Assembly (NCBI RefSeq): GCF_002283365.1
Contig: NZ_MQWD01000001.1
Span: 3,133,749-3,197,748, forward strand
DNA: 64,000 nucleotides
DNA from: Rubrivirga marina
GTDB lineage: Bacteria; Bacteroidota; Rhodothermia; Rhodothermales; Rubricoccaceae
Direction: 5' to 3'
Shown: positions 1 to 64,000 of the stretch, in pieces
How positions within the stretch are numbered: the first letter of the stretch is position 1
Layout: every line of letters starts with the position of its first letter
Position numbers and translations under genes: made by a program
The notes under the pieces: model-generated
The model's database searches: none
The model's input: only the letters and a program-made list of their open reading frames with translations
What the model was told of the DNA's origin: nothing

Positions 1-317
1 ACCACGTCCAGAACGACCGGCACGTCCATGCTCCGGACCCGGTCGAGGACCGCGGCCGCTGTTTTGTCGCTGCCGAGCACGCCGATCTTGACGCCCCGCA
101 CCGGGCCGGCCGCCTCGAGGTGTTCGAGTTGCGCGATCACGGTGTCGACCGGGACGTCCGTGACGTCGGTCACCCGTCCCCCGCTGGCGACGACGATCGA
201 CGTGCAGATCGGGAGGGGAGCGAGACCGAGCGCCCGGGCGGCGAGCACGTCGGCCGCGAGGCCGCGTTCGCTGACGGTGTAGGTGGCGCCGACGACGGCG
301 ACGGGGGAGAGGGGCAT
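1..317 (-). CDS. ThiD-like phosphomethylpyrimidine kinase, N-terminal part (runs off the window)
   Basis: About 105 codons are visible from an ATG at 317; the rest lies left of the window. The translation follows the ThiD/PfkB-type kinase plan, with a nucleotide-sugar-like beta-alpha start, a VKIGVLGS segment near residue 75 (ThiD usually reads VKIGMLGS) and VVLDVV where ThiD has VVLDPVM. ThiD phosphorylates hydroxymethylpyrimidine for thiamin synthesis. The usual glycine-rich GSDxxGGAGIQAD start is replaced by GATYTVSERGLAAD, so substrate specificity is uncertain. A promoter-like TAGCTTTC lies 20 nt upstream, divergent from the ABC ATPase gene. Confidence 0.55.
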   Translation of the reverse strand, partial: MPLSPVAVVGATYTVSERGLAADVLAARALGLAPLPICTSIVVASGGRVTDVTDVPVDTVIAQLEHLEAAGPVRGVKIGVLGSDKTAAAVLDRVRSMDVPVVLDV

Positions 318-337
318 GAGCTCGGAAGGGGGAGGCC

Positions 338-345
338 GAAAGCTA
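338..345 (-). promoter_or_regulatory. -7 promoter box for the ThiD-like gene
   Basis: The minus strand reads TAGCTTTC, close to the Bacteroidota RpoD -7 consensus TAnnTTTG. It ends 20 nt before the ATG at 317, a spacing seen in front of many other genes here. No clear -33 TTG element is visible. Confidence 0.5.
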
Positions 346-370
346 CCGGGAGGTCGGGCAGCGATCCGTC

Positions 371-378
371 TATCTTCC
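371..378 (+). promoter_or_regulatory. -7 promoter box for the sugar ABC ATPase gene
   Basis: TATCTTCC ends 21 nt before the ATG at 400 and resembles TAnnTTTG. It is arranged back to back with the divergent box at 338-345. Confidence 0.4.
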
Positions 379-399
379 GCCAACCCTTCATCCCCGCCG

Positions 400-1488
<1,089 letters not shown>

Positions 1489-1513
1489 AAGGCGCTCACC
1501 GCCTGCGACTGTC

Positions 1514-1795
1514 ATGGCCAACGCCTCGACGCCAGCCCGTCTCCTTGCCGTTCTCCTCGCGCTCGCCGTTCTGTTCTCTGGTCAACTCGTCCTGTCCGGA
1601 TGCGAGGTCGACCACGAGACCGAGGCCGACGGAGACAAGTCCGTGCGCGTGACGGTCGACGGTGAGGCCGTCGACCGGGCGCGTGACAATGTGGAGGCTG
1701 CCGGCGAGGCCATCGAAGACGCGGCCTCGGACGCCGCCGAGACGATCGATCAGAACGTCGACGTCGGAGAGAACGCCCGAGATGGGGATGGCTGA
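1514..1795 (+). CDS. small lipoprotein of unknown function
   Basis: A 93-residue protein with a type II signal peptide: a short N-region, a hydrophobic run at 10-26 and the lipobox LSGC with the acylated cysteine at residue 30. The mature part is short, highly acidic, and rich in alanine, aspartate and valine, with an amphipathic stretch (DNVEAAGEAIEDAASDAAETI) that could form a helix. It lies 25 nt after the ABC ATPase gene and may share its transcript. I do not recognise the family. A longer antisense frame covers this locus but has shadow-like composition. Confidence 0.7.
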   Translation: MANASTPARLLAVLLALAVLFSGQLVLSGCEVDHETEADGDKSVRVTVDGEAVDRARDNVEAAGEAIEDAASDAAETIDQNVDVGENARDGDG

Positions 1796-1810
1796 GCTCG
1801 ATCGGAGGCG

Positions 1811-1829
1811 GCTGCGGCCTGGCCGCAGC
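1811..1829. terminator. hairpin after the lipoprotein gene
   Basis: GCTGCGGCC and GGCCGCAGC flank a single T, so the RNA would fold as a 7-bp stem with a 5-nt loop. It lies 16 nt after the lipoprotein stop codon. No T tract follows, so termination would have to be Rho-assisted; it may simply be a structural repeat. Confidence 0.4.
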
Positions 1830-1846
1830 GTCCGTCCGAGGGTCTC

Positions 1847-1874
1847 ACTCACGATAACAGTAATTATCGAACCG
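1847..1874. other. dif-like recombination site candidate
   Basis: Two 11-bp arms flank a 6-bp centre: ACTCACGATAA, CAGTAA, TTATCGAACCG. CGATAA (1852-1857) and TTATCG (1864-1869) are an exact inverted repeat. Spacing and inner bases match the ATAA-N6-TTAT plan of XerC/XerD dif sites, although the outer bases differ from the classical consensus. It lies in a 160-bp gap, 82 bp ahead of an Xer-type recombinase gene, as in single-recombinase systems such as XerS/difSL where the site adjoins the gene. It could instead be a repressor operator. Confidence 0.5.
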
Positions 1875-1955
1875 ACCTGGAGCGAGCTCTGTCGCCTCGA
1901 TCCGTCGACGCCCGAGGCCGGCCGTTCGTAACGTGCCATTCCCCCGGACCTGACG

Positions 1956-2918
1956 ATGGACTCTCACGATCGCGCCCTCCCGGCGAGCGTCGACGCCGGA
2001 ACCCACGCTAAGCTGGGCCGCGCCTTCACGGCCCAGTCCGACCTCGTTCCGCTGTACCTGTTGCGCTACGACCGGGAGAACACCCGGCGCGCGTATGCCA
2101 AAGACCTAGAGACTTTCTTCGGGTGCGAAACGGTCACGCTGGAGATGGCGGCGTCCGTCACGTTTACGGACGTAAACGAAGCGCTGCAGACTCTAGAATC
2201 TGACGGCAAGAGCCCCGCGACACAGAGGCGATTCCTCGCGTCGCTCCGGGGGTTCTTTGGCTGGCTGGCCGCGCTGGGATTCATCGACTTGAATCCGGCC
2301 GACCGGCACCTGGTCCGCCGCATTCCCAAAACGTCCGATGCGGACCAGCTCGTGACGGTGCTGACGCGCGAACAGGCGGCGCGAATGCTCGGTGCGATCG
2401 ACATGACGAAGCCTTCGGGTGCCCGCAATTTCGCTCTCGTGACGACGCTGCTTCACTGCGTACTGCGTCGTTCGGAGGCCTCGGACATGGATGTTGAGGA
2501 TATCGGCATGGCTGGCGAGCACACAATTCTTCGGCTCAAGCGTGCCAAGGGCGGCGCGAACCAGACGGTCAAGGTTCCGGACCACGTAGCCGGAGTGCTG
2601 CGTGACTTTATACGGTCAAGTGGATACCACAGTGGACCGGTGTGGCGCTCGTTGTCAACAAACCATAGTCACGGCAAACGCCTGTCTGGATCTGCCATCT
2701 ATAAGATTGTCCGGTCGCTCGGCCGGCAGGCTGGGATCCAGGAACGAGTCGGTGCTCACACCCTCCGTCACACGGGCTGCACGCTCGCCATTGAGGGCGG
2801 CGCATCTCTGCAGCAAGTTCAGGCTCACGCTCGCCACAAAAACATAGAGACCACCATGCGCTACGTTCATCAACGGGACCGGCTGGCGAACAGCGCCGCG
2901 GACTTCATCGACCTTTAG
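1956..2918 (+). CDS. Xer-type tyrosine recombinase / integrase
   Basis: A 320-residue site-specific recombinase, the usual length for XerC/XerD. An N-terminal SAM-like core-binding domain (about 25-115, with ENTRRAYAKDLETFF) precedes the catalytic domain. All catalytic residues are present: R171 in LRRSE, K198 in the beta-hairpin KGGANQT, H268 and R271 in HTLRH, H294 in ARHKNIETT and Y303 in MRYVH. Its G+C is visibly lower than that of its neighbours, with codons such as ATA, TTA-like and CTA that are rare elsewhere, suggesting transfer or weak codon selection. The stop codon directly abuts the ATG of the next gene. The dif-like repeat upstream is its plausible substrate. It could be a chromosome dimer resolvase or the integrase of a decayed element. 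Confidence 0.88.
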   Translation: MDSHDRALPASVDAGTHAKLGRAFTAQSDLVPLYLLRYDRENTRRAYAKDLETFFGCETVTLEMAASVTFTDVNEALQTLESDGKSPATQRRFLASLRGFFGWLAALGFIDLNPADRHLVRRIPKTSDADQLVTVLTREQAARMLGAIDMTKPSGARNFALVTTLLHCVLRRSEASDMDVEDIGMAGEHTILRLKRAKGGANQTVKVPDHVAGVLRDFIRSSGYHSGPVWRSLSTNHSHGKRLSGSAIYKIVRSLGRQAGIQERVGAHTLRHTGCTLAIEGGASLQQVQAHARHKNIETTMRYVHQRDRLANSAADFIDL

Positions 2919-4451
2919 ATGGACTACGACCTGATCGTCGTTGGCGCCGGCCACAACGCGCTCATCTCCGCAGCCTATGCGGCGAAGGCGGGCTACCGGG
3001 TCGGCGTCTTCGAACGGCGGTACATCGTCGGCGGCGCCGTCTCGACCGTCGAGCAGGTGCCTGGGTACCAGTTCGACCTCGGCGGTTCTGCTCACATCCT
3101 CATTCGCCTGACCCCGATCGTCGAGGAGCTGGGCCTCGACGAGTACGGACTCGAGTACCTCGAGCTCGACCCGCTGTTCTTCGCTCCGTACGAAGACGGG
3201 TCGTCACTCTTCATCTATCGAGACGTCGACCGGACCTGCGAGCACATCGAGGCGCAGTTCCCCGGAGAAGGCGATCGCTACCGGCGGTTCGTCGAGACGT
3301 GGGCGCCGTTTTCCCAAACCGTGCGAGACGTTTTTCTGTCGACGCCCAGCCCACTCGAGCTTGGGAAGCGGTTCGCGTTCGGGAGTTCGGCCCAAGTCGA
3401 CTGGCAGAACGCGTTGTCTGTGATCATGCGGCCATACGGTGAAGTCGTCGATCAGTACTTCACGGAGGAGAAGGTGAAGGCGCCGCTCGTGTGGATGGCT
3501 GCGCAGAGCGGCCCCCCTCCTACCGAGGCCATGAGTGCGCCCTTCCTCTTGTGGCACCCCTTGTATCACGAGAGCGGGATCGCCCGGCCTCGGGGCGGAT
3601 CTGGAGGGCTCACGAAAGCGCTGGCGGCGATGATCCGTGCTCACGGGGGTGAGGTCCGTACGTCGTCCCCAGTGGACCGTCTTCTCGTTCGCAACGGGCG
3701 TGCCGAGGGCGTGGAGGTCGCTGGCGAATGCATTACCGCTCGTGCCGTTCTATCGGGGACCCACATCCTCGAGACGCTCGACCGGCTCCTGCCGAGCGAG
3801 CACCGTCCCGCCGAGGCCGACCAGATGCGGGTTGGAAACGGGTTCGGGGCCATCCTTCGCCTCGCGCTCGACAAACCTGTGGAGTACGCGGCGGCGCCGG
3901 GTATCGAGTCGCGGACGGCGCTCCAACTCATCTGCCGAGACCGCCAGCAGATCCATGACGCCTACGCCGATTACCTCAAGGGCCAGCCGGCCGAGGATCC
4001 TCCGATCGTCGGGATGAGCTTCTCCGCAGTCGACCCGACGCTGGCGCCGCCGGGCGGGGAGGTGTTGTGGCTCTGGGCCCAGTACTTCCCTTATGAAATG
4101 ACCGGCGGTCGGACGTGGGACGCCATCGAGGAGGAGGTGGCCGATCGGATCCTGGACACGTTCGAACCCTACGCACCCGGCACCAAGGCGTCGGTGGTCG
4201 GTTCCCTCTTCCAGCACCCCCTCTGGCTGGAGCGCGAGCTCGGGCTGTTCCGCGGGAACGTGATGCACCTCGAGATGACGATCGACCAGATGTTTGCGCT
4301 GCGCCCCTCGATGAATCTTAGCGACTATCGGGGCCCCGTCGACGGGCTCTTCCTCACCGGGGCCAGCATGCACCCGGGAGGTGGCATAATGGGGGCATCT
4401 GGACGGAATGCCGCCCGGGTGGTTCTTAACTTTCTCGAGTCGAAGCGATGA
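2919..4451 (+). CDS. FAD-dependent oxidoreductase, CrtI/CrtO/PYROXD2 family
   Basis: A 510-residue flavoprotein. The N-terminal Rossmann motif [19 protein letters not shown] (7-25) with a glutamate-ending second strand (VFERR) binds FAD, and the C-terminal segment [20 protein letters not shown] completes the FAD site as in phytoene desaturases, CrtO ketolases and PYROXD2. Members oxidise or ketolate polyenes or act on unknown lipids; the exact substrate cannot be read from the sequence. The gene begins at the base after the recombinase stop codon and its end overlaps the next start by ATGA, so it is translated in a coupled plus-strand operon. Confidence 0.85.
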
Positions 4452-5521
4452 GTTCCACAGACTCCCTGCGCTACTCGCGACAGATCCGCCTCCCGGACGT
4501 AGGCCTCGAGGGTCAGAAACGGCTCGCCAAGGCCGCCGTCCTCGTCGTCGGCGCCGGCGGGCTGGGCGCGCCGGCGTTGCACCAACTGGCGGCATCCGGC
4601 GTCGGGCGTGTGGGGTTCGCCGAGTTCGACCACGTCGACGTCACGAACCTCCACCGACAGACGCTCTACTCGACGAGCGACGTGGGCCGTGCGAAAGCGG
4701 ACGCGGCCCGGGAGCGGTTGGAGGCCATCAACCCGGAGGTCACCATCGAGGCCCACTCCCTCCGCCTCGGCACCGACAACGCCGAGGCGCTCCTCGCGGG
4801 GTACGACCTCGTCCTCGACGGCTCGGACACGTTCGCGACACGCTACGTCGTGAACGACGCCTCGGTGCGGACGCAGACGCCCAACGTGTTCGCCTCGGTC
4901 AGCCAGTTTTCGGGGCAGATCTCCGTCTTCGGGACGGAAACCGGGCCGTGCTACCGGTGCCTGTTTCCGGAGCCGCCCCCTCCAGACCTGATCCCCAACT
5001 GCGAAGAAGGCGGGGTCTTGGGCGTCGTGCCGTCTCTTTTCGGGACGCTTCAGGCGGCGGAGGCGCTAAAGTGGATCCTTGGAATTGGGGACCCGCTGGT
5101 GGGCCGCCTGCTCATGATCGACGCTCTGGCGATGGAGGTCCGAGAGATCGTGGTAGACCGCGATCCCGAGTGCTCCGCTTGTGGCTCCCCGCAGCACCGC
5201 CGCACGTCGGTGGCAGCAGATCCGGGCCCTGCAGAGATCACGGTCCCAGAACTTCGGTCCCTTCTCGACTCGGCGCCCCCCGTCCTCGTTGATGTGCGCG
5301 AGGCAACCGAACACCACGCAGGCAACATCGGCGGCCGACTGATCCCACTCGGTCAGCTCGACGTCCGCGCATTTGAGCTCGACGACGTACGTGACAGCGA
5401 CATCGTGGTGTACTGCGCCTCCGGGGGGCGCTCTGCGGTCGGGGCCCGGATGCTCAGGGAGCGCGGCCTTCGTGCACGATCGCTCCGTGGCGGTATGGAG
5501 GCGTGGAACGCCCTCTCGTGA
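4448..5521 (+). CDS. moeB: MoeB/ThiF-type adenylyltransferase with C-terminal rhodanese domain
   Basis: A 357-residue E1-like enzyme that adenylates the C-terminus of a small sulfur carrier protein and probably transfers sulfur to it, as in molybdopterin synthesis or tRNA thiolation (MOCS3/Uba4 layout). The adenylation domain carries GAGGLG (35-40), structural zinc cysteines C168, C171, C242 and C245, and the catalytic cysteine C185 in [10 protein letters not shown]. The rhodanese domain (about 265-355) has the active-site loop CASGGRS with C323. The start overlaps the preceding gene as ATGA, and the stop overlaps the miaA start. No carrier protein gene is adjacent. Confidence 0.88.
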
Positions 5522-6435
5522 CTCAGGCAAGGAGTCTCGTCATCGCCGGCCCCACTGCCGTCGGCAAGTCCTCGCTGGCTCACCGGCTGGCCCAGCGAGT
5601 TGGGGGCGAGATCGTTTCTGCCGATAGCCGTCAAGTCTACCGCGGCCTCGACATCGGGACGGCGAAACCGACGGAGAAGGAACGGGGGGAAGTTCGCTAC
5701 CACCTGTTGGATCGGCTGGACCTTGGGGCTCGTTGTTCTGCCGGGCGATTTTTCCGATGGGCCTTAAACGCGATAACGGACATCCAGTCGCGAGGAGCAC
5801 CTGCCATCGTCGTGGGCGGGTCAACGCTCTACGTCCACGCTCTCGTCGAGGGGATGCCCGATGTGCCTCCGATCCCTGAGGAGCTCGAAGGGGAGCTCCT
5901 GCGTGAGGCCAGGACTCCAGACGGCGCGGCGCGCCTGTTCCGAGAGCTGACAGCCGTAGACCCTGAGGCGGCCGCGACGCTGGACCCAACGAAGACGCAT
6001 CGGCTCGTGCGCTGGGTCGGTGTGTTGCGCCACACGGGGCGTCGCCCGTCTGAGGTCTGGACCGACCGCCCCTCGGCTCTACCCCTGACCTGCCTAGTGG
6101 TGCTCGAGCGGCCCAGGCCTGAGCTTTACTCGCGAATCGAGGCCCGGGTCGACCAGATGATGGCGGAGGGCCTGCTCGACGAGGCGGCTGGCCTCGCGGC
6201 GCGTAGTGCCGAGGCTAAGAGGACGCTAGAGGCGACCATCGGCTACCGGGAGCTGCTCCCGGTCCTCGCCGGCGACCGATCCCTCGAGGAGGGCATTCGG
6301 CTCATCAAACGGAACACGCGCCGCTACGCCAAGCGACAACTCACGTGGTACCGACGCTATGACGACGCGCTCTGGCTGCCGGCTGCCTCGACGGATCTCG
6401 ATGACCTGCTTGGAGGCGTCGCTCCCTGGCCGTGA
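5518..6435 (+). CDS. miaA: tRNA dimethylallyltransferase
   Basis: This enzyme transfers a dimethylallyl group to N6 of A37 in tRNAs that read UNN codons. The protein has about 305 residues. P-loop GPTAVGKSS lies near the N-terminus, followed by SADSRQVYRGLDIGTAKP, the signature of the family, and KRNTRRYAKRQLTWYRR near the C-terminus for tRNA binding. I choose GTG at 5518, which overlaps the moeB stop as GTGA; an in-frame GTG at 5503 would add five residues. Its last 79 nt overlap the convergent glycosyltransferase gene. A near-copy of the polar motif (CGATAACGG, 5771-5779) lies inside. Confidence 0.92.
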   Translation: MTQARSLVIAGPTAVGKSSLAHRLAQRVGGEIVSADSRQVYRGLDIGTAKPTEKERGEVRYHLLDRLDLGARCSAGRFFRWALNAITDIQSRGAPAIVVGGSTLYVHALVEGMPDVPPIPEELEGELLREARTPDGAARLFRELTAVDPEAAATLDPTKTHRLVRWVGVLRHTGRRPSEVWTDRPSALPLTCLVVLERPRPELYSRIEARVDQMMAEGLLDEAAGLAARSAEAKRTLEATIGYRELLPVLAGDRSLEEGIRLIKRNTRRYAKRQLTWYRRYDDALWLPAASTDLDDLLGGVAPWP

Positions 6436-7703
6436 TGCGAGGCGTGGCGGTTCCTCGAATGGCGAAACAGGAGGAGGGCAGCTCCCCCCCATCCGATCAG
6501 GGTGGCGACGTCGAAGAACGCATGCCACTCGTACCCGAGGTACGTGGTTGTGCAGAGTGCTGCCAACCACAGGAGCCAATTGGGAGAATCCAATAACGGA
6601 ATCAAAAACAGGAGCGGGAGCCCGTACCACGGGTGGAAGGTCGCAGTGACGAGACCGAACCCAACCACCACGACCAGCACCACCCGGTGGAGCCCACGGG
6701 GTGTCCCGTCGTCCACTGAGAAGGCCCGTGCGACCGCGGCACCGTACCCGACGGTCAGGGTAACGCTGGCCGCCTGCCCGGCCTCCTCCCCGAGAACCGG
6801 GTATGCGACCGCTTTGAGCAGGCGATACGGTCCAGCGTAGACATCAAACGTGCCGAAGAACAACTCCAGAGACTCCCCGGCGTTCGCCGCAGCGCCGGGC
6901 GTCCAGACCAGAGCGGACAGCGCTCCCCCCAGAAGCACCGAGGCCGCCACCCCTGCCCACCCCTCCCGCCGCCACGTCGCCGGCAGAAGCGCGAGCGGGT
7001 AGAGCTTGGCCAGCCCTGCCACCGTCGCGCCGATCGATCGCAGCGGAAACCGGGACCCAGCGGTCGCGATGACGAGCCCGATCCCCCCGACCACCAGCGC
7101 CTCGGTGTGTCCCTGGCCGGCGACCTCCACCACGGCGAGTGGGCTCCACGCGTAAAGCGCCGCCCCGTGCGCCCCTACCACGCGGGCCAGCAGGATCACG
7201 CCCCCGAGTTCGACGATGACGAGCAGGGTCTTTAGAAGCCACCAGCTACCCGTCCACCCGAGCTCGCGGTAGACCGACGCCGCCACCCGGAACACCGACT
7301 GGGAGGCCGGGGGATACACCGAGTAGTAGCCCGGAGAGTTCATTCGCGCGTACACCCTCTCGTCCTGCCACGCACGCAGGGCTGGATCGTTTGGGCGGAG
7401 CGCGTAGGGGGACACGCTGGCCTCGGCTGCGATCACCCCGTCCCAGATGTACCGGTACCCGTCGTCCGAGAGGGACGGAAGCATCGGCAGCGCGGCGAGA
7501 CGAAACAGAACGGCGCCGAGTAAGAGACGGCGCGTGGAGACCTGGGCGCGACGGAGGTAGGCGATGAGGAGGACGAAGCCGAGCCCGTAGGCACCGACAA
7601 ACGCGAGGCGCCACTCCAGCCCGCTGCCTGCCGGACGCGCCGCCCAGACCATCGCGACGACCACCCCGATCCCGACGACGATCGGGAAGGCGCGGCGGAT
7701 CAC
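6357..7703 (-). CDS. GT-C type polyprenol-phosphate-dependent glycosyltransferase (membrane)
   Basis: A 448-residue protein with about ten hydrophobic segments, an early loop with SDDGYRYIWDG (about 97-107) and a tail rich in Ser, Arg and His. The acidic DD in the first large extracytoplasmic loop after a few membrane spans is the hallmark of GT-C enzymes such as the GT87/MptB mannosyltransferases, which use polyprenyl-phosphate sugars outside the membrane. The start overlaps the stop of the RsbW-like gene (ATGA), making one minus-strand operon with two other glycosyltransferases. The last 26 codons or so run antisense into miaA. Donor and acceptor are unknown. Confidence 0.75.
   Translation of the reverse strand: MIRRAFPIVVGIGVVVAMVWAARPAGSGLEWRLAFVGAYGLGFVLLIAYLRRAQVSTRRLLLGAVLFRLAALPMLPSLSDDGYRYIWDGVIAAEASVSPYALRPNDPALRAWQDERVYARMNSPGYYSVYPPASQSVFRVAASVYRELGWTGSWWLLKTLLVIVELGGVILLARVVGAHGAALYAWSPLAVVEVAGQGHTEALVVGGIGLVIATAGSRFPLRSIGATVAGLAKLYPLALLPATWRREGWAGVAASVLLGGALSALVWTPGAAANAGESLELFFGTFDVYAGPYRLLKAVAYPVLGEEAGQAASVTLTVGYGAAVARAFSVDDGTPRGLHRVVLVVVVGFGLVTATFHPWYGLPLLFLIPLLDSPNWLLWLAALCTTTYLGYEWHAFFDVATLIGWGGAALLLFRHSRNRHASHHGQGATPPSRSSRSVEAAGSQSASS
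6591..6599 (+). repeat. Polar motif CAATAACGG, copy 2
   Basis: Exact 9-base core, preceded by ATC rather than TG. It lies inside the GT-C gene, antisense to it, where it encodes PLL within IPLLDS as CCG TTA TTG. Confidence 0.55.
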
Positions 7704-8083
7704 CCCGTTGGCCGGATGATGAAACGCAGGGCCCCCGACGCGTCCACGTCGACGTCATCGGTGACGTGCTGGAGGATGAACAGGCCCCGGCCACACGTCG
7801 CCGCCGGATCATCGGGGAGCGCCGCGCGGTCGAGTCGCTCGGGGGCAAGCCCAGGGCCGCCGTCGGCGACCCGAACCGCCAACCGTCGCGCGTCGGCGTC
7901 GAACTCGACGAGGACCTCGTCCCCCCCGCCGTGTTCGACGGCGTTGGCGACCGCCTCCCCGATCGCCAGCGCCACCCGCGTGACGTCGTGCTCCGCCCAC
8001 CCCGCCTCGCGGACGAGCTCGACCGCGGCCTCACACAGGTCGGCCACGGACTCGATGTGCCGGGGGCGGCGAAGCTCAGGCAC
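7700..8083 (-). CDS. RsbW/SpoIIAB-like ATP-binding anti-sigma factor kinase
   Basis: A GHKL-fold serine kinase of the anti-sigma type: the N-box EAVANAVEHG, the G1 box VADGGPGL and the G2 box CGRGLFIL are all visible. Such proteins bind a sigma factor or phosphorylate a STAS-domain antagonist; a STAS protein is encoded at 62129-62470. The GTG at 8083 gives 127 residues, the normal family length, and overlaps the end of the GT2 gene by 8 nt. Longer in-frame extensions upstream overlap that gene and have shadow-like composition. No PP2C phosphatase or sigma gene is adjacent, so its place among surface-sugar genes is unexplained. Confidence 0.8.
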   Translation of the reverse strand: MPELRRPRHIESVADLCEAAVELVREAGWAEHDVTRVALAIGEAVANAVEHGGGDEVLVEFDADARRLAVRVADGGPGLAPERLDRAALPDDPAATCGRGLFILQHVTDDVDVDASGALRFIIRPTG

Positions 8084-8939
8084 GGTGTGCGGCTCGGAGG
8101 GCGGTGGCAGCCAGAAGGTACCGTACGGCTCGACGGCGAAGGGCTCCACGGGGCAGGACCGAAATCGCCGATGCCAGAACCCATGGAGCCGCCGCCGCGG
8201 CCCGCCCCACCCACGTCGGTGCTCGGACGCGGTCGACGGCGCCGCCCGGGCACGGTTCGTCGAACGACGCTGCCGCGGCGCCGAACTGTCGGGCGTGGCC
8301 GACTGCCCGGGCGAGGTCTCCGAGGTCATGCAGCCGGACCACGGTCCGGGCGAGTCGCAAGCCGTCGGGTGCAACACGCGCGAGCCGGCACCCGAACGCC
8401 ACGTCCTCGCCGTAGGGCACCGCCTCGGGGAACCCGCCGACCCGTTCGAACGCCTCGCGCCGTACGGCGCTCGCGCCAGACAGGAAGTACCGCCAGTCGA
8501 TCGGCTCGCCAGGCTCGACGGCCGCCGCCGGGCCCCGGGGGTGGTTCGCCACGTAGTCCTGGTACGGGTCCCCAGGGTCGGTCACGACCGGCTTGAGGCG
8601 GGCGACGCTGGCGACCGCGCCGGGCGCTCCGAGCCCAGCCGCAAGCGCTCGGGCAGCGCCGGGCGGAGGCTCGACGTCGGCGTCGAAGAACGCGAGGACG
8701 TCGCCCGTCGCGGTGGCGACACCGGCGTTCCGTGCGGCTGCCCGGCCGGCGTTCTCGCCGAGAGTGATGACCCTGGCGCGCTCCTGGCCAGCCGTGGCGT
8801 CCGCCAGCAGCCGCGGCGTGGCATCGCGGGAACCGTCGTCGACCCACAAGATCTCGTCCGCGTCCAGCGCGAGGACCGCCGGGATCGTCGTCGGCAGGAT
8901 CGCGGCGCCGTTGTAGACCGGGATGATGACGGAGGTCAC
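8076..8939 (-). CDS. family 2 glycosyltransferase
   Basis: A 287-residue GT-A enzyme. The start SVIIPVYNGAAILPTTI, the metal-binding FFDADVEP (DxD-like) and the later PYGEDVAFGCRL (acidic ED near the base position) are typical of GT2 proteins that transfer sugars from nucleotide donors at the cytoplasmic membrane face. A C-terminal hydrophobic stretch (AAAAPWVLASAISVLP) could anchor it. GTG at 8939 overlaps the stop of the upstream GT4 gene as GTGTGA; a much longer in-frame extension is antisense shadow. It belongs to the four-gene glycosyltransferase and RsbW operon. Confidence 0.85.
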   Translation of the reverse strand: MTSVIIPVYNGAAILPTTIPAVLALDADEILWVDDGSRDATPRLLADATAGQERARVITLGENAGRAAARNAGVATATGDVLAFFDADVEPPPGAARALAAGLGAPGAVASVARLKPVVTDPGDPYQDYVANHPRGPAAAVEPGEPIDWRYFLSGASAVRREAFERVGGFPEAVPYGEDVAFGCRLARVAPDGLRLARTVVRLHDLGDLARAVGHARQFGAAAASFDEPCPGGAVDRVRAPTWVGRAAAAAPWVLASAISVLPRGALRRRAVRYLLAATALRAAHRA

Positions 8940-9984
8940 ACCGGTCGCTGACTCGTGAGGATCGATTCGAGGCGGGCCGTCGACTCGTCCCACGAGAACC
9001 GAGCGACGTCGACTTGGGCCGCCTCGGCGAGACGAGCGCGGCGTTCGACGTCCCGGAGCACCGACTCTGCGGCATCGGCAAGCGCGGCGGCGTCTCCAAC
9101 GGCGACTTCCATCATCGATCGCTCTGGCTCGAGAAACTCCCGGGGCCCGCGGCTCGCCGTCGCGACGACCACGGCCCCGCAGGCGGCGGCCTCCATCGGG
9201 ACGAGCCCCCACCCCTCGACCCGGCTCGTGTGGAGGCAAACCGCTGCCCCGTCGTAGAGCGCCCGGAGCGTCTCGCGGGAGGGCCGGATCGAGACCTCCA
9301 CCCAGTCCGGCAGCCGGTGGCTGGGCGGGCGAGCGGCGAAGACGGACGCCTCGAGCGTGGGGATCCGCTTGCGGAGCCGACTCAGCGCGTCGATCAGCAC
9401 CTCCGGTCCCTTGACCGGATGGCGATGGTAGAGCGCGACGACTCGCGCAGGCCGGTCCCTCGGCGGCGTGGTCGCGAACAGCTCCGACGGGTCGACGGCA
9501 TTGGGGACGACGCCCTCGACAGGGTGCCCCGCCGAGGCCAAGAGTTCTGCGAGCCATCCGGCGACCGTGAACCGACGGAGGGGGAGCGCCCAGGTCGCCT
9601 CCGCCCGTTCGCTGAGGGAGCGCTCATCGCCCTGGATAAAGTAGAACGGGTTCGGATGGCTACCGTGGTGGACCCAGGGGGCAGTTTGATGGCCAGTTGC
9701 AATAACGGCATCGAAAAAAGAGAGGTCAATCGACTGGAGGGTCGGGGGCTCCAGGGTCTCGACAAGCCTACCCGCCTCGGGGCCGTGCCCGAGAACCCCG
9801 TGGACGGCGTCGCGTGCGAAGACCGCCCACTCGCGAACACGCGGCCACAGTCCCGGCGCCCGCCGCGGGGCGATCACCGACACGTCGTGCCCGCGGTTGA
9901 CCAGCCCCTCAGCGTGCCGCATGACCACCGACACGCCGCCCATCGGCACGCGGGCCGGCGCCGGGAGCACGAACGCGATGCGCA

Positions 9985-9985
<1 letters not shown>
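8936..9985 (-). CDS. family 4 glycosyltransferase
   Basis: A 349-residue GT-B protein. The N-terminal domain begins VRIAFVLPAPARVPMGGVSVV with the glycine loop of retaining GT4 enzymes, and the C-terminal domain carries a donor-binding segment CLHTSRVEGWGLVPMEAAACG with the family glutamates. Such enzymes extend exopolysaccharide or O-antigen repeat units. The GTG at 9985 overlaps the last base of the upstream peptidase gene. The codons GTT ATT GCA around 9697-9708 carry the polar repeat motif on the opposite strand. Confidence 0.85.
9698..9708 (+). repeat. Polar motif TGCAATAACGG, copy 3
   Basis: Exact 11-mer, in context TTGCAATAACGGC. It is antisense to the GT4 gene, where it encodes VIA as GTT ATT GCA. 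Confidence 0.6.
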
Positions 9986-13409
<3,424 letters not shown>

Positions 13410-13432
<23 letters not shown>

Positions 13433-14072
13433 CGTCGGGATCGGTTGCGGGCGTGACGAGGGAAGGGGCGGTCATCTCGGCGAGGAGCTTCGCCCGCTCC
13501 CGATTGAACGCGGGATCGGCGAGGAGGTCCTCGATCTCGCGCGGAGTGGGCAGCGCGTCGAGCGCGTCGAGGCCGAACTGCTCCAAGAAACGGTCGGTCG
13601 TGGCGTAGAGCAGCGGCCGGCCGATCCCCTCTCCCCTGCCCGCGATCGTCACGAAGTCGCGCTCCAACAACTGGCGGAGCGCGTAGTCCGAGCTGACGCC
13701 GCGGACGTGGTCGACTTCGGGCCGGGTGACGGGTTGCTTGTATGCAATAACGGCCAACGTTTCCAGGAGCGAGCGCGACAGCCGCTTGGCCTCGTCGTCT
13801 TCATACAGGGCGCTCACGAACGGGTGGACCTCCTCGACGGTCGCCATCCGCAGCCCGCCCGCCCAGCGCTGGATCCGGAAGGCCCGCCCCCCCGTCCGGT
13901 AGGCCGCGTTCAGCCGGCCGACGGCCTCCTCCACCTCAGCAACCGTGTGCTCCGTGCCGGTCACCTCGCCGTAGGCGCGCGCCACGTCCTCGGGCCGGAG
14001 CGGCACGTCGCTCGCGAAGATCAGCGCCTCCACGGCCTGATCGAACGGGTCGGCGGTGAGGACGGGCTCCAT
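13410..14072 (-). CDS. scpB: segregation and condensation protein B
   Basis: ScpB is the winged-helix partner of ScpA in the SMC-ScpAB condensin that compacts and separates chromosomes. The protein has about 220 residues, with two winged-helix modules and the conserved LLETLAVIAYKQPVTRPEV segment near the centre, where Ala-Val-Ile-Ala is encoded by the polar repeat. ATG at 14072 overlaps the scpA stop as ATGA; a GTG one codon upstream is also possible. The C-terminus is acidic and overlaps the rluB start. Confidence 0.92.
13743..13753 (+). repeat. Polar motif TGCAATAACGG, copy 4
   Basis: Exact 11-mer, in context TATGCAATAACGGCC. It is antisense to scpB and encodes VIA as GTT ATT GCA in the conserved LAVIAYKQP stretch. 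Confidence 0.6.
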
Positions 14073-14842
14073 CACGCGGCGGCAGAAAGCGATTCGTCGG
14101 ACCGCGTGTCGTCGACGGACGTAACGGCCTCGACGGGCTCGACGGCGAAGTCCTGCGGGTCGAGCCCGAAGACGAGGCGGATCGCCTGACGCTGCGCGAG
14201 GTCGAGCACAGCAAGGAACGTGACGATCACAAATGACTTGCTACGGCGGGCGACCAGCGCCTGAAACGAGGCGCCTCCCCCCTCCACCCGACTCAGCACC
14301 CAGGACCTCTGCACGTCGATGGCGAACGACTCGCGGGCCACCTCGTGCCGGATGATCTCGGACTCGGCCGCGGCCCGCTCCACAGCCGCTCCCAGAGCCG
14401 CGACGAGGTCGAAGATGGTCGCGCGGTACGTCTGTTCGACCGGTGGTGCCAGCTCGTCGCGTTGATCCGCCGCCTGGCCCCGGGTGCGGAGACGCTGACG
14501 CGCCTCGAATCTCCCCTCCAGGTTCCCGGCGGCCTCCTTGTAACGGACGTACTCGATCAGCCGCTCGACGAGCTCCTTCCGTGGGTCGATGGGCTCGCCC
14601 TCGTCGTCCAGCTCGGGCCGCGGCATCAGCATCCGGGCCTTGATCTGGATCAGCAGCGCGGCCGTGTAGATGAAGTCGGCCGCGGCGTCGAGGTCGACGT
14701 GCTCCAGCACACGGACCGCCTCGAGGTACTCGTCCGCGATCCGCGCGATCGGGATGTCGTGGACGTCGATCTCGTCCCGCCGGATAAAGAAGAGCAGGAG
14801 GTCGAGCGGCCCTTCGAACTGGTCGAGCTGGACGCGGTGCAT
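14072..14842 (-). CDS. scpA: segregation and condensation protein A (kleisin)
   Basis: ScpA is the kleisin that bridges SMC heads. From ATG at 14842 the protein begins MHRVQLDQFEGPLDLLLFFI, the diagnostic N-terminal helix of the family, followed by EIDVHDIPIARIADEYL. It has 256 residues and ends in a winged helix (TFLAVLDLAQRQAIRLVF). An in-frame TTG at 14863 would overlap the promoter box and add seven residues, so it is rejected. It heads the scpA-scpB-rluB transcript, which may read on toward guaB. Confidence 0.93.
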   Translation of the reverse strand: MHRVQLDQFEGPLDLLLFFIRRDEIDVHDIPIARIADEYLEAVRVLEHVDLDAAADFIYTAALLIQIKARMLMPRPELDDEGEPIDPRKELVERLIEYVRYKEAAGNLEGRFEARQRLRTRGQAADQRDELAPPVEQTYRATIFDLVAALGAAVERAAAESEIIRHEVARESFAIDVQRSWVLSRVEGGGASFQALVARRSKSFVIVTFLAVLDLAQRQAIRLVFGLDPQDFAVEPVEAVTSVDDTRSDESLSAAA

Positions 14843-14860
14843 GCGGGGGGACGGCTTTGC

Positions 14861-14868
14861 CAAAGCTA
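14861..14868 (-). promoter_or_regulatory. -7 promoter box for scpA
   Basis: The minus strand reads TAGCTTTG, an exact match to TAnnTTTG, ending 18 nt before the scpA ATG. A C-rich leader (CCGTCCCCCCGC) sits directly before the start. Confidence 0.6.
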
Positions 14869-14918
14869 CGGCCGTCCCGCCCCGCCTCGCGCGCTGGCCG
14901 CGGGTTTTTCCCGTGTCC

Positions 14919-15884
14919 CTACGCCGCGGCCTCGCGCTCCTTGAACCACTCGACGGTCCGCCCGAGGCCGGCCTCCACGTCCACCTCGGGCCGCCAGTCG
15001 AGCGACTCGGATGTGTGGGAGATGTCGAGGACGCTCCGCTGCTGCTCGCCCGGCTTGGCCGGCCCGTGGACCTCCTCGGCGTCGGCGCCGGTGAAGCGGT
15101 TGATGTGACGGAACAGCGCGTTCACGTCGGTCTCGACACCCGTGCCCACGTTGTAGACGCCCGAGCCCTCGCGGGCGAGCGCGGCCACGAACGCGCGGAC
15201 GACGTCGCCTACGAAGACGTAGTCTCGGGTCTGCGTGCCCTCGCCGTTGATCGTGACCGGCTCGCCGCGGAGGAGCCGCTGCGCGAAGATGGCGACCACG
15301 CCGGCCTCGCCGTGCGGGTTCTGCCGCGGGCCGTACACGTTGCCGAACCGGAGCGCGGCGTAGTCGAGCCCGTAGGTCTGGCTGTAGAACCGGAGGTAGT
15401 GCTCGCTGACGAGCTTCGTGATCCCGTAGGGCGACATCGGCCGCGTGGGGTGGCTCTCCGGCTGGGGGCCGCCGTCGTTGACGGTCGGGTCCGGCTCGCC
15501 GTAGATCGCGCCGCCCGTGGAGGCGAACGCAACCTTCTCAAGGCCCGTCTGGCGCCCGGCCTCGAGGAGGTTCAGGAACCCGAGGACATTGACGTCGGCG
15601 TCGAACCGCGGGTCGGCCACGGACCTACGAACGTCCATCTGGGCCGCGAGGTGGCACAGGGCGGCGAACTCGTGCTCGGCGAACAGCGCGGCGGCCTCCG
15701 GCGACCGGATGTCGACTTCGTGGAAGACGGCGCCGTCCGGCACGTTCTCCCGCACCCCGCCGGTGAGGTCGTCCATGACGTGGACCTCGCAGCCCTCCGC
15801 GAGCAGCCGATCCGCGACGTGGGAGCCGATGAACCCGGCGCCGCCGGTGACGAGGACGGGACGGCCAGCGAACGGGAAAGCCAT
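14919..15884 (-). CDS. NAD-dependent epimerase/dehydratase (GalE-like)
   Basis: A 321-residue extended short-chain dehydrogenase acting on a nucleotide sugar. It has the NAD-binding TGGAGFIGS (13-21), the catalytic triad region with S122-T123 in ASTGG, and Y153-K157 in SPYGITK. The segment RFGNVYGPRQ and the TRDYVFVGDV stretch are typical of UDP-glucose 4-epimerase relatives that feed surface polysaccharides. The start MAFPFAGRP is preferred to long in-frame extensions up to 16382 that are antisense to other sequence. Exact substrate unknown. Confidence 0.88.
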   Translation of the reverse strand: MAFPFAGRPVLVTGGAGFIGSHVADRLLAEGCEVHVMDDLTGGVRENVPDGAVFHEVDIRSPEAAALFAEHEFAALCHLAAQMDVRRSVADPRFDADVNVLGFLNLLEAGRQTGLEKVAFASTGGAIYGEPDPTVNDGGPQPESHPTRPMSPYGITKLVSEHYLRFYSQTYGLDYAALRFGNVYGPRQNPHGEAGVVAIFAQRLLRGEPVTINGEGTQTRDYVFVGDVVRAFVAALAREGSGVYNVGTGVETDVNALFRHINRFTGADAEEVHGPAKPGEQQRSVLDISHTSESLDWRPEVDVEAGLGRTVEWFKEREAAA

Positions 15885-15991
15885 GAAGGCGGGAGTCGAG
15901 AGGACGGTCGGAAGGAGGCCAGCGATGGCCAGTGGGATCGGAAGATCGGGCCGACGCTGCGAACAGACGGTGAGATCCGACGCTGAATCAG

Positions 15992-17230
15992 CTACGCGTC
16001 GGACGGGAGAATCAGCGCGGACGAGAAGCGGCCGGGCGCGAAGAGCTCGGCGGCCAGGTCTCGGACGCCGTCGGCCGTGACGGCGTCGATCTCGGCCACC
16101 ACCTCGTCGACCGGCACGATCCGCCCCGTCGTCAGCTCGACGCGACCGAGGCGCTGCATCCGGTTCGTCGTGCTCTCCAGACCGAGGACGATGGAGCCCT
16201 TCAGCTGATGCTTGGCCCGCGACAACATCCGGTCGCTCACCGAGCTCTCCGCCAGCTTGCCGAGCTCGCGCTCGATGAGCGTGCGGGAGCGGTCCACCCG
16301 CGAGGCGTCCGTGCCGATGTACACGCCGAGGTCGCCAGAGTCGGTCTGGACGTTGACGAACGAGTAGACCGAGTAGCACCACCCGTACTTCTCGCGGATG
16401 TTCTGGTTGAGCCGGCTCGACATCCCCCCACCGAGGATCGTGTTGAGGACCGACAGGGTCGTCCGCCTCGGGTCGTTCGCCCCGAAGGCCCGCGTGCCGA
16501 GGACGAGGTGGGCCTGCTGGATCGGGCGCTCGACCGTGAAGTCGACCGGTGAGTAGGCCTCCGAGGGGACCCGCTCAGCCGGCTGCGGCGCGCGCTCGAA
16601 CCCGGCCAGCAGCCGGTCGACGTGGCGGACCACGTCGGCGTGCTGCACGTTGCCGGCCACGGAGATGACGAGCCGGTTCGGCACGTAGTGCCGGCCGATG
16701 TACCGTTCCAGGTCGTCGCGCGTGAACGAGCGGACCGACTCGGGCGTCCCGATCACCGGCCGCCCGAGCGGGTGGTCGGGGTAGAGCGCGGCCTCGTAGT
16801 GGTCGAAGACGTGGTCCTCGGGGGCGTCCTCGTACATCTTGATCTCCTCGACCACGACGTCCTTCTCCTTCTCGATCTCCCGCGGCGGCAGCGTCGGTTG
16901 GGTGACGAGGTCGAGAACCGACTCGAGGCCGCGGCCGAGGTGCTCGCTCAGTCCACGCGCGTAGAAGCACGTGTGCTCCTTCGAGGTGAACGCGTTGAGG
17001 TAGCCGCCGACGGATTCCATCCGCTGGTTGATGAGGTACCCGCGGCGGCGGCGGGTCCCCTTGAACACCATGTGCTCGATGAAGTGCGTGATGCCGCCCT
17101 CGGCGGGCGTCTCGTCGCGGCTCCCGGCGTCCACCCACGCCCCGACGGCGACGGAGCCGACGGACGGGATGGTCTCGGACAGAACGCGGACGCCCGAGTC
17201 GAGGTCGGTGCGATCGATGGAAGGAGTCAA
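15992..17230 (-). CDS. M16 family zinc metallopeptidase (processing-peptidase like)
   Basis: A 412-residue peptidase of the PqqL/MPP-beta/YmxG type. The inverted zinc motif HFIEH (H49, E52, H53) and the distal ligand E129 in EEIKMYEDAPEDHVFDHY are present at the standard 76-residue spacing. A second, inactive-fold half with GGGMSSRLNQNIREKYGWCYSV completes the clam shape. I choose TTG at 17230, giving MTPSIDRTDLDSGVRVL, the usual family start; in-frame sequence upstream to 17359 is possible but unlike homologues. No signal peptide is seen, so it is probably cytoplasmic. Confidence 0.9.
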   Translation of the reverse strand: MTPSIDRTDLDSGVRVLSETIPSVGSVAVGAWVDAGSRDETPAEGGITHFIEHMVFKGTRRRRGYLINQRMESVGGYLNAFTSKEHTCFYARGLSEHLGRGLESVLDLVTQPTLPPREIEKEKDVVVEEIKMYEDAPEDHVFDHYEAALYPDHPLGRPVIGTPESVRSFTRDDLERYIGRHYVPNRLVISVAGNVQHADVVRHVDRLLAGFERAPQPAERVPSEAYSPVDFTVERPIQQAHLVLGTRAFGANDPRRTTLSVLNTILGGGMSSRLNQNIREKYGWCYSVYSFVNVQTDSGDLGVYIGTDASRVDRSRTLIERELGKLAESSVSDRMLSRAKHQLKGSIVLGLESTTNRMQRLGRVELTTGRIVPVDEVVAEIDAVTADGVRDLAAELFAPGRFSSALILPSDA

Positions 17231-17315
17231 AGAGATCTGATCGTTGATAACCGGCGGCCCGTATCCCGAGCCGCGGAGACGGTTCCGCCTGGTCGTGCGA
17301 TTCGCCACGTCTCCG

Positions 17316-18773
17316 CTACCGGCTGTCCCCGGCCTCCTGCGCCGCGCGCTCCACCGCACGCTGCGCCCGCTCCAGACCGTACGCCGACTGGCGCCGATTG
17401 GGCGCGCGCGACAGCGACGTGCGATAGGCCTCGGCCGCCTCGGCGGGGTCGTCGCCGTACTCGAGGAGGAGCAGGCCGAGGAACTCGTGCGCGGGCGTCG
17501 TCGGCGTCGGCGGGCCGAAGGTGAGCGGTGCCGCCGCCTCGAGCGCGGCGGCCTCGCGGACGAGGTCGAGCGCGCGGTCGGGGTCGCCGTCGAGGAGGTC
17601 GAGGTAGGCCTCGAGTTGGAGCGCGGACGCGCGGGCCTGCCAGCCGGGGTCGTCGTCGGCTGCGATGGCCGCCTGGAGCGCGGCGAGGACGGGCCGGGCG
17701 GCAGCGCTCCCCTCCGTGTCCGCCAGCCGCTCCCCGCGGGCGAGCGCGTCGATGGCGAGCGTGCTCAAGCTCTGGGTGTCCGGCGGCTCGTGGCTGAGGA
17801 TGGGGTCGGCCTCGTTTGACGGCTGCTGCTGGGCCCGGATGCGGACGACGTGCGCGAGCGGGGTGTAGGAAGCCGAGTCCTCGGCGTAGTGCGCCTCGGC
17901 GAGGGCGTAGAGGCTGTCGGCGAGCGGCTGGTCCTGAAGCTGGTCCGCGGCGTAGTGCCACCACCAGAGGGCGTGCCATCCGTGGCCGTTGAGCGGCTCG
18001 CCGCGGCGGTCGGTGCCGGCCTTGGCGGCGGCGTAGCTCCGCCGGTTCATCCGCTCCACGTCCTCCCACATCCCGAGCGCGAGGTAGATGTGCGACGGCA
18101 TGTGGAGCGCGTGGCTGGCGGCCGGGGCCACCTCGGCGTACACGCGGGCCGGGCGGAGCCCGAGCGGGGCGTGGACCGGGTCGTCATAGGCGTGGATGAG
18201 GTAGTGGGCCGCGCCCGGGTGCTGGGGGTTCTCGTCGAACACCTCCTCGGCGACGGCCGCCGCCGTCATGTAGGTCGTGAAGTCGCGCCCCTCGTGGGCC
18301 GTCCCCAAGACCGAGAGCGCGTGGAAGGCGCGGGCGTCGAGGTCGTCGGGATAGGCCGCGGCCAGCTGGCGCATGGCCTCGGCGTATGCGTCGTCGCGGT
18401 CCTCCTTCGACGCGTCGCCCCGGTAGAGGGCGTCGAGCGTCGCCAGGTAGGCCCGCTCGCGTGCCGAGGCCGGCATGGCGTCGACACCGTCGAGCGCTTC
18501 GAGCGCGGCGTCGCGGTCCTGCTGCATCCACACCGGGTGGTTGTGGGTCATCGCCTCGCCCCAGGCCGCCATCGCGAAGTCGGGGTCGATCCGGCGGGCT
18601 TCCTGGAAGGCCTCGCGGGCGTCGTCGTACTCGAACGAGTGGAGCAGGAGGAGCCCGCGGAGAAACGGCTCCTGGGCCTCTTCGGCTCCGGTATTGGCGA
18701 ACTCGGTCTCGCCGAGGTCCTGCGCCGCGACCGGCACGACGGCGACGAGGAGGAGCAGGACGAGCGTGCGCAT
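17316..18773 (-). CDS. exported TPR-repeat protein
   Basis: A 485-residue secreted or periplasmic protein. A signal peptide (MRTLVLLLLVAVVPVAAQ, cleavage after the AQ-preceding alanine) is followed by helical repeats: FLRGLLLLHSFEYDDAREAFQEARRIDPDFAMA is a clear tetratricopeptide unit, with others near the middle and C-terminus. Two histidine-rich stretches (HPGAAHYLIHAYDD, ASHALHMPSHIYLALG) are conserved-looking and could bind metal, but this is inference. The gene stands alone between the M16 peptidase and an acyl-CoA dehydrogenase. Function unknown. Confidence 0.8.
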   Translation of the reverse strand: MRTLVLLLLVAVVPVAAQDLGETEFANTGAEEAQEPFLRGLLLLHSFEYDDAREAFQEARRIDPDFAMAAWGEAMTHNHPVWMQQDRDAALEALDGVDAMPASARERAYLATLDALYRGDASKEDRDDAYAEAMRQLAAAYPDDLDARAFHALSVLGTAHEGRDFTTYMTAAAVAEEVFDENPQHPGAAHYLIHAYDDPVHAPLGLRPARVYAEVAPAASHALHMPSHIYLALGMWEDVERMNRRSYAAAKAGTDRRGEPLNGHGWHALWWWHYAADQLQDQPLADSLYALAEAHYAEDSASYTPLAHVVRIRAQQQPSNEADPILSHEPPDTQSLSTLAIDALARGERLADTEGSAAARPVLAALQAAIAADDDPGWQARASALQLEAYLDLLDGDPDRALDLVREAAALEAAAPLTFGPPTPTTPAHEFLGLLLLEYGDDPAEAAEAYRTSLSRAPNRRQSAYGLERAQRAVERAAQEAGDSR

Positions 18774-18890
18774 GGCGGCGGGGGCTGGCGGTCTCGGAAG
18801 GTGCTACGGCCGTGCCGCCGACGCCAGCCGATGACATGGATCCGCGCGGAATACCGCCTCCCACGCCCGCCCGGCCCGAACGTGCCGCGC

Positions 18891-18922
18891 CCCCGCCCGC
18901 CTCGGCGTCGAGGCGGGCGGGG
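18891..18922. terminator. GCCTCG/CGAGGC palindrome after the acyl-CoA dehydrogenase gene
   Basis: A perfect 14-bp stem (CCCCGCCCGCCTCG with CGAGGCGGGCGGGG) closes a GCGT loop. It lies between the dehydrogenase stop codon and the TPR gene start, both on the minus strand. No T run follows. It belongs to a family of palindromes with the same core. Confidence 0.55.
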
Positions 18923-18944
18923 GCGCTCGGGGGTCCCTCGGAGC

Positions 18945-20984
18945 CTAGGCCTTCACCGGCTTGGCCGCCTTCACGGCGCCGTCGCCCGTCGGTGCGGCGC
19001 CGTCGGGGCGCGGGGTGTACGGCGCGCCGTCCTCTGGGAACTGCTTGATGTAGGCCTCTTGGATCGGGTGGCCCGTCCCCTTCGCGATCGGCGACGACTC
19101 GTGGATGTAGTAGTCCTCGTTCGGGAGCGTCTCGACCCAGTTGAGCGCGGCCTCGGCGGCCCGGAGCATCGAGTCGTCCGAGTTCTTGTGGAGCCCGCGG
19201 ACGTTGGCCTCGATCCGCTCGTGGGCGAGGTGCATGAAGTGGAGCCCGGCGAGCTTGTCGCGCTCCCACTCGGCGTCGTGGGCGCCGCGCGCCAGCTGCT
19301 GGTCGAGCTTCGAGAGGACGCAGCTCCAAGCGAACATCAGCACCGCGTTGTCGGCGAGGCGGGCCTGGACGGCCTGCCGCGACACGATGGCCTCCTCCAG
19401 TTCCTTCGAGGCCAGCTTGAATTCGCGCGTGTGCGTCTGGACGTGCGACGCGAGCCGCTCGGCGAACGACCGGAGCGACGGGTGGACCCGCGTGACGTCC
19501 GGCTTCGCCTTCTTGACGCCGAGGAAAATCTCCGTCGCGAGGGGCGTGCCCTGGCGGATCGTCGACGGCGTGAAGGCGCCCTTGAGGATGCGGGAGACGT
19601 TCTCCCCGACCGTCTCGTCGTCGCTCCACTCGACCGTATTGAGCACGCCGAGCATGTACTCCGCGAGTTGCTTGCCGCCGTAGGCGAAGATGAACGACTG
19701 CATCACCTCGTTCGAGCCCTCGACGATCCGGTGGATCCGGTTGTCGCGCCAGAGCCGCTCGAACTCGTTCTCGGTCACGTAGCCCTCGCCCCCATAGATC
19801 TGCATGGCCGAGTCGATGACGTTCCAGCCCTCCTCCGAGCAGAAGTACTTGCAGGCCGCCGTCTCGACCATGATGTCCGGGTCGTGCCGGTCGAGCATGC
19901 CGCAGACGGCGTAGAGCATCGAGTCCATGGCGAAGCAGAACGCGTGCATCTCCGCGACCCGCTTCTGGACGAGTTCGAAGTCGGCCAGAGGGCGCTGGAA
20001 CTGGTACCGCGTCTGGACCCACTTCGTGGCCTGCTCGGCGGCCTGCTTGGCCGCGCCGGTGACGCCGGCCGAGAGCGTGCACCGCCCGTAGTTCAGGCAC
20101 GTAAGGGCCACCTTGAGTCCCTGGCCCTCGCGGTGGAGCAAGTTCTCCTTCGGCACCTTCACGTTCTCGAACCGAATGCGGGCCTGCCACGTCCCGCGGA
20201 TGCCGGCCTTCGAGCGGTTCTTCTGGAAGAACGAGACGCCCTCCATGTCCGGCGTCACGATGAGTGCGGAGACGCCCTTCTTGACCTTCCCCGTCTTCGG
20301 GTCCGTCACCTCCTGGTTGGCCATCACCGTGAGGAGGCCGGAGAGCGCGCCCGAGGTGATCCACTTTTTCTCCCCGTTGAGGATGTAGACGCCCTCGTCC
20401 TCATTCCACTCGCAGGTGGTCTCCTGGCCGGCGGCGTCGGACCCGACCTGGGGCTCGCTCAGGCAGAAGCCGGAGAGCTTCTCCCGGGCCACCATGTGGA
20501 GGAAGCGGGCCTTCTGGTCGTCCGTGCCGAACAGCATGAGCGCCTTGCACCCGATCGACTGGTGGGCCGAGACCATCACGGCGGTCGACCCGCACCGCCG
20601 GCCGATCGCCTCCAGCACGCGGTTGTAGGACGCCACGCCGAGGCCGAGGCCGCCGTACTCCTCGGGGACCGTCATCCCCATCACGCCCATGTCGAACAGG
20701 CGCTGGATGACCCAGTCCGGGATCACCTGCTCCTGATCGATCTGGATCGAGGGGTGCTCGGTGTCGAGGTACGTCTCGAGCTCCTCGAGGAGCGCGTCGG
20801 CCTTGGCCTTCTCGTCGGGCGAGGCCTCTGGGTACGGGAAGACGAGCTCCTCACGGATGCGCCCCCAGAAGAGGTTCTTGATGAACCCCATCTCGTCGGG
20901 CTCCGGACCGAACATCGTTTCGGTCTCGCGGATCATCTGCTGGTCTCGGGCGGAAACGCCCTTCATCGAAGAAAGGAGGGACAT
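18945..20984 (-). CDS. acyl-CoA dehydrogenase, long form (VLCAD/ACAD9-like)
   Basis: A 679-residue flavoenzyme that introduces the trans-2 double bond into acyl-CoA. The dehydrogenase core (about 60-420) carries GFCLSEPQVGSDA, KKWITSGALSG, the FAD/acyl segment QIYGGEGYVTENEFERLWRD and IVEGSNEV, where the catalytic glutamate of this family lies. A C-terminal helical extension of about 200 residues matches very-long-chain dehydrogenases, which use it for membrane association. The last 30 residues are Ala/Pro/Lys rich. No other beta-oxidation gene is adjacent. Confidence 0.9.
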   Translation of the reverse strand: MSLLSSMKGVSARDQQMIRETETMFGPEPDEMGFIKNLFWGRIREELVFPYPEASPDEKAKADALLEELETYLDTEHPSIQIDQEQVIPDWVIQRLFDMGVMGMTVPEEYGGLGLGVASYNRVLEAIGRRCGSTAVMVSAHQSIGCKALMLFGTDDQKARFLHMVAREKLSGFCLSEPQVGSDAAGQETTCEWNEDEGVYILNGEKKWITSGALSGLLTVMANQEVTDPKTGKVKKGVSALIVTPDMEGVSFFQKNRSKAGIRGTWQARIRFENVKVPKENLLHREGQGLKVALTCLNYGRCTLSAGVTGAAKQAAEQATKWVQTRYQFQRPLADFELVQKRVAEMHAFCFAMDSMLYAVCGMLDRHDPDIMVETAACKYFCSEEGWNVIDSAMQIYGGEGYVTENEFERLWRDNRIHRIVEGSNEVMQSFIFAYGGKQLAEYMLGVLNTVEWSDDETVGENVSRILKGAFTPSTIRQGTPLATEIFLGVKKAKPDVTRVHPSLRSFAERLASHVQTHTREFKLASKELEEAIVSRQAVQARLADNAVLMFAWSCVLSKLDQQLARGAHDAEWERDKLAGLHFMHLAHERIEANVRGLHKNSDDSMLRAAEAALNWVETLPNEDYYIHESSPIAKGTGHPIQEAYIKQFPEDGAPYTPRPDGAAPTGDGAVKAAKPVKA

Positions 20985-21086
20985 GGGGGAAGGGTGGGTT
21001 GGAAGCGCTTTTCTGACAGCTCAAGGTAGGTCCCGGGCCGTCGGTCTCGGTTGGCGTGCGTGCGAAGGCGGGGCGAGATTCCCGCC

Positions 21087-21938
21087 ATGCCCGACCTGAA
21101 CGCGCCCGCCCCGTTTTCCGTTCGCCTCCGCGACGCGGTCGCCGAGGCCGGCGCGCCCCTGTGCGTCGGCCTCGACCCGGACCCGGACCGTCTCCCCCCC
21201 CGGTTCGCCCGAGGTGGAGCGGCTGGCGCTGTTGCGTTTTGCCTTGCAATAACGGATTCGACCCAAGCCGTCACCGCGGCCTACAAGCCCAACCTCGCCT
21301 TCTTCGAGGCGTACGGGCCGGACGGCTGGGACGCGCTGGCGACCGTCTGCGACGCCGTCCGTCGGTCGGGCCGGCTCCTCGTGCTCGACGGGAAGCGCGG
21401 CGACATCGGCAACACGGGCCGGCGCTACGCCGCCGCCCTCTACGACCGCCTCGGCGGCGACGCGGCCACGGTGGCCCCGTACATGGGCACCGACAGCGTC
21501 GCCCCGTTCCTCGAGCACGCCAGGCGCTGCGCGTTCGTCCTCGTGTCCACCTCGAACCCCGGCGCGGCCGACCTCCAACACCTCGACGTCGGCGGGATGC
21601 CACTGTATCGCCACGCCGCTCGACTGGCGGCCGACGCCGCGCGCGACCTCCCAGGCGAGGCCGGGTTCGTCGTCGGCGCTACGCGTCCTCAGTTGCTCGC
21701 CGATCTCAGGGAGGAACACCCGGAGGTGCCGTTCCTCGTGCCGGGCGTCGGCGCGCAGGGCGGCTCTGTAAACGACACGCTCCGTGCGAATGCGGGCGGC
21801 CCCATCCTGGTCAACTCGAGCCGCGGGATCCTGTACGCCTCGTCGGGCGACGACTTCGCCGAGGCGGCCCGGGACGCAGCCGAGCGGCTCGCATCGTCGC
21901 TCGCCGACTCGGCGATCCGCTCGGCCGGCTCGATCTGA
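21087..21938 (+). CDS. pyrF: orotidine 5'-phosphate decarboxylase (type 2)
   Basis: This enzyme decarboxylates OMP to UMP in pyrimidine synthesis. The 283-residue protein has the catalytic DGKRGDIGNT (101-110, with D101, K103 and D106) and the longer type 2 layout, with phosphate-gripping VPGVGAQGG near residue 225 and NSSRGILYAS. The ATG at 21087 gives the family start. The segment LAITDSTQ (53-60) is encoded by the polar repeat, with the rare codon ATA. It is divergent from the acyl-CoA dehydrogenase gene. Confidence 0.95.
   Translation: MPDLNAPAPFSVRLRDAVAEAGAPLCVGLDPDPDRLPPRFARGGAAGAVAFCLAITDSTQAVTAAYKPNLAFFEAYGPDGWDALATVCDAVRRSGRLLVLDGKRGDIGNTGRRYAAALYDRLGGDAATVAPYMGTDSVAPFLEHARRCAFVLVSTSNPGAADLQHLDVGGMPLYRHAARLAADAARDLPGEAGFVVGATRPQLLADLREEHPEVPFLVPGVGAQGGSVNDTLRANAGGPILVNSSRGILYASSGDDFAEAARDAAERLASSLADSAIRSAGSI
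21245..21255 (+). repeat. Polar motif TGCAATAACGG, copy 5
   Basis: Exact 11-mer, in context CTTGCAATAACGGAT. It is sense to pyrF and encodes AIT as GCA ATA ACG. ATA is otherwise a rare codon here. Confidence 0.6.
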
Positions 21939-22061
21939 CACGAGCAGACCGTGGCGGGGCGCGTCGGGTCTCTAAGGCTCCGCAACACGCGGTCAACCGA
22001 GGATGAGGTGGAACCGCTGACGGTCGCGGCGGCCGGTGTCGACGTCGCCTGCTGAGACCCG

Positions 22062-22943
22062 CTACCCGCCGACGACCTCGCCACCGTTGACGTGGATCGT
22101 CTGGCCGAGCACGTACGACGAGTCGGCCGCGGAGGCGAGGTAGACGTAGGCCGGCGCGACCTCCTCGGGCTGGCCGGGGCGCTCGAGCGGAACGTCCTTC
22201 CCGAACTGACTCACCTTCTCCTCATCGAAGGACGACGGGATGAAGGGTGTCCAGATCGGGCCGGGGGCGACGCAGTTGACGCGGATCTTCTTGTCGAGAA
22301 CCTCCTCGTTCTGAGCGAGCGACCGGGTGAACGCCAGGATGGCCCCCTTCGTCGAGGCGTAGTCCAGGAGACCCGGGCTGCCCCGAAACGCGGTCACGGA
22401 CGTCGTGTTGATGATGGCGCCGCCCTCCGAAAGGCGCCCCAGCGCCGCCTTCGTCATGAAGAACTGGCTGTAGATGTTGGTCCGGAACGTCCGGTCGAGT
22501 TGCTCCGCGGTGATGTCGCCGATCCGCTCCTGGGGGACCTGGACGGCCGCGTTGTTCACGAGCACGTCGAGGCGGCCGAACGCGTCGACGGTCCGCTGTA
22601 CGGCGTCGTGGCAGGCCGACTCGTCTCGGACGTCGGCGCGGATGGCGAGGCAGCGCTGGCCCTCGGCCTCGACCGCCTCGACGGTCGTCTGGGCGTCCTC
22701 GTCCTCGTCGAGGTAGACGATGGCGACGTCGGCGCCTTCGCGGGCGTAGAGGACGGCCACGGCGCGGCCGATGCCGCTGTCGCCGCCCGTGATGAGAGCC
22801 GCCTGCCCGTCGAGCTTGCCGCTGCCGCGGTAGTCCGGGGCGTCGAAGTCGGGCTCCGGCGTCATCTCGTGCTCGTCGCCCGGGTGCTCGTCTTGATGCT
22901 GCGCGGGGAGGTCGTCGGGGTAGTCGCGCGGGCCGGTCGTCAT
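22062..22943 (-). CDS. SDR-family oxidoreductase (YghA/general-stress type)
   Basis: A 293-residue classical short-chain dehydrogenase. An acidic His-rich tail with DYRGSGKLDGQAALITGGDSG leads into the dinucleotide motif GGDSGIGRA (about 53-61), then NNAA, the catalytic serine region NTTSVTAF and Y-x3-K in YASTKG. The long N-terminal arm is typical of the YghA/YdaD/GsiB-linked stress dehydrogenases. It ends with a stretch for tetramer contact (HVNGGEVVGG). Substrate unknown. No operon partner: the neighbour genes are on the plus strand. Confidence 0.88.
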   Translation of the reverse strand: MTTGPRDYPDDLPAQHQDEHPGDEHEMTPEPDFDAPDYRGSGKLDGQAALITGGDSGIGRAVAVLYAREGADVAIVYLDEDEDAQTTVEAVEAEGQRCLAIRADVRDESACHDAVQRTVDAFGRLDVLVNNAAVQVPQERIGDITAEQLDRTFRTNIYSQFFMTKAALGRLSEGGAIINTTSVTAFRGSPGLLDYASTKGAILAFTRSLAQNEEVLDKKIRVNCVAPGPIWTPFIPSSFDEEKVSQFGKDVPLERPGQPEEVAPAYVYLASAADSSYVLGQTIHVNGGEVVGG

Positions 22944-23053
22944 GGGAGGGGTGGAGAAGAAGGGAGTCGGCCAACGAGATGAATGGAGGCCGGTTCGGGC
23001 GCCTGTAACCTTTGGGGGATCGCCCGCGTCGTCGGGATGAATCGCCCCCGACC

Positions 23054-23560
23054 ATGTCTCCCGACGCCCTCGTCCGTCAACACGCCGACCTCGTCTACCG
23101 CGTCGCCCTCCGGGTGACCGGGACGCCCGACGACGCGGCCGACGCGGCGCAGGACGCGCTCGTGAAGGTGTGGAAGGGGATCGCCGAGATCGACGCCGAG
23201 CGCCGGCGCGCCTGGGCCGCCCGCGTGGCCCGCAACGCCGCGCTCGACCTGATCCGCCGACGGAAGGTCCGCCCGGAGCCCGGCCGCGGCGAGCCGGTCC
23301 TCGAGCCGGCCTGCGCGTCCCCGCTCCCCGACGACCACGCCGAGGCGGGCGACCTCCGCGCCGAGCTCGCTCGCGCCGTCGGGACGCTCGACGACCCCTA
23401 CCGCACGATCCTCCTCCTCCGCGACGTCGAAGGCCTCGCCTACGCCGAGATCGCCGACGCGCTCGACCTCCCGCTCAACACGCTCAAGGTCTACCTCCAC
23501 CGCGCCCGGCGCCGCGCCCGCGCCGCTCTCACCGCCTCGGCCCCCGAGCTGGTCCCATGA
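23054..23560 (+). CDS. ECF-family RNA polymerase sigma factor
   Basis: A 168-residue sigma factor with region 2 (DALVRQHADLVYRVALRVTG and DAAQDALVKVWKG) and region 4 (GLAYAEIADALDLPLNTLKVYLHRARRRAR) and little else, the ECF plan. The ATG at 23054 is preferred to a TTG at 23012 inside the TAACCTTTG promoter-like stretch. The stop overlaps the start of the next gene, a zinc-finger anti-sigma factor, by ATGA, so the pair is translationally coupled. Target promoters are unknown, although such operons usually autoregulate. Confidence 0.93.
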   Translation: MSPDALVRQHADLVYRVALRVTGTPDDAADAAQDALVKVWKGIAEIDAERRRAWAARVARNAALDLIRRRKVRPEPGRGEPVLEPACASPLPDDHAEAGDLRAELARAVGTLDDPYRTILLLRDVEGLAYAEIADALDLPLNTLKVYLHRARRRARAALTASAPELVP

Positions 23561-24309
23561 CTGCCCCGTGCTCCCGTCTCGACGACTACCTCGACGGCCG
23601 GCTCTCCGACGCTGACGCCGAGGCCTTCGAGACCCATACCCTCTCCTGCTCCACCTGCGACGCCGCGCTCGACGAGGCCGCGCTCGACCTTTCGGCACTG
23701 GGTGCCGTGGCGTGCCCGCCCGAGGTCGTCGAGGCCGCGCTCCGCACCGCTCGGCGGGCGCCAACGCTCGCCCCCGACCGGGCGCCCGCCATCCGTCAAC
23801 GGGCGCGCCGTCGGTTCTCGGTGGTCCCGCTCGCCCTCGTCGCGGCCGTCGCGATCGCCATCGGGGTAACCTGGGACCGCGGAGAAGACGGCCCGGTCGC
23901 ACCGATCGCCGAGGCCGTCGTTCCCGCCGACGAGCCGGACGCGCTGCCGGCCGAGGTCGCCCCCTCCGACCCAGCGGTGTCCGCCTCGGACACAACGGTC
24001 GAGGCGGAGCCCCTCATCCCGACGCCGCAACCGGCGACGCCGGCTCCGCGCCGCTCCGCGCCCCCCCCGGCGCCCGAGCCCACCGCTCTGCCCTCGGACG
24101 ACCTCGTTGCGCAGGCCGACCCTACGCCCGAGCCCGCAGAGGCCGAGCCTGCAGAGGCCGAGCCCACACCCGCCGAGATCGAAGCCGCGCGGGACGACCT
24201 CGCGCTCGCCTTCCATCTCGTCGCCGACGCGCAGACGCAGGCCCGCGCCGCCGTCCGCGCCGAGGCGACCCCCCTGTCGCACACCATCGACCGAGCTCTC
24301 CCCTTCTAG
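23557..24309 (+). CDS. membrane-anchored anti-sigma factor with zinc finger
   Basis: A 250-residue single-pass protein. The N-terminal zf-HC2 domain has H27-x3-C31-x2-C34 (HTLSCSTC), which binds the sigma factor at the membrane. A transmembrane helix follows at about 87-105, after RQRARRRF, and then a periplasmic Pro/Ala/Glu-rich region with near-repeats EPAEAEPAEAEPTPAEIE and a helical end. Such proline-rich outsides often sense or span the envelope. It sits between the sigma gene and two DUF4252 genes, the arrangement seen in Bacteroidota. Confidence 0.88.
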   Translation: MTAPCSRLDDYLDGRLSDADAEAFETHTLSCSTCDAALDEAALDLSALGAVACPPEVVEAALRTARRAPTLAPDRAPAIRQRARRRFSVVPLALVAAVAIAIGVTWDRGEDGPVAPIAEAVVPADEPDALPAEVAPSDPAVSASDTTVEAEPLIPTPQPATPAPRRSAPPPAPEPTALPSDDLVAQADPTPEPAEAEPAEAEPTPAEIEAARDDLALAFHLVADAQTQARAAVRAEATPLSHTIDRALPF

Positions 24310-24321
24310 TCCCCCACGACC

Positions 24322-24894
24322 ATGAGATCGCTGATTCTGAGCGCGCTCGCCGCGCTCGCCCTCCCCCTGGCCGTCCAGGCCCAACCGCGCCCCTTCGTGG
24401 TGGCCGACCTGGACGCCCTGTTCGACTCGGAGCCCCGCGTGGAAGTCAACCTCCGCGGCGCGCTCCTCCGCCTCGCCGCCGAGGCCACGCGCTCCGACGA
24501 GCCGGAGACGGCCGCGCTCATCGACGGGCTCCGCGGCGTCACCGTCCGCATCTACCCGGCCCCCCCGGCCGATCGGATCGCAATCGTTTCCCGACTCTCC
24601 GACATCGGTCGCCAGTTCGAGGCGGACGGTTGGCTCACGCTCGTCCGCGTCCGCTCGCTCCCCGACGACCCCGACAACGAGGGCGACGTCTGGGTCTACG
24701 TCCGCGAGGCCGGTGACCTCTTCGACGGGCTGGCCGTCCTCGCCGTCGACGAGGACGAGGAGAACGCCGTGTTCGTCCACATCGACGGGACCATCAGCCC
24801 CTCCGACATCGGCTCGCTCACCCGCCGCTTCGGCGACGTGGACATCGACGTCGACGCGGACATCGACCGGGACGTCGACATCGACGATGAGTAG
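24322..24894 (+). CDS. exported DUF4252 protein
   Basis: A 190-residue protein with a Sec signal peptide (MRSLILSALAALALPLAVQA, cut before QPRP). The body matches the DUF4252 plan: a helical VEVNLRGALLRLAAEA stretch, then VRIYPAPP, GWLTLVRVR and the final VHIDGTISPSDIGSLTRRF. The tail is almost all Asp alternating with Val or Ile (DVDIDVDADIDRDVDIDDE), possibly calcium binding; that is inference. It follows the anti-sigma gene by 12 nt and overlaps the start of its paralogue. DUF4252 proteins in Bacteroidota accompany ECF sigma factors, but their task is unknown. Confidence 0.82.
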   Translation: MRSLILSALAALALPLAVQAQPRPFVVADLDALFDSEPRVEVNLRGALLRLAAEATRSDEPETAALIDGLRGVTVRIYPAPPADRIAIVSRLSDIGRQFEADGWLTLVRVRSLPDDPDNEGDVWVYVREAGDLFDGLAVLAVDEDEENAVFVHIDGTISPSDIGSLTRRFGDVDIDVDADIDRDVDIDDE

Positions 24895-25513
24895 CCGAGT
24901 CCTTGCCCTCGGCCTCGCGGCGGTGCTCGTGCTCCCGGGCTGCGTCTCGCTCGAGATGGGCCGGATGAAGCGGGAGATCGAGCGAGACGTTGAGGCCGCC
25001 GGGACCGCCGAGGTCGGCCGCGGCTTCGCCGTCGCACTCGGCCGCGGGACCATCGGGTCGAGCCGGTTCCTCACCCGGCTGTTCGCCCCGAGCGCGACGG
25101 AGCCGTACCGCGCGCTCTCGCGCCACGTCCGCCAGGTGAAGGTGGCGCGGTACGACGTGACCGGGTCGTTCGACGGCCGCGACGTCGGTCGTCCGTCGGC
25201 GCTCGACCGGTACGAGGCCGACGGGTGGGTGTCGCTCGTGACGGTCCGAGACCCCGAACAGGCCGTCTGGGTCCTCTACCGGGAGGACGCCCGACGGCTC
25301 GCGCTCACCGACCTGCTGGCGATCGCCCTGACCGACGAGGACCTCGTGCTGACGCGGCTTCGCGGCGACCTCTCGTCGCTCGTGCTCGACGCGGCCGCGA
25401 TGGGCGCAGAGGGCGACCTGTTCGGCGGCGCGTTCGACGAGACGGGCGTCTTCGGCCCGCGCGACGACGAGGAGGCCGATCGTGAGGATTCGACCGTCGA
25501 CGCCGCCCCGTGA
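24887..25513 (+). CDS. DUF4252-like lipoprotein
   Basis: A 208-residue paralogue of the preceding protein, anchored by a lipobox (VLPGC, C19). It has the same order: VARYDVTGSF, then GWVSLVTVRDPEQAVWVLYRED, then ALTDEDLVLTRLRGDLSSLVLDAA. The C-terminus is acidic. The ATG at 24887 overlaps the end of the upstream gene by 8 nt and its stop overlaps the next GTG. The two DUF4252 proteins probably act together in the envelope, under the ECF sigma factor. Confidence 0.8.
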   Translation: MSSRVLALGLAAVLVLPGCVSLEMGRMKREIERDVEAAGTAEVGRGFAVALGRGTIGSSRFLTRLFAPSATEPYRALSRHVRQVKVARYDVTGSFDGRDVGRPSALDRYEADGWVSLVTVRDPEQAVWVLYREDARRLALTDLLAIALTDEDLVLTRLRGDLSSLVLDAAAMGAEGDLFGGAFDETGVFGPRDDEEADREDSTVDAAP

Positions 25514-26175
25514 CCAATTCGCTCTTCGACCCGATCCTCGACTCGGCCCGCTCGATCCCCGGGCTCGCCGTAGGCCTTCTCGCAGCGAGGTTCGAACGGC
25601 CGCTGGCGGAAACGCCGACGACGCCCTCGATCACGGACTCCCTCCGCCTCGACGCCGAGGCGGTCCCCCTCGAACGGGACGAGGCCGTGCGGGCAGCCGT
25701 CCGCGACCTCCTCCGCCGCGACGGCTACAAGCCGACCGGCCGCGGCAAGCCCGCGTCGGAGTACCTCGTGAAGGCCGCTGAGGGCGGATTTCTACGCCCG
25801 ATCAACGCGGCCGTCGACGCCTGCAACGTGGTGTCCCTCCACAGCGGCCTCCCGATCTCGGTCGTGGATCTCGACCGTGTCCGCCTGCCGCTCTCGGTTG
25901 GCGTCGGTGGGCCGGATGATGCGTACGTGTTCAACACGAGTGGGCAGGAGATCCGACTGGCCGGCCTCCTGGGCCTCCGCGACGCCGACGGGTTCTGCGC
26001 CAACCCGGTGCGCGACAGCCAGCGGACCAAAACGCACGACGGCACCACGCAGGCGCTCTCCGTGATCTGGGCACCCGACCAGCTGTCAGGTCGACTCGAG
26101 GCCGCGCTCGCCTGGTACGCCGACCTCGGCCGAGCGGCGGGCGCCGTCGTGGCCGTCGTGACGTCCGACGATTGA
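25510..26175 (+). CDS. B3/4 domain protein (PheT-like tRNA-editing fold)
   Basis: A 221-residue stand-alone B3/4 domain, a fold found in the beta subunit of phenylalanyl-tRNA synthetase, where it edits Tyr-tRNA(Phe). Recognisable parts are RDLLRRDGYKPTGRGKPASEYLV, then NAAVDACNVVSLHSGLPISVVDLDRV and the final GRLEAALAWYADLGRAAGA. Solo homologues are proposed editing or amino-acid-binding proteins; function here is inferred. The GTG start overlaps the DUF4252 stop as GTGA, so it is carried in the sigma-factor operon. A GCCTCG/CGAGGC palindrome (25644-25663) lies inside and encodes LRLDAEA. Confidence 0.82.
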   Translation: MTNSLFDPILDSARSIPGLAVGLLAARFERPLAETPTTPSITDSLRLDAEAVPLERDEAVRAAVRDLLRRDGYKPTGRGKPASEYLVKAAEGGFLRPINAAVDACNVVSLHSGLPISVVDLDRVRLPLSVGVGGPDDAYVFNTSGQEIRLAGLLGLRDADGFCANPVRDSQRTKTHDGTTQALSVIWAPDQLSGRLEAALAWYADLGRAAGAVVAVVTSDD

Positions 26176-26186
26176 GGCCGCCGCGA

Positions 26187-26194
26187 TAGCTTCC
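26187..26194 (+). promoter_or_regulatory. -7 promoter box for the lipoprotein gene
   Basis: TAGCTTCC ends 22 nt before the ATG at 26217, with a pyrimidine-rich CATCCCCCTCTC leader in between and no Shine-Dalgarno sequence. Confidence 0.5.
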
Positions 26195-26216
26195 CGGCCA
26201 TCCCCCTCTCGCCGCT

Positions 26217-26705
26217 ATGCGCCGCCCCTCCCTCCTCTTCGCTGCCGTGCTACTCGCTGCCTGCGGCGGCGCCTCCGACGACGCCCCGCCAGCCGACGCC
26301 ATCGCACCCGCTGACACCGCCGGCCCCGAGACCACACGCCACGGTGGATCGCTCGAGGACGGTGACGAGACCCTCCAGACGGGCGAATACCTCGAGCGGT
26401 TCGAGGTCGTCGCCCGCGCGGGCCAGTGGATCCGCGCCGAGGTCGTCTCCGGCGACTTCGACCCGTACCTCCTCATCCTCAGCCCGTCCGGCGAGCAGAC
26501 CGACGTGGACGACTCCGTCGAGGGCAACACGTCGATGACGGAAGCGGTCCTCGCGGTCGCCGAGGGGGGCGAGTGGACCGTCGTCGTGACGACCTACGAG
26601 CCCGGAGAGACCGGAGACTTCGACCTCACGATCGAGGTGTGGGACGAGCAGCCGCCGGGCGCCGTGCCCACGGAGACGCCGGCCGACACGACCTCGACGG
26701 TCTAG
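26217..26705 (+). CDS. lipoprotein with pre-peptidase C-terminal (PPC)-like domain
   Basis: A 162-residue lipoprotein (lipobox LLAAC, C16). After an Ala/Asp/Pro linker, the region about 42-145 runs GSLEDGDETLQTGEYLERFEV, then FDPYLLILSPSG and WTVVVTTYEPGETGDFDLTIEV, the beta-sandwich plan of PPC domains found next to secreted peptidases and in carbohydrate-binding roles. No enzyme domain is attached. It converges with the E1 dehydrogenase gene, with the two stop codons overlapping. Confidence 0.75.
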   Translation: MRRPSLLFAAVLLAACGGASDDAPPADAIAPADTAGPETTRHGGSLEDGDETLQTGEYLERFEVVARAGQWIRAEVVSGDFDPYLLILSPSGEQTDVDDSVEGNTSMTEAVLAVAEGGEWTVVVTTYEPGETGDFDLTIEVWDEQPPGAVPTETPADTTSTV

Positions 26706-28705
26706 AACGCGAGCACCCGGCGCGCGGCGCCCAGCAGACGCGCCTGGGCCGAGTACACGTCCGCCTCGATCGCCTTCGAAAAGGGGATCGGCAGGTCCGC
26801 GCCGCCGACCCGGACCGGCGGGGCGTCGAGGTGGACGAAGGCGGCCTCCGCGACCTCGGCGGCGACCTCGCCCCCGAACCCGCCCGTCCGCCCGGCCTCG
26901 TGGAGCACGAGGAGCCGGTTCGTCTTGCGGACCGACGCGAGCACCCTCTCGCGGTCCCACGGCACGAGCGTGCGGAGGTCGACCACCTCGACCTCGGCTC
27001 CCTCGTCGGCGAGGACGCCGGCCAGGTCGAGGGCCCATTGGACGCCGACGCCCCACGTCACGAGCGTCAGGTCGGCACCCTCCCGGACGACGCGTGCGTG
27101 CCCGAGCTCGACCCAGTGCTCGCCGGTCGGCACGGGGCCGCGGAGCGAGCGGTAGAGCGCCTTGTGCTCGAACACGAGGACCGGGTTGTCGTCCTCGATC
27201 GCGCTCCGGATGAGGCCCTTCGCGTCGGCCGGCGTGGCCGGGACGACGACCTTGAGGCCGGGCACGTGGCAGAACCACGCCTCCGGGCTCTGGCTGTGGA
27301 ACGGCCCGGCGCCGATGCCGCCGCCGAACGGCGCGCGGATCGTGACCGGCACCGGCACGCCCCACCGGTAGTGCGTCGTCGCGAGGTTGTTGACGATCTG
27401 GTTGAACCCGCATGTGATGAAGTCGGCGTACTGCATCTCGACCACGGGCCGGTAGCCGTCGACGGCGAGGCCGAGGGCGCACCCGAGCGCGCCGCTCTCG
27501 ATGATGGGGGTGTTCCGGACCCGGTCGGCGCCGAACCGCTCGGCGAAGCCGGCCGTGACCTTGAACACGCCGCCGTAGTCGGCCACGTCCTGGCCCATGA
27601 GGAGCGTGGTGTCATCGGCGTCAAGGGCGTCGGCGAGGCCCGCGCTGAGGGCGTCGATAAAGCGGACGTCGTCCTCGACCAGCGTTCGCCCGGCCGGCGA
27701 GGGCGCCGGCTTCGAGGGAGCGAACACGTCGGCCGCCTCGCGCTCCGGAGTCGACGTGACCTCGGGTTGGGTCAGGGCCCACTCGGCCACCTCCTCGATC
27801 TCCGCGGCCACCTCGGCGTCAATCCGGTCGAGGCCGGCGGGGTCGACGCCCGACTCGACGAGTCGCTCGCGGTAGCGGTCGATGGGATCGCGGCGGCTCC
27901 ACTCCGTGATGAGGCCGTCCGGGACGTACCGCGTGCCCGAGGCCTCCTCGTGGCCGCGGACGCGGAACGTCTTCATCTCGAGGAGGGTCGGCCCCTCCCC
28001 TCTCCTGGCGCGGCGGATGGCGTCGTCGACGACTGCAATAACGGTGTCCAGATCGTTCCCATCCACGACCTCCCCAGGCATCCCGTACCCCGCCGCAGCG
28101 TCGGCGATGTCTTCGACCGGGAGCGCGTCGGCGGTCGGCGTCGAGAGCCCATAGCCGTTGTTCTCGACCACGAACACGACGGGAAGCGTCCAGACGGCCG
28201 CGAGGTTCAGCGCCTCGTGGAAGTCGCCCTCCCGCGTCGCCCCCTCGCCCGTGAACGCGATCGCGACGGCGTCGTCGCCGCGAAGCTGCGCGGCCAGCCC
28301 GAGGCCGTCGGCGACTGGGAGCATCGCCGCGAGGTGCGAGATCATCCCGACGATCCGCTTCTCAGGCAGGCCAAAGTGGAAGGTCCGGTCGCGGCCCTTG
28401 GTGAAGCCGCCCTCCCGTCCCATAAGCTGGCAGAAGAGCGGCCGGAGCGGCACGCCACGCGTCGTCCACAGGCCGAGGTTCCGGTGCATGGGGAGGAGCC
28501 AGTCGCGCTCCTCGGCCGCCAGGGCGCACCCGACCGCGATGGCCTCCTGTCCGTAGCCGCTGAACCACTTCGAGAGCCGGTTCTGGCGGATCAGCCGGAG
28601 CATCTTGTCCTCGACCGCGCGCGGCACGCGGAGGGCGCGGTACCGCGCGAGTCGGTCGGCCTCGGTGAGAGGACGGGGCATGGCGGCAGACGGGGCGACG
28701 GGCAT
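26702..28705 (-). CDS. fused 2-oxo acid dehydrogenase E1 (alpha-beta)
   Basis: A 667-residue thiamin-diphosphate enzyme in which E1-alpha (about 15-330) and E1-beta (345-667) are one polypeptide. The TPP motif runs from GEG (153) through ENNGYG (181-186); the beta half shows GFNQIVNNLA, APFGGGIGAGPFHSQSPEAW and the C-terminal transketolase-like domain. It decarboxylates pyruvate or branched-chain 2-oxo acids and passes the acyl group to E2; HRNLG and the beta-half HSQ resemble the branched-chain/pyruvate group. No E2 or E3 gene is adjacent. ATG at 28705 fits the promoter spacing; another Met lies at residue 9. Confidence 0.9.
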   Translation of the reverse strand: MPVAPSAAMPRPLTEADRLARYRALRVPRAVEDKMLRLIRQNRLSKWFSGYGQEAIAVGCALAAEERDWLLPMHRNLGLWTTRGVPLRPLFCQLMGREGGFTKGRDRTFHFGLPEKRIVGMISHLAAMLPVADGLGLAAQLRGDDAVAIAFTGEGATREGDFHEALNLAAVWTLPVVFVVENNGYGLSTPTADALPVEDIADAAAGYGMPGEVVDGNDLDTVIAVVDDAIRRARRGEGPTLLEMKTFRVRGHEEASGTRYVPDGLITEWSRRDPIDRYRERLVESGVDPAGLDRIDAEVAAEIEEVAEWALTQPEVTSTPEREAADVFAPSKPAPSPAGRTLVEDDVRFIDALSAGLADALDADDTTLLMGQDVADYGGVFKVTAGFAERFGADRVRNTPIIESGALGCALGLAVDGYRPVVEMQYADFITCGFNQIVNNLATTHYRWGVPVPVTIRAPFGGGIGAGPFHSQSPEAWFCHVPGLKVVVPATPADAKGLIRSAIEDDNPVLVFEHKALYRSLRGPVPTGEHWVELGHARVVREGADLTLVTWGVGVQWALDLAGVLADEGAEVEVVDLRTLVPWDRERVLASVRKTNRLLVLHEAGRTGGFGGEVAAEVAEAAFVHLDAPPVRVGGADLPIPFSKAIEADVYSAQARLLGAARRVLAF
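28034..28044 (+). repeat. Polar motif TGCAATAACGG, copy 6
   Basis: Exact 11-mer, in context GACTGCAATAACGGTG. It is antisense to the E1 gene and encodes VIA as GTT ATT GCA. Confidence 0.6.
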
Positions 28706-28724
28706 CGGTCCGGAGAGGGGGGCC

Positions 28725-28732
28725 GAAAGCTA
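28725..28732 (-). promoter_or_regulatory. -7 promoter box for the E1 dehydrogenase gene
   Basis: The minus strand reads TAGCTTTC, 19 nt before the ATG at 28705, the same word and nearly the same spacing as the box for the ThiD-like gene. A degenerate GCCTCG-type palindrome lies just upstream (about 28734-28755). Confidence 0.5.
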
Positions 28733-28757
28733 CCCCGCCCTCCGCCCCGAGGCGGGC

Positions 28758-30242
28758 CTACTGCCCCTCGCCGGCGAGGGCCGTCCGGACCGTCCGGAAC
28801 AGGATCTTCGCGTCGAGCCCGAGGCTCATCGTCTCGATGTAGAACAGGTCGTACTTCAGCTTCTGACGGACGTCGTCGAGGTCGGTGTCGTAGCGCCACT
28901 TGACCTGGGCGAGGCCCGTCACGCCGGGCTGTACGCGGTGCCGGCGGCTGTAGAGCGGGATCCGGTCAACCAGCTGCTCCACGAAATAGGGGCGCTCGGG
29001 GCGCGGCCCGACGAGGCTCATCTGCCCGACGAGGACGTTCCACATCTGGGGGATCTCGTCGAGGCGGAGCTTGCGGAGCCACCGCCCGACGGGCGTGATC
29101 CGCTTGTCGCCGTGCTCGGCCCAGACCGGCCCCGTGTGGCGCTCGGCGTCGTCGACCATCGTCCGGAACTTGAGCATCGTGAACGGCTTGCCATGCCTCC
29201 CGACGCGCGTCTGGCGGAAGATGGCCGGGCCGGGCGAGGTGGCCCGCACGAGGCCCGCGAGGGCCAGCCAGACCGGCGCGCCGACGACGAGCACGAGCGC
29301 GCTCACGACCGCGTCGACGATCCGCTTGGTCCGCCGCTCCCACGCCGGCATCGGCTCCGGGAGGACTTCGATGAGTGGGAGGCCATACGTGTGCTCCGTC
29401 CGCGCCATCCCGCCGACGGCGGCGTAGAAGTCGGGGACCAGCTTCAGGGTGACCGGCTTGCCATCACAGACGCGGAGGACCTCGTCGAGCGTGTCGTGGT
29501 CCTCCGTGCCCAGCGCGATGATGACGTCCTGTACGCGGAGCCGATCGATGAGGCCGGGGAGCTCCGCGACGGCCGCGCGCGGGGCGCCGGCGGCCGTCAC
29601 CTCGATGGCGCCGGCCGGGAGCGCATCCCCGCCGGGGAAGCGCGCGGAGATGTGGACGGGCGCGTCCTCGAGGTCGTCGTAGCCCGCCTCGGCGAGGACG
29701 GGGACTGAGGTGGGCGCAGTCAGGCGGACCGCCCCGACGATCTCGATGTTGGCCGCCGGATACCGCGCGAGGTCGTGGTAGAGCGTCTCGACGCGGTCCG
29801 ACCATCCGACGACGACGGCCCTGTGTCGCCCGTAGCCGCGAACGACGAGGGCCCGCTGGACGGCGCGGACCACCATCCGAGCGCTCCCGACCGCCACGAA
29901 CTGCGCGAGCGCGTAGCCGCCGATGGCGACGCGCAACTCGCGGGCCTCCAGCTGATCGACGACCAGGCCGAAAAGGAGCGCGAGGCAGCCGAATACGACG
30001 ACCTTGGCGAGCGTCCCGAGTTCGTCGAGTCGGCCGCGGGCGTAGCGCTCGGCATAAAGGCCCGAGAAGGCGAACAGCAACAGCCACGACACGACCAGCA
30101 GCGCACCCGTGACGAAACGGGTGCCGGCGACGGCCGGGAGCCAGTTCCAGGCCGGTTCTCCGCCCACAACCACGGCGAGCGCGGCGGCGGTGGCGAGGGC
30201 GTCCCCCAGGACGAGGGCGAGGATCTCAATGCGACGAGACAA
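28758..30242 (-). CDS. exopolysaccharide polyprenyl glycosylphosphotransferase (WcaJ/WbaP type)
   Basis: It starts surface-polysaccharide repeats by moving a sugar-1-phosphate onto undecaprenyl phosphate. An N-terminal block of four hydrophobic segments and a central Rossmann-like domain precede a membrane hairpin (VVSALVLVVGAPVWLALAGLV) and the catalytic domain: RTRVGRHGKPFTMLKFRTM, RKLRLDEIPQMWNVLVG, SLVGPRPERPYF and HRVQPGVTGLAQV. I place the start at TTG 30242 (LSRRIEIL); the frame is open to 30368, which would overlap the divergent gene. It is divergent from a Wzi-like gene, a sensible partner. Confidence 0.88.
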   Translation of the reverse strand: MSRRIEILALVLGDALATAAALAVVVGGEPAWNWLPAVAGTRFVTGALLVVSWLLLFAFSGLYAERYARGRLDELGTLAKVVVFGCLALLFGLVVDQLEARELRVAIGGYALAQFVAVGSARMVVRAVQRALVVRGYGRHRAVVVGWSDRVETLYHDLARYPAANIEIVGAVRLTAPTSVPVLAEAGYDDLEDAPVHISARFPGGDALPAGAIEVTAAGAPRAAVAELPGLIDRLRVQDVIIALGTEDHDTLDEVLRVCDGKPVTLKLVPDFYAAVGGMARTEHTYGLPLIEVLPEPMPAWERRTKRIVDAVVSALVLVVGAPVWLALAGLVRATSPGPAIFRQTRVGRHGKPFTMLKFRTMVDDAERHTGPVWAEHGDKRITPVGRWLRKLRLDEIPQMWNVLVGQMSLVGPRPERPYFVEQLVDRIPLYSRRHRVQPGVTGLAQVKWRYDTDLDDVRQKLKYDLFYIETMSLGLDAKILFRTVRTALAGEGQ

Positions 30243-30354
30243 GCGCGGGGAGCGAGGTGCGCGTAACGGAAAGAGTCTCGGGGCACTGGGGGCGTGTGAC
30301 AGGGCGAAAGTAGGCGCCCTCACTAGACGGCGCAAGCCGGGACTGGAGGGGCGG

Positions 30355-30362
30355 TAGTTTTG
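30355..30362 (+). promoter_or_regulatory. -7 promoter box, leaderless spacing (Wzi-like gene)
   Basis: TAGTTTTG is an exact match to TAnnTTTG and ends only 4 nt before the ATG at 30367. If the box is centred at -7, transcription would begin at or near the A of the start codon. Confidence 0.5.
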
Positions 30363-30366
30363 CACC

Positions 30367-32013
30367 ATGCGCTGGACCGCCGCGGTCGCCCTGCTCCTCC
30401 TCCCGCTCGCCGCGCGCGCTCAGCCCGAGATCGTCCCCGCCGAGCACCGCGTGTACGACTGGCTAGCGGACCAGCGCGCGGCCGGCGCCCTCCCCGAGTA
30501 CCGCCACGAGACGCTGCCATTCGACCGGGCCGAGGTCCGCCGCCATCTCGACAGCCTCGCGGCCCACCCCGCCCGCCTCGGGGCCTCGGGCCGGTTCTGG
30601 CTCGACGAGTTCCGCCGCGAGTTCTTCGAGCCACTCGACCGCGTCCACAGCTACGCCGGCGACGGGCGGGCCGCGTTCCTCGACCCCGACGCCGAGCGGA
30701 CGTTCGGCTTCTTCCGGGACTCGACGTGGCGCGTGTCGATCTGGGGGGAAGGTGTCGTCGAAGGCCGGGCGGCGGACGACGACCTCACGCCCGGCGGGCT
30801 CGCCCGCAGCGCCCAACTCACGTTCGAGGCGAGCTACATGAATCGCGTCGGACTCTACACGAGCACGCTCTCGGGCACGCAGATGACCGGGAGCGCGCAG
30901 GTCCTGGCGTCCGACCCGGTCCTCGCCCCCCTGTATTACGTCTCACGGGACCCGACCAACATCGCCGGGCCGTTCGACCGGACGACGGCGTCGCTCCGCG
31001 TGGTCGGAGGCCCGTTCTCGGCCGAGATCGCCAACGAGCGCCTCCGCTACGGAGCCTCCGTCGACGCGCCCGTGGTGCTGGCCGATGGGGCCGACTACCT
31101 CCCGTTCGTCCGCCTCGGACTGATGGGGCGGAGCGTGACGGTCCAGGCCGTGCACGCCGCGCTGAGCAGCCCGTCTCGCTTTGTGGTCGACGATCCCGTC
31201 GAGGGCGACGTGTTCCTCGACGCCCCGCAGCGCTACCTCGCGCTCCACCGTCTGGAGGTCCAGCCGACCGGCTGGTGGACGTGGGCCTACACCGACATGG
31301 CCGTCTACGGCCGCCGGGGGCCGGAGCTCGCCTACCTCAACCCCCTGTTCCCCGCGAAGGCCGCCGAGCACGCGCTCTACGACCGCGACAACACGCTCTT
31401 CTCGCTCGAGACCACCGTCCGCCCCATCCGTGGCCTTGAGGGCAACTTCACCTGGCTCGTGGACGACCTCGCGACGGCCACACTCGGCGACGGCGACTAC
31501 GGTAACAAGTGGGCGATCCAGACGGGCCTCAAGCTGGCGTTGCCGCGAACCGGTGCCACTCTATTCGGAGAGTACGTCCGGATCGAGCCGTACACGTACA
31601 GCCACCGGTTTCAGGAAGACGGGTTCTATTTCAACTCGTACATCCATAATGGCTTCGGGCTGGGCCACCCGCTGGGTCCCAACGCCGATCAATGGCTCGT
31701 CGGCCTCAGCGCGTGGATGCCGTACCGGGCCCGGCTCCGCCTGTCGGGCCGCTACGTCCGGAAGGGCGAGAACTTCCTGGCGGACGACGGGACCCTCGTC
31801 AACGTCGGCGGGGACGTCCGGATCGGGGAGCCGCCCGAGGACGGCCGGAAGGCGTTCCTGGCGGGCGAGCTCTACCGAGGACCCGGGATCCGGGCCGCCG
31901 TCGAGCTCGAGCCCGCGCGGGGCGTCGCCCTTCGGTTCTACGGCGACGTCCAGTACTGGGACGAGCAGCCGACGGAGCTCTTCCTCCGCCTCGGCCTCGC
32001 CGTTCGCCCCTGA
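30367..32013 (+). CDS. Wzi-like capsule-assembly outer-membrane barrel
   Basis: A 548-residue protein with a signal peptide (MRWTAAVALLLLPLAARA, cut before QPE). An N-terminal helical part (RVYDWLADQRAAGALPEYRH) precedes many amphipathic strands, with aromatic turns such as TGWWTWAYTDMAVYGRRG, NGFGLGHPLGPN and a C-terminal LFLRLGLAVRP. This resembles capsule assembly protein Wzi, which nucleates capsule at the cell surface. It is encoded opposite the polyprenyl glycosylphosphotransferase and overlaps the next gene (TGATG), which supports an exopolysaccharide role. Family assignment is moderate. Confidence 0.72.
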   Translation: MRWTAAVALLLLPLAARAQPEIVPAEHRVYDWLADQRAAGALPEYRHETLPFDRAEVRRHLDSLAAHPARLGASGRFWLDEFRREFFEPLDRVHSYAGDGRAAFLDPDAERTFGFFRDSTWRVSIWGEGVVEGRAADDDLTPGGLARSAQLTFEASYMNRVGLYTSTLSGTQMTGSAQVLASDPVLAPLYYVSRDPTNIAGPFDRTTASLRVVGGPFSAEIANERLRYGASVDAPVVLADGADYLPFVRLGLMGRSVTVQAVHAALSSPSRFVVDDPVEGDVFLDAPQRYLALHRLEVQPTGWWTWAYTDMAVYGRRGPELAYLNPLFPAKAAEHALYDRDNTLFSLETTVRPIRGLEGNFTWLVDDLATATLGDGDYGNKWAIQTGLKLALPRTGATLFGEYVRIEPYTYSHRFQEDGFYFNSYIHNGFGLGHPLGPNADQWLVGLSAWMPYRARLRLSGRYVRKGENFLADDGTLVNVGGDVRIGEPPEDGRKAFLAGELYRGPGIRAAVELEPARGVALRFYGDVQYWDEQPTELFLRLGLAVRP

Positions 32014-33002
32014 TGCCCGGCCTCGCGACCTGGCGGAGCGAGTGGGGCGCCGAGGTCGAGTACGGGGAAGTCCGGTCCTGGGGCCGCGTCCGCGTCGCCG
32101 CCGGGGCGCCGTCCGGACCGGTCGAGCGGCGTCCAGAGGCGGCCGACGCGTTCGAGCGGGACGCGAACCACGCCGGCGCGCGGGTGCTGTGGTTCGCGGT
32201 TGGAGACCCGGCCGACGTCGGGCCGGACAAACCGTCCGTCGTGATCGGAGCCGAGCCGGTGTGGGACGCCGGCCGGTGGCCGGAGGTGATCCAGGGCAAA
32301 GCCTCGGTCCGCGCCCAGGTCAACCGGGCGCGCAACAAGGGGCTGATGGCCGAGGCGTGGCCGACGGCGCAGGTGCGCGCCTCGGCGGAGCTCCGGGCCG
32401 TCCTGGCCGACTGGCTCGACCGCCGCGGCCTCCCCCCGCTCGCCTTCCTCGCCGACCCGTTCGTGCTCGACGACCCCGGAGACCGCCAGTTCGTGGTCGC
32501 GACGCGGGACGGTCGGGTCGCCGGCTACCTCGTGCTCCGGCCCGGGGACGAGACGTTCATCGAGTGGATCATCCGGACTCGCGACGCGCCCAACGGGACC
32601 GCAGCGTTTCTGCTCGACGCCGCCATCCGCCGGTTCTCTCCGGACGTCCCCTTCACCCTCGGCCTCGTCCCCCTCTCGACGTTCGCGCCGCTGTCTGAAC
32701 ACGCGCCGGACCTCCTCGTCCGCGCGCTGCTGAAGTGGACGCGCGCCCACGCGACGCGCTTCTACAACTTCGACGGGCTCCAGCGCTTCAAGGCCAAGTT
32801 CGTCCCGGACCACTGGCGACCGCTCTACCTCGTCACCGACGGCCGGCCGATCACCGTGTTCACGTTCCACGACGTGGCGGCGGCGTTCGCGCTCCCCCGC
32901 GGCCCGACGCGATTCGTGGCGAGGGCGCTGCTGGACGCCGCCGTCGACGAGGTTCAGACCGCTCGGCGGTGGCTCCGAGAGCGCGTCAGCGGCCGGCCCT
33001 GA
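32013..33002 (+). CDS. DUF2156 (MprF C-terminal-like) protein
   Basis: A 329-residue protein resembling the GNAT-fold aminoacyl transfer domain of lysyl-phosphatidylglycerol synthases. Visible family traits are QGKASVRAQVNRARNKGL near residue 95, the beta strands FVVATRDGRVAGYLVL and the late FYNFDGLQRFKAKFVPDHWRPLYLV. No flippase-like membrane part is attached, so it resembles solo members of unknown acceptor. The start codon overlaps the barrel stop (TGATG). Its last 17 nt overlap the convergent TonB-like gene. Confidence 0.75.
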   Translation: MPGLATWRSEWGAEVEYGEVRSWGRVRVAAGAPSGPVERRPEAADAFERDANHAGARVLWFAVGDPADVGPDKPSVVIGAEPVWDAGRWPEVIQGKASVRAQVNRARNKGLMAEAWPTAQVRASAELRAVLADWLDRRGLPPLAFLADPFVLDDPGDRQFVVATRDGRVAGYLVLRPGDETFIEWIIRTRDAPNGTAAFLLDAAIRRFSPDVPFTLGLVPLSTFAPLSEHAPDLLVRALLKWTRAHATRFYNFDGLQRFKAKFVPDHWRPLYLVTDGRPITVFTFHDVAAAFALPRGPTRFVARALLDAAVDEVQTARRWLRERVSGRP

Positions 33003-33756
33003 AGACGAACGTCGCCTGCGTCGTCTGCGGCACCTGGAGCGCGTTCGACGGCAGCGGTTGGGCCCGGCAGCGCGAGATGACCTGGCTGACGGCGCTGTTG
33101 AGCGCCGCGACGCGCGTCACCGGCCGGTCGGCGAGGTACTGGCCGTTCGGGGCGAACGTCACGCGGTGGACGACTTGGCCCTCGACGCCGCCGAAGGGGG
33201 GCGTCGGGCAGTCGAACGTCCGGTTGCCGAACTGGAAGCCGACCTCGGCGGGCGCGTCGCCGCCGGAGCCCGTGCCCGGGCCGTCGTTGTTGCCCGCCGT
33301 GGGAGAGTCGCCCTGGGAGGTGCCGGTGCCCTGCGTTGGACGCGGCTGCGTGGGCGAAGTCGGGTTGGGCTCGGGTCGGGTCGCGCGGGACGGCGGGTTG
33401 GGACGGGCTGGACGGGCCTCGTCGCTCTGAACGGGCCGGGGCAGCGGGCGCTCCGGCCGAGGCGGAGTGGGCTGGCGCTCGGGGACGCGGGCGCGCGTCG
33501 GCGCCGGCGGCGCCGGCCGCTCGGGCTCCGGCTGCGTCATCGCCTCCGACGACGCACCGGCCTCGGCACGCTCCGGCGGGCCGGTCTGGACCGGGACCGT
33601 CGGGGCCGGGCCGAACTCGATCTCCGTCAGCTGCGGCGGGTAGTCCGGGTCCGTGGCCTCGGGCGGGATGGAGATCGCGACGGCCAGCAGGAAGAGCACG
33701 ACGATGTGGACCGTCACGCTGAGGAGGATTCCGTCGCGGTCGTCCGAAGAGAACAC
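32986..33756 (-). CDS. TonB/TolA-like energy-transducing protein
   Basis: A 256-residue protein anchored by one N-terminal helix (GILLSVTVHIVVLFLLAVAISI). A long Pro/Arg/Glu/Thr-rich spacer (about 45-165) leads to a small C-terminal domain with FGNRTFDCPTPPFGGVEGQVV and VFRAGR. The order anchor, proline-rich rod and C-terminal partner domain is that of TonB and TolA, which link the inner membrane to outer-membrane proteins. GTG at 33756 lies 2 nt after the PorV-like gene. The C-domain has an unusual cysteine pair. ExbB and ExbD are not nearby. Confidence 0.68.
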   Translation of the reverse strand: MFSSDDRDGILLSVTVHIVVLFLLAVAISIPPEATDPDYPPQLTEIEFGPAPTVPVQTGPPERAEAGASSEAMTQPEPERPAPPAPTRARVPERQPTPPRPERPLPRPVQSDEARPARPNPPSRATRPEPNPTSPTQPRPTQGTGTSQGDSPTAGNNDGPGTGSGGDAPAEVGFQFGNRTFDCPTPPFGGVEGQVVHRVTFAPNGQYLADRPVTRVAALNSAVSQVISRCRAQPLPSNALQVPQTTQATFVFRAGR

Positions 33757-33758
33757 GG

Positions 33759-34838
33759 CTAGGGGGCGGGGGGAGCGGGCGTACCGAAACGATACGCCAG
33801 CGAGACGCGGTGTGCGTAGCCCAGTTCGCTCGCCAGGCCGCCAAAATCGCCGAATCCGTAGTCGACCGCGAGCGGCCCCAGCTTGACGCCGGCGCCGACG
33901 GCCGGCGTGATCTGCGTCCCGAAGTCCTCGCTCGTCGCCACGTCGGCGATGCCGGCGCGGAAGGCGAGGATGTCCCGGAAGGTGAGCTCGGCGCCGAGGC
34001 GCGGGCGGAACGAGACGGCGCCGTCGCCGAGGTCCAGCACGTTCGCGGACTGCCCGTCGAACCCGAGGTCGACGTCCGCGGCGAGGGTCAGGCCGACGTC
34101 GTCCGACAGCGGGGCGACCGTCGCGGCCCCGAGGCGGGCGACGGGGAGCACCCGTTCCGTCAGCCCGACCGGCCGGCTCTCCTCGTCCACCTCGGCGAAC
34201 CGGTCGACGTCGACGGACCACGACTGGATCATGCCCGGGGCGTCCTGCACGTTGAGCCCGAGGCGGACGCGGCCGAGGTCGAGCTGCGCGCCGACGTCGA
34301 GCGAGTAGCCCCACGCACTGGCGAAGTCGCCCACCCCGCGGCGGATGACCTTGGCGGAGGCGCCGATGGACAGCTTGTCGCTGATCCCGCGGGCGTACGA
34401 CACGAACAGCGCGTTGTCGGCCGCCGAGAAGTACGTGACGTCGTCCGGGTTGATCTGGCCCGTCGCCGGGTCGTACGCGTCGAGCGTGTTGGCGATGTCG
34501 TCGACGGCCGAGCGGACGAACGAGACGCCGATCGTGGACCGCGACGAGAGCGGGTAGGCCACCGCGGCGTAGTCGAACGCGACGGCGCCGTCGAACCGCT
34601 CCGCGTGCATGTAGGCGGCCTCTGGGGCGGCGATCCCGTCGAGGCCGGCGACGTTCCAGTAGCCGGCCGTCACGTCATTGGCATGCGCCACGTAGGCGCC
34701 ACCCATGCCGAGAGCCCGGGCGCCAACACCCGAAGCGAGAAAGTCGGCGCCGTACTTGACGGTCGTCTGCGCGGACGGTGCCGCGGCGAGACTGAGGGCG
34801 ACGACGGCGAGCACGCCGAGGCGCGAGAATGCGATCAT
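33759..34838 (-). CDS. PorV/PorQ-family outer-membrane protein
   Basis: A 359-residue beta-barrel of the UPF0164/PorV family. A signal peptide (cut near PSAQ) is followed by the family start GARALGMGGAYVAHANDVTAGYWNVAGL, repeated amphipathic strands and a terminal VSLAYRFG. PorV is the outer-membrane shuttle of type IX secretion, and paralogues are widespread in Bacteroidota without other T9SS parts. The gene directly precedes the TonB-like gene, so the two may work as an envelope pair. No other T9SS gene is in the window. Confidence 0.82.
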   Translation of the reverse strand: MIAFSRLGVLAVVALSLAAAPSAQTTVKYGADFLASGVGARALGMGGAYVAHANDVTAGYWNVAGLDGIAAPEAAYMHAERFDGAVAFDYAAVAYPLSSRSTIGVSFVRSAVDDIANTLDAYDPATGQINPDDVTYFSAADNALFVSYARGISDKLSIGASAKVIRRGVGDFASAWGYSLDVGAQLDLGRVRLGLNVQDAPGMIQSWSVDVDRFAEVDEESRPVGLTERVLPVARLGAATVAPLSDDVGLTLAADVDLGFDGQSANVLDLGDGAVSFRPRLGAELTFRDILAFRAGIADVATSEDFGTQITPAVGAGVKLGPLAVDYGFGDFGGLASELGYAHRVSLAYRFGTPAPPAP

Positions 34839-34952
34839 GGAGTCTAGAGGGGACGACGTACCAGGATGCAGACGCGCGCGGGGTGGGGTGCAGAGTCGGG
34901 AGGGGAACGGCGTGAAAGATCCGTCATTGCCGGGCCCCGTGGCAAGGCGCTC

Positions 34953-35504
34953 TCAGGCGCCCCTCGTCGCGGCCACGGCGCGCTCCGCTTGGAGGACGTG
35001 ACGGAGGCTGTGCTGCCCCATCGCGTCGAGAAACGCGCCGAGCGGGAGTCGAAGGAGCGACAGGAACGGCGACGCGATCTTGATCCGCCCCAGGTCGAGC
35101 CCCTCGCTCGCGTCGATCACCGCGAGGTACCGATCGACGTCGGCGTCGAACCGCTCGACGGCGCGCGCGCGGTCGATGTCCGAGCGGAGGCCGGCCGCCT
35201 CGGGCGGCTTCATGGCCCCGGCCGTCGGGAGGTTGCGCGAGCCCGGCCTGACGGAGGCGATGAACCGGCGGCTCAGCCAGCCGTAGCGGAACGGCCCCTC
35301 CCCTCTCGGCGCGCTCGGATCGGCGACGGCCGCCTCCATCACCGGGAGGTACCCCTTCGCAATTTTGTTGAGGTGGACAACGCACTCCCCAGCCGACCAG
35401 CTCTTCTCGGACGGCCTCGCATTGAACGCGTCGTCCGACAGCCCATCGATCAGCGCGTGCAGCCGGTCTCGGGACTCGACGTAGGGGGCCTTGAGATCGG
35501 GCAT
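34953..35504 (-). CDS. DinB-family four-helix metalloprotein
   Basis: A 183-residue DinB-like bundle. It opens with ESRDRLHALIDGLSDDAFNARPSEKSWSAGECVVHLNK, where WS.GE..HL carries the first metal histidine, and near the end has GQHSLRHVLQAERA with two more histidines. Such proteins are putative thiol-dependent transferases or hydrolases (bacillithiol/mycothiol S-transferase-like). The ATG overlaps the rsmB stop by one base, so it is expressed with rsmB; this is a chance or regulatory coupling without obvious functional link. Confidence 0.83.
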   Translation of the reverse strand: MPDLKAPYVESRDRLHALIDGLSDDAFNARPSEKSWSAGECVVHLNKIAKGYLPVMEAAVADPSAPRGEGPFRYGWLSRRFIASVRPGSRNLPTAGAMKPPEAAGLRSDIDRARAVERFDADVDRYLAVIDASEGLDLGRIKIASPFLSLLRLPLGAFLDAMGQHSLRHVLQAERAVAATRGA

Positions 35505-36826
35505 CAGTCGGGGGATCGGCGGAGGCGGGCGGCGAACGCGCCGTCGGTCCCATGGACGTGCGGCAGCGCGCGGTAGAGGACGTCGTCCACGAGGGCGTCC
35601 GGCACGAGGCCCTCGACGGATTCGAGCCGGAACTCGTTTCGCCGACTCAGAAAAGCCGCGACCCGGTCGTCGTTCTCCTCGGCCTCGACGGAGCAGGTCG
35701 AGTAGACGAGCAGCCCGCCCGGGCGAACGTGGCGAGCGGCTGCGTCGAGGAGCGCGTCCTGGAGCTCGGCGAGCTCGTCCAGCCCCTCCGGGCTCCGCCG
35801 CCAGCGGAGGTCCGCTCGCTTGGCCAGGACGCCCGAGCCGGAGCACGGCGCGTCGAGGAGCACCCGGTCGAAGCGGGCGTCGCTCTCCCACGTCGTCAAG
35901 TCGGCCTTGACGGGGCGAACGATGGACAGCCCGTGCCGACGGGCGGCCCCTGCGATCAGCCCGACCTTCGCTTCGCTGACGTCGAGCGCGGCGACCTCTC
36001 CGCGGTCGTGCATCCGCAGCGCGGCGTACACGGCCTTGCCTCCGGGCGCGGCGGCCGCATCGAGGATCCTCTCCTCGGGCTGCGGGTCGAGCACGTGGAC
36101 CACGAGCCCGGCCGCGACGTCCTGCACCGCGACCGTTCCCTCGTCCAGGAGACCGGACCGGAGGATCGGCTGGAGCCGGTCGACGGCCAGGAAGTCGTCG
36201 GTCCATTCGGACGGCTCCGCCTCGACACCGAGGTCGGCCAACTCACGGATGACGCCCGGCACCGCCTCAGCGCCCCCCGTGACCCGGAGGGTGAAGTGCC
36301 CTGGCTCGTTGCTCGCAGCGAGGAAGGCGCGCGTGGCCTCTTCGCCCCAGCGGTCGAGCCAGCGGCGGACCGGCCACGTCGGGTGGGAATACCGGACGGC
36401 GAGGTCGTTCGCGAGGTCGCCCGTGTCGGGGTCGGGAAGCGCCCCGGCGCGGTGGGCGCGGTCGAGGGCCCGGAGGACCCCGTTCGTCAAGCCGGCGGCG
36501 CCACGGTGCAGAAGCGCTTTCGCCGTCTCGACGGCTTCGTTGACGGCCGCGTGCGGCGCGACCTCCCGCTCGATCAACTCATACGTGCCGATGCGAAGGA
36601 TCTGCCGGAGCTCAGGGTCCAGTCCCTCCACGTCTCCGCGGTAGAACTCCGCGATCAGAAAGTCGAGCCACCGCTTCTGCCGCGTGACGCCCGAGACGTA
36701 GTCGACCGCGCGGCGCGAGACGTCGGGCGGGTGCGCGCCGTCGGCGAGACGGGCGACGTGGGCGCCTTCGGCCTCGACGCGGAGGAGGCGCTGGACGGCG
36801 AGGACACGAGCGGTGGGGTCGGCCAT
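35504..36826 (-). CDS. rsmB: 16S rRNA (cytosine-967-C5)-methyltransferase
   Basis: A 440-residue S-adenosylmethionine-dependent methyltransferase. The N-terminal NusB-like domain (about 1-140) has APHAAVNEAVETAK; the catalytic domain shows AAAPGGKAVYAAL (SAM site, about 258-270), DAPCSGSG with C328 and YSTCSV with C378, the releasing and nucleophilic cysteines of RNA m5C enzymes. ATG at 36826 sits 3 nt after a TAGCTTGC box, so its mRNA may lack a leader. Confidence 0.93.
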   Translation of the reverse strand: MADPTARVLAVQRLLRVEAEGAHVARLADGAHPPDVSRRAVDYVSGVTRQKRWLDFLIAEFYRGDVEGLDPELRQILRIGTYELIEREVAPHAAVNEAVETAKALLHRGAAGLTNGVLRALDRAHRAGALPDPDTGDLANDLAVRYSHPTWPVRRWLDRWGEEATRAFLAASNEPGHFTLRVTGGAEAVPGVIRELADLGVEAEPSEWTDDFLAVDRLQPILRSGLLDEGTVAVQDVAAGLVVHVLDPQPEERILDAAAAPGGKAVYAALRMHDRGEVAALDVSEAKVGLIAGAARRHGLSIVRPVKADLTTWESDARFDRVLLDAPCSGSGVLAKRADLRWRRSPEGLDELAELQDALLDAAARHVRPGGLLVYSTCSVEAEENDDRVAAFLSRRNEFRLESVEGLVPDALVDDVLYRALPHVHGTDGAFAARLRRSPD

Positions 36827-36829
36827 GCG

Positions 36830-36837
36830 GCAAGCTA
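36830..36837 (-). promoter_or_regulatory. -7 promoter box, leaderless spacing (rsmB)
   Basis: The minus strand reads TAGCTTGC followed by CGC and the ATG at 36826. The word is the same TAGCTT type used elsewhere, but only 3 nt separate it from the start. Confidence 0.42.
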
Positions 36838-36901
36838 CCGGCCCGAACCGCCCGACGGCTCGGCCGTTCAGAGCGTCCCCTCTCCCGTTCTCCCTCCTCT
36901 C

Positions 36902-37138
36902 ATGGCGACCTGCGAAACCTGCGGCAACGACTACCACAAGGCGTTCACCGTCACGCTCCACTCCGGCGAGACGCTCACCTTCGACTCCGTCGAGTGCGCG
37001 GCCCAGCGGATCGCGCCGACGTGCGAGGTCTGCGGCGTGAGGATCCTCGGACACGGCCTCGAAGCCGGCGAGCGGATCTTCTGCTGCGACCACTGCGCCA
37101 AGAAGGCCGGCGTCGAGGAGCTCCAGGACAGCGTTTGA
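36902..37138 (+). CDS. small zinc-ribbon / prokaryotic-metallothionein-like protein
   Basis: A 78-residue protein with eight cysteines: CETCGNDY, VECAAQ, CEVCGVRILGHG and FCCDHCAKK. Paired CxxC knuckles spaced about 40 residues suggest one or two zinc sites. Similar small proteins are labelled prokaryotic metallothionein, though the low Cys fraction fits a structural zinc ribbon as well. The start follows a purely pyrimidine leader (CCCTCTCCCGTTCTCCCTCC). Its stop codon lies inside the palindrome at 37134-37175. Function unknown. Confidence 0.75.
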   Translation: MATCETCGNDYHKAFTVTLHSGETLTFDSVECAAQRIAPTCEVCGVRILGHGLEAGERIFCCDHCAKKAGVEELQDSV

Positions 37139-37175
37139 CCCGGCCCGCCTCGACGCCGAGGCGGGCCGGGTCAAA
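37134..37175. terminator. 19-bp stem spanning both stop codons of convergent genes
   Basis: TTTGACCCGGCCCGCCTCG and its exact complement CGAGGCGGGCCGGGTCAAA flank an ACGC loop. The left arm contains the TGA of the zinc-ribbon gene (37136-37138) and the right arm the TGA of the Omp85 gene (37171-37173, minus strand). As RNA each transcript would fold the same hairpin, with a short U stretch at the end, so it can act as a bidirectional terminator. Confidence 0.7.
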
Positions 37176-38847
37176 GTCCGACCTGCAGCCCGACGTGGAC
37201 CTTGCCGCGCGACGGCCCGAGGTCCGGGTTGAGCGCGTAGCTCACGGTCGCCACACCGAGGCCGGTCGCGAGCCTCAGGCCCGCACCGTAGCCGACGAGA
37301 CCACGCCGTTCGGCCGCGAATCCCGGCACGGCCGGGCGGTCGAAGCCGCCGGCGTCGACGAATGCGAACGCGAACGAGACGTCGTCCAGCAGGAGCCGAT
37401 ATTCCGCGAGGCCGCGGACGTACGAGCGGGCGAGGAACGCGTCTTCGTCGTAGCCGCGGAAGGAGGCCGCGCCGCCGAGGCGGACGAGGTCGCCCTCGTC
37501 CACGAGCCCGTCCAGGCCGGGCTGCTGCTGCGTCACGGTCGCGTCGGCGCCGAGGACGAGGGCTTGCCGGGCGAACGTCGGGGCGAACCACCGGGAGCGG
37601 ACGGTCAGGCGGCGGCGACTCCCAGGCGCCGACTCAACGATCTCGCCGCCGCGACGGCCCTGCTCCGCGAGCACGTCGAGGGCCAGGCCGCGGCGCGGGT
37701 TCCGCGGCCGGTCGAGCCGCGCGTACACGATCCCCACGCCCACAAGCACGTCGTCCGTCCGCCGCACACGGGGCCGCCCCTCGACCAGCTGCGCGCCGAA
37801 CACGCCGGGGCGGACGGACTCTCCGGCCACCGTCGCCACGAGCGCGAGCGACGGGTCGAGTGCGTATTGTAGGTCCACCGCCAGCCGCTGGCGGGAGAGG
37901 GTCGAGTCGCGCGACGTCCCTTCGAATGAGAGCCCCGCGCCGAGCGGGCTCCCGAGCACGAACGGATCCGACACGGCAGCTGCGAACGCCGACGCGAGGC
38001 CCGGCGTGCGCTCCAGCGACACGGACGCCGCTCGTCCTCCGCCGAACAGATTGCGCAGATCCACCCGACCGCTCCCGACGAGCCCGCCCGGCGCGCCGCC
38101 GTTCGGTGGGAGGTAGCCGAGCACGACGTCGAACGCGCCCGGCGGGGCCTCGACGACGGGCACCTGCAGCACGAGGTCCCCGGACGCGTCGCGCGCGAGG
38201 ACGGGGTCGCCCACCTCGGTGTAGAGGCCGGACGCCTCGAGCCGAGCCCGCACGTCGGCCGGGCGGAGGCGTGAGGGCGGCGTCGGCTCCGTCACGCCGG
38301 CCTGACGCGACGCGAACGCCCGCGCCGGCGACGCCGCTCCCGCCAGTTCGACCCCGACGACGGGAGCCTCCGGACCCGCGTCGATCCGAATCGTGACGTC
38401 GACGGATCGACCCGCGTCCGCGACCGCCACCTCGGGGACGAGCCGGGCGTCCGCATACCCGAGCCGAGCGAACCGGTCCGCCGTCTTGGCCAGATCCGAT
38501 TCGAGGTCCCGCGCTCGAAACCGATTCCCCTCACGCGTCCGCCAGCCCCGGGCGGGTTCGTCGACGCCCGCCCCGCCCACGACCTCGAGGGACCGGACGA
38601 TCGCGGGCAGACCGGGCGTGACAAACGCCGTGTCCGAGCGCGCCGAGTCGAGGCGGGCCAGCAGATAGCCGTCCGCGGCGAGCGAGTCGACGAGGGCGTC
38701 GGCCGTGGGCGCCGCGCGCGACACGGTCGAGTCGGGGAACGAGACGGTCCACGACTGGGCCGAGGCGGAGGCGGCCACGAGGAAACCGGCGAGCCCGAGG
38801 GCCCGTGCTACCTTTCGCCACACCGTCCCCCTGAATCGTGCCTGCAT
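37171..38847 (-). CDS. Omp85/BamA-like outer-membrane protein
   Basis: A 558-residue protein: a signal peptide (VARALGLAGFLVAASASA), one or two POTRA-like modules (about 80-240, with FRARDLESDLAKTADRFARLGYADA) and a C-terminal barrel. The barrel shows the family strand pattern, VRLGGAASFRGYDEDAF (the RGY motif of the lid loop) and a C-terminal VGLQVGL. Short Omp85 proteins insert barrels or export lipids/proteins. ATG at 38847 would overlap the divergent gene by 10 nt; GTG at 38823 also gives a good signal peptide and removes the overlap. Confidence 0.8.
   Translation of the reverse strand: MQARFRGTVWRKVARALGLAGFLVAASASAQSWTVSFPDSTVSRAAPTADALVDSLAADGYLLARLDSARSDTAFVTPGLPAIVRSLEVVGGAGVDEPARGWRTREGNRFRARDLESDLAKTADRFARLGYADARLVPEVAVADAGRSVDVTIRIDAGPEAPVVGVELAGAASPARAFASRQAGVTEPTPPSRLRPADVRARLEASGLYTEVGDPVLARDASGDLVLQVPVVEAPPGAFDVVLGYLPPNGGAPGGLVGSGRVDLRNLFGGGRAASVSLERTPGLASAFAAAVSDPFVLGSPLGAGLSFEGTSRDSTLSRQRLAVDLQYALDPSLALVATVAGESVRPGVFGAQLVEGRPRVRRTDDVLVGVGIVYARLDRPRNPRRGLALDVLAEQGRRGGEIVESAPGSRRRLTVRSRWFAPTFARQALVLGADATVTQQQPGLDGLVDEGDLVRLGGAASFRGYDEDAFLARSYVRGLAEYRLLLDDVSFAFAFVDAGGFDRPAVPGFAAERRGLVGYGAGLRLATGLGVATVSYALNPDLGPSRGKVHVGLQVGL
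38809..38816 (+). promoter_or_regulatory. -7 promoter box for the small exported protein gene
   Basis: TACCTTTC ends 21 nt before the GTG at 38838. It lies within the first codons of the divergent Omp85 gene. Confidence 0.42.
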
Positions 38848-39191
38848 TGCGTCTGGGTCTCCTGATCTGTGCCCTCGGCCTCACGCAGGCCGCCTCCGCG
38901 GAACGCGCGCCGGCCCCGCCGCCGTATGGCGCCGCCGAAGCTAGCGCCGACACCCTCCGGTACTCGGTCCGCGCGGGCGAGACGCTGATCGTCGCGCTCC
39001 CTGGCCGCGTGGCGGGCGCGGACGTCTCGTACGAGGTGATCCAGGCTCCGGCCCTGTCCTGGCTCGTCGACCGCTCGTTCATGTGGCGGACGCTCGCCCG
39101 TGAGCGCGGGACGCTCCCCGTCCGCCTCCGCCGGATCGGCGGGGGCCGCGCGGCCGAGGAGGTCGTCCTGCTCGTCGAGATCACGGGGTAG
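38838..39191 (+). CDS. small exported protein of unknown function
   Basis: A 117-residue protein starting at GTG, with a signal peptide (LRLGLLICALGLTQAASA, cut before ERAP). The mature part is a short beta-rich domain with YSVRAGETLIVALPGRVAGADVSYEVIQAP and ends in VVLLVEITG, suggesting a single immunoglobulin-like or PPC-like sandwich. I do not recognise the family. It stops 2 nt before the mutY start and is probably co-transcribed with it. Confidence 0.7.
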   Translation: MPALRLGLLICALGLTQAASAERAPAPPPYGAAEASADTLRYSVRAGETLIVALPGRVAGADVSYEVIQAPALSWLVDRSFMWRTLARERGTLPVRLRRIGGGRAAEEVVLLVEITG

Positions 39192-39193
39192 CA

Positions 39194-40344
39194 TGGCCGA
39201 CGACGGCCTCGCCGAGGCTCTCCGCGAGGCGGCCCGCTCCCCGGTGCGGGCCGCGTTCCGCGAGGCGTTGCCGGCGTGGTTCGACGGCGCCCGCCGCCCG
39301 ATGCCCTGGCGTGAGCCCGGGCCCGACGGCCGTCGCGACCCGTACCGCGTCTGGGTCTCGGAGGTGATGCTCCAGCAGACGCGCGTCGAGACGGCCACGC
39401 CGTACTTCCGCCGCTTCACCGAGCGCTTCCCGACCGTCCGCGACCTCGCCGAGGCGGGCCAGGACGAGGTGCTGAAGCTCTGGGAAGGGCTGGGCTACTA
39501 CAGCCGCGCCCGAAACCTCCACCGCGCCGCCCAGCAGGTCGTCGCCGACCACGACGGCGAGGTCCCGTCGGACGAGGAGGCGTTCCGGGCGCTGCCCGGC
39601 GCCGGCCCGTACACGGCCGCCGCCGTCCTCTCGCTCGCCTTCGACACGCCGCTCGCGGTCCTCGACGGCAACGTGATCCGCGTGCTCACGCGCGTCTTCG
39701 CCATCGACGCCGACGCGCGGTCCGGCCGCACGCGCCGCCAGTTGCAGGACCTGGCCGACGTGCTCCTCGACCCGGCCCATCCCGGACGGTGGAACGAGAG
39801 TGTCATGGAACTAGGCGCGACGGTGTGCACTCCGCGATCCCCGGCCTGCCCACGGTGCCCGCTCAACGACGTCTGCCAAGCCTACGCCCGGGGGGCCCCG
39901 GAGGCCTTCCCGGTCGTCTCGAAACGGGCGCCCGTGCCCCATCACACGATCGCGGTCGGGCTCGTCATCGACGACGCGAGCCGCGTCCTCATCCAGCGGC
40001 GCCCCGAAGACGCGATGCTCGGCGGGCTGTGGGAGTTTCCCGGCGGGAAGGTCGAAGACGGCGAGACGCCCGGCGAGGCGTGCGTACGCGAGCTCCGCGA
40101 AGAACTGGCGGTCGAGGTCGAGGTCAGCGCGCCGATCGCCCGTGTTGAGCACGCGTATTCCCACTTCCGCATCACGATGCACGCGTTCCGGTGCCGGCTC
40201 GTGTCGGGGGAGCCCGCGTCCGAGACCGGCGAGCCCATCGCGTGGGTGCCCATTGACGCGCTCGACGACTACGCCTTCCCTCGTGCCAACCGCCGCGTCA
40301 TCGAGGCGCTGATTGAAGAGGCCCGCGCCCCGCGGCTCCTGTAG
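39194..40344 (+). CDS. mutY: A/G-specific adenine glycosylase with C-terminal NUDIX domain
   Basis: It removes adenine mispaired with 8-oxoguanine. The 383-residue protein has the catalytic E57 in VSEVMLQQTRV, helix-hairpin-helix LPGAGPYTAAAV (134-145), D158 in VLDGNV and the [4Fe-4S] loop cysteines C212, C219, C222 and C228. The C-terminal MutT-like domain reads GGLWEFPGGKVEDGETPGEACVRELREEL; its Nudix box is unusually complete for MutY, where this domain mainly recognises 8-oxoG. The ATG at 39194 follows the previous stop closely. Confidence 0.95.
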
Positions 40345-40394
40345 CGCATCTCGCCCCCTCGTCCGGCGTACGTTGGAGGCAAGCCCCCGACGCC

Positions 40395-41009
40395 GTGGAG
40401 AACCTCGTCGACCTCCTCCCGCTCCTCTTTATCGCCGCCTACTACCTCCTCTCGGGGCGGCGGAAGGCCCAACAGCGCAAGGCCGCGCGCGAGCGGACCG
40501 AGGCCCCGCAGGAAGCGCTCGTCCCGTCGAGCGGCGACGGCGCAAGGGAACGCAGCCCCACCCCGTTCGAGTCGTTCCTCTCGCAGTTGGAGACCGCGAT
40601 GGCCGAGGCGAGTGGGGTCGCTGCCGAGGAGCGCGAGGTCGAGGTCAAGACCACGCCGGTCCCTCCCGCCGCCCTGGAGAGCACGCCAGCCCGCGAGTTC
40701 AAATCCGTCCCCGGCTCGTTCGACGCGCCGGACGCGGTCGACCACGGAGCCCACGGGTTCGGGACCGAGAACCCGCTCTCCGAGGAGGTCTTCGAGACCG
40801 CGCCGGCCTTCGCAGCTCGGCCGACCTCGGGCCGTCGTGACTACGACCCCCATGGCCTTCGCCCGAAGCCGACGCCGCCCATGGGGGCCTCCCCGAACTG
40901 GCGGCGCCGACTCGGCGACCCGCAGACGGCCCGCGACGCGTTCGTGCTCCAGACCATCTTCGGCCCCCGCGGCGGAATCCGCGGGGACCGACAGGGACGC
41001 AAGCGCTAG
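40395..41009 (+). CDS. membrane-anchored protein of unknown function
   Basis: A 204-residue protein starting at GTG. Its N-terminus MENLVDLLPLLFIAAYYLLSG is a single membrane helix followed by the basic stop-transfer RRKAQQRKAARER; the rest is hydrophilic, low in structure and ends in DAFVLQTIFGPRGG. This plan (helix, basic stretch, disordered tail, conserved end) is common among short Bacteroidota proteins lacking a named function. A TACGTTGG box lies 17 nt upstream (40370-40377). Its stop overlaps the convergent DUF4199-like gene. Confidence 0.72.
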   Translation: MENLVDLLPLLFIAAYYLLSGRRKAQQRKAARERTEAPQEALVPSSGDGARERSPTPFESFLSQLETAMAEASGVAAEEREVEVKTTPVPPAALESTPAREFKSVPGSFDAPDAVDHGAHGFGTENPLSEEVFETAPAFAARPTSGRRDYDPHGLRPKPTPPMGASPNWRRRLGDPQTARDAFVLQTIFGPRGGIRGDRQGRKR

Positions 41010-41521
41010 ACGGCGTCGAGTTCGTCGACGGCGGCGCCCTTCTTGAACACCGACGCCGCGATCGCCCCCGCGACGGCGCCAATCAGCGCGGCGATGACCA
41101 GGTTGAGGAGGGCGCCGCCGACGCCTTGGAACATCTCACCCATCTGCATCGCCTGCTCGATCTGCTCGGGCTCGAGCCCCTGCGTGATGAGCTGCTCCCG
41201 CTGGCGGTCCATCAGCTCTGTGTCGGACGGGTACACATTGATGGCCTGGAGCAAGAGCGTGATCCCGTAGCTCACGATCCCGCCGAGGGCGATGGCCGCG
41301 GCCCCCATCCCGGCGCCGGTCCCAGCCGGGATCGTCAGCCGGTTCGTTGAGGTGTAGTGCCAGACGGCGACGAACGGGCCGAGCAGCGCCGAGACGCAGC
41401 AGAGCGCGCTGGCGAGGTACCCGCCGGCGGTCCCGCCGTTGATGGCGATGAACCCTGTGATCAGAGCGGCGACGGTGTAGACCGCGGCGCCGAGGAGGAC
41501 GGATTGGGACTTGCTGGGCAT
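41006..41521 (-). CDS. DUF4199-like membrane protein
   Basis: A 171-residue protein with four hydrophobic segments: SVLLGAAVYTVAALITGFIAI, a second around 33-53, GAAAIALGGIVSYGITLL and the C-terminal LNLVIAALIGAVAGAIAASVF. Between the third and fourth lies a helical acidic loop (YPSDTELMDRQREQLITQGLEPEQIEQAMQ). The layout matches DUF4199 proteins of Bacteroidota, of unknown role. Its ATG overlaps the stop of the upstream DUF2085 gene. Confidence 0.7.
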   Translation of the reverse strand: MPSKSQSVLLGAAVYTVAALITGFIAINGGTAGGYLASALCCVSALLGPFVAVWHYTSTNRLTIPAGTGAGMGAAAIALGGIVSYGITLLLQAINVYPSDTELMDRQREQLITQGLEPEQIEQAMQMGEMFQGVGGALLNLVIAALIGAVAGAIAASVFKKGAAVDELDAV

Positions 41522-42009
41522 CAGGTCGTGAGCGAGGGTGAGAGGGAGCGCGGCACGCGCGGGGTGAGCAGGTTGGCCGCGAGGATGCCGCCGGCGACGA
41601 CGCCGAACAGGACCCCCGTCAGCGTCCGCGAGGCGGGCGTGTTGGCCCAGAGGCCGAGCGCGCCGAGCGCCCAGTCGACGGCCGTCGGGACGCCGGCGAG
41701 AATCAGCCAGCCGATCTGGCCCGAGCGCTGGATCCGGCGGAGGAGTCGGGGGCCGACGAGGGGTGCGAGCGCGAGCCCGGCGAGGAGGCCGAGCAAAATG
41801 CCCGAACACCGGTGGCAGAGGGCGATCGCCTCCCCAGCCAGGTGCGGAGAGCGGTGCGGCAACTGGTGACAGACGGTCGAGAACGCCCCGCGGACGAGGG
41901 CCCCCGGCTCGCCGCCGAGGACGGGCGGGAGCACGGCGAGCACGGCGAGCGTACCGACCGCGCCGAGCGCGACCGACCAGCCGACGGAGAGCCGAGCGGG
42001 ACGTGCCAT
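41521..42009 (-). CDS. DUF2085 membrane protein
   Basis: A 162-residue protein with four predicted helices. It carries the DUF2085 hallmark STVCHQLPHRSPHLAGEAIALCHRCSGI: paired CHQ and CxRC motifs at the membrane surface, likely metal or redox related. The family has no assigned function. ATG at 42009 lies 4 nt after a TAGGTTCG box, so the transcript may be leaderless. It is divergent from groES. Confidence 0.8.
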   Translation of the reverse strand: MARPARLSVGWSVALGAVGTLAVLAVLPPVLGGEPGALVRGAFSTVCHQLPHRSPHLAGEAIALCHRCSGILLGLLAGLALAPLVGPRLLRRIQRSGQIGWLILAGVPTAVDWALGALGLWANTPASRTLTGVLFGVVAGGILAANLLTPRVPRSLSPSLTT

Positions 42010-42013
42010 GGCC

Positions 42014-42021
42014 CGAACCTA
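42014..42021 (-). promoter_or_regulatory. -7 promoter box, leaderless spacing (DUF2085 gene)
   Basis: The minus strand reads TAGGTTCG, then GGCC, then the ATG at 42009. It is close to TAnnTTTG, with 4 nt to the start codon. Confidence 0.4.
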
Positions 42022-42108
42022 CGGCGGGCCTCCGGCGAGGATGCGCCACGCTTGACGACGACTTAACGCGGCGCGCGGGACCCTCCGGCAGAACCCGAGG
42101 TTGGAACC

Positions 42109-42135
42109 CTAGCACTCTCGCGGGGAGAGTGCTAA
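42109..42135. promoter_or_regulatory. CIRCE operator (HrcA binding site) upstream of groES
   Basis: CTAGCACTC and GAGTGCTAA are separated by 9 bp (42118-42126), matching the CIRCE consensus TTAGCACTC-N9-GAGTGCTAA with one mismatch in the first base. CIRCE is bound by the HrcA repressor, so the groES-groEL operon is expected to be heat-inducible. It ends 55 nt before the groES start. hrcA is not in the window. Confidence 0.95.
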
Positions 42136-42190
42136 TCTCACTCGCCGCGGCTCGACCGCACCCTCTGTACCCCCCCTTCCAATCCACACC

Positions 42191-42484
42191 ATGGCAGCTT
42201 CCATCAAGCCGCTCGGCGACCGCGTCGTCGTCAAGCCCCAGGACGCCGAGACCCAGACGGCCGGCGGCCTCTACATCCCTGACACCGCCAAGGAGAAGCC
42301 CCAGCGCGGGACCGTCCTGGCCGTCGGCCCGGGCAAGGTCGAGAACGGGACGAAGGTCGACATGACCGTCTCCGAGAACGACACCGTCCTTTACGGCAAG
42401 TACGCCGGGACCGAGATCCAGCTCGACGGCGAGGACGTCCTCATCATGCGCGAGTCCGACATCCTCGGCATCGTCAACGGCTAG
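42191..42484 (+). CDS. groES: co-chaperonin GroES
   Basis: A 97-residue protein, the normal length. It has [34 protein letters not shown] with the mobile loop that binds GroEL, then [10 protein letters not shown] and [26 protein letters not shown]. Seven copies cap the GroEL chamber. The gene lies under CIRCE control and 68 nt upstream of groEL, with a perfect palindrome between them. The leader is C-rich (GTACCCCCCCTTCC) with no Shine-Dalgarno sequence. Confidence 0.98.
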
Positions 42485-42501
42485 CCTTCGCGCTCGCCCG
42501 G

Positions 42502-42521
42502 CCGCCTCGGTACCGAGGCGG
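42502..42521. repeat. GCCTCG/CGAGGC palindrome between groES and groEL
   Basis: CCGCCTCGGT followed directly by ACCGAGGCGG is a 20-bp perfect palindrome. It lies 18 nt after the groES stop and 31 nt before the groEL start, so it would form a hairpin in the bicistronic mRNA. Confidence 0.55.
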
Positions 42522-42537
42522 ACACCCCCAACTCTAG

Positions 42538-44190
<1,653 letters not shown>

Positions 44191-44204
44191 TCCAGCCCGG
44201 CACC

Positions 44205-44240
44205 CCCGCCTCGGTCTCCCCACGGAGGTCCCGAGGCGGG
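44205..44240. repeat. GCCTCG/CGAGGC inverted repeat after groEL
   Basis: CCCGCCTCGG and CCGAGGCGGG flank 16 nt. It lies just upstream of the real terminator, so here at least it is not the main terminator itself. Confidence 0.5.
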
Positions 44241-44249
44241 CACCGCCAC

Positions 44250-44284
44250 GGGGCGGCTCTCTTCGGAGGGCCGCCCCTTTTTTT
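44250..44284 (+). terminator. Rho-independent terminator of groES-groEL
   Basis: GGGGCGGC and GCCGCCCC form an 8-bp GC stem around a 12-nt loop, followed by seven T residues (44278-44284). It is the only textbook intrinsic terminator I see in the window. Confidence 0.92.
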
Positions 44285-44384
44285 GGTCGGCCTCGGAGCC
44301 GAGGACGAGAGGACGGGCCTCATCCTTCACGCGAACTCCGGCGCCGTCGGCCTACACTGACCGCCCGATGACCGTTGGCCCCTC

Positions 44385-44965
44385 ATGCGCTGGTTGACAC
44401 TCCTCTGCCTCCTCACCGGCTGCGTCCTCCCGACGCCCGAGGCGGACCGTGGAGCCCGTGCACCGGGCCGAGCGGACGACCGGCCCGACCTCGGTGGCCT
44501 CGCGGACGAGGTCCATCAGGAGGCGAACGCGGCCCGCCGATCGAGCAGCGAGGCGCCGCTGCGGTGGTCCGACGCCCTCGCGGCCGTGGCCCGGGATCAC
44601 AGCCGGGACATGGCGTCCCGCGGCTACTTCGACCACGTCTCGCCAGAGGGCGCCACCGCACAGGACCGGGCTCTGGCCCGGGGCGTCGACTGCCGAGTCG
44701 ATCTACGCGGCGGGCGGTCCCGGGTCGGGGTGTCTGAGAACCTGTACCAGGGCTGGCGTTACGGCCGGGTCTGGACTCGCCAGACGGCCGACGGCGCGAC
44801 GCGCACCTACGAGTGGCTGTCCGCCAACGAGATCGCCCGCCAGACCGTCGGCGGGTGGCTCGACAGCCCGGGCCACCGTCGCAATCTCCTCGACCGCGTC
44901 TCGACCGCCCACGGCATCGGCGTCGCCGTGGACCGCGAGGACCGCATCTACGTCACCCAGGTTTT

Positions 44966-44972
<7 letters not shown>
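44385..44972 (+). CDS. CAP/YkwD-family lipoprotein
   Basis: A 195-residue lipoprotein (lipobox LTGC, C13). The CAP (SCP/PR1) domain reads LADEVHQEANAARRSSSEAPLRWSDALAAVARDHSRDMASRGYFDHVSPEG, with the family HS and HVSPEG elements, then VGVSENLYQG and GGWLDSPGHRRNLLD, which carry the conserved His/Glu/His cavity. CAP proteins bind lipids or are structural, with no settled bacterial function. Its stop overlaps the ctaA start (ATG at 44966). Confidence 0.88.
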
Positions 44973-45895
<923 letters not shown>

Positions 45896-45931
45896 CCGCT
45901 CCCCCGATCTGCCCCCGAACGCCCTCCTCCT

Positions 45932-46705
45932 GTGTGCCTCGTCGCCTTCGCCCTCGACGTCCATCCCCAGCACCGGCTGGTGCTCATCGGGAATCGTGAC
46001 GAGGCGTTCGCGCGGCCCGCCGCTCCGCTCGCATGGTGGAACGACGCTCCCGGCGTCCTCGCCGGCCGGGACCTCGAGGCCGGCGGCACGTGGCTCGGCG
46101 TGACGGATACGGGCCGGTGGGGCGTGTTGACGAACGTCCGCGACCCGCATCATCCGCGGCCGAGCACGCGGTCGCGCGGCGCCCTCGTCGCCGACTTCCT
46201 CCGCCTCGACGGCACTGCCCGCAGCTACGCCGAGGCGGTGCACGCGGAGCGCGACACGTACGACGGCTTCAACCTCGTCGTCGGCGATCCCGACTCGGTC
46301 CACGTGGTCTCGACGCGGCACGACGAAATGTTGGAGCTGGAACGGGGGGTCTACGGGATCTCGAACGACCGGCTCGACACGCCGTGGCCGAAGGTCGTCC
46401 GAGCCCGTCAGCGGCTCCGCGACGCGCTCCGGTCCGACCCGGTCGATCCGGCTGACCTGCTGCCGATCCTCGACGACCGCGAACCCGCCCCGGACGACGC
46501 CCTGCCGGACACCGGGGTCGGGCTCGAGTGGGAGCGCCGCCTCTCCCCCGTCCGCATTGTCGCCGACGGGTACGGGACGCGCGTCTCGACGGCGCTCGCG
46601 CTCGACCGCGACGGCGGCGGGCGCGTGGTCGAGCGGACGTGGCTTCCCGACGGCTCAGCCGGCACGACCACCGAGGCGGAGGTCACGCCACCGGCAGCGA
46701 CCTGA
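45932..46705 (+). CDS. NRDE (TANGO2-family) protein
   Basis: A 257-residue protein of the TANGO2/NRDE family. The N-terminus MCLVAFALDVHPQHRLVLIGNRDEAFARPAAPLAWW has Cys2, the likely Ntn-type nucleophile after Met removal, and the GNRDE motif that names the family; GTWLGVTDTGRWGVLTNVRD follows. Animal TANGO2 is linked to heme or acyl-CoA metabolism, though its reaction is unknown. Heme context is notable: it lies between ctaA and ctaB. The start is GTG. Its end overlaps a convergent membrane protein gene by 23 nt. Confidence 0.88.
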   Translation: MCLVAFALDVHPQHRLVLIGNRDEAFARPAAPLAWWNDAPGVLAGRDLEAGGTWLGVTDTGRWGVLTNVRDPHHPRPSTRSRGALVADFLRLDGTARSYAEAVHAERDTYDGFNLVVGDPDSVHVVSTRHDEMLELERGVYGISNDRLDTPWPKVVRARQRLRDALRSDPVDPADLLPILDDREPAPDDALPDTGVGLEWERRLSPVRIVADGYGTRVSTALALDRDGGGRVVERTWLPDGSAGTTTEAEVTPPAAT

Positions 46706-47117
46706 ACACGACGGCGGCGAACGCCAGACCGGCGGCGGTCCCGATGAGAACGGCCCGCGCCGTGACCTCCGAGATCGAGTCGAGCCACCGGCTCTCGGTG
46801 TCATCCGGCGCCGCGATCCAGCCGGTCCGGCGGTCCCACTCGGCCTCGTCGGCCTGCTGCCAGACGAGCCACAGTGCGAGGGCCGCGTAGAGGAGCAGGA
46901 GCCAGAGCGTCGGCTCGGCGTCGATCCACCCTGCGACGGCGAGGAAGAGGGCGACGGCGCCGACCGACGCGGCGGCCTGCATCGCGACCGTCAGCGCCAC
47001 CCACAGCGGGACGCTCACCGCCCACGCCGGGACGAATCCGAACGCGAGGTGCTGCACGACGCGGGCGGCCCACGTCGAGAGCAGGAAGAGCGGGACCGCG
47101 ATGAGGCCCAGAATCAT
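46683..47117 (-). CDS. small membrane protein of unknown function
   Basis: A 144-residue protein with four hydrophobic helices (about 2-18, 28-45, 47-65 and 70-85, plus a C-terminal one at 118-138) and an acidic loop ADEAEWDRRTGWIAAPDDTESRW. It overlaps the preceding glmM-like gene by ATGA-type coupling and ends antisense to the NRDE gene. I do not recognise it. The high antisense and coupling overlap with homogeneous codon use favour a real gene. Confidence 0.65.
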   Translation of the reverse strand: MILGLIAVPLFLLSTWAARVVQHLAFGFVPAWAVSVPLWVALTVAMQAAASVGAVALFLAVAGWIDAEPTLWLLLLYAALALWLVWQQADEAEWDRRTGWIAAPDDTESRWLDSISEVTARAVLIGTAAGLAFAAVVFRSLPVA

Positions 47118-48478
47118 CCGTCGAGGAGCTCGGCCTTGAAGCGCTCCGCGAGGGCGTCGGCGGCCTCGGGGGTGCCCGCCTCGGTGTAGACGCGGAGGAT
47201 CGGCTCGGTGTTGGACTTGCGGACGTGCGCCCAGCCCTCGTCGAGGTCCACCTTGACCCCGTCGACGGTGGACACGCGGCCCTCGTACCTCCCCGCGAGC
47301 GCGTCGAGGAGCGCGTCGGCGTCGAGGTCGTCGGTGAGCGGCAGCTTGTGCTTGGCGATGGCGTAGGTGGGGTACCCGGCGCGGAGGTCGCTGAGCGACT
47401 GGCCCGTCTCAGCGAGGTGCTGGAGCACGAGCGCCACGCCCACGAGCGCGTCGCGGCCGTAGTGGAGGTCCGGCAGGATCACCCCCCCGTTTCCCTCCCC
47501 GCCGATGACTGCCCCCGCCTCCTGCATCGCCCGGACGACGTGGATCTCACCCACGGCCGACCGCACCACCTCTTGCCCGTGCTTGCTCGCGATGTCCTCG
47601 ATGGCTCGCGACGACGACAGGTTCGTTCCGACGGGCCCGGCCTTCTTGCCGAGCAGGAAGTCGGCGGCGACGACCTGCGTGAGCTCCTCCCCGAAGAACC
47701 GGCCGCCGTCCTCGACGAACGCCAGCCGGTCGGCGTCCGGGTCCACGACCACGCCGAGGTCGGCGCCGGTCTCGGCCACACGGCTCGTGATGCCGTCGAG
47801 GTGGGCCGGAAGCGGCTCCGGGTTGTGGGCGAAGCGGCCCGTCACGTCGCCGTTGAGGACCTCGACGTCGTCCACGCCGAGCGCCTCCAGCATCGCCGGG
47901 ATGGCGAACGCGCCGACCGAGTTGATCCCGTCGACCACCACCTTGAAGCCGCGCTGGCGGATCGCATCGGGGTCGACGTACGGCAGCTCGAGGATCTTCT
48001 GGACGTGGTACGGGAGGAGATCGTCGGTTTCGTAGTCGCCGAGGTCTTCGTAGCCGACCGTGTGGGCGGAGACGTCCTCGTCGGCGAGCGCCAGCACCTC
48101 GGCGCCCTCGTCGGGACCGAGGAACTCGCCGTTCCGGTCGAGGAGCTTGAGCGCGTTCCACTCGGCCGGGTTGTGCGAGGCGGAGAGGATGACGGCGCCG
48201 TCGGCCTCGTGCTTGAGCACGCCCATCGCCACGCTCGGCGTCGTCGCCAGCCCGGCGTCGACGACGTCGCAGCCGGCGGCCTGGAGCGTGGCCGTCACGA
48301 GGCGGGCGCAGACGTCGCCCGTCACCCGCCCGTCGCGCCCCACCACGACGAGGGGGCGCGCCTCGGTCTGCCGGCGGAGCCAGGCGCCGAAAGCGGAGGC
48401 GTAGCGGACGAGCGCGGCCGGGTCGAGGCCGTCGCCGAAGACGCCGCGGATGCCAGAGACGGAAGCGATGAGGGGCAT
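47114..48478 (-). CDS. glmM: phosphohexomutase (GlmM/ManB family)
   Basis: A 454-residue alpha-D-phosphohexomutase, interconverting sugar 1- and 6-phosphates, probably glucosamine for peptidoglycan. The phospho-serine loop is ILSASHNPAEWNALK (S101), the metal loop VVDPDADR (246-251), the sugar-binding loop GEGNGG and the C-terminal phosphate loop RKSNTEPILRVYTEA. GlmM and phosphomannomutase cannot be separated with certainty; the short N-terminus LIASVSGIRGVFGDGLDP suits the GlmM-like group of Bacteroidota. It is divergent from ctaB. Confidence 0.85.
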   Translation of the reverse strand: MPLIASVSGIRGVFGDGLDPAALVRYASAFGAWLRRQTEARPLVVVGRDGRVTGDVCARLVTATLQAAGCDVVDAGLATTPSVAMGVLKHEADGAVILSASHNPAEWNALKLLDRNGEFLGPDEGAEVLALADEDVSAHTVGYEDLGDYETDDLLPYHVQKILELPYVDPDAIRQRGFKVVVDGINSVGAFAIPAMLEALGVDDVEVLNGDVTGRFAHNPEPLPAHLDGITSRVAETGADLGVVVDPDADRLAFVEDGGRFFGEELTQVVAADFLLGKKAGPVGTNLSSSRAIEDIASKHGQEVVRSAVGEIHVVRAMQEAGAVIGGEGNGGVILPDLHYGRDALVGVALVLQHLAETGQSLSDLRAGYPTYAIAKHKLPLTDDLDADALLDALAGRYEGRVSTVDGVKVDLDEGWAHVRKSNTEPILRVYTEAGTPEAADALAERFKAELLDG

Positions 48479-48687
48479 GGAGATCGGGGGGCGGTCGGGT
48501 TGGAGGTCGAGGGTGACAGCCGGGGCGGCCCGGTGCGTCGGTGTCGGGAACGAGCGAAACCCTCATCCGGTCCGGGACGCGGCTCTATCCTGGAGATGCG
48601 TTCAGATCGCGCGGCGTCCTGCCCGTTTTTTGACGGAACGGTGCGGCCGTCGCGCGTTGATTCTCCGCACCCGCCCCCCACGATCGC

Positions 48688-49602
48688 ATGAGGCCCCGTC
48701 CCTCGTCCGCCGTGGCCGTCGCCGTCGAGGCTCCGACCGCGTTCACCCTGCTCTCGGACTACAAGGAGCTCCTGAAGCCCGGGATCACGGCGTTCGTGGT
48801 CGTCATGGCCGCCGCCGGCTACCTCCTCGGCGCGACCGGTCCGATCGACTGGGTCGTCCTCCTCGGGCTGATGGCGGGCACGGCGCTGACCGGTGGCGGG
48901 GCGGCCGCGCTCAACCACGTCGCCGAGCGCCAGTTCGACGCCCGGATGGCCCGGACGGCCACGCGGCCGCTCCCGTCCGGACGCATGGGCTCGGTCCACG
49001 CGACAGTCTACGCGGCCCTCTGCGTCGTCGTCGGGGCCATCGTTCTGGCGGCCACCACCAATGTGCTGACGACGGGCCTCGCGCTCGCGACGGTCGCCCT
49101 CTACGTCGGCGTGTACACCCCGCTGAAGCGGCGGACGGTCCACAACACCCTGGTCGGCGCAATCCCCGGCGCGATCCCGGCGCTGGGCGGCGCCGCCGCG
49201 GCGACGGGCGCGCTCGACGCGACCGGCTGGGCCCTCTTCGCGATCCTCTACCTCTGGCAGCTCCCGCATTTCTACGCGCTCGCCTGGCTGCTTCGGGAGG
49301 ACTACCGGCGCGGGGGCTTTCGCATGCTGCCGAGCGCGGCCGACGGCGAGCGCACGCTGGCCACGCTCGTGCTCGGCGCCACCCTCGCGCTCCTCGTGGC
49401 CGGTGTGCTCCCCGCGGCCGTCGGGCAGGCCGGGATGCTGTTCCTCGTCGGGATGATGGGCGTCGGGACGGCCTTCGCGATCCCGGCCTTCTCGTTCTTC
49501 TCGGAGCCCACCGACGACCGCGCGCGGCGGCTGCTCCTCGCCTCGATCGCCTACGTGCCGGCCTTCTTCGTGCTGGTCGTCGCCGACTTCCTCCTCCGCT
49601 AG
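48688..49602 (+). CDS. ctaB: protoheme IX farnesyltransferase (heme O synthase)
   Basis: A UbiA-fold prenyltransferase of 304 residues that attaches farnesyl to heme B. Motifs: ALNHVAERQFDARMARTATRPLPSG near residue 75 (the N-x3-D-x2-D type prenyl-diphosphate site), LPHFYALAWLLREDYRRGGFRMLP (second aspartate region) and about eight membrane helices. Its product is the substrate of CtaA. The stop overlaps the GTG of an ABC ATPase by one base (TAGTG), implying coupled expression. The upstream gap (48479-48687) has no recognisable element beyond an isolated T run. Confidence 0.93.
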   Translation: MRPRPSSAVAVAVEAPTAFTLLSDYKELLKPGITAFVVVMAAAGYLLGATGPIDWVVLLGLMAGTALTGGGAAALNHVAERQFDARMARTATRPLPSGRMGSVHATVYAALCVVVGAIVLAATTNVLTTGLALATVALYVGVYTPLKRRTVHNTLVGAIPGAIPALGGAAAATGALDATGWALFAILYLWQLPHFYALAWLLREDYRRGGFRMLPSAADGERTLATLVLGATLALLVAGVLPAAVGQAGMLFLVGMMGVGTAFAIPAFSFFSEPTDDRARRLLLASIAYVPAFFVLVVADFLLR

Positions 49603-50519
49603 TGGCCGCGCCCGTCGCCGCCCTCGACGCGCGCGACCTGGCCCACCGCTTCGGCGACGTCCAGGCACTCGACGGCGTCGACCTGGTGGTCAGACCGACG
49701 GAACGAGTCGCCCTCCTGGGCCCCAACGGGAGCGGCAAGACGACGCTCCTCCGCATCGCCTCCACCCGCCTCGCGCCCGAGGCGGGCCGGGTCGCGGTCG
49801 CCGGGCACGACGTGGTCGCCGCGCCCGACGCCGTCCGCCAGCGCGTCGGCGTCGTGTTCCAGAGCCCCGCCCTCGACGACGCCATCACCGCGCGCGAGGC
49901 GCTCCGCTTCCAGGCCGCGCTCGTGCGGATCCCTCGCTCGGAGATCGCCGCCCGCGTCGGCGCCGCCCTCGACGACGCCGGACTGGCGGATCGGGCCGAC
50001 AGCCGCGTCGGGACGCTCTCGGGCGGCCTCGCCCGACGCCTCGACCTCGCCCGCGGGCTAATGCACCGCCCCGCCCTCGCACTCCTCGACGAGCCGACGA
50101 CCGGGCTCGACCCGCTCGCTCGTGACGCGTTCTGGTCCGTCCTCGATCGCCGCCGGGCCGACGGCGCTCAGCTGATCGCAACGCACCTCATGGACGAGGC
50201 CGCGCGGTGCGACCGCGTCGTGATCCTCGACGGCGGCCGCGTCGTCGCCGACGGGACGCCCGACGCGCTCACCGCTGCCCTCGGCCCCGACGCGCTCTGG
50301 CTCGACGCTGACGACGCCGAATCCCTCGCCGCCGCGCTTCGGACCGACGCGCTTCACGCCCGCGTGGTCGGGGACCGCGTGCTCGTCCGGAGCGATCGGG
50401 CCCGGGATCTCGTGGCCTCGCTGTACGAGCGCCCCGACGTCCGCGGCGTCTCGATCCAGCCCCCGACGCTGGCCGATGTGTTCGCGACGCGCGTCGGGCG
50501 CGCACCCGAGCCGACATGA
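49602..50519 (+). CDS. ABC-2 type exporter ATP-binding protein
   Basis: A 305-residue ATPase with Walker A GPNGSGKTT, Q-loop VVFQSPALDD, a degenerate signature LSGGLARRLDLARG instead of LSGGQ, Walker B LALLDEPTTGLD and H-loop IATHLMDEA. The C-terminal 80 residues form the DrrA-like tail. It pairs with the permease encoded next (overlap ATGA-type). Location behind ctaB suggests cytochrome oxidase assembly or heme/metal export; this is inference from position only. It contains a GCCTCG/CGAGGC stem (49765-49786). Confidence 0.88.
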   Translation: MAAPVAALDARDLAHRFGDVQALDGVDLVVRPTERVALLGPNGSGKTTLLRIASTRLAPEAGRVAVAGHDVVAAPDAVRQRVGVVFQSPALDDAITAREALRFQAALVRIPRSEIAARVGAALDDAGLADRADSRVGTLSGGLARRLDLARGLMHRPALALLDEPTTGLDPLARDAFWSVLDRRRADGAQLIATHLMDEAARCDRVVILDGGRVVADGTPDALTAALGPDALWLDADDAESLAAALRTDALHARVVGDRVLVRSDRARDLVASLYERPDVRGVSIQPPTLADVFATRVGRAPEPT

Positions 50520-51280
50520 CCGCGGCCGTCCTCGCCCTGTGGTCCCGCGAGATCCGCGTGTTCGTGCGCGACCGCGCCCGCGTCGTCGGCGTGCTCGCCC
50601 AGCCCGTCCTGTTCTGGGTCGTCTTCGGGTTCGGCTTCGCCGACAGCGTCTCCGTCCCCGGTTCCGACGCCGGCTACCTCCAGTACCTCCTGCCCGGGAT
50701 GGTCGCGCTGACCGTCCTGTTCACCGCCATCTACTCGACGCTCTCCGTCGTCGAAGACCGCCAGTCGGGGGTGCTCCAGGCCGTGCTCGTGGCGCCGCAG
50801 CCGCGGTCCGCGCTCGTCTTGGGCATCGTGCTCGGCGGCGTGACGCTCGCCGTCGGGCAGGCTGCACTCATCGGCGCGTTCGCCCCGCTCGTCGGCTTCC
50901 GCCCCGGCCTCGGCGGCGCCGCGGTGGCCCTCGTCGCAGGCGTGCTGCTGGCCGTCACGTTCTGCGCGTTCGGGTTCGTGATGGCGTGGCGGCTCAAGAG
51001 CGGGCGGGCGTACCACGCCGTGATGAACGTCGTCCTGATCCCGGTGTGGCTGCTGTCCGGCGCGTTCTTCCCCGAGGCCGGCGCGTCCGAGGCCGTCGCG
51101 TTCGCCATGCGCCTGAATCCTGCGACCTACGGCGTCGGCCTTCTTCGATACGGGCTGGGTGGGCTGCCGGCGTCCATCCCCGGGACGTCGCTGTCGTTCG
51201 GGACCTGCCTGATCGTGAGTGTCGCCGTGGCCGCGCTCGCGTTCGCCTGGGCCGCCGGGACCGCGCGGCGGACGCCGTAG
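50516..51280 (+). CDS. ABC-2 type exporter permease
   Basis: A 254-residue membrane protein with six helices and the ABC-2 conserved sequence VAPQPRSALVLGIVLGG after the second helix, then PVWLLSGAFFPE and PATYGVGLLRYGL, the C-terminal hallmark of NodJ/DrrB-type permeases. It works with the preceding ATPase. The substrate is unknown; sequence and context would fit an extra heme- or copper-handling step next to ctaB. Confidence 0.88.
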   Translation: MTAAVLALWSREIRVFVRDRARVVGVLAQPVLFWVVFGFGFADSVSVPGSDAGYLQYLLPGMVALTVLFTAIYSTLSVVEDRQSGVLQAVLVAPQPRSALVLGIVLGGVTLAVGQAALIGAFAPLVGFRPGLGGAAVALVAGVLLAVTFCAFGFVMAWRLKSGRAYHAVMNVVLIPVWLLSGAFFPEAGASEAVAFAMRLNPATYGVGLLRYGLGGLPASIPGTSLSFGTCLIVSVAVAALAFAWAAGTARRTP

Positions 51281-51314
51281 CCAAACCGTGCCGGACGTCG
51301 GGCGTTGGGCAGGC

Positions 51315-52313
51315 ATGGCCTCCCCCTCCCGCCACCGCCTGCTGGCCGTTCTCGCGACGGTCGCCGTGATCTGGTTCGTCCGCGCCGCGGCGGTCGTGCT
51401 GATGCCCCTCGCGTTCGCGCTCTTCCTCGTCGTTCTGTTCGACCCGCTCCGGGAGTGGTTGTGCGAGCGGATGCCCGACCGGGTGGCCGTCGGCGTCGCC
51501 TTCCTCGTCGCGGCCGGGGTGCTCGGGGTCTTTGGGTGGGCGCTGTCGGAAACGTTGTCGTATGCAATAACGGGCCTTGAGGCTTACGGCCCCCAGTTCG
51601 AGTCCCTCCGCCAGCGCGCCGAGGCCCTCCCGGGACGGCTCCCCGACGAGTCCGACCTCCAGGGGCCGCTCCGCCGCGCCCTCTCGAGCGTGTGGTCGGT
51701 CGCCGGGGCCATCGTCCTCGTCTACGCCCTGTTCGCCCTCGCGCTCGCCGAGGTCCCCCACTGGGGGCGGAAGCTTCGCGACCGGTTCGACGACCCGGTC
51801 TCCACGGCGGCTGTTGACACGACCAAGCGGGTGGCCCGGCAGGTCCAGCGGTTCGTCGTCGTCCAGACGGCCACGAGCGTGGCGACCGGCGTCCTGACCG
51901 GCCTGTTCTGCTGGGCCATGGGCCTCGACCTCGCGCTCCTGTGGGGCCTCCTCGCTGGCATCCTCAACTTTATCCCGACGATCGGGAGCATCGTGTCGGT
52001 CGTCCCCCCCGTCGTCTTCGCGATCCTCCAGTTCGGCGTGGGCTGGCAGGCGCCCGTGGTCCTCGTCGGGATCGGGCTGATCCAGATCGTCCTCGGCGCC
52101 TACGTCGACCCGAAGCTACAGGGACGCTACCTCGAGCTCTCGGCGTTCGTCGTGCTCGTGTCGATCACGTTCTGGGGCTGGGCCTGGGGGATTGCTGGCG
52201 CGTTCATCGCGGTCCCTCTGACGGCCGCCATCGTCGTGGCGCTCGGCGAGTTCGAGGAGACCGAGTGGGTCGCCCGGCTCCTCACGCGCGACGCGCCGCC
52301 GGCCGAGCGGTGA
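51315..52313 (+). CDS. AI-2E family transporter
   Basis: A 332-residue PerM/YdiK-type membrane protein. Hydrophobic segments cluster at 10-40, 58-80 and 125-150, then the second half carries the family block FVVVQTATSVATGVLTGLFCWAMGLDLALLWGLLAGILNFIPTIGSIVSVVPP and a terminal GAFIAVPLTAAIVV. Family members export autoinducer-2 or run Na+/H+ exchange. The segment LSYAITGLEAYG is encoded by the seventh copy of the polar repeat, using ATA. Its stop overlaps the next start (GTGA). Confidence 0.9.
   Translation: MASPSRHRLLAVLATVAVIWFVRAAAVVLMPLAFALFLVVLFDPLREWLCERMPDRVAVGVAFLVAAGVLGVFGWALSETLSYAITGLEAYGPQFESLRQRAEALPGRLPDESDLQGPLRRALSSVWSVAGAIVLVYALFALALAEVPHWGRKLRDRFDDPVSTAAVDTTKRVARQVQRFVVVQTATSVATGVLTGLFCWAMGLDLALLWGLLAGILNFIPTIGSIVSVVPPVVFAILQFGVGWQAPVVLVGIGLIQIVLGAYVDPKLQGRYLELSAFVVLVSITFWGWAWGIAGAFIAVPLTAAIVVALGEFEETEWVARLLTRDAPPAER
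51563..51573 (+). repeat. Polar motif TGCAATAACGG, copy 7
   Basis: Exact 11-mer, in context TATGCAATAACGGGC. It is sense to the AI-2E gene and encodes AIT as GCA ATA ACG. It lies 23.5 kb from the nearest other copy. Confidence 0.6.
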
Positions 52314-52747
52314 GCCCGGAGTTCGTCGAGTGGGTGCAGGCCTACGGCGCGTGGGGTCTGTGTGCGGCGGCGTTCGTCGGGGCGACGCTCGTCCCCGTCT
52401 CGTCCGAGGCCGCCTTCGTCGCCGCCGTCGCGGCCGGGCTGGCCCCCGCGACCGCCCTCGGGTGGGCCAGCCTCGGCAACACGGCGGGCTGCCTCGCCAA
52501 CTACGCGCTCGGCCGCTGGGCCCGCGAGGGCGTCGGCGACCGGCTGGCGGGGTCGAGAAGCGGCCGGGCGGCGCTCCGGTGGACCGACCGCTACGGCACC
52601 CCGGCCCTCCTCCTGTCGTGGCTGCCCGTCATCGGCGACCCGCTGACGCTGGCGGCCGGCGTCGGGCGCGTGCCGCTGGCGTGGTTCCTCCCGCTCGTCG
52701 CGGGCCTCCGCGTGGCGCGGTACGCCGCGCTCCTGTGGCTCGTCTAG
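52310..52747 (+). CDS. VTT/DedA-like (YqaA-type) membrane protein
   Basis: A 145-residue protein of the SNARE-associated (VTT) family, YqaA-like. It begins with VEWVQAYGAWGLCAAAFVGATLVPVSSEAAFVAAVAAG, has GNTAGCLANYALGRWAREG and then SWLPVIGDPLTLAAGVGRVPLAWFL. These are the reentrant-loop motifs of DedA-type lipid scramblase-like proteins. The GTG start overlaps the AI-2E stop codon. The role is inferred from the family only. Confidence 0.85.
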   Translation: MSPEFVEWVQAYGAWGLCAAAFVGATLVPVSSEAAFVAAVAAGLAPATALGWASLGNTAGCLANYALGRWAREGVGDRLAGSRSGRAALRWTDRYGTPALLLSWLPVIGDPLTLAAGVGRVPLAWFLPLVAGLRVARYAALLWLV

Positions 52748-53323
52748 CTACAGGCAGAACGACTCGCGCGGTGCCACCCCCGCCTGCGCCGTGTTGATCC
52801 ACGATGCCGGCCGCTCGGCGTCGTGTTCGATCAGCCGGACCCACAGCTCCGTCACGGGCTGGCGAATCACCTCGACCTCGGGTCCCCCGTAGAAGCCGGG
52901 GACGAAGCCCGCGTAGATGGCCGTCCCGAAGGCGAAGTAGACCGACTCCTCGGGCCCGGCGGCCAAGACCGTCAACTCGTCGCCGCGCGACAGGCGGATG
53001 GCCTCCGACCGACCGGTCCCGAGCTGCGCACCCTGAAACCGGACGTCCTGCCGTGCGCGGACGAGCCCCGGCTCGAGGACGGCCGTGAGCGACTCGGAGT
53101 AGTCGTTGGCGTCGATCCGCCGCTCGGCGTCGATCGTCCGAAGCCGCGTGCTCACCGTTGTGGGCGCGCTGTAGGCGTGGACGGCCGAACGCGTCGACCA
53201 CTGCGCGTAGCAGCCCTCAGCCCCCGCGCCGCCGGGCAGGAACGTCACGGGGAGCGGGCTGGCCGCCTGCGCGAGCGTGACGACGGGGACTACGAGGAGG
53301 GCGAGGGAGACGATTCGGCGCAT
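52748..53323 (-). CDS. exported protein of unknown function
   Basis: A 191-residue protein with a signal peptide (MRRIVSLALLVVPVVTLAQA, cut before ASPL). The mature part is beta-rich with two late cysteines, GAEGCYAQWSTRSAVHAYSAPTTVSTRLRTIDAERRIDANDYSESL and a C-terminal ESFCL; a pair of cysteines could form a disulfide. I do not recognise the family; its repeated RTIDAERRIDAND-like features suggest an SH3-like envelope domain. It has a TACCTTTTG promoter box 17 nt upstream. Confidence 0.75.
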   Translation of the reverse strand: MRRIVSLALLVVPVVTLAQAASPLPVTFLPGGAGAEGCYAQWSTRSAVHAYSAPTTVSTRLRTIDAERRIDANDYSESLTAVLEPGLVRARQDVRFQGAQLGTGRSEAIRLSRGDELTVLAAGPEESVYFAFGTAIYAGFVPGFYGGPEVEVIRQPVTELWVRLIEHDAERPASWINTAQAGVAPRESFCL

Positions 53324-53340
53324 GACGACGGGGGATCTGA

Positions 53341-53349
53341 CAAAAGGTA
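53341..53349 (-). promoter_or_regulatory. -7 promoter box for the exported protein gene
   Basis: The minus strand reads TACCTTTTG, a one-base-longer form of TAnnTTTG, 17 nt before the ATG at 53323, with CCCCCGTCGTC in the leader. Confidence 0.45.
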
Positions 53350-53425
53350 GACGGATTCACCGTTCTGACGCGGCGCCTTCACCCCGCGTCCCGGCGCCCG
53401 TGCGCGCTCGGCCCGCGAGCGCCGT

Positions 53426-53433
53426 TTCTTTGG
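53426..53433 (+). promoter_or_regulatory. -7 promoter-like box, leaderless spacing (rlmN)
   Basis: TTTCTTTG (one change from TAnnTTTG) ends 2 nt before the rlmN ATG at 53436. The start MET-T-R-P-D-L is supported by homology, so the transcript may lack a leader. Confidence 0.38.
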
Positions 53434-53435
53434 GC

Positions 53436-54518
53436 ATGGAGACCACGCGCCCCGACCTCCGCTCGCTCGACGAGCCCGCCCTCGAAGCCCTCGCCGTCGC
53501 GATGGGCGAGCCGCGCTTCCGCGGGCGCCAGCTGTTCAAGTGGGTCCACGAGAAGGGCGCGACCTCGTTCGAGGCGATGACCGACCTCCCGGCCGCCTTC
53601 CGCGAGCGGCTCGCCGAGGCGGCCCACCTCGGGACGCTCGCCGAGGTCCGCCGCCAGCAGGCCACCGACCGGACCATCAAGAGCCTGTTCCGGCTGCCCT
53701 CTGGGCGCCACGTCGAGGCTGTCCTCATCCCCGACTTCGACGACGAGCACCAGGCGAAGCGGCTGACGGTCTGCGTGTCGTCGCAGGTCGGCTGCGCGAT
53801 GGCGTGCTCGTTCTGCGCGACGGGCCTGATGGGGTTTCAGGAGAACCTCACGGCCGGCCAGATCGCCGAGCAGGTCCACGCCATGGACCGGATCGCGAAG
53901 GACACGTTCGGGAAGGGCGTGACGAACGTGGTCTACATGGGGATGGGCGAGCCGATGCAGAACTACCGCGCCGTCGCCGACAGCCTCGACCTCCTGTGCG
54001 ACGGCCTCGGCCTCTCGCCCAAGCGGATCACCGTCTCGACCGTCGGCCTCGCCCGCCGCATCCGCCAGTTCGCCGACGACCAGGCCGAGGGGACGGTCCG
54101 ACCGGCCGGCCTCGCCATCTCGCTCCACGCGCCGACCGACGCCCAGCGGAGCGCGATCATGCCGGTCAACCGGTCGGAGAAGACGGACCTCAAGGCGCTC
54201 GGGCAGGCCGTCCGCCACTACTACGCCGTGACGGGCCGGCCCGTGACCTACGAGTACTGCCTGTTCGCGGGCGTCAACGACACACCGGCGGACGCCGACA
54301 ACCTCGCGCGGATCGCGAGTTGGGCGCCGTGCAAGGTCAACCTGATCATGTACAACCCCGTCGAGGGCACCGACTTCCGGTCGTCGGACGAGGCGACGCT
54401 CGACGCGTTCATCGCCGAGCTCGTAAAGCGGCGCGTCCGCGTGACGGTCCGCCGGAGCCGGGGACAGGACATCGACGCGGCGTGTGGCCAGCTGGCGGTC
54501 GCCGAGGGCGAGGCCTAG
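53436..54518 (+). CDS. rlmN: dual-specificity RNA methyltransferase RlmN
   Basis: A radical-SAM enzyme that methylates C2 of A2503 in 23S rRNA and A37 in some tRNAs. The 360-residue protein has the N-terminal HhH-like domain (SLDEPALEALAVAMGEPRFRGRQLFKWV), CAMACSFC with the [4Fe-4S] cysteines C120, C124 and C127, GMGEPMQNY and the late catalytic cysteine C349 in DAACGQL. ATG at 53436 is preferred to an in-frame start at 53277, which lies inside the divergent gene's signal-peptide region. Confidence 0.95.
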   Translation: METTRPDLRSLDEPALEALAVAMGEPRFRGRQLFKWVHEKGATSFEAMTDLPAAFRERLAEAAHLGTLAEVRRQQATDRTIKSLFRLPSGRHVEAVLIPDFDDEHQAKRLTVCVSSQVGCAMACSFCATGLMGFQENLTAGQIAEQVHAMDRIAKDTFGKGVTNVVYMGMGEPMQNYRAVADSLDLLCDGLGLSPKRITVSTVGLARRIRQFADDQAEGTVRPAGLAISLHAPTDAQRSAIMPVNRSEKTDLKALGQAVRHYYAVTGRPVTYEYCLFAGVNDTPADADNLARIASWAPCKVNLIMYNPVEGTDFRSSDEATLDAFIAELVKRRVRVTVRRSRGQDIDAACGQLAVAEGEA

Positions 54519-54523
54519 CTCCG

Positions 54524-54553
54524 TCCGCCTCGCGCGTCGCGTCACCGAGGCGG
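54524..54553. repeat. GCCTCG/CGAGGC inverted repeat after rlmN
   Basis: CCGCCTCG (54525-54532) and CGAGGCGG (54546-54553) flank 13 nt. It follows the rlmN stop codon by about 6 nt and precedes the acyltransferase gene. Confidence 0.45.
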
Positions 54554-54627
54554 GGCAGCCCGGTGGGACGGAACCGCTTCCGTCGCTCGCGGCCTCCGCG
54601 TATCCTGCGGCGCTCCCCGCTCGCGCC

Positions 54628-55998
54628 ATGGCCCCCCGCCCCTTCCCCGTCTCGCCGCCGGACTCGGCGTGGCTCCGCATGGAGCAGCCGACGAACCCGA
54701 TGACCATCACCGGCGTCGTCGGCTTCGGGGCCGAGCTTTCGCTCGACAAGCTCCGCCGGTTCGTGGAGGAGCGGCTGTCGCGGTTCGACCGGTTCCGAAT
54801 GCGGATCGAGGGCGTCGGGGCGGCCCGGCCGCGGTGGGTACCCGACGAGCGGTTCAGTCTCGACCACCACGTCTACGAGACGGAGGTGCCCGCACCGGGC
54901 GGCAAGGAGGGGCTTCAGGCTCTCGTGAGCGACCTGATGAGCCAGCCGCTCTCGTTCGCCCACTCGCCCTGGACGTTCCACCTCGTCCACGGCGTCGACC
55001 ACGGCGACGGGACGTCGGGCAGCGCCCTCGTCGTCCGCGTCCACCACGTCATCGGGGACGGGCTCGCGCTGATGCACGTGCTCGTCCACGCCGTCGACGA
55101 GTACTTCGACGCGGACGTGCCGACGGGGCGCGCGCGCCGACCCAGGCGGCCGGTGTCGGAGCGCGCGCTCTCGACCCTGAAGAACGCCGGCGCGGAGGCG
55201 CTCGACCTGATCACGAAGCCGCGGCACCTCGGCGGACGGCTCAAGGCCGCGGGTGGCGGGGCCGCCAGCCTCGCCCACCTCCTGGCCATGCCCGCGGACA
55301 GCGACACGGTCCTCAAGCGAGGGACGTCGCCCGTGAAGCAGGCGGCGTGGACCGGCCCGATCCCGCTCGAGACCATCCGGGCGGTCGGCCGGTCTCTCGA
55401 CGCGAAGGTCAACGACGTGCTCATGTCGTCGGCCGCGGGCGCGCTCCGGCGGTACCTCGAAGCGCGGGGGGAGCCCGTCGACGGCGTGACGGTCCGGACG
55501 GCGACGCCGTTCAACGTCCGGCCGCTCGAGAAGGCCCACGAGCTCGGCAACTCGTTCGGCCTCGTGTTCGTCGCGCTCCCGGTCGGCGAACCGACGGCCG
55601 AGGGCCGGCTGCGCCTGACGAAGGAGCGGATGGACACCGTGAAGGACACGTACGAGCCGGCGGTCGTCTACGGCATCCTCCAGTCCATCGGCCGGGCGCC
55701 GATGTGGGCCCACCGGTTCGTGGTCCGGCTCTTCCAGCAGAAGGCGAGCGGCGTCCTGACGAACGTGCCCGGCCCCACGGAGACGCTCCACATCGAGGGC
55801 GCGCCCATCACCACGCTGATGTTCTGGGTGCCCCAGGCCGGCGACCTCGGTCTCGGCATCAGCATCCTCAGCCTCGACGGAGTCGTCCGCGTCGGCATCG
55901 CGGCAGACGCGGCGATCGTGGACGACCCCGCGGAGCTGGCGCACGCGTTCGAGGACGAGTTCGCGGCGCTGGCGGAGGCGTTTGGCGCGGCAGGGTGA
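54628..55998 (+). CDS. wax-ester synthase/diacylglycerol acyltransferase (WS/DGAT) family protein
   Basis: A 456-residue acyltransferase that would make wax esters or triacylglycerol. The active-site HHxxxDG is VHHVIGDGLALMH (H139, H140, D144, G145). Family traits also seen are the N-terminal SAWLRMEQPTNPMTITGV, KVNDVLMSSAAGALRRYL, VRTATPFNVRPL and SGVLTNVPGP, and a C-terminal DUF1298-like domain. It is convergent with a phasin-like gene across only 43 nt, so two genes for storage compounds lie tail to tail. No other lipid-storage gene is present. Confidence 0.9.
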   Translation: MAPRPFPVSPPDSAWLRMEQPTNPMTITGVVGFGAELSLDKLRRFVEERLSRFDRFRMRIEGVGAARPRWVPDERFSLDHHVYETEVPAPGGKEGLQALVSDLMSQPLSFAHSPWTFHLVHGVDHGDGTSGSALVVRVHHVIGDGLALMHVLVHAVDEYFDADVPTGRARRPRRPVSERALSTLKNAGAEALDLITKPRHLGGRLKAAGGGAASLAHLLAMPADSDTVLKRGTSPVKQAAWTGPIPLETIRAVGRSLDAKVNDVLMSSAAGALRRYLEARGEPVDGVTVRTATPFNVRPLEKAHELGNSFGLVFVALPVGEPTAEGRLRLTKERMDTVKDTYEPAVVYGILQSIGRAPMWAHRFVVRLFQQKASGVLTNVPGPTETLHIEGAPITTLMFWVPQAGDLGLGISILSLDGVVRVGIAADAAIVDDPAELAHAFEDEFAALAEAFGAAG

Positions 55999-56041
55999 GG
56001 CGGCCCACCTCGGCGGCGAGGCGGACGCACCCGGAGCGACG

Positions 56042-56728
56042 CTACGCTTGGTCGTACGCCGTCTCGTCCGACACCTCGCCGTCGGCCTTGTAGACGATGA
56101 GGCGGCTCGGCGCGTGAGCGCGGGCCGTCTGACGGGCGTCGACCAGCGCCTCCTTCTTGGTCGGGTGGACTGCCGAGGCGCGCTCGGCGCCGACGCGCTG
56201 GACGGCCCAGCCCCGGTCGTGCTTCGTGACCTGGTACACCGTCGGGGCCTCGGGGACGAGGCCGCCCGCCCCAGCCGCCTCGGCGACCGGCTCGGCGGCC
56301 TCCGCCAGCAGCGACGCCACACGGGCCTGGAGCGCGTCGACCTGCGAGCGGAGGGCGAGGACCTCGTCACGGCCCGGCACGCCGAGCCTCCCGAGAGCGG
56401 CCTCGACCAACCCCTCGACCGTGTCCGCGACGGTGCCGACGGCGCCGCTGGCGACCCCCTTGGCCGTCGACGTCAGCGAGGAGGCCGCGTGCTCCACCTG
56501 CCCGACGGCCGACCTCGCAGCGCCCGTCCCCTTCTCGACGACCGTCGACCCGAGCGAGACGAGGGCGTCGAACGACTCGCCGCCCGTCTTCCGAGCCTGC
56601 GCCAGCGCGCCGACGCCGGCGGCCCACACGTCCTCGACCGGCTGCGGCAGGTCGCCCGTGCGGAGCGTCTTCGGGATGGCGGGCGTGGCCTTCTTCTTCG
56701 AGCCCTTGGTCTTCTTCGACTTGGCCAT
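56042..56728 (-). CDS. phasin-like protein fused to a DUF2188 domain
   Basis: A 228-residue protein. A Lys-rich, Ala/Pro-tail-like start (MAKSKKTKGSKKKATPAIPK) is followed by a PhaF/PhaI-like amphipathic region (DVWAAGVGALAQARKTGGESFDALVSLGSTVVEKG) and a heptad segment (DEVLALRSQVDALQARVASLLAE), as in granule-coating phasins. The last 65 residues, VYQVTKHDRGWAVQRVGAERASAVHPTKKEALVDARQTARAHAPSRLIVYKADGEV, match the small DUF2188 domain, normally a separate protein. No PHA synthase is in the window. Confidence 0.75.
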   Translation of the reverse strand: MAKSKKTKGSKKKATPAIPKTLRTGDLPQPVEDVWAAGVGALAQARKTGGESFDALVSLGSTVVEKGTGAARSAVGQVEHAASSLTSTAKGVASGAVGTVADTVEGLVEAALGRLGVPGRDEVLALRSQVDALQARVASLLAEAAEPVAEAAGAGGLVPEAPTVYQVTKHDRGWAVQRVGAERASAVHPTKKEALVDARQTARAHAPSRLIVYKADGEVSDETAYDQA

Positions 56729-56841
56729 GGCGGACGGGGGTTGGGAGCGCCTGCTACCGCGCGTGCCCCCCGCTTCGTTCCCCGTGCCGGAAACGTGCCG
56801 CTGCCCTCCCGAGTACGAGCCCGGCCCCTCTCTCCCGTCCG

Positions 56842-57105
56842 ATGGCTCGTTCCACCTCCAGCACCCGGTCCCTCCTCGAAGTCGTCCTCGGCTTCCTCGG
56901 CGCGCTCCTGATCGTCCCCCTCCTGTTCAAGACGGTCAGCGGGTTGCTGCGCGGGATCTTCCGCCTCGGCACGACGAGGCGGCTCGTCGGTGACCTCGTG
57001 ATCGCGGGGATCACGGCGCTCCTGACCCGCGAGGACGTGCTCGACACCCTGTTCGGCCAGAAGGGGAAGAAGGGCGACGGCTTGCTCAAGCCGCCGGTCG
57101 ATTAG
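56842..57105 (+). CDS. small membrane protein of unknown function
   Basis: An 87-residue protein with one clear hydrophobic segment (LLEVVLGFLGALLIVPLLFKTV) and a second weaker one (LVGDLVIAGITALLTRE), ending in a polar KGKKGDG tail. Not recognised; it could be a pair of membrane-hugging amphipathic helices. It stands alone, 113 bp from the divergent phasin gene. A palindrome follows its stop codon directly. Confidence 0.62.
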   Translation: MARSTSSTRSLLEVVLGFLGALLIVPLLFKTVSGLLRGIFRLGTTRRLVGDLVIAGITALLTREDVLDTLFGQKGKKGDGLLKPPVD

Positions 57106-57107
57106 GT

Positions 57108-57127
57108 CCGCCTCGGCGCCGAGGCGG
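57108..57127. repeat. GCCTCG/CGAGGC perfect palindrome before the HerA-like gene
   Basis: CCGCCTCGGC followed directly by GCCGAGGCGG is a 20-bp perfect palindrome starting 3 nt after a stop codon. It is nearly identical to the groES-groEL palindrome (differs only at the two centre pairs). Confidence 0.55.
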
Positions 57128-57151
57128 GAGGAGCGGGTCGGCGGTCACCGC

Positions 57152-57159
57152 TAGCTTCC
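57152..57159 (+). promoter_or_regulatory. -7 promoter box for the HerA-like gene
   Basis: TAGCTTCC, identical to the box at 26187-26194, ends 22 nt before the ATG at 57182. Leader is C-rich (CCCCCCTCCCGCCCC). Confidence 0.5.
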
Positions 57160-57181
57160 AGGCGGTCCCCCCTCCCGCCCC

Positions 57182-58831
57182 ATGTCCAAGCGTGCCCGCG
57201 TCGGCGTCCTCACCCACGGCTCCCTGGCCGGCGGCGTCGAGATGAAGCTCTCGCCGGCCCGGTCGGTCGAGAGCGTGACGGCCGGGACGTTCGTCGTGAT
57301 TGAAGGCGAGGCGTACGACTTCTTCTCGCTCATCACCGACCTGAAGATCGACGCGGCCAACGAGGGCATCCTGCTCCGTCCGCCCGGCGAGGACGAGGAC
57401 CTGCTCCGGCGCGTGCTCCAGGGCTCTGGGACGTACGCGACCGTCTCGCTCCGGCCTCAGCTGATGGTCCAAAAGGGGCTCGACGACAACGCCCCGCTCC
57501 CCGTCAAGACGATCCCGGCCCACTTCTCCGCCGTCGGTGAGGCGACCGACGACGACGTGGCCCGCGTGTTCGGGTCCGAGGCCTCCGACGGCGGCGACCG
57601 GTTCCTCCACGTCGGCTCGCCGCTGGGGATGGACTCGCCCGTGTGCCTCGACCTCGCGCGGTTCGTGGAACGCTCGAACGCAGTCTTCGGAAAGACCGGG
57701 ACGGGCAAGAGCTTCCTGACGCGCCTCCTCTTGGCGGGGACGATCGCGACGGGCCGCGCGGCGTCGCTCGTGTTCGACATGCACGGCGAGTACGGGTACG
57801 CCGTCCGCCAGGAGTCGGGCGAAGGCGAAGGCGCCTTTGTGAAGGGACTCAAGGACCTCTTCCCCACGCGCGTCCAGCTGTTCACACTCGACCCGCAAGC
57901 CCTCCGCCGTCGCAGCCAGTCGGCTGACGTCGAGCTCCACCTCTACGCCGACCAGGTCGAGCCCGAGGACGTGCTCCCGCTCCGTGAGACTCTCAACCTC
58001 AACGCGACGGCGACCGAGAGCACGTACGGCCTCAAGAAGCAGTACGGCAAGAACTGGCTCGCCCGCCTCCTCCAGGCCGAGCCCTCTGAGGTCGAGCGGA
58101 TGGCCGAGGAGACCGGCGCCCACCCCGGCGCGCTCTCCGCCCTCAAGCGGAAGCTCGACCGGCTCGACGGCCTCCCGTTCTTCCACACCGAGTCGTCCGG
58201 GGGCAAGCGCGACGCGATCGACGAGCTGTTCGAGTCCCTCGACCGCGGCCGGTCGGTCGTGCTCCAGTTCGGGCGCTACAAGTCGTTGCTCGTCTACCTC
58301 CTCGTGGCCAACGTCATCACGCGGCGGCTCCGCGACCGCTACGAGCGGAAGATGGAGGACTACGAGGCGACGAAGTCCGAGGCCGACAAGCCGCAGCAGC
58401 TTCTCATCACGATCGAAGAGGCCCACAACTTCCTCGGCCCCGAGACCGCCCGCGAGACGCCGTTCGGGAAGATCGCCCGCGAGATGCGGAAGTTCTTCGT
58501 GTCGCTCCTGATCGTCGACCAGCGGCCGAGCGGGATCGACGAGGAGGTGCTCTCCCAGATCGGGACGAAGCTCGTCGCCCAGCTCAACGACGAGAAGGAC
58601 ATCGCGGCCGCGCTCGTGGGGACGCCCGGCGCGAGCGGGCTCCGGCAGATCCTCGCCTCGCTCGACTCGAAGCAGCAGGCGCTCCTGCTCGGCCACGCCG
58701 TCCCGATGCCGATCACGATCCGCACCCGCGACTACGGCCCCGAGTTTTTCGACGACGTCCGCGCCCGCCTCGGGGGCCCGGTGGCCGAGACTGCCGGCGC
58801 GCTCCAGTCCGAGATGGGGACGCTCTTTTAG
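57182..58831 (+). CDS. HerA/DUF87-type hexameric DNA-translocating ATPase
   Basis: A 549-residue ATPase. The N-terminal HAS-barrel (VGVLTHGSLAGGVEMKL) is followed by the FtsK/HerA ATPase domain: Walker A FGKTGTGKSF (169-178), FDMHGEYGYAV, Walker B LLITIEEAHNFLG (407-419), FFVSLLIVDQRPSGIDEEVLSQ and the C-terminal ITIRTRDYG. HerA pumps DNA and works with the nuclease NurA in end resection; bacterial relatives also occur in defence modules with Sir2 or DUF4297. Neither NurA nor a defence partner is adjacent here, so its partner must be encoded elsewhere. Confidence 0.88.
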   Translation: MSKRARVGVLTHGSLAGGVEMKLSPARSVESVTAGTFVVIEGEAYDFFSLITDLKIDAANEGILLRPPGEDEDLLRRVLQGSGTYATVSLRPQLMVQKGLDDNAPLPVKTIPAHFSAVGEATDDDVARVFGSEASDGGDRFLHVGSPLGMDSPVCLDLARFVERSNAVFGKTGTGKSFLTRLLLAGTIATGRAASLVFDMHGEYGYAVRQESGEGEGAFVKGLKDLFPTRVQLFTLDPQALRRRSQSADVELHLYADQVEPEDVLPLRETLNLNATATESTYGLKKQYGKNWLARLLQAEPSEVERMAEETGAHPGALSALKRKLDRLDGLPFFHTESSGGKRDAIDELFESLDRGRSVVLQFGRYKSLLVYLLVANVITRRLRDRYERKMEDYEATKSEADKPQQLLITIEEAHNFLGPETARETPFGKIAREMRKFFVSLLIVDQRPSGIDEEVLSQIGTKLVAQLNDEKDIAAALVGTPGASGLRQILASLDSKQQALLLGHAVPMPITIRTRDYGPEFFDDVRARLGGPVAETAGALQSEMGTLF

Positions 58832-59283
58832 GGCGCCCCGGCGCGGAAGCGGACCCCGTCGCCGTCGGCCGAGCGAACTATGAGCGTCGAATCGGCCACC
58901 TCGAACCGGTCGGCCTGTTGGAGCTCGGACAGCAGAATTATGGACAGACGGGCCCGCTCCTCGTACTCGCCGATGAGCGTCGTCGCGAGGCTGCCGATCG
59001 CGAGTGATCCGTCGTCGCCGGCCTCGTAGTCGCCGCCGTAGCGGTTGGCAGACGTCCTTCCACTGACGTTCCCATCGTTGGAGAACGTCGCAGTGAACAG
59101 GCTGTCCGGGAAGCGGACCGTCGCGCCGTCCGACACGGCCGCGACGGCGACCCACCGGTCGACCGCCCGGAGGGCTGCGACCTCGGTCGAGACCGCTCCG
59201 GGCCGAGGGAGCGCGTCGTCGGGTCCGAACGTGTCGCATCCGACGAGAACTGCGAGGGCGAGGAGGACGGGCAGTCGGCGCAT
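58828..59283 (-). CDS. META-domain lipoprotein
   Basis: A 151-residue lipoprotein (lipobox LVGC, C15). The META/HslJ-like domain is visible as WVAVAAVSDGATVRFPDSLFTATFSNDGNVSGRTSANRYGGDY followed by GSLAIGSLATTLIGEYEERA and VADSTLIVRSADGDGVRF. META proteins form an eight-stranded envelope fold without a settled function. ATG at 59283 sits at the signal-peptide start; in-frame codons up to 59310 add a non-signal N-terminus. Its last bases overlap the HerA-like stop. Confidence 0.85.
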   Translation of the reverse strand: MRRLPVLLALAVLVGCDTFGPDDALPRPGAVSTEVAALRAVDRWVAVAAVSDGATVRFPDSLFTATFSNDGNVSGRTSANRYGGDYEAGDDGSLAIGSLATTLIGEYEERARLSIILLSELQQADRFEVADSTLIVRSADGDGVRFRAGAP

Positions 59284-59367
59284 GTGCGGTGGAACGAGTA
59301 GGTCGCCCAATCTGACGCGCCCCTTGCCGCCGGTGCGAGTCCCATCGCCCCCCCCCTTCTCCCATCG

Positions 59368-60693
59368 TCAAACCACAGCCGGTTCCGGATCGAGCTCCCC
59401 CACATCGGCCGCGTCGAGGACGATTTTGAACGTCGTCCCCTCACCCGGGGCGGAGGTGTCGACGGTGATCTGCCCGGCGTGGTACTCGTCGATGATCCGG
59501 CGGGCGAGGCTGAGGCCCAGGCCCCAGCCGCGGCGCTTGGTCGAAAACCCCGGGCGGAAGACGTGGCGGGCCGTCGCACGGTCCATCCCCTTGCCCGTGT
59601 CGCGGACGAGCAGCACGACCTCGCCGCTCAGCTCCGTCCCCGTCAGCGTGATCTCGTGCGGGCCGGGCACGCCCTCCATCGCGTCGAGCGCATTCTTGAG
59701 CAGGTTCTCGATGACCCACTCGAACAGCTCCACGTTGAGCCGCGCCGTGAGCCAGTCGGGTACGTCGACGTCGATGGCGACGGGCGGGCCGCTCGTGGGG
59801 ACGCGGCGGCGGATGTAGTCGGCCACGGCGTCGAGGACGGGACGGACGGGCGTCGGAACGAGGGCCGGGACCGAGCCGATTTTTTCGAAGCGGTCCGCCA
59901 CGCGGCGGAGGCGATCGACGTCTGCCTCCAGTTCGTCGGCGATCATCTCCGGGTCCGCGGCGTCGCCGAGGCGGAGGAGCTCGACCCACCCGATCATCGA
60001 CGACAGCGGCGTCCCGAGCTGGTGCGCGGCCTCCTTCGCCATACCGACCCACAAGCTCGACTGCTCGCTCCGGCGGACGTACGAGAACCCGAGGTAGCCT
60101 ACGAACACGAACAACGCGACGACCCCGAGCTGGACGTACGGGAACAGGCGGATCATCCGGGCCAGCGGGCTCTCGCCATAGTGGACGAGCTGCTCGCCAA
60201 ACCCGGCGCCCTCGATCCGGATGGGCTCGTGGACGTCGTCCATCTCTCGCGCCAGCCGCAGGAAGTCGGCGTCGTCCGGCACGTTGCGCCAGAGCGAAGC
60301 CGCCGTCATGGCCGTGTCGGTGATGACGGCCGGGATCGAGAACCGGTCGGGCTCGACGATCTCCGAGAACACGAAGTCGAGCCCGTCCGACGGCGGTCCG
60401 TCCCGGAGCGTGTCGACGGCGGCGAGGAGCGAGTCTCGGCGCGACGGCGCCAAGTCCGCGGCTCGGACCGCCTCGGCGATCCCGTCCCACACCTCGGGCC
60501 CCGGACCGGCCGCCTGCGCCGAGACCTGGAACTGGAACTCGATGGCCCGCGCCCACAGCTCGACCGCCTGCTCGTCCTGGGCCTCGAGCCGGTCGGCCAG
60601 CCGCTGGGTGAACGCCAGCGACGCCACGCCGATGGCGACGGCGGCCAGGATGAGGCCGAGCTTGAGCTTCGTGCTCGTGCGGTAGGCCGACAC
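59368..60693 (-). CDS. orphan sensor histidine kinase
   Basis: A 441-residue membrane kinase. Helix 1 (about 10-28) and helix 2 (184-205) enclose a 155-residue extracytoplasmic sensor. The phosphoacceptor H224 lies in MAKEAAHQLGTPLSSMIGW, a variant H-box with Gln-Leu-Gly-Thr-Pro, typical of the HisKA group found in Bacteroidota. The ATPase domain has NLLKNALDAM (N334), DTGKGMD and the G2 GWGLGLSLARRI. No response regulator gene adjoins. GTG at 60693 follows a hairpin spacer after purA. Confidence 0.9.
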   Translation of the reverse strand: MSAYRTSTKLKLGLILAAVAIGVASLAFTQRLADRLEAQDEQAVELWARAIEFQFQVSAQAAGPGPEVWDGIAEAVRAADLAPSRRDSLLAAVDTLRDGPPSDGLDFVFSEIVEPDRFSIPAVITDTAMTAASLWRNVPDDADFLRLAREMDDVHEPIRIEGAGFGEQLVHYGESPLARMIRLFPYVQLGVVALFVFVGYLGFSYVRRSEQSSLWVGMAKEAAHQLGTPLSSMIGWVELLRLGDAADPEMIADELEADVDRLRRVADRFEKIGSVPALVPTPVRPVLDAVADYIRRRVPTSGPPVAIDVDVPDWLTARLNVELFEWVIENLLKNALDAMEGVPGPHEITLTGTELSGEVVLLVRDTGKGMDRATARHVFRPGFSTKRRGWGLGLSLARRIIDEYHAGQITVDTSAPGEGTTFKIVLDAADVGELDPEPAVV

Positions 60694-60717
60694 GGTCAGG
60701 TCGGAGGGTGGGGGTCA

Positions 60718-60747
60718 GCGTTCGGAGCAGAAGGAAACTCCGAACGC
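60718..60747. promoter_or_regulatory. hairpin with repeated GTTCGGAG words between purA and the kinase gene
   Basis: GCGTTCGGAG and CTCCGAACGC form a perfect 10-bp stem with a 10-nt loop. On the transcribed minus strand two further GTTCGG words (GAGTTCGGAG, TGTTCGGCTC) precede it, each able to pair with the single CTCCGAACGC. No T run follows, so it may be an attenuator or a Rho-dependent end. Confidence 0.5.
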
Positions 60748-60769
60748 CGAGCCGAACACTCCGAACTCG

Positions 60770-62128
<1,359 letters not shown>

Positions 62129-62135
<7 letters not shown>

Positions 62136-62470
62136 TTGAACGAGGCGACGGCGGCGTCGACGGAGTCGAAGCGCTGGAAGACGCCGTCGAGCTGGGTGAC
62201 CTGGAGGATGGCGAGGACGCGCTCGGCGACGGCGGAGAGGCGGAGGTCCCCGCCCGTGTTGCGGGCCGACGTGAGGGCGCCGACGAGCATGCCGAGGCCG
62301 GACGAGTTCATGAACCGGACGCCGGACAGGTCGACGACGGCCTTGAGGGGTCCGTCCCCGCGCGCCTCGGCGAGCGCGTCGTGGAGGGCCGAGCCGTCGG
62401 GGCCGCCGAGGACGTCGCCGTCGAGGGTGAGGACGGCGACGCCGTTCTGACTGGTGCTCTGGATCTGCAT
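62129..62470 (-). CDS. STAS-domain anti-sigma factor antagonist (RsbV-like)
   Basis: A 113-residue single STAS domain. The phosphorylation helix is VVDLSGVRFMNSSGLGMLVGA, with S56 at the conserved target position. In partner-switching systems an RsbW kinase phosphorylates this serine and the dephosphorylated antagonist frees a sigma factor. An RsbW-like kinase is encoded 54 kb away at 7700-8083; pairing is possible but unproved. Its stop codon lies within the first repeat of the purA leader. Confidence 0.9.
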
Positions 62471-62492
62471 GAAAGGGAGAGGGGCGGGCCGC

Positions 62493-62500
62493 CCAAGCTA
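62493..62500 (-). promoter_or_regulatory. -7 promoter box for the STAS gene
   Basis: The minus strand reads TAGCTTGG, 22 nt before the ATG at 62470, with the pyrimidine-rich leader GCCCGCCCCTCTCCC. Confidence 0.45.
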
Positions 62501-62566
62501 CGGGCGCCCGCCCCTCCCGACGGCCCCGCGGGGCCGCCCGTTCCGTGAAGCGTGGGGCGGCGGGGG

Positions 62567-63499
62567 TTACGCGCTCGCCGTCACCACGCGCCGGGCCGGC
62601 GCGTACTTCTCACGCAGCGCCACGACGATCGGGCTCGCCACGAAGATCGACGAGTACGTCCCGACCCCGATGCCCACGAGGAGCGCCAGCGAGAAGCCCT
62701 TGAGGACCTCGCCGCCGATGAGGAACAGGATGAGCACCGCGAGGAGCGTCGTGCCCGACGTGAGGACCGTCCGCGACAGCGTCGTGTTGATCGCGCGGTT
62801 GGCCGTCTCGGCGTACGGCTCCGTCTTGAAGAGGAGCGCGTACTCGCGGATTCGGTCGAACACGACCACCGTGTCGTTGATCGAGTAGCCGACGATCGTG
62901 AGCAGCGCCGCAATGATGACCTGGTCGATCTGGAGCGAGAACGGGGTCAGGTTGTGGAACAACGCGAACAGCCCGAGCACGATGATCACGTCGTGAGCCA
63001 GCGTCAGGACGGCCGCCACGGCGTAGCGCCAGTCGAACCGGACGAAGATGTAGAGCAGGATCACGAAGAGGGCGCCGAGCACGAGCACGATCGCCTTCTC
63101 CTTGAGGTCGGAGGCGATCCGGGGCCCCACGGAGTACGTCCCCTCGATCTCCGGGTTGGAGCCGGCGAACGCGCTCGACAGCGTGTTGACGACCGACGTC
63201 CGGAGCGCGTCGGCGTCGCCGCCGGCGGCCGTCCGAACGATCAGGGTCTCGGGGTTGCCGAACTCCTTGACCTCGTAGATCTCGCCGGTCGCGTCGCCGA
63301 GGGCGGAGGCGGCCTGCGTCGAGGGGATGGCGGTGTCGGTGCCGACGATGAACTCGGTGCCGCCCTTGAAGTCGATCCCGGCCTCGAGACCGGGGTAGAT
63401 GAGGGAGACCACGGCGACCAGGAGCAGGATGCCCGAGATGATGTAGCTCGACCGGAAGCTGCTCAGGAAGTCGAAGTGGGTGTTTTCGAAGATGCGCAT
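62567..63499 (-). CDS. secF: protein translocase subunit SecF
   Basis: A 310-residue RND-type membrane protein that, with SecD, uses the proton gradient to help pull proteins through SecYEG. It has a first helix after FENTHFDFLSSF, the conserved YPGLEAGIDFKGGTEF, a periplasmic P1 domain and five further helices with YSINDTVVVFDRIRE (the SecF D-domain signature) and SRTVLTSGTTLLAVL. ATG at 63499 is preferred to an extension to 63574, which lies in the repeat-rich spacer after secD. Confidence 0.95.
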   Translation of the reverse strand: MRIFENTHFDFLSSFRSSYIISGILLLVAVVSLIYPGLEAGIDFKGGTEFIVGTDTAIPSTQAASALGDATGEIYEVKEFGNPETLIVRTAAGGDADALRTSVVNTLSSAFAGSNPEIEGTYSVGPRIASDLKEKAIVLVLGALFVILLYIFVRFDWRYAVAAVLTLAHDVIIVLGLFALFHNLTPFSLQIDQVIIAALLTIVGYSINDTVVVFDRIREYALLFKTEPYAETANRAINTTLSRTVLTSGTTLLAVLILFLIGGEVLKGFSLALLVGIGVGTYSSIFVASPIVVALREKYAPARRVVTASA

Positions 63500-63512
63500 G
63501 TCAGTGTTGGAT

Positions 63513-63586
63513 TCAGGGTACGTGGTACGAGGTACGGGGCGGGCGCGACGCGGGGTGAGACCCCGAGCGCGCACCCAGTACCCTGA
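63513..63586. promoter_or_regulatory. long stem with tandem GGTACG words between secD and secF
   Basis: TCAGGGTAC (63513-63521) and GTACCCTGA (63578-63586) are complementary. GGTACGT, GGTACGA and GGTACGG follow in tandem inside the left arm, and an inner GCGCG...CGCGC hairpin with GGGGT/ACCCC fills the loop. In RNA, one upstream CAGGGTAC could pair with any of three GTACC words downstream. Confidence 0.5.
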
Positions 63587-63587
63587 C

Positions 63588-64000
63588 TCAGCCGAAGGCG
63601 ACGTTGACGCCGCGCTCCTGGACGAGGTAGTCGATGATGAGGCGGGTCACGACGAGGGCCGTGAACAGCGACGTGAGGATGCCCGCCATCAGCGTCACGG
63701 CGAAGCCCTGGATCGGCCCGACGCCGAACGAGAACAGGATCACGCCGATCAGGAACGTCGTGATGTTGGCGTCGGCGATGGCCGAGAGGGCCTTGGAGAA
63801 GCCGCCGTCGACGGCCGCCTTGAGCGTCTTGCCGCTCTCCATCTCCTCCCGGATGCGCTCGAAGATGAGCACGTTGGCGTCGACCGCCATGCCGATCGTG
63901 AGGAGGATGCCGGCCATACCCGGCAGCGTCAGCGTGGCGCCGAAGCTGGCGAGGACGCCGAAGATGAACAGTACGTTCAGCAGGAGCGCCACGTTGGCCA
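63588..64000 (-). CDS. secD: protein translocase subunit SecD, C-terminal part (runs off the window)
   Basis: About 137 C-terminal residues are visible; the gene continues to the right. The sequence has the last helices of Sec[48 protein letters not shown] (the diagnostic SecD D-motif) and [19 protein letters not shown], with a C-terminal ERGVNVAFG. It is upstream of secF in the same direction, the normal order, separated by the repeat-bearing spacer. Confidence 0.93.

Follow-up and report, generated by a model that had tools for sequence, protein, structure and literature searches.

A probable single-recombinase Xer/dif system at the replication terminus of Rubrivirga marina and many other Rhodothermales

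A tyrosine recombinase gene of Rubrivirga marina and the 28-bp inverted repeat in front of it probably form a chromosomal Xer/dif system in single-recombinase form, a reading to which, from comparative sequence analysis, we give a probability of about 85%. It looks like a system that occupies the replication terminus in many Rhodothermales in place of the two-enzyme XerC/XerD machinery. The observations that carry this reading are the conservation of site and gene together, their location at the terminus, co-variation of the two arms of the site, an intact active site, the presence of FtsK-gamma, and the lack of XerC and XerD above curated cut-offs. Below, the recombinase is called A and its site dif_A; two other tyrosine recombinases of the order are called B and C. 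The window is the whole stretch of R. marina DNA that was analyzed, 64,000 nucleotides in length. The original prediction, made from the letters of the window, already took the locus for a single Xer recombinase with its site; that reading is supported, and neither of its proposed checks that we ran (a search for XerC and XerD homologues and a comparison of the regions upstream of orthologues) refuted it.

Results

The putative site dif_A, ACTCACGATAA-cagtaa-TTATCGAACCG, lies at positions 1847 to 1874 of the window on the forward strand and consists of an 11-bp arm, a 6-bp spacer, and an 11-bp arm. It was assigned from its sequence, its single exact core, its conservation upstream of orthologues, arm co-variation, and the GC-skew switch. 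A sequence check placed the core, CGATAA-CAGTAA-TTATCG, at 1852 to 1869 within the 28-mer and counted 81 bp from the end of the 28-mer to the ATG of recombinase A at 1956, confirming the dif-like ATAA-N6-TTAT site that had been predicted ahead of the recombinase gene. Its arm and spacer sizes had been called Xer-like, and the 11-6-11 geometry and the ATAA/TTAT core are indeed those of Xer sites. By comparison of sites and by analogy with known Xer sites, the central region cagtaa (1858 to 1863, forward strand) would be where crossover occurs; it varies between lineages. Between an ABC ATPase gene and dif_A there is a small lipoprotein-like open reading frame of 93 amino acids (1514 to 1795) that has no Pfam match.

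dif_A occurs in one copy, is palindromic and low in G+C, and lies near the replication terminus. A pattern search found the exact 18-bp core once in the 4.98-Mb host genome (11 contigs, with the window on the 4.71-Mb contig) and the reversed control pattern not at all, and the 28-mer has a G+C content of 39%, against about 0.72 in most of the chromosomal blocks that we sampled. Judged by composition, such a palindrome is only mildly unusual: with up to two mismatches allowed, shuffled versions of the 64-kb window gave a match in 27 of 100 cases (mean, 0.32). In the host, symmetry of the outer arm bases is poor, and 6 of 11 arm positions match overall. What sets the palindrome beyond chance is its conservation upstream of recombinase A orthologues, on which ground we rejected a chance palindrome.

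Recombinase A (1956 to 2918, forward strand) is a single Xer-type tyrosine recombinase of 320 amino acids, identified by its PF00589 and PF02899 matches, its catalytic residues, its distinct clade, and its nearest folds. The SAM-like core-binding domain (PF02899) spans residues 40 to 106 (2073 to 2273, forward strand) and the catalytic Phage_integrase domain (PF00589, with conserved columns) residues 135 to 308 (2358 to 2879, forward strand). The full catalytic set is present as R171, K198, H268, R271, H294, and Y303, the last being the nucleophile by its conserved column (2862 to 2864, forward strand); the length and complete catalytic set previously ascribed to this frame are thereby verified, with all six positions intact. 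Among A homologues, the R-K-H-R-H-Y set is clearly lost only in those of Salinibacter-like genomes (G020 and G052), and the lysine is replaced in G057. A structure model of moderate quality (pLDDT, 74; pTM, 0.57), useful for fold assignment only, has XerA and XerH as its nearest solved folds. In profile comparisons the best matches of A among solved chains were 9i5v chain 14, XerA, and XerD. The first of these is labelled as the ribosome-associated translation inhibitor RaiA, and its aligned region of 270 residues reads as a tyrosine recombinase; a mix-up of labels or a RaiA/tyrosine recombinase fusion may lie behind this.

Orthologues of A were detected in 60 of 114 Rhodothermales genomes (E ≤ 1e-60), including Rubrivirga (82% over a partial sequence), other Rubricoccaceae, and further Rhodothermales such as Roseithermus, Longimonas, and Rhodothermus. 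Upstream conservation of the repeat, the check proposed with the prediction, was found across the order. Among loci drawn from a species-genome collection, 31 had enough upstream sequence available; an exact GATAA-N6-TTATC lies within 0.9 kb upstream of A in 21 loci; three more loci have a site with one mismatch, and one has a site 4 kb upstream. The motif also precedes A in other genera and families, including Salinibacter-like homologues that are 36% identical. Because GATAA-N6-TTATC averages only about 1.9 occurrences per genome, this adjacency is not a matter of chance. A minority of the genomes with A have no exact site within 1 kb, and at several A loci none was found (e.g., G026, L226).

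The genes downstream of A are conserved with it. They encode a FAD-dependent oxidoreductase (2919 to 4451), a ThiF/rhodanese MoeB-like protein (4448 to 5521), and MiaA (within 5503 to 6435), all on the forward strand and assigned from synteny and Pfam. At least one of the neighbours in the window adjoins A in 22 of 23 regions, and miaA does so in 20 of 23. From sequence comparison, these neighbours (2919 to 6435) appear to mark a vertically inherited locus and to stand outside the mechanism. The A gene is lower in G+C than its neighbours (0.61 to 0.63 versus 0.65 to 0.70), as had been predicted, and a few genomes hold extra A-like copies, as might be expected if A were the integrase of a mobile element or its remnant and dif_A an attachment site. 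We rejected such an origin as very improbable. Synteny, in the form of the conserved neighbourhood, argues against recent acquisition of A despite its lower G+C; the terminus position holds in six families; there is a single site, which no second copy flanks; and no record in the plasmid and phage collections that we searched exceeds about 35% identity. The extra copies, 43 to 48% identical to the window protein (G001:C3:2091628, G014:C230, G047, G053, and G059), may be carried by elements that take advantage of the terminus.

The two arms of the site co-vary. We compared 26 distinct sites, in which the inner GATAA/TTATC is invariant by construction, because it served as the search pattern, and the outer six arm positions are independent of it. 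The outer arms are reverse-complementary at 3.85 of 6 positions versus 2.50 after the right arms are reassigned at random to other sites, a value reached in none of 20,000 shuffles, though relatedness of the sequences inflates the co-variation somewhat. Complementary arms differ by lineage (e.g., ACTTCC/GGAAGT and ATCCCC with AGGGAT). Such co-variation is what one would expect of arms read by a single protein.

In near-complete chromosomes of seven genomes, representing six families, A lies roughly opposite dnaA, at chromosome fractions of 0.47 (G010), 0.53 (G015), 0.48 (G019), 0.53 (G020), and 0.57 (the host, G000) and at 0.53 to 0.61 in G032 and 0.46 to 0.53 in G041, the ranges arising because each of these two has two DnaA genes. 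In all four genomes for which we sampled GC skew, in blocks of 20 kb, its sign switches at the site or no more than ~20 kb from it: inside the block bearing A in both G032 and G020, at the A block in G019, and, in the host, between the blocks just before and just after the window start. The host flip is noisy, with a local cumulative maximum about 18 kb from the site. FtsK-gamma was present in all 16 genomes tested. As candidate FtsK polar sequences we found only G-rich octamers, including GGGNAGGG, polarized towards the site (314 versus 148); their polarity is in line with the general GC skew, which also explains it, and they were set aside.

The site is linked to the recombinase gene in relatives, with exceptions in Rhodothermus, where the two are 5 kb (G024), 24 kb (G035), and 74 kb (G010) apart. 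These distances bear on the proposal that the palindrome serves solely as an operator through which the recombinase gene is autoregulated, with A acting elsewhere. Its position 30 to 130 bp ahead of the A coding match in the host and many relatives is a plausible one for an operator. We nevertheless judge an operator-only role to be quite unlikely, because the site keeps no fixed distance from the gene (up to 4 kb away, and 5 to 74 kb in Rhodothermus) and is also borne by a Rhodothermus plasmid that lacks A; the locus, moreover, stays at the terminus, and the geometry and core are typical of Xer sites.

That plasmid is the 125-kb second replicon of G024, which carries a dif_A-like site, GATAAATCCACTTATC, at 114641; the G024 chromosome has another copy at 1558774. 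In both G010 and G035 the chromosome has DNA like that of the plasmid adjoining dif (L238 to L244 on the 125-kb replicon; L161 with L245 to L248; L249 to L250), a pattern that fits plasmids using dif or inserting at it. We considered dif-by-dif plasmid integration as a clean natural experiment and rejected it: the junctions are off the site and G010 has one exact site near A, so no direct proof of recombination can be claimed.

Neither in the host nor in any of 60 relatives did a XerC or XerD score above the NCBIfam cut-offs, whereas controls such as Escherichia coli and Bacillus subtilis pass; the search for XerC and XerD homologues suggested with the prediction thus returned none at these cut-offs. 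A itself falls below the cut-offs for XerC (TIGR02224; 116.9 of 335.15 bits), XerD (TIGR02225; 120.8 of 329.6 bits), XerS (NF003462; 57.7 of 267 bits), and archaeal XerA (NF040815; 116.2 of 220 bits). Its profile match to XerH (1.2e-11) is weaker than those to XerA and XerD, and it shares about 25% identity with E. coli XerC and XerD. In a tree of A, B, C, and E. coli XerC and XerD, the first three fall into one clade each, none of which includes the E. coli proteins, and the deep joins are unsure because several branches are long.

No XerC/XerD pair is found at these cut-offs, and an inactive-looking XerC-like protein, B, remains. B (L009, G000:C1:2061597-2062394, with orthologues L177 to L196 except L189) is a conserved tyrosine recombinase homologue recovered in 20 genomes and present in all families sampled; it matches XerC best and forms its own clade. 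All 20 sequences lack the first catalytic arginine and the arginine of HxxR, and the tyrosine is sometimes missing too, so that B is, judged by its residues, apparently a retained noncatalytic protein. B could be a partner of A, in which case A and B would make up a two-recombinase system with one noncatalytic member, and the system would not truly be single-recombinase. The spread of B over many families, its separate clade, and its closeness to XerC accord with that arrangement, as does the presence of exactly two tyrosine recombinases, A and B, in G032, G041, G035, G010, and G050. We think it unlikely, given that the two arginines are gone from every B sequence read, that symmetrical, co-varying arms suit one protein on both, and that B also occurs in genomes without detected A.

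C, a recombinase resembling XerD, has an intact active site and is found in many genomes without A (L134, L147, L150, L261, L263, L264, L266, and L172, in families mostly lacking A). Its site is likewise symmetrical, ATGTAACATAA-N6-TTATGTTACAT (consensus, ATGYAACATAA-N6-TTATGTTRCAT), and lies mostly within about 150 bp upstream of C, once at 0.9 kb; in some genomes it was not found. Among the 114 genomes, 42 have C, 60 have A, and 13 have both versus 22 expected, a co-occurrence below expectation (Fisher's exact P = 0.0005, ignoring relatedness). The A-type system is not universal in the order, since about 25 of the 114 show neither A nor C at these thresholds. The Salinibacter-like genomes that we read have an A without catalytic residues beside an intact C (L078, 9778 to 12311; L171, 10058 to 12201), and at these loci GATAA-N6-TTATC still precedes or overlaps the start of the degenerate A. 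We tentatively suggest, as a scenario that is possible rather than probable, that an ancestral XerC became the inactive, retained B, leaving one active recombinase; that solo modules A and C, each with a symmetrical dif, then replaced one another; that Salinibacter is in the middle of such a replacement; and that B has a noncatalytic role at the terminus.

Discussion

By analogy with known Xer systems (PMC5357621, PMC2731167, PMC5241119, PMC9765430), from which the homotetramer, synapsis, FtsK activation, cleavage positions, strand exchange, and dimer resolution are taken, a homodimer of A would bind both near-symmetrical arms of the 28-bp site. FtsK would bring the two sites of dimeric sister chromosomes together at the division septum, and the resulting A tetramer would exchange strands across the 6-bp spacer through Tyr303, resolving the chromosome dimer into monomers.

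The best reading of the sequence comparisons is that A works like XerH/difH and XerS/difSL yet stands outside the curated XerC, XerD, XerS, and XerA families. The comparison with XerS and XerH, drawn from the start because their sites are kept beside the gene, is apt to this extent. XerH/difH of Helicobacter and Campylobacter shares with A a single recombinase, a site beside the gene and near the terminus, and a palindromic, low-G+C site (PMC2731167, PMC5357621), and XerH is among the nearest solved folds. A differs in matching XerA and XerD profiles better, in its length (320 versus 354 to 362 amino acids), and in its phylum, and dif_A differs from difH as an 11-6-11 site of the GATAA/TTATC type. 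In XerS/difSL of streptococci and lactococci, too, one recombinase acts alone and its gene is linked to its site (PMC5357621); however, A scores far below the XerS cut-off, and difSL is an atypical 31-bp site. XerL/dif of Legionellales, compared by its published description, resembles the A system in serving a whole order with a single recombinase, in the long, unbroken inverted arms of its site, and in having been missed by homology searches (PMC9765430), but XerL lies >400 kb from its site in Legionella pneumophila, whereas A is usually beside its own. With XerCD/dif of E. coli and most bacteria the A system has in common a 28-bp terminus site, the ATAA-N6-TTAT core, and FtsK-gamma; it departs from XerCD in having one active recombinase instead of two and in the low identity and subthreshold scores of A against both enzymes.

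We found no description of such a system in Rhodothermales in the literature, the dif-prediction supplements of PMC3025954 lying outside that search, and this one-enzyme version of Xer/dif looks previously undescribed. Kono et al. (2011) predicted dif in 19 Bacteroidetes genomes, and their main text names neither Salinibacter nor Rhodothermus (PMC3025954). A 2017 review asks whether single recombinases arose from XerC/XerD or gave rise to them, and how organisms that lack recognizable Xer systems manage (PMC5357621). With an inactive-looking relic of the XerC type, two solo recombinases that are alternatives to each other and have a matching site each, and some genomes that have both, Rhodothermales offer a natural series in which the question of that review can be tested. 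For the order itself, the result supplies a likely dif that can serve to mark the replication terminus and that plasmids probably target.
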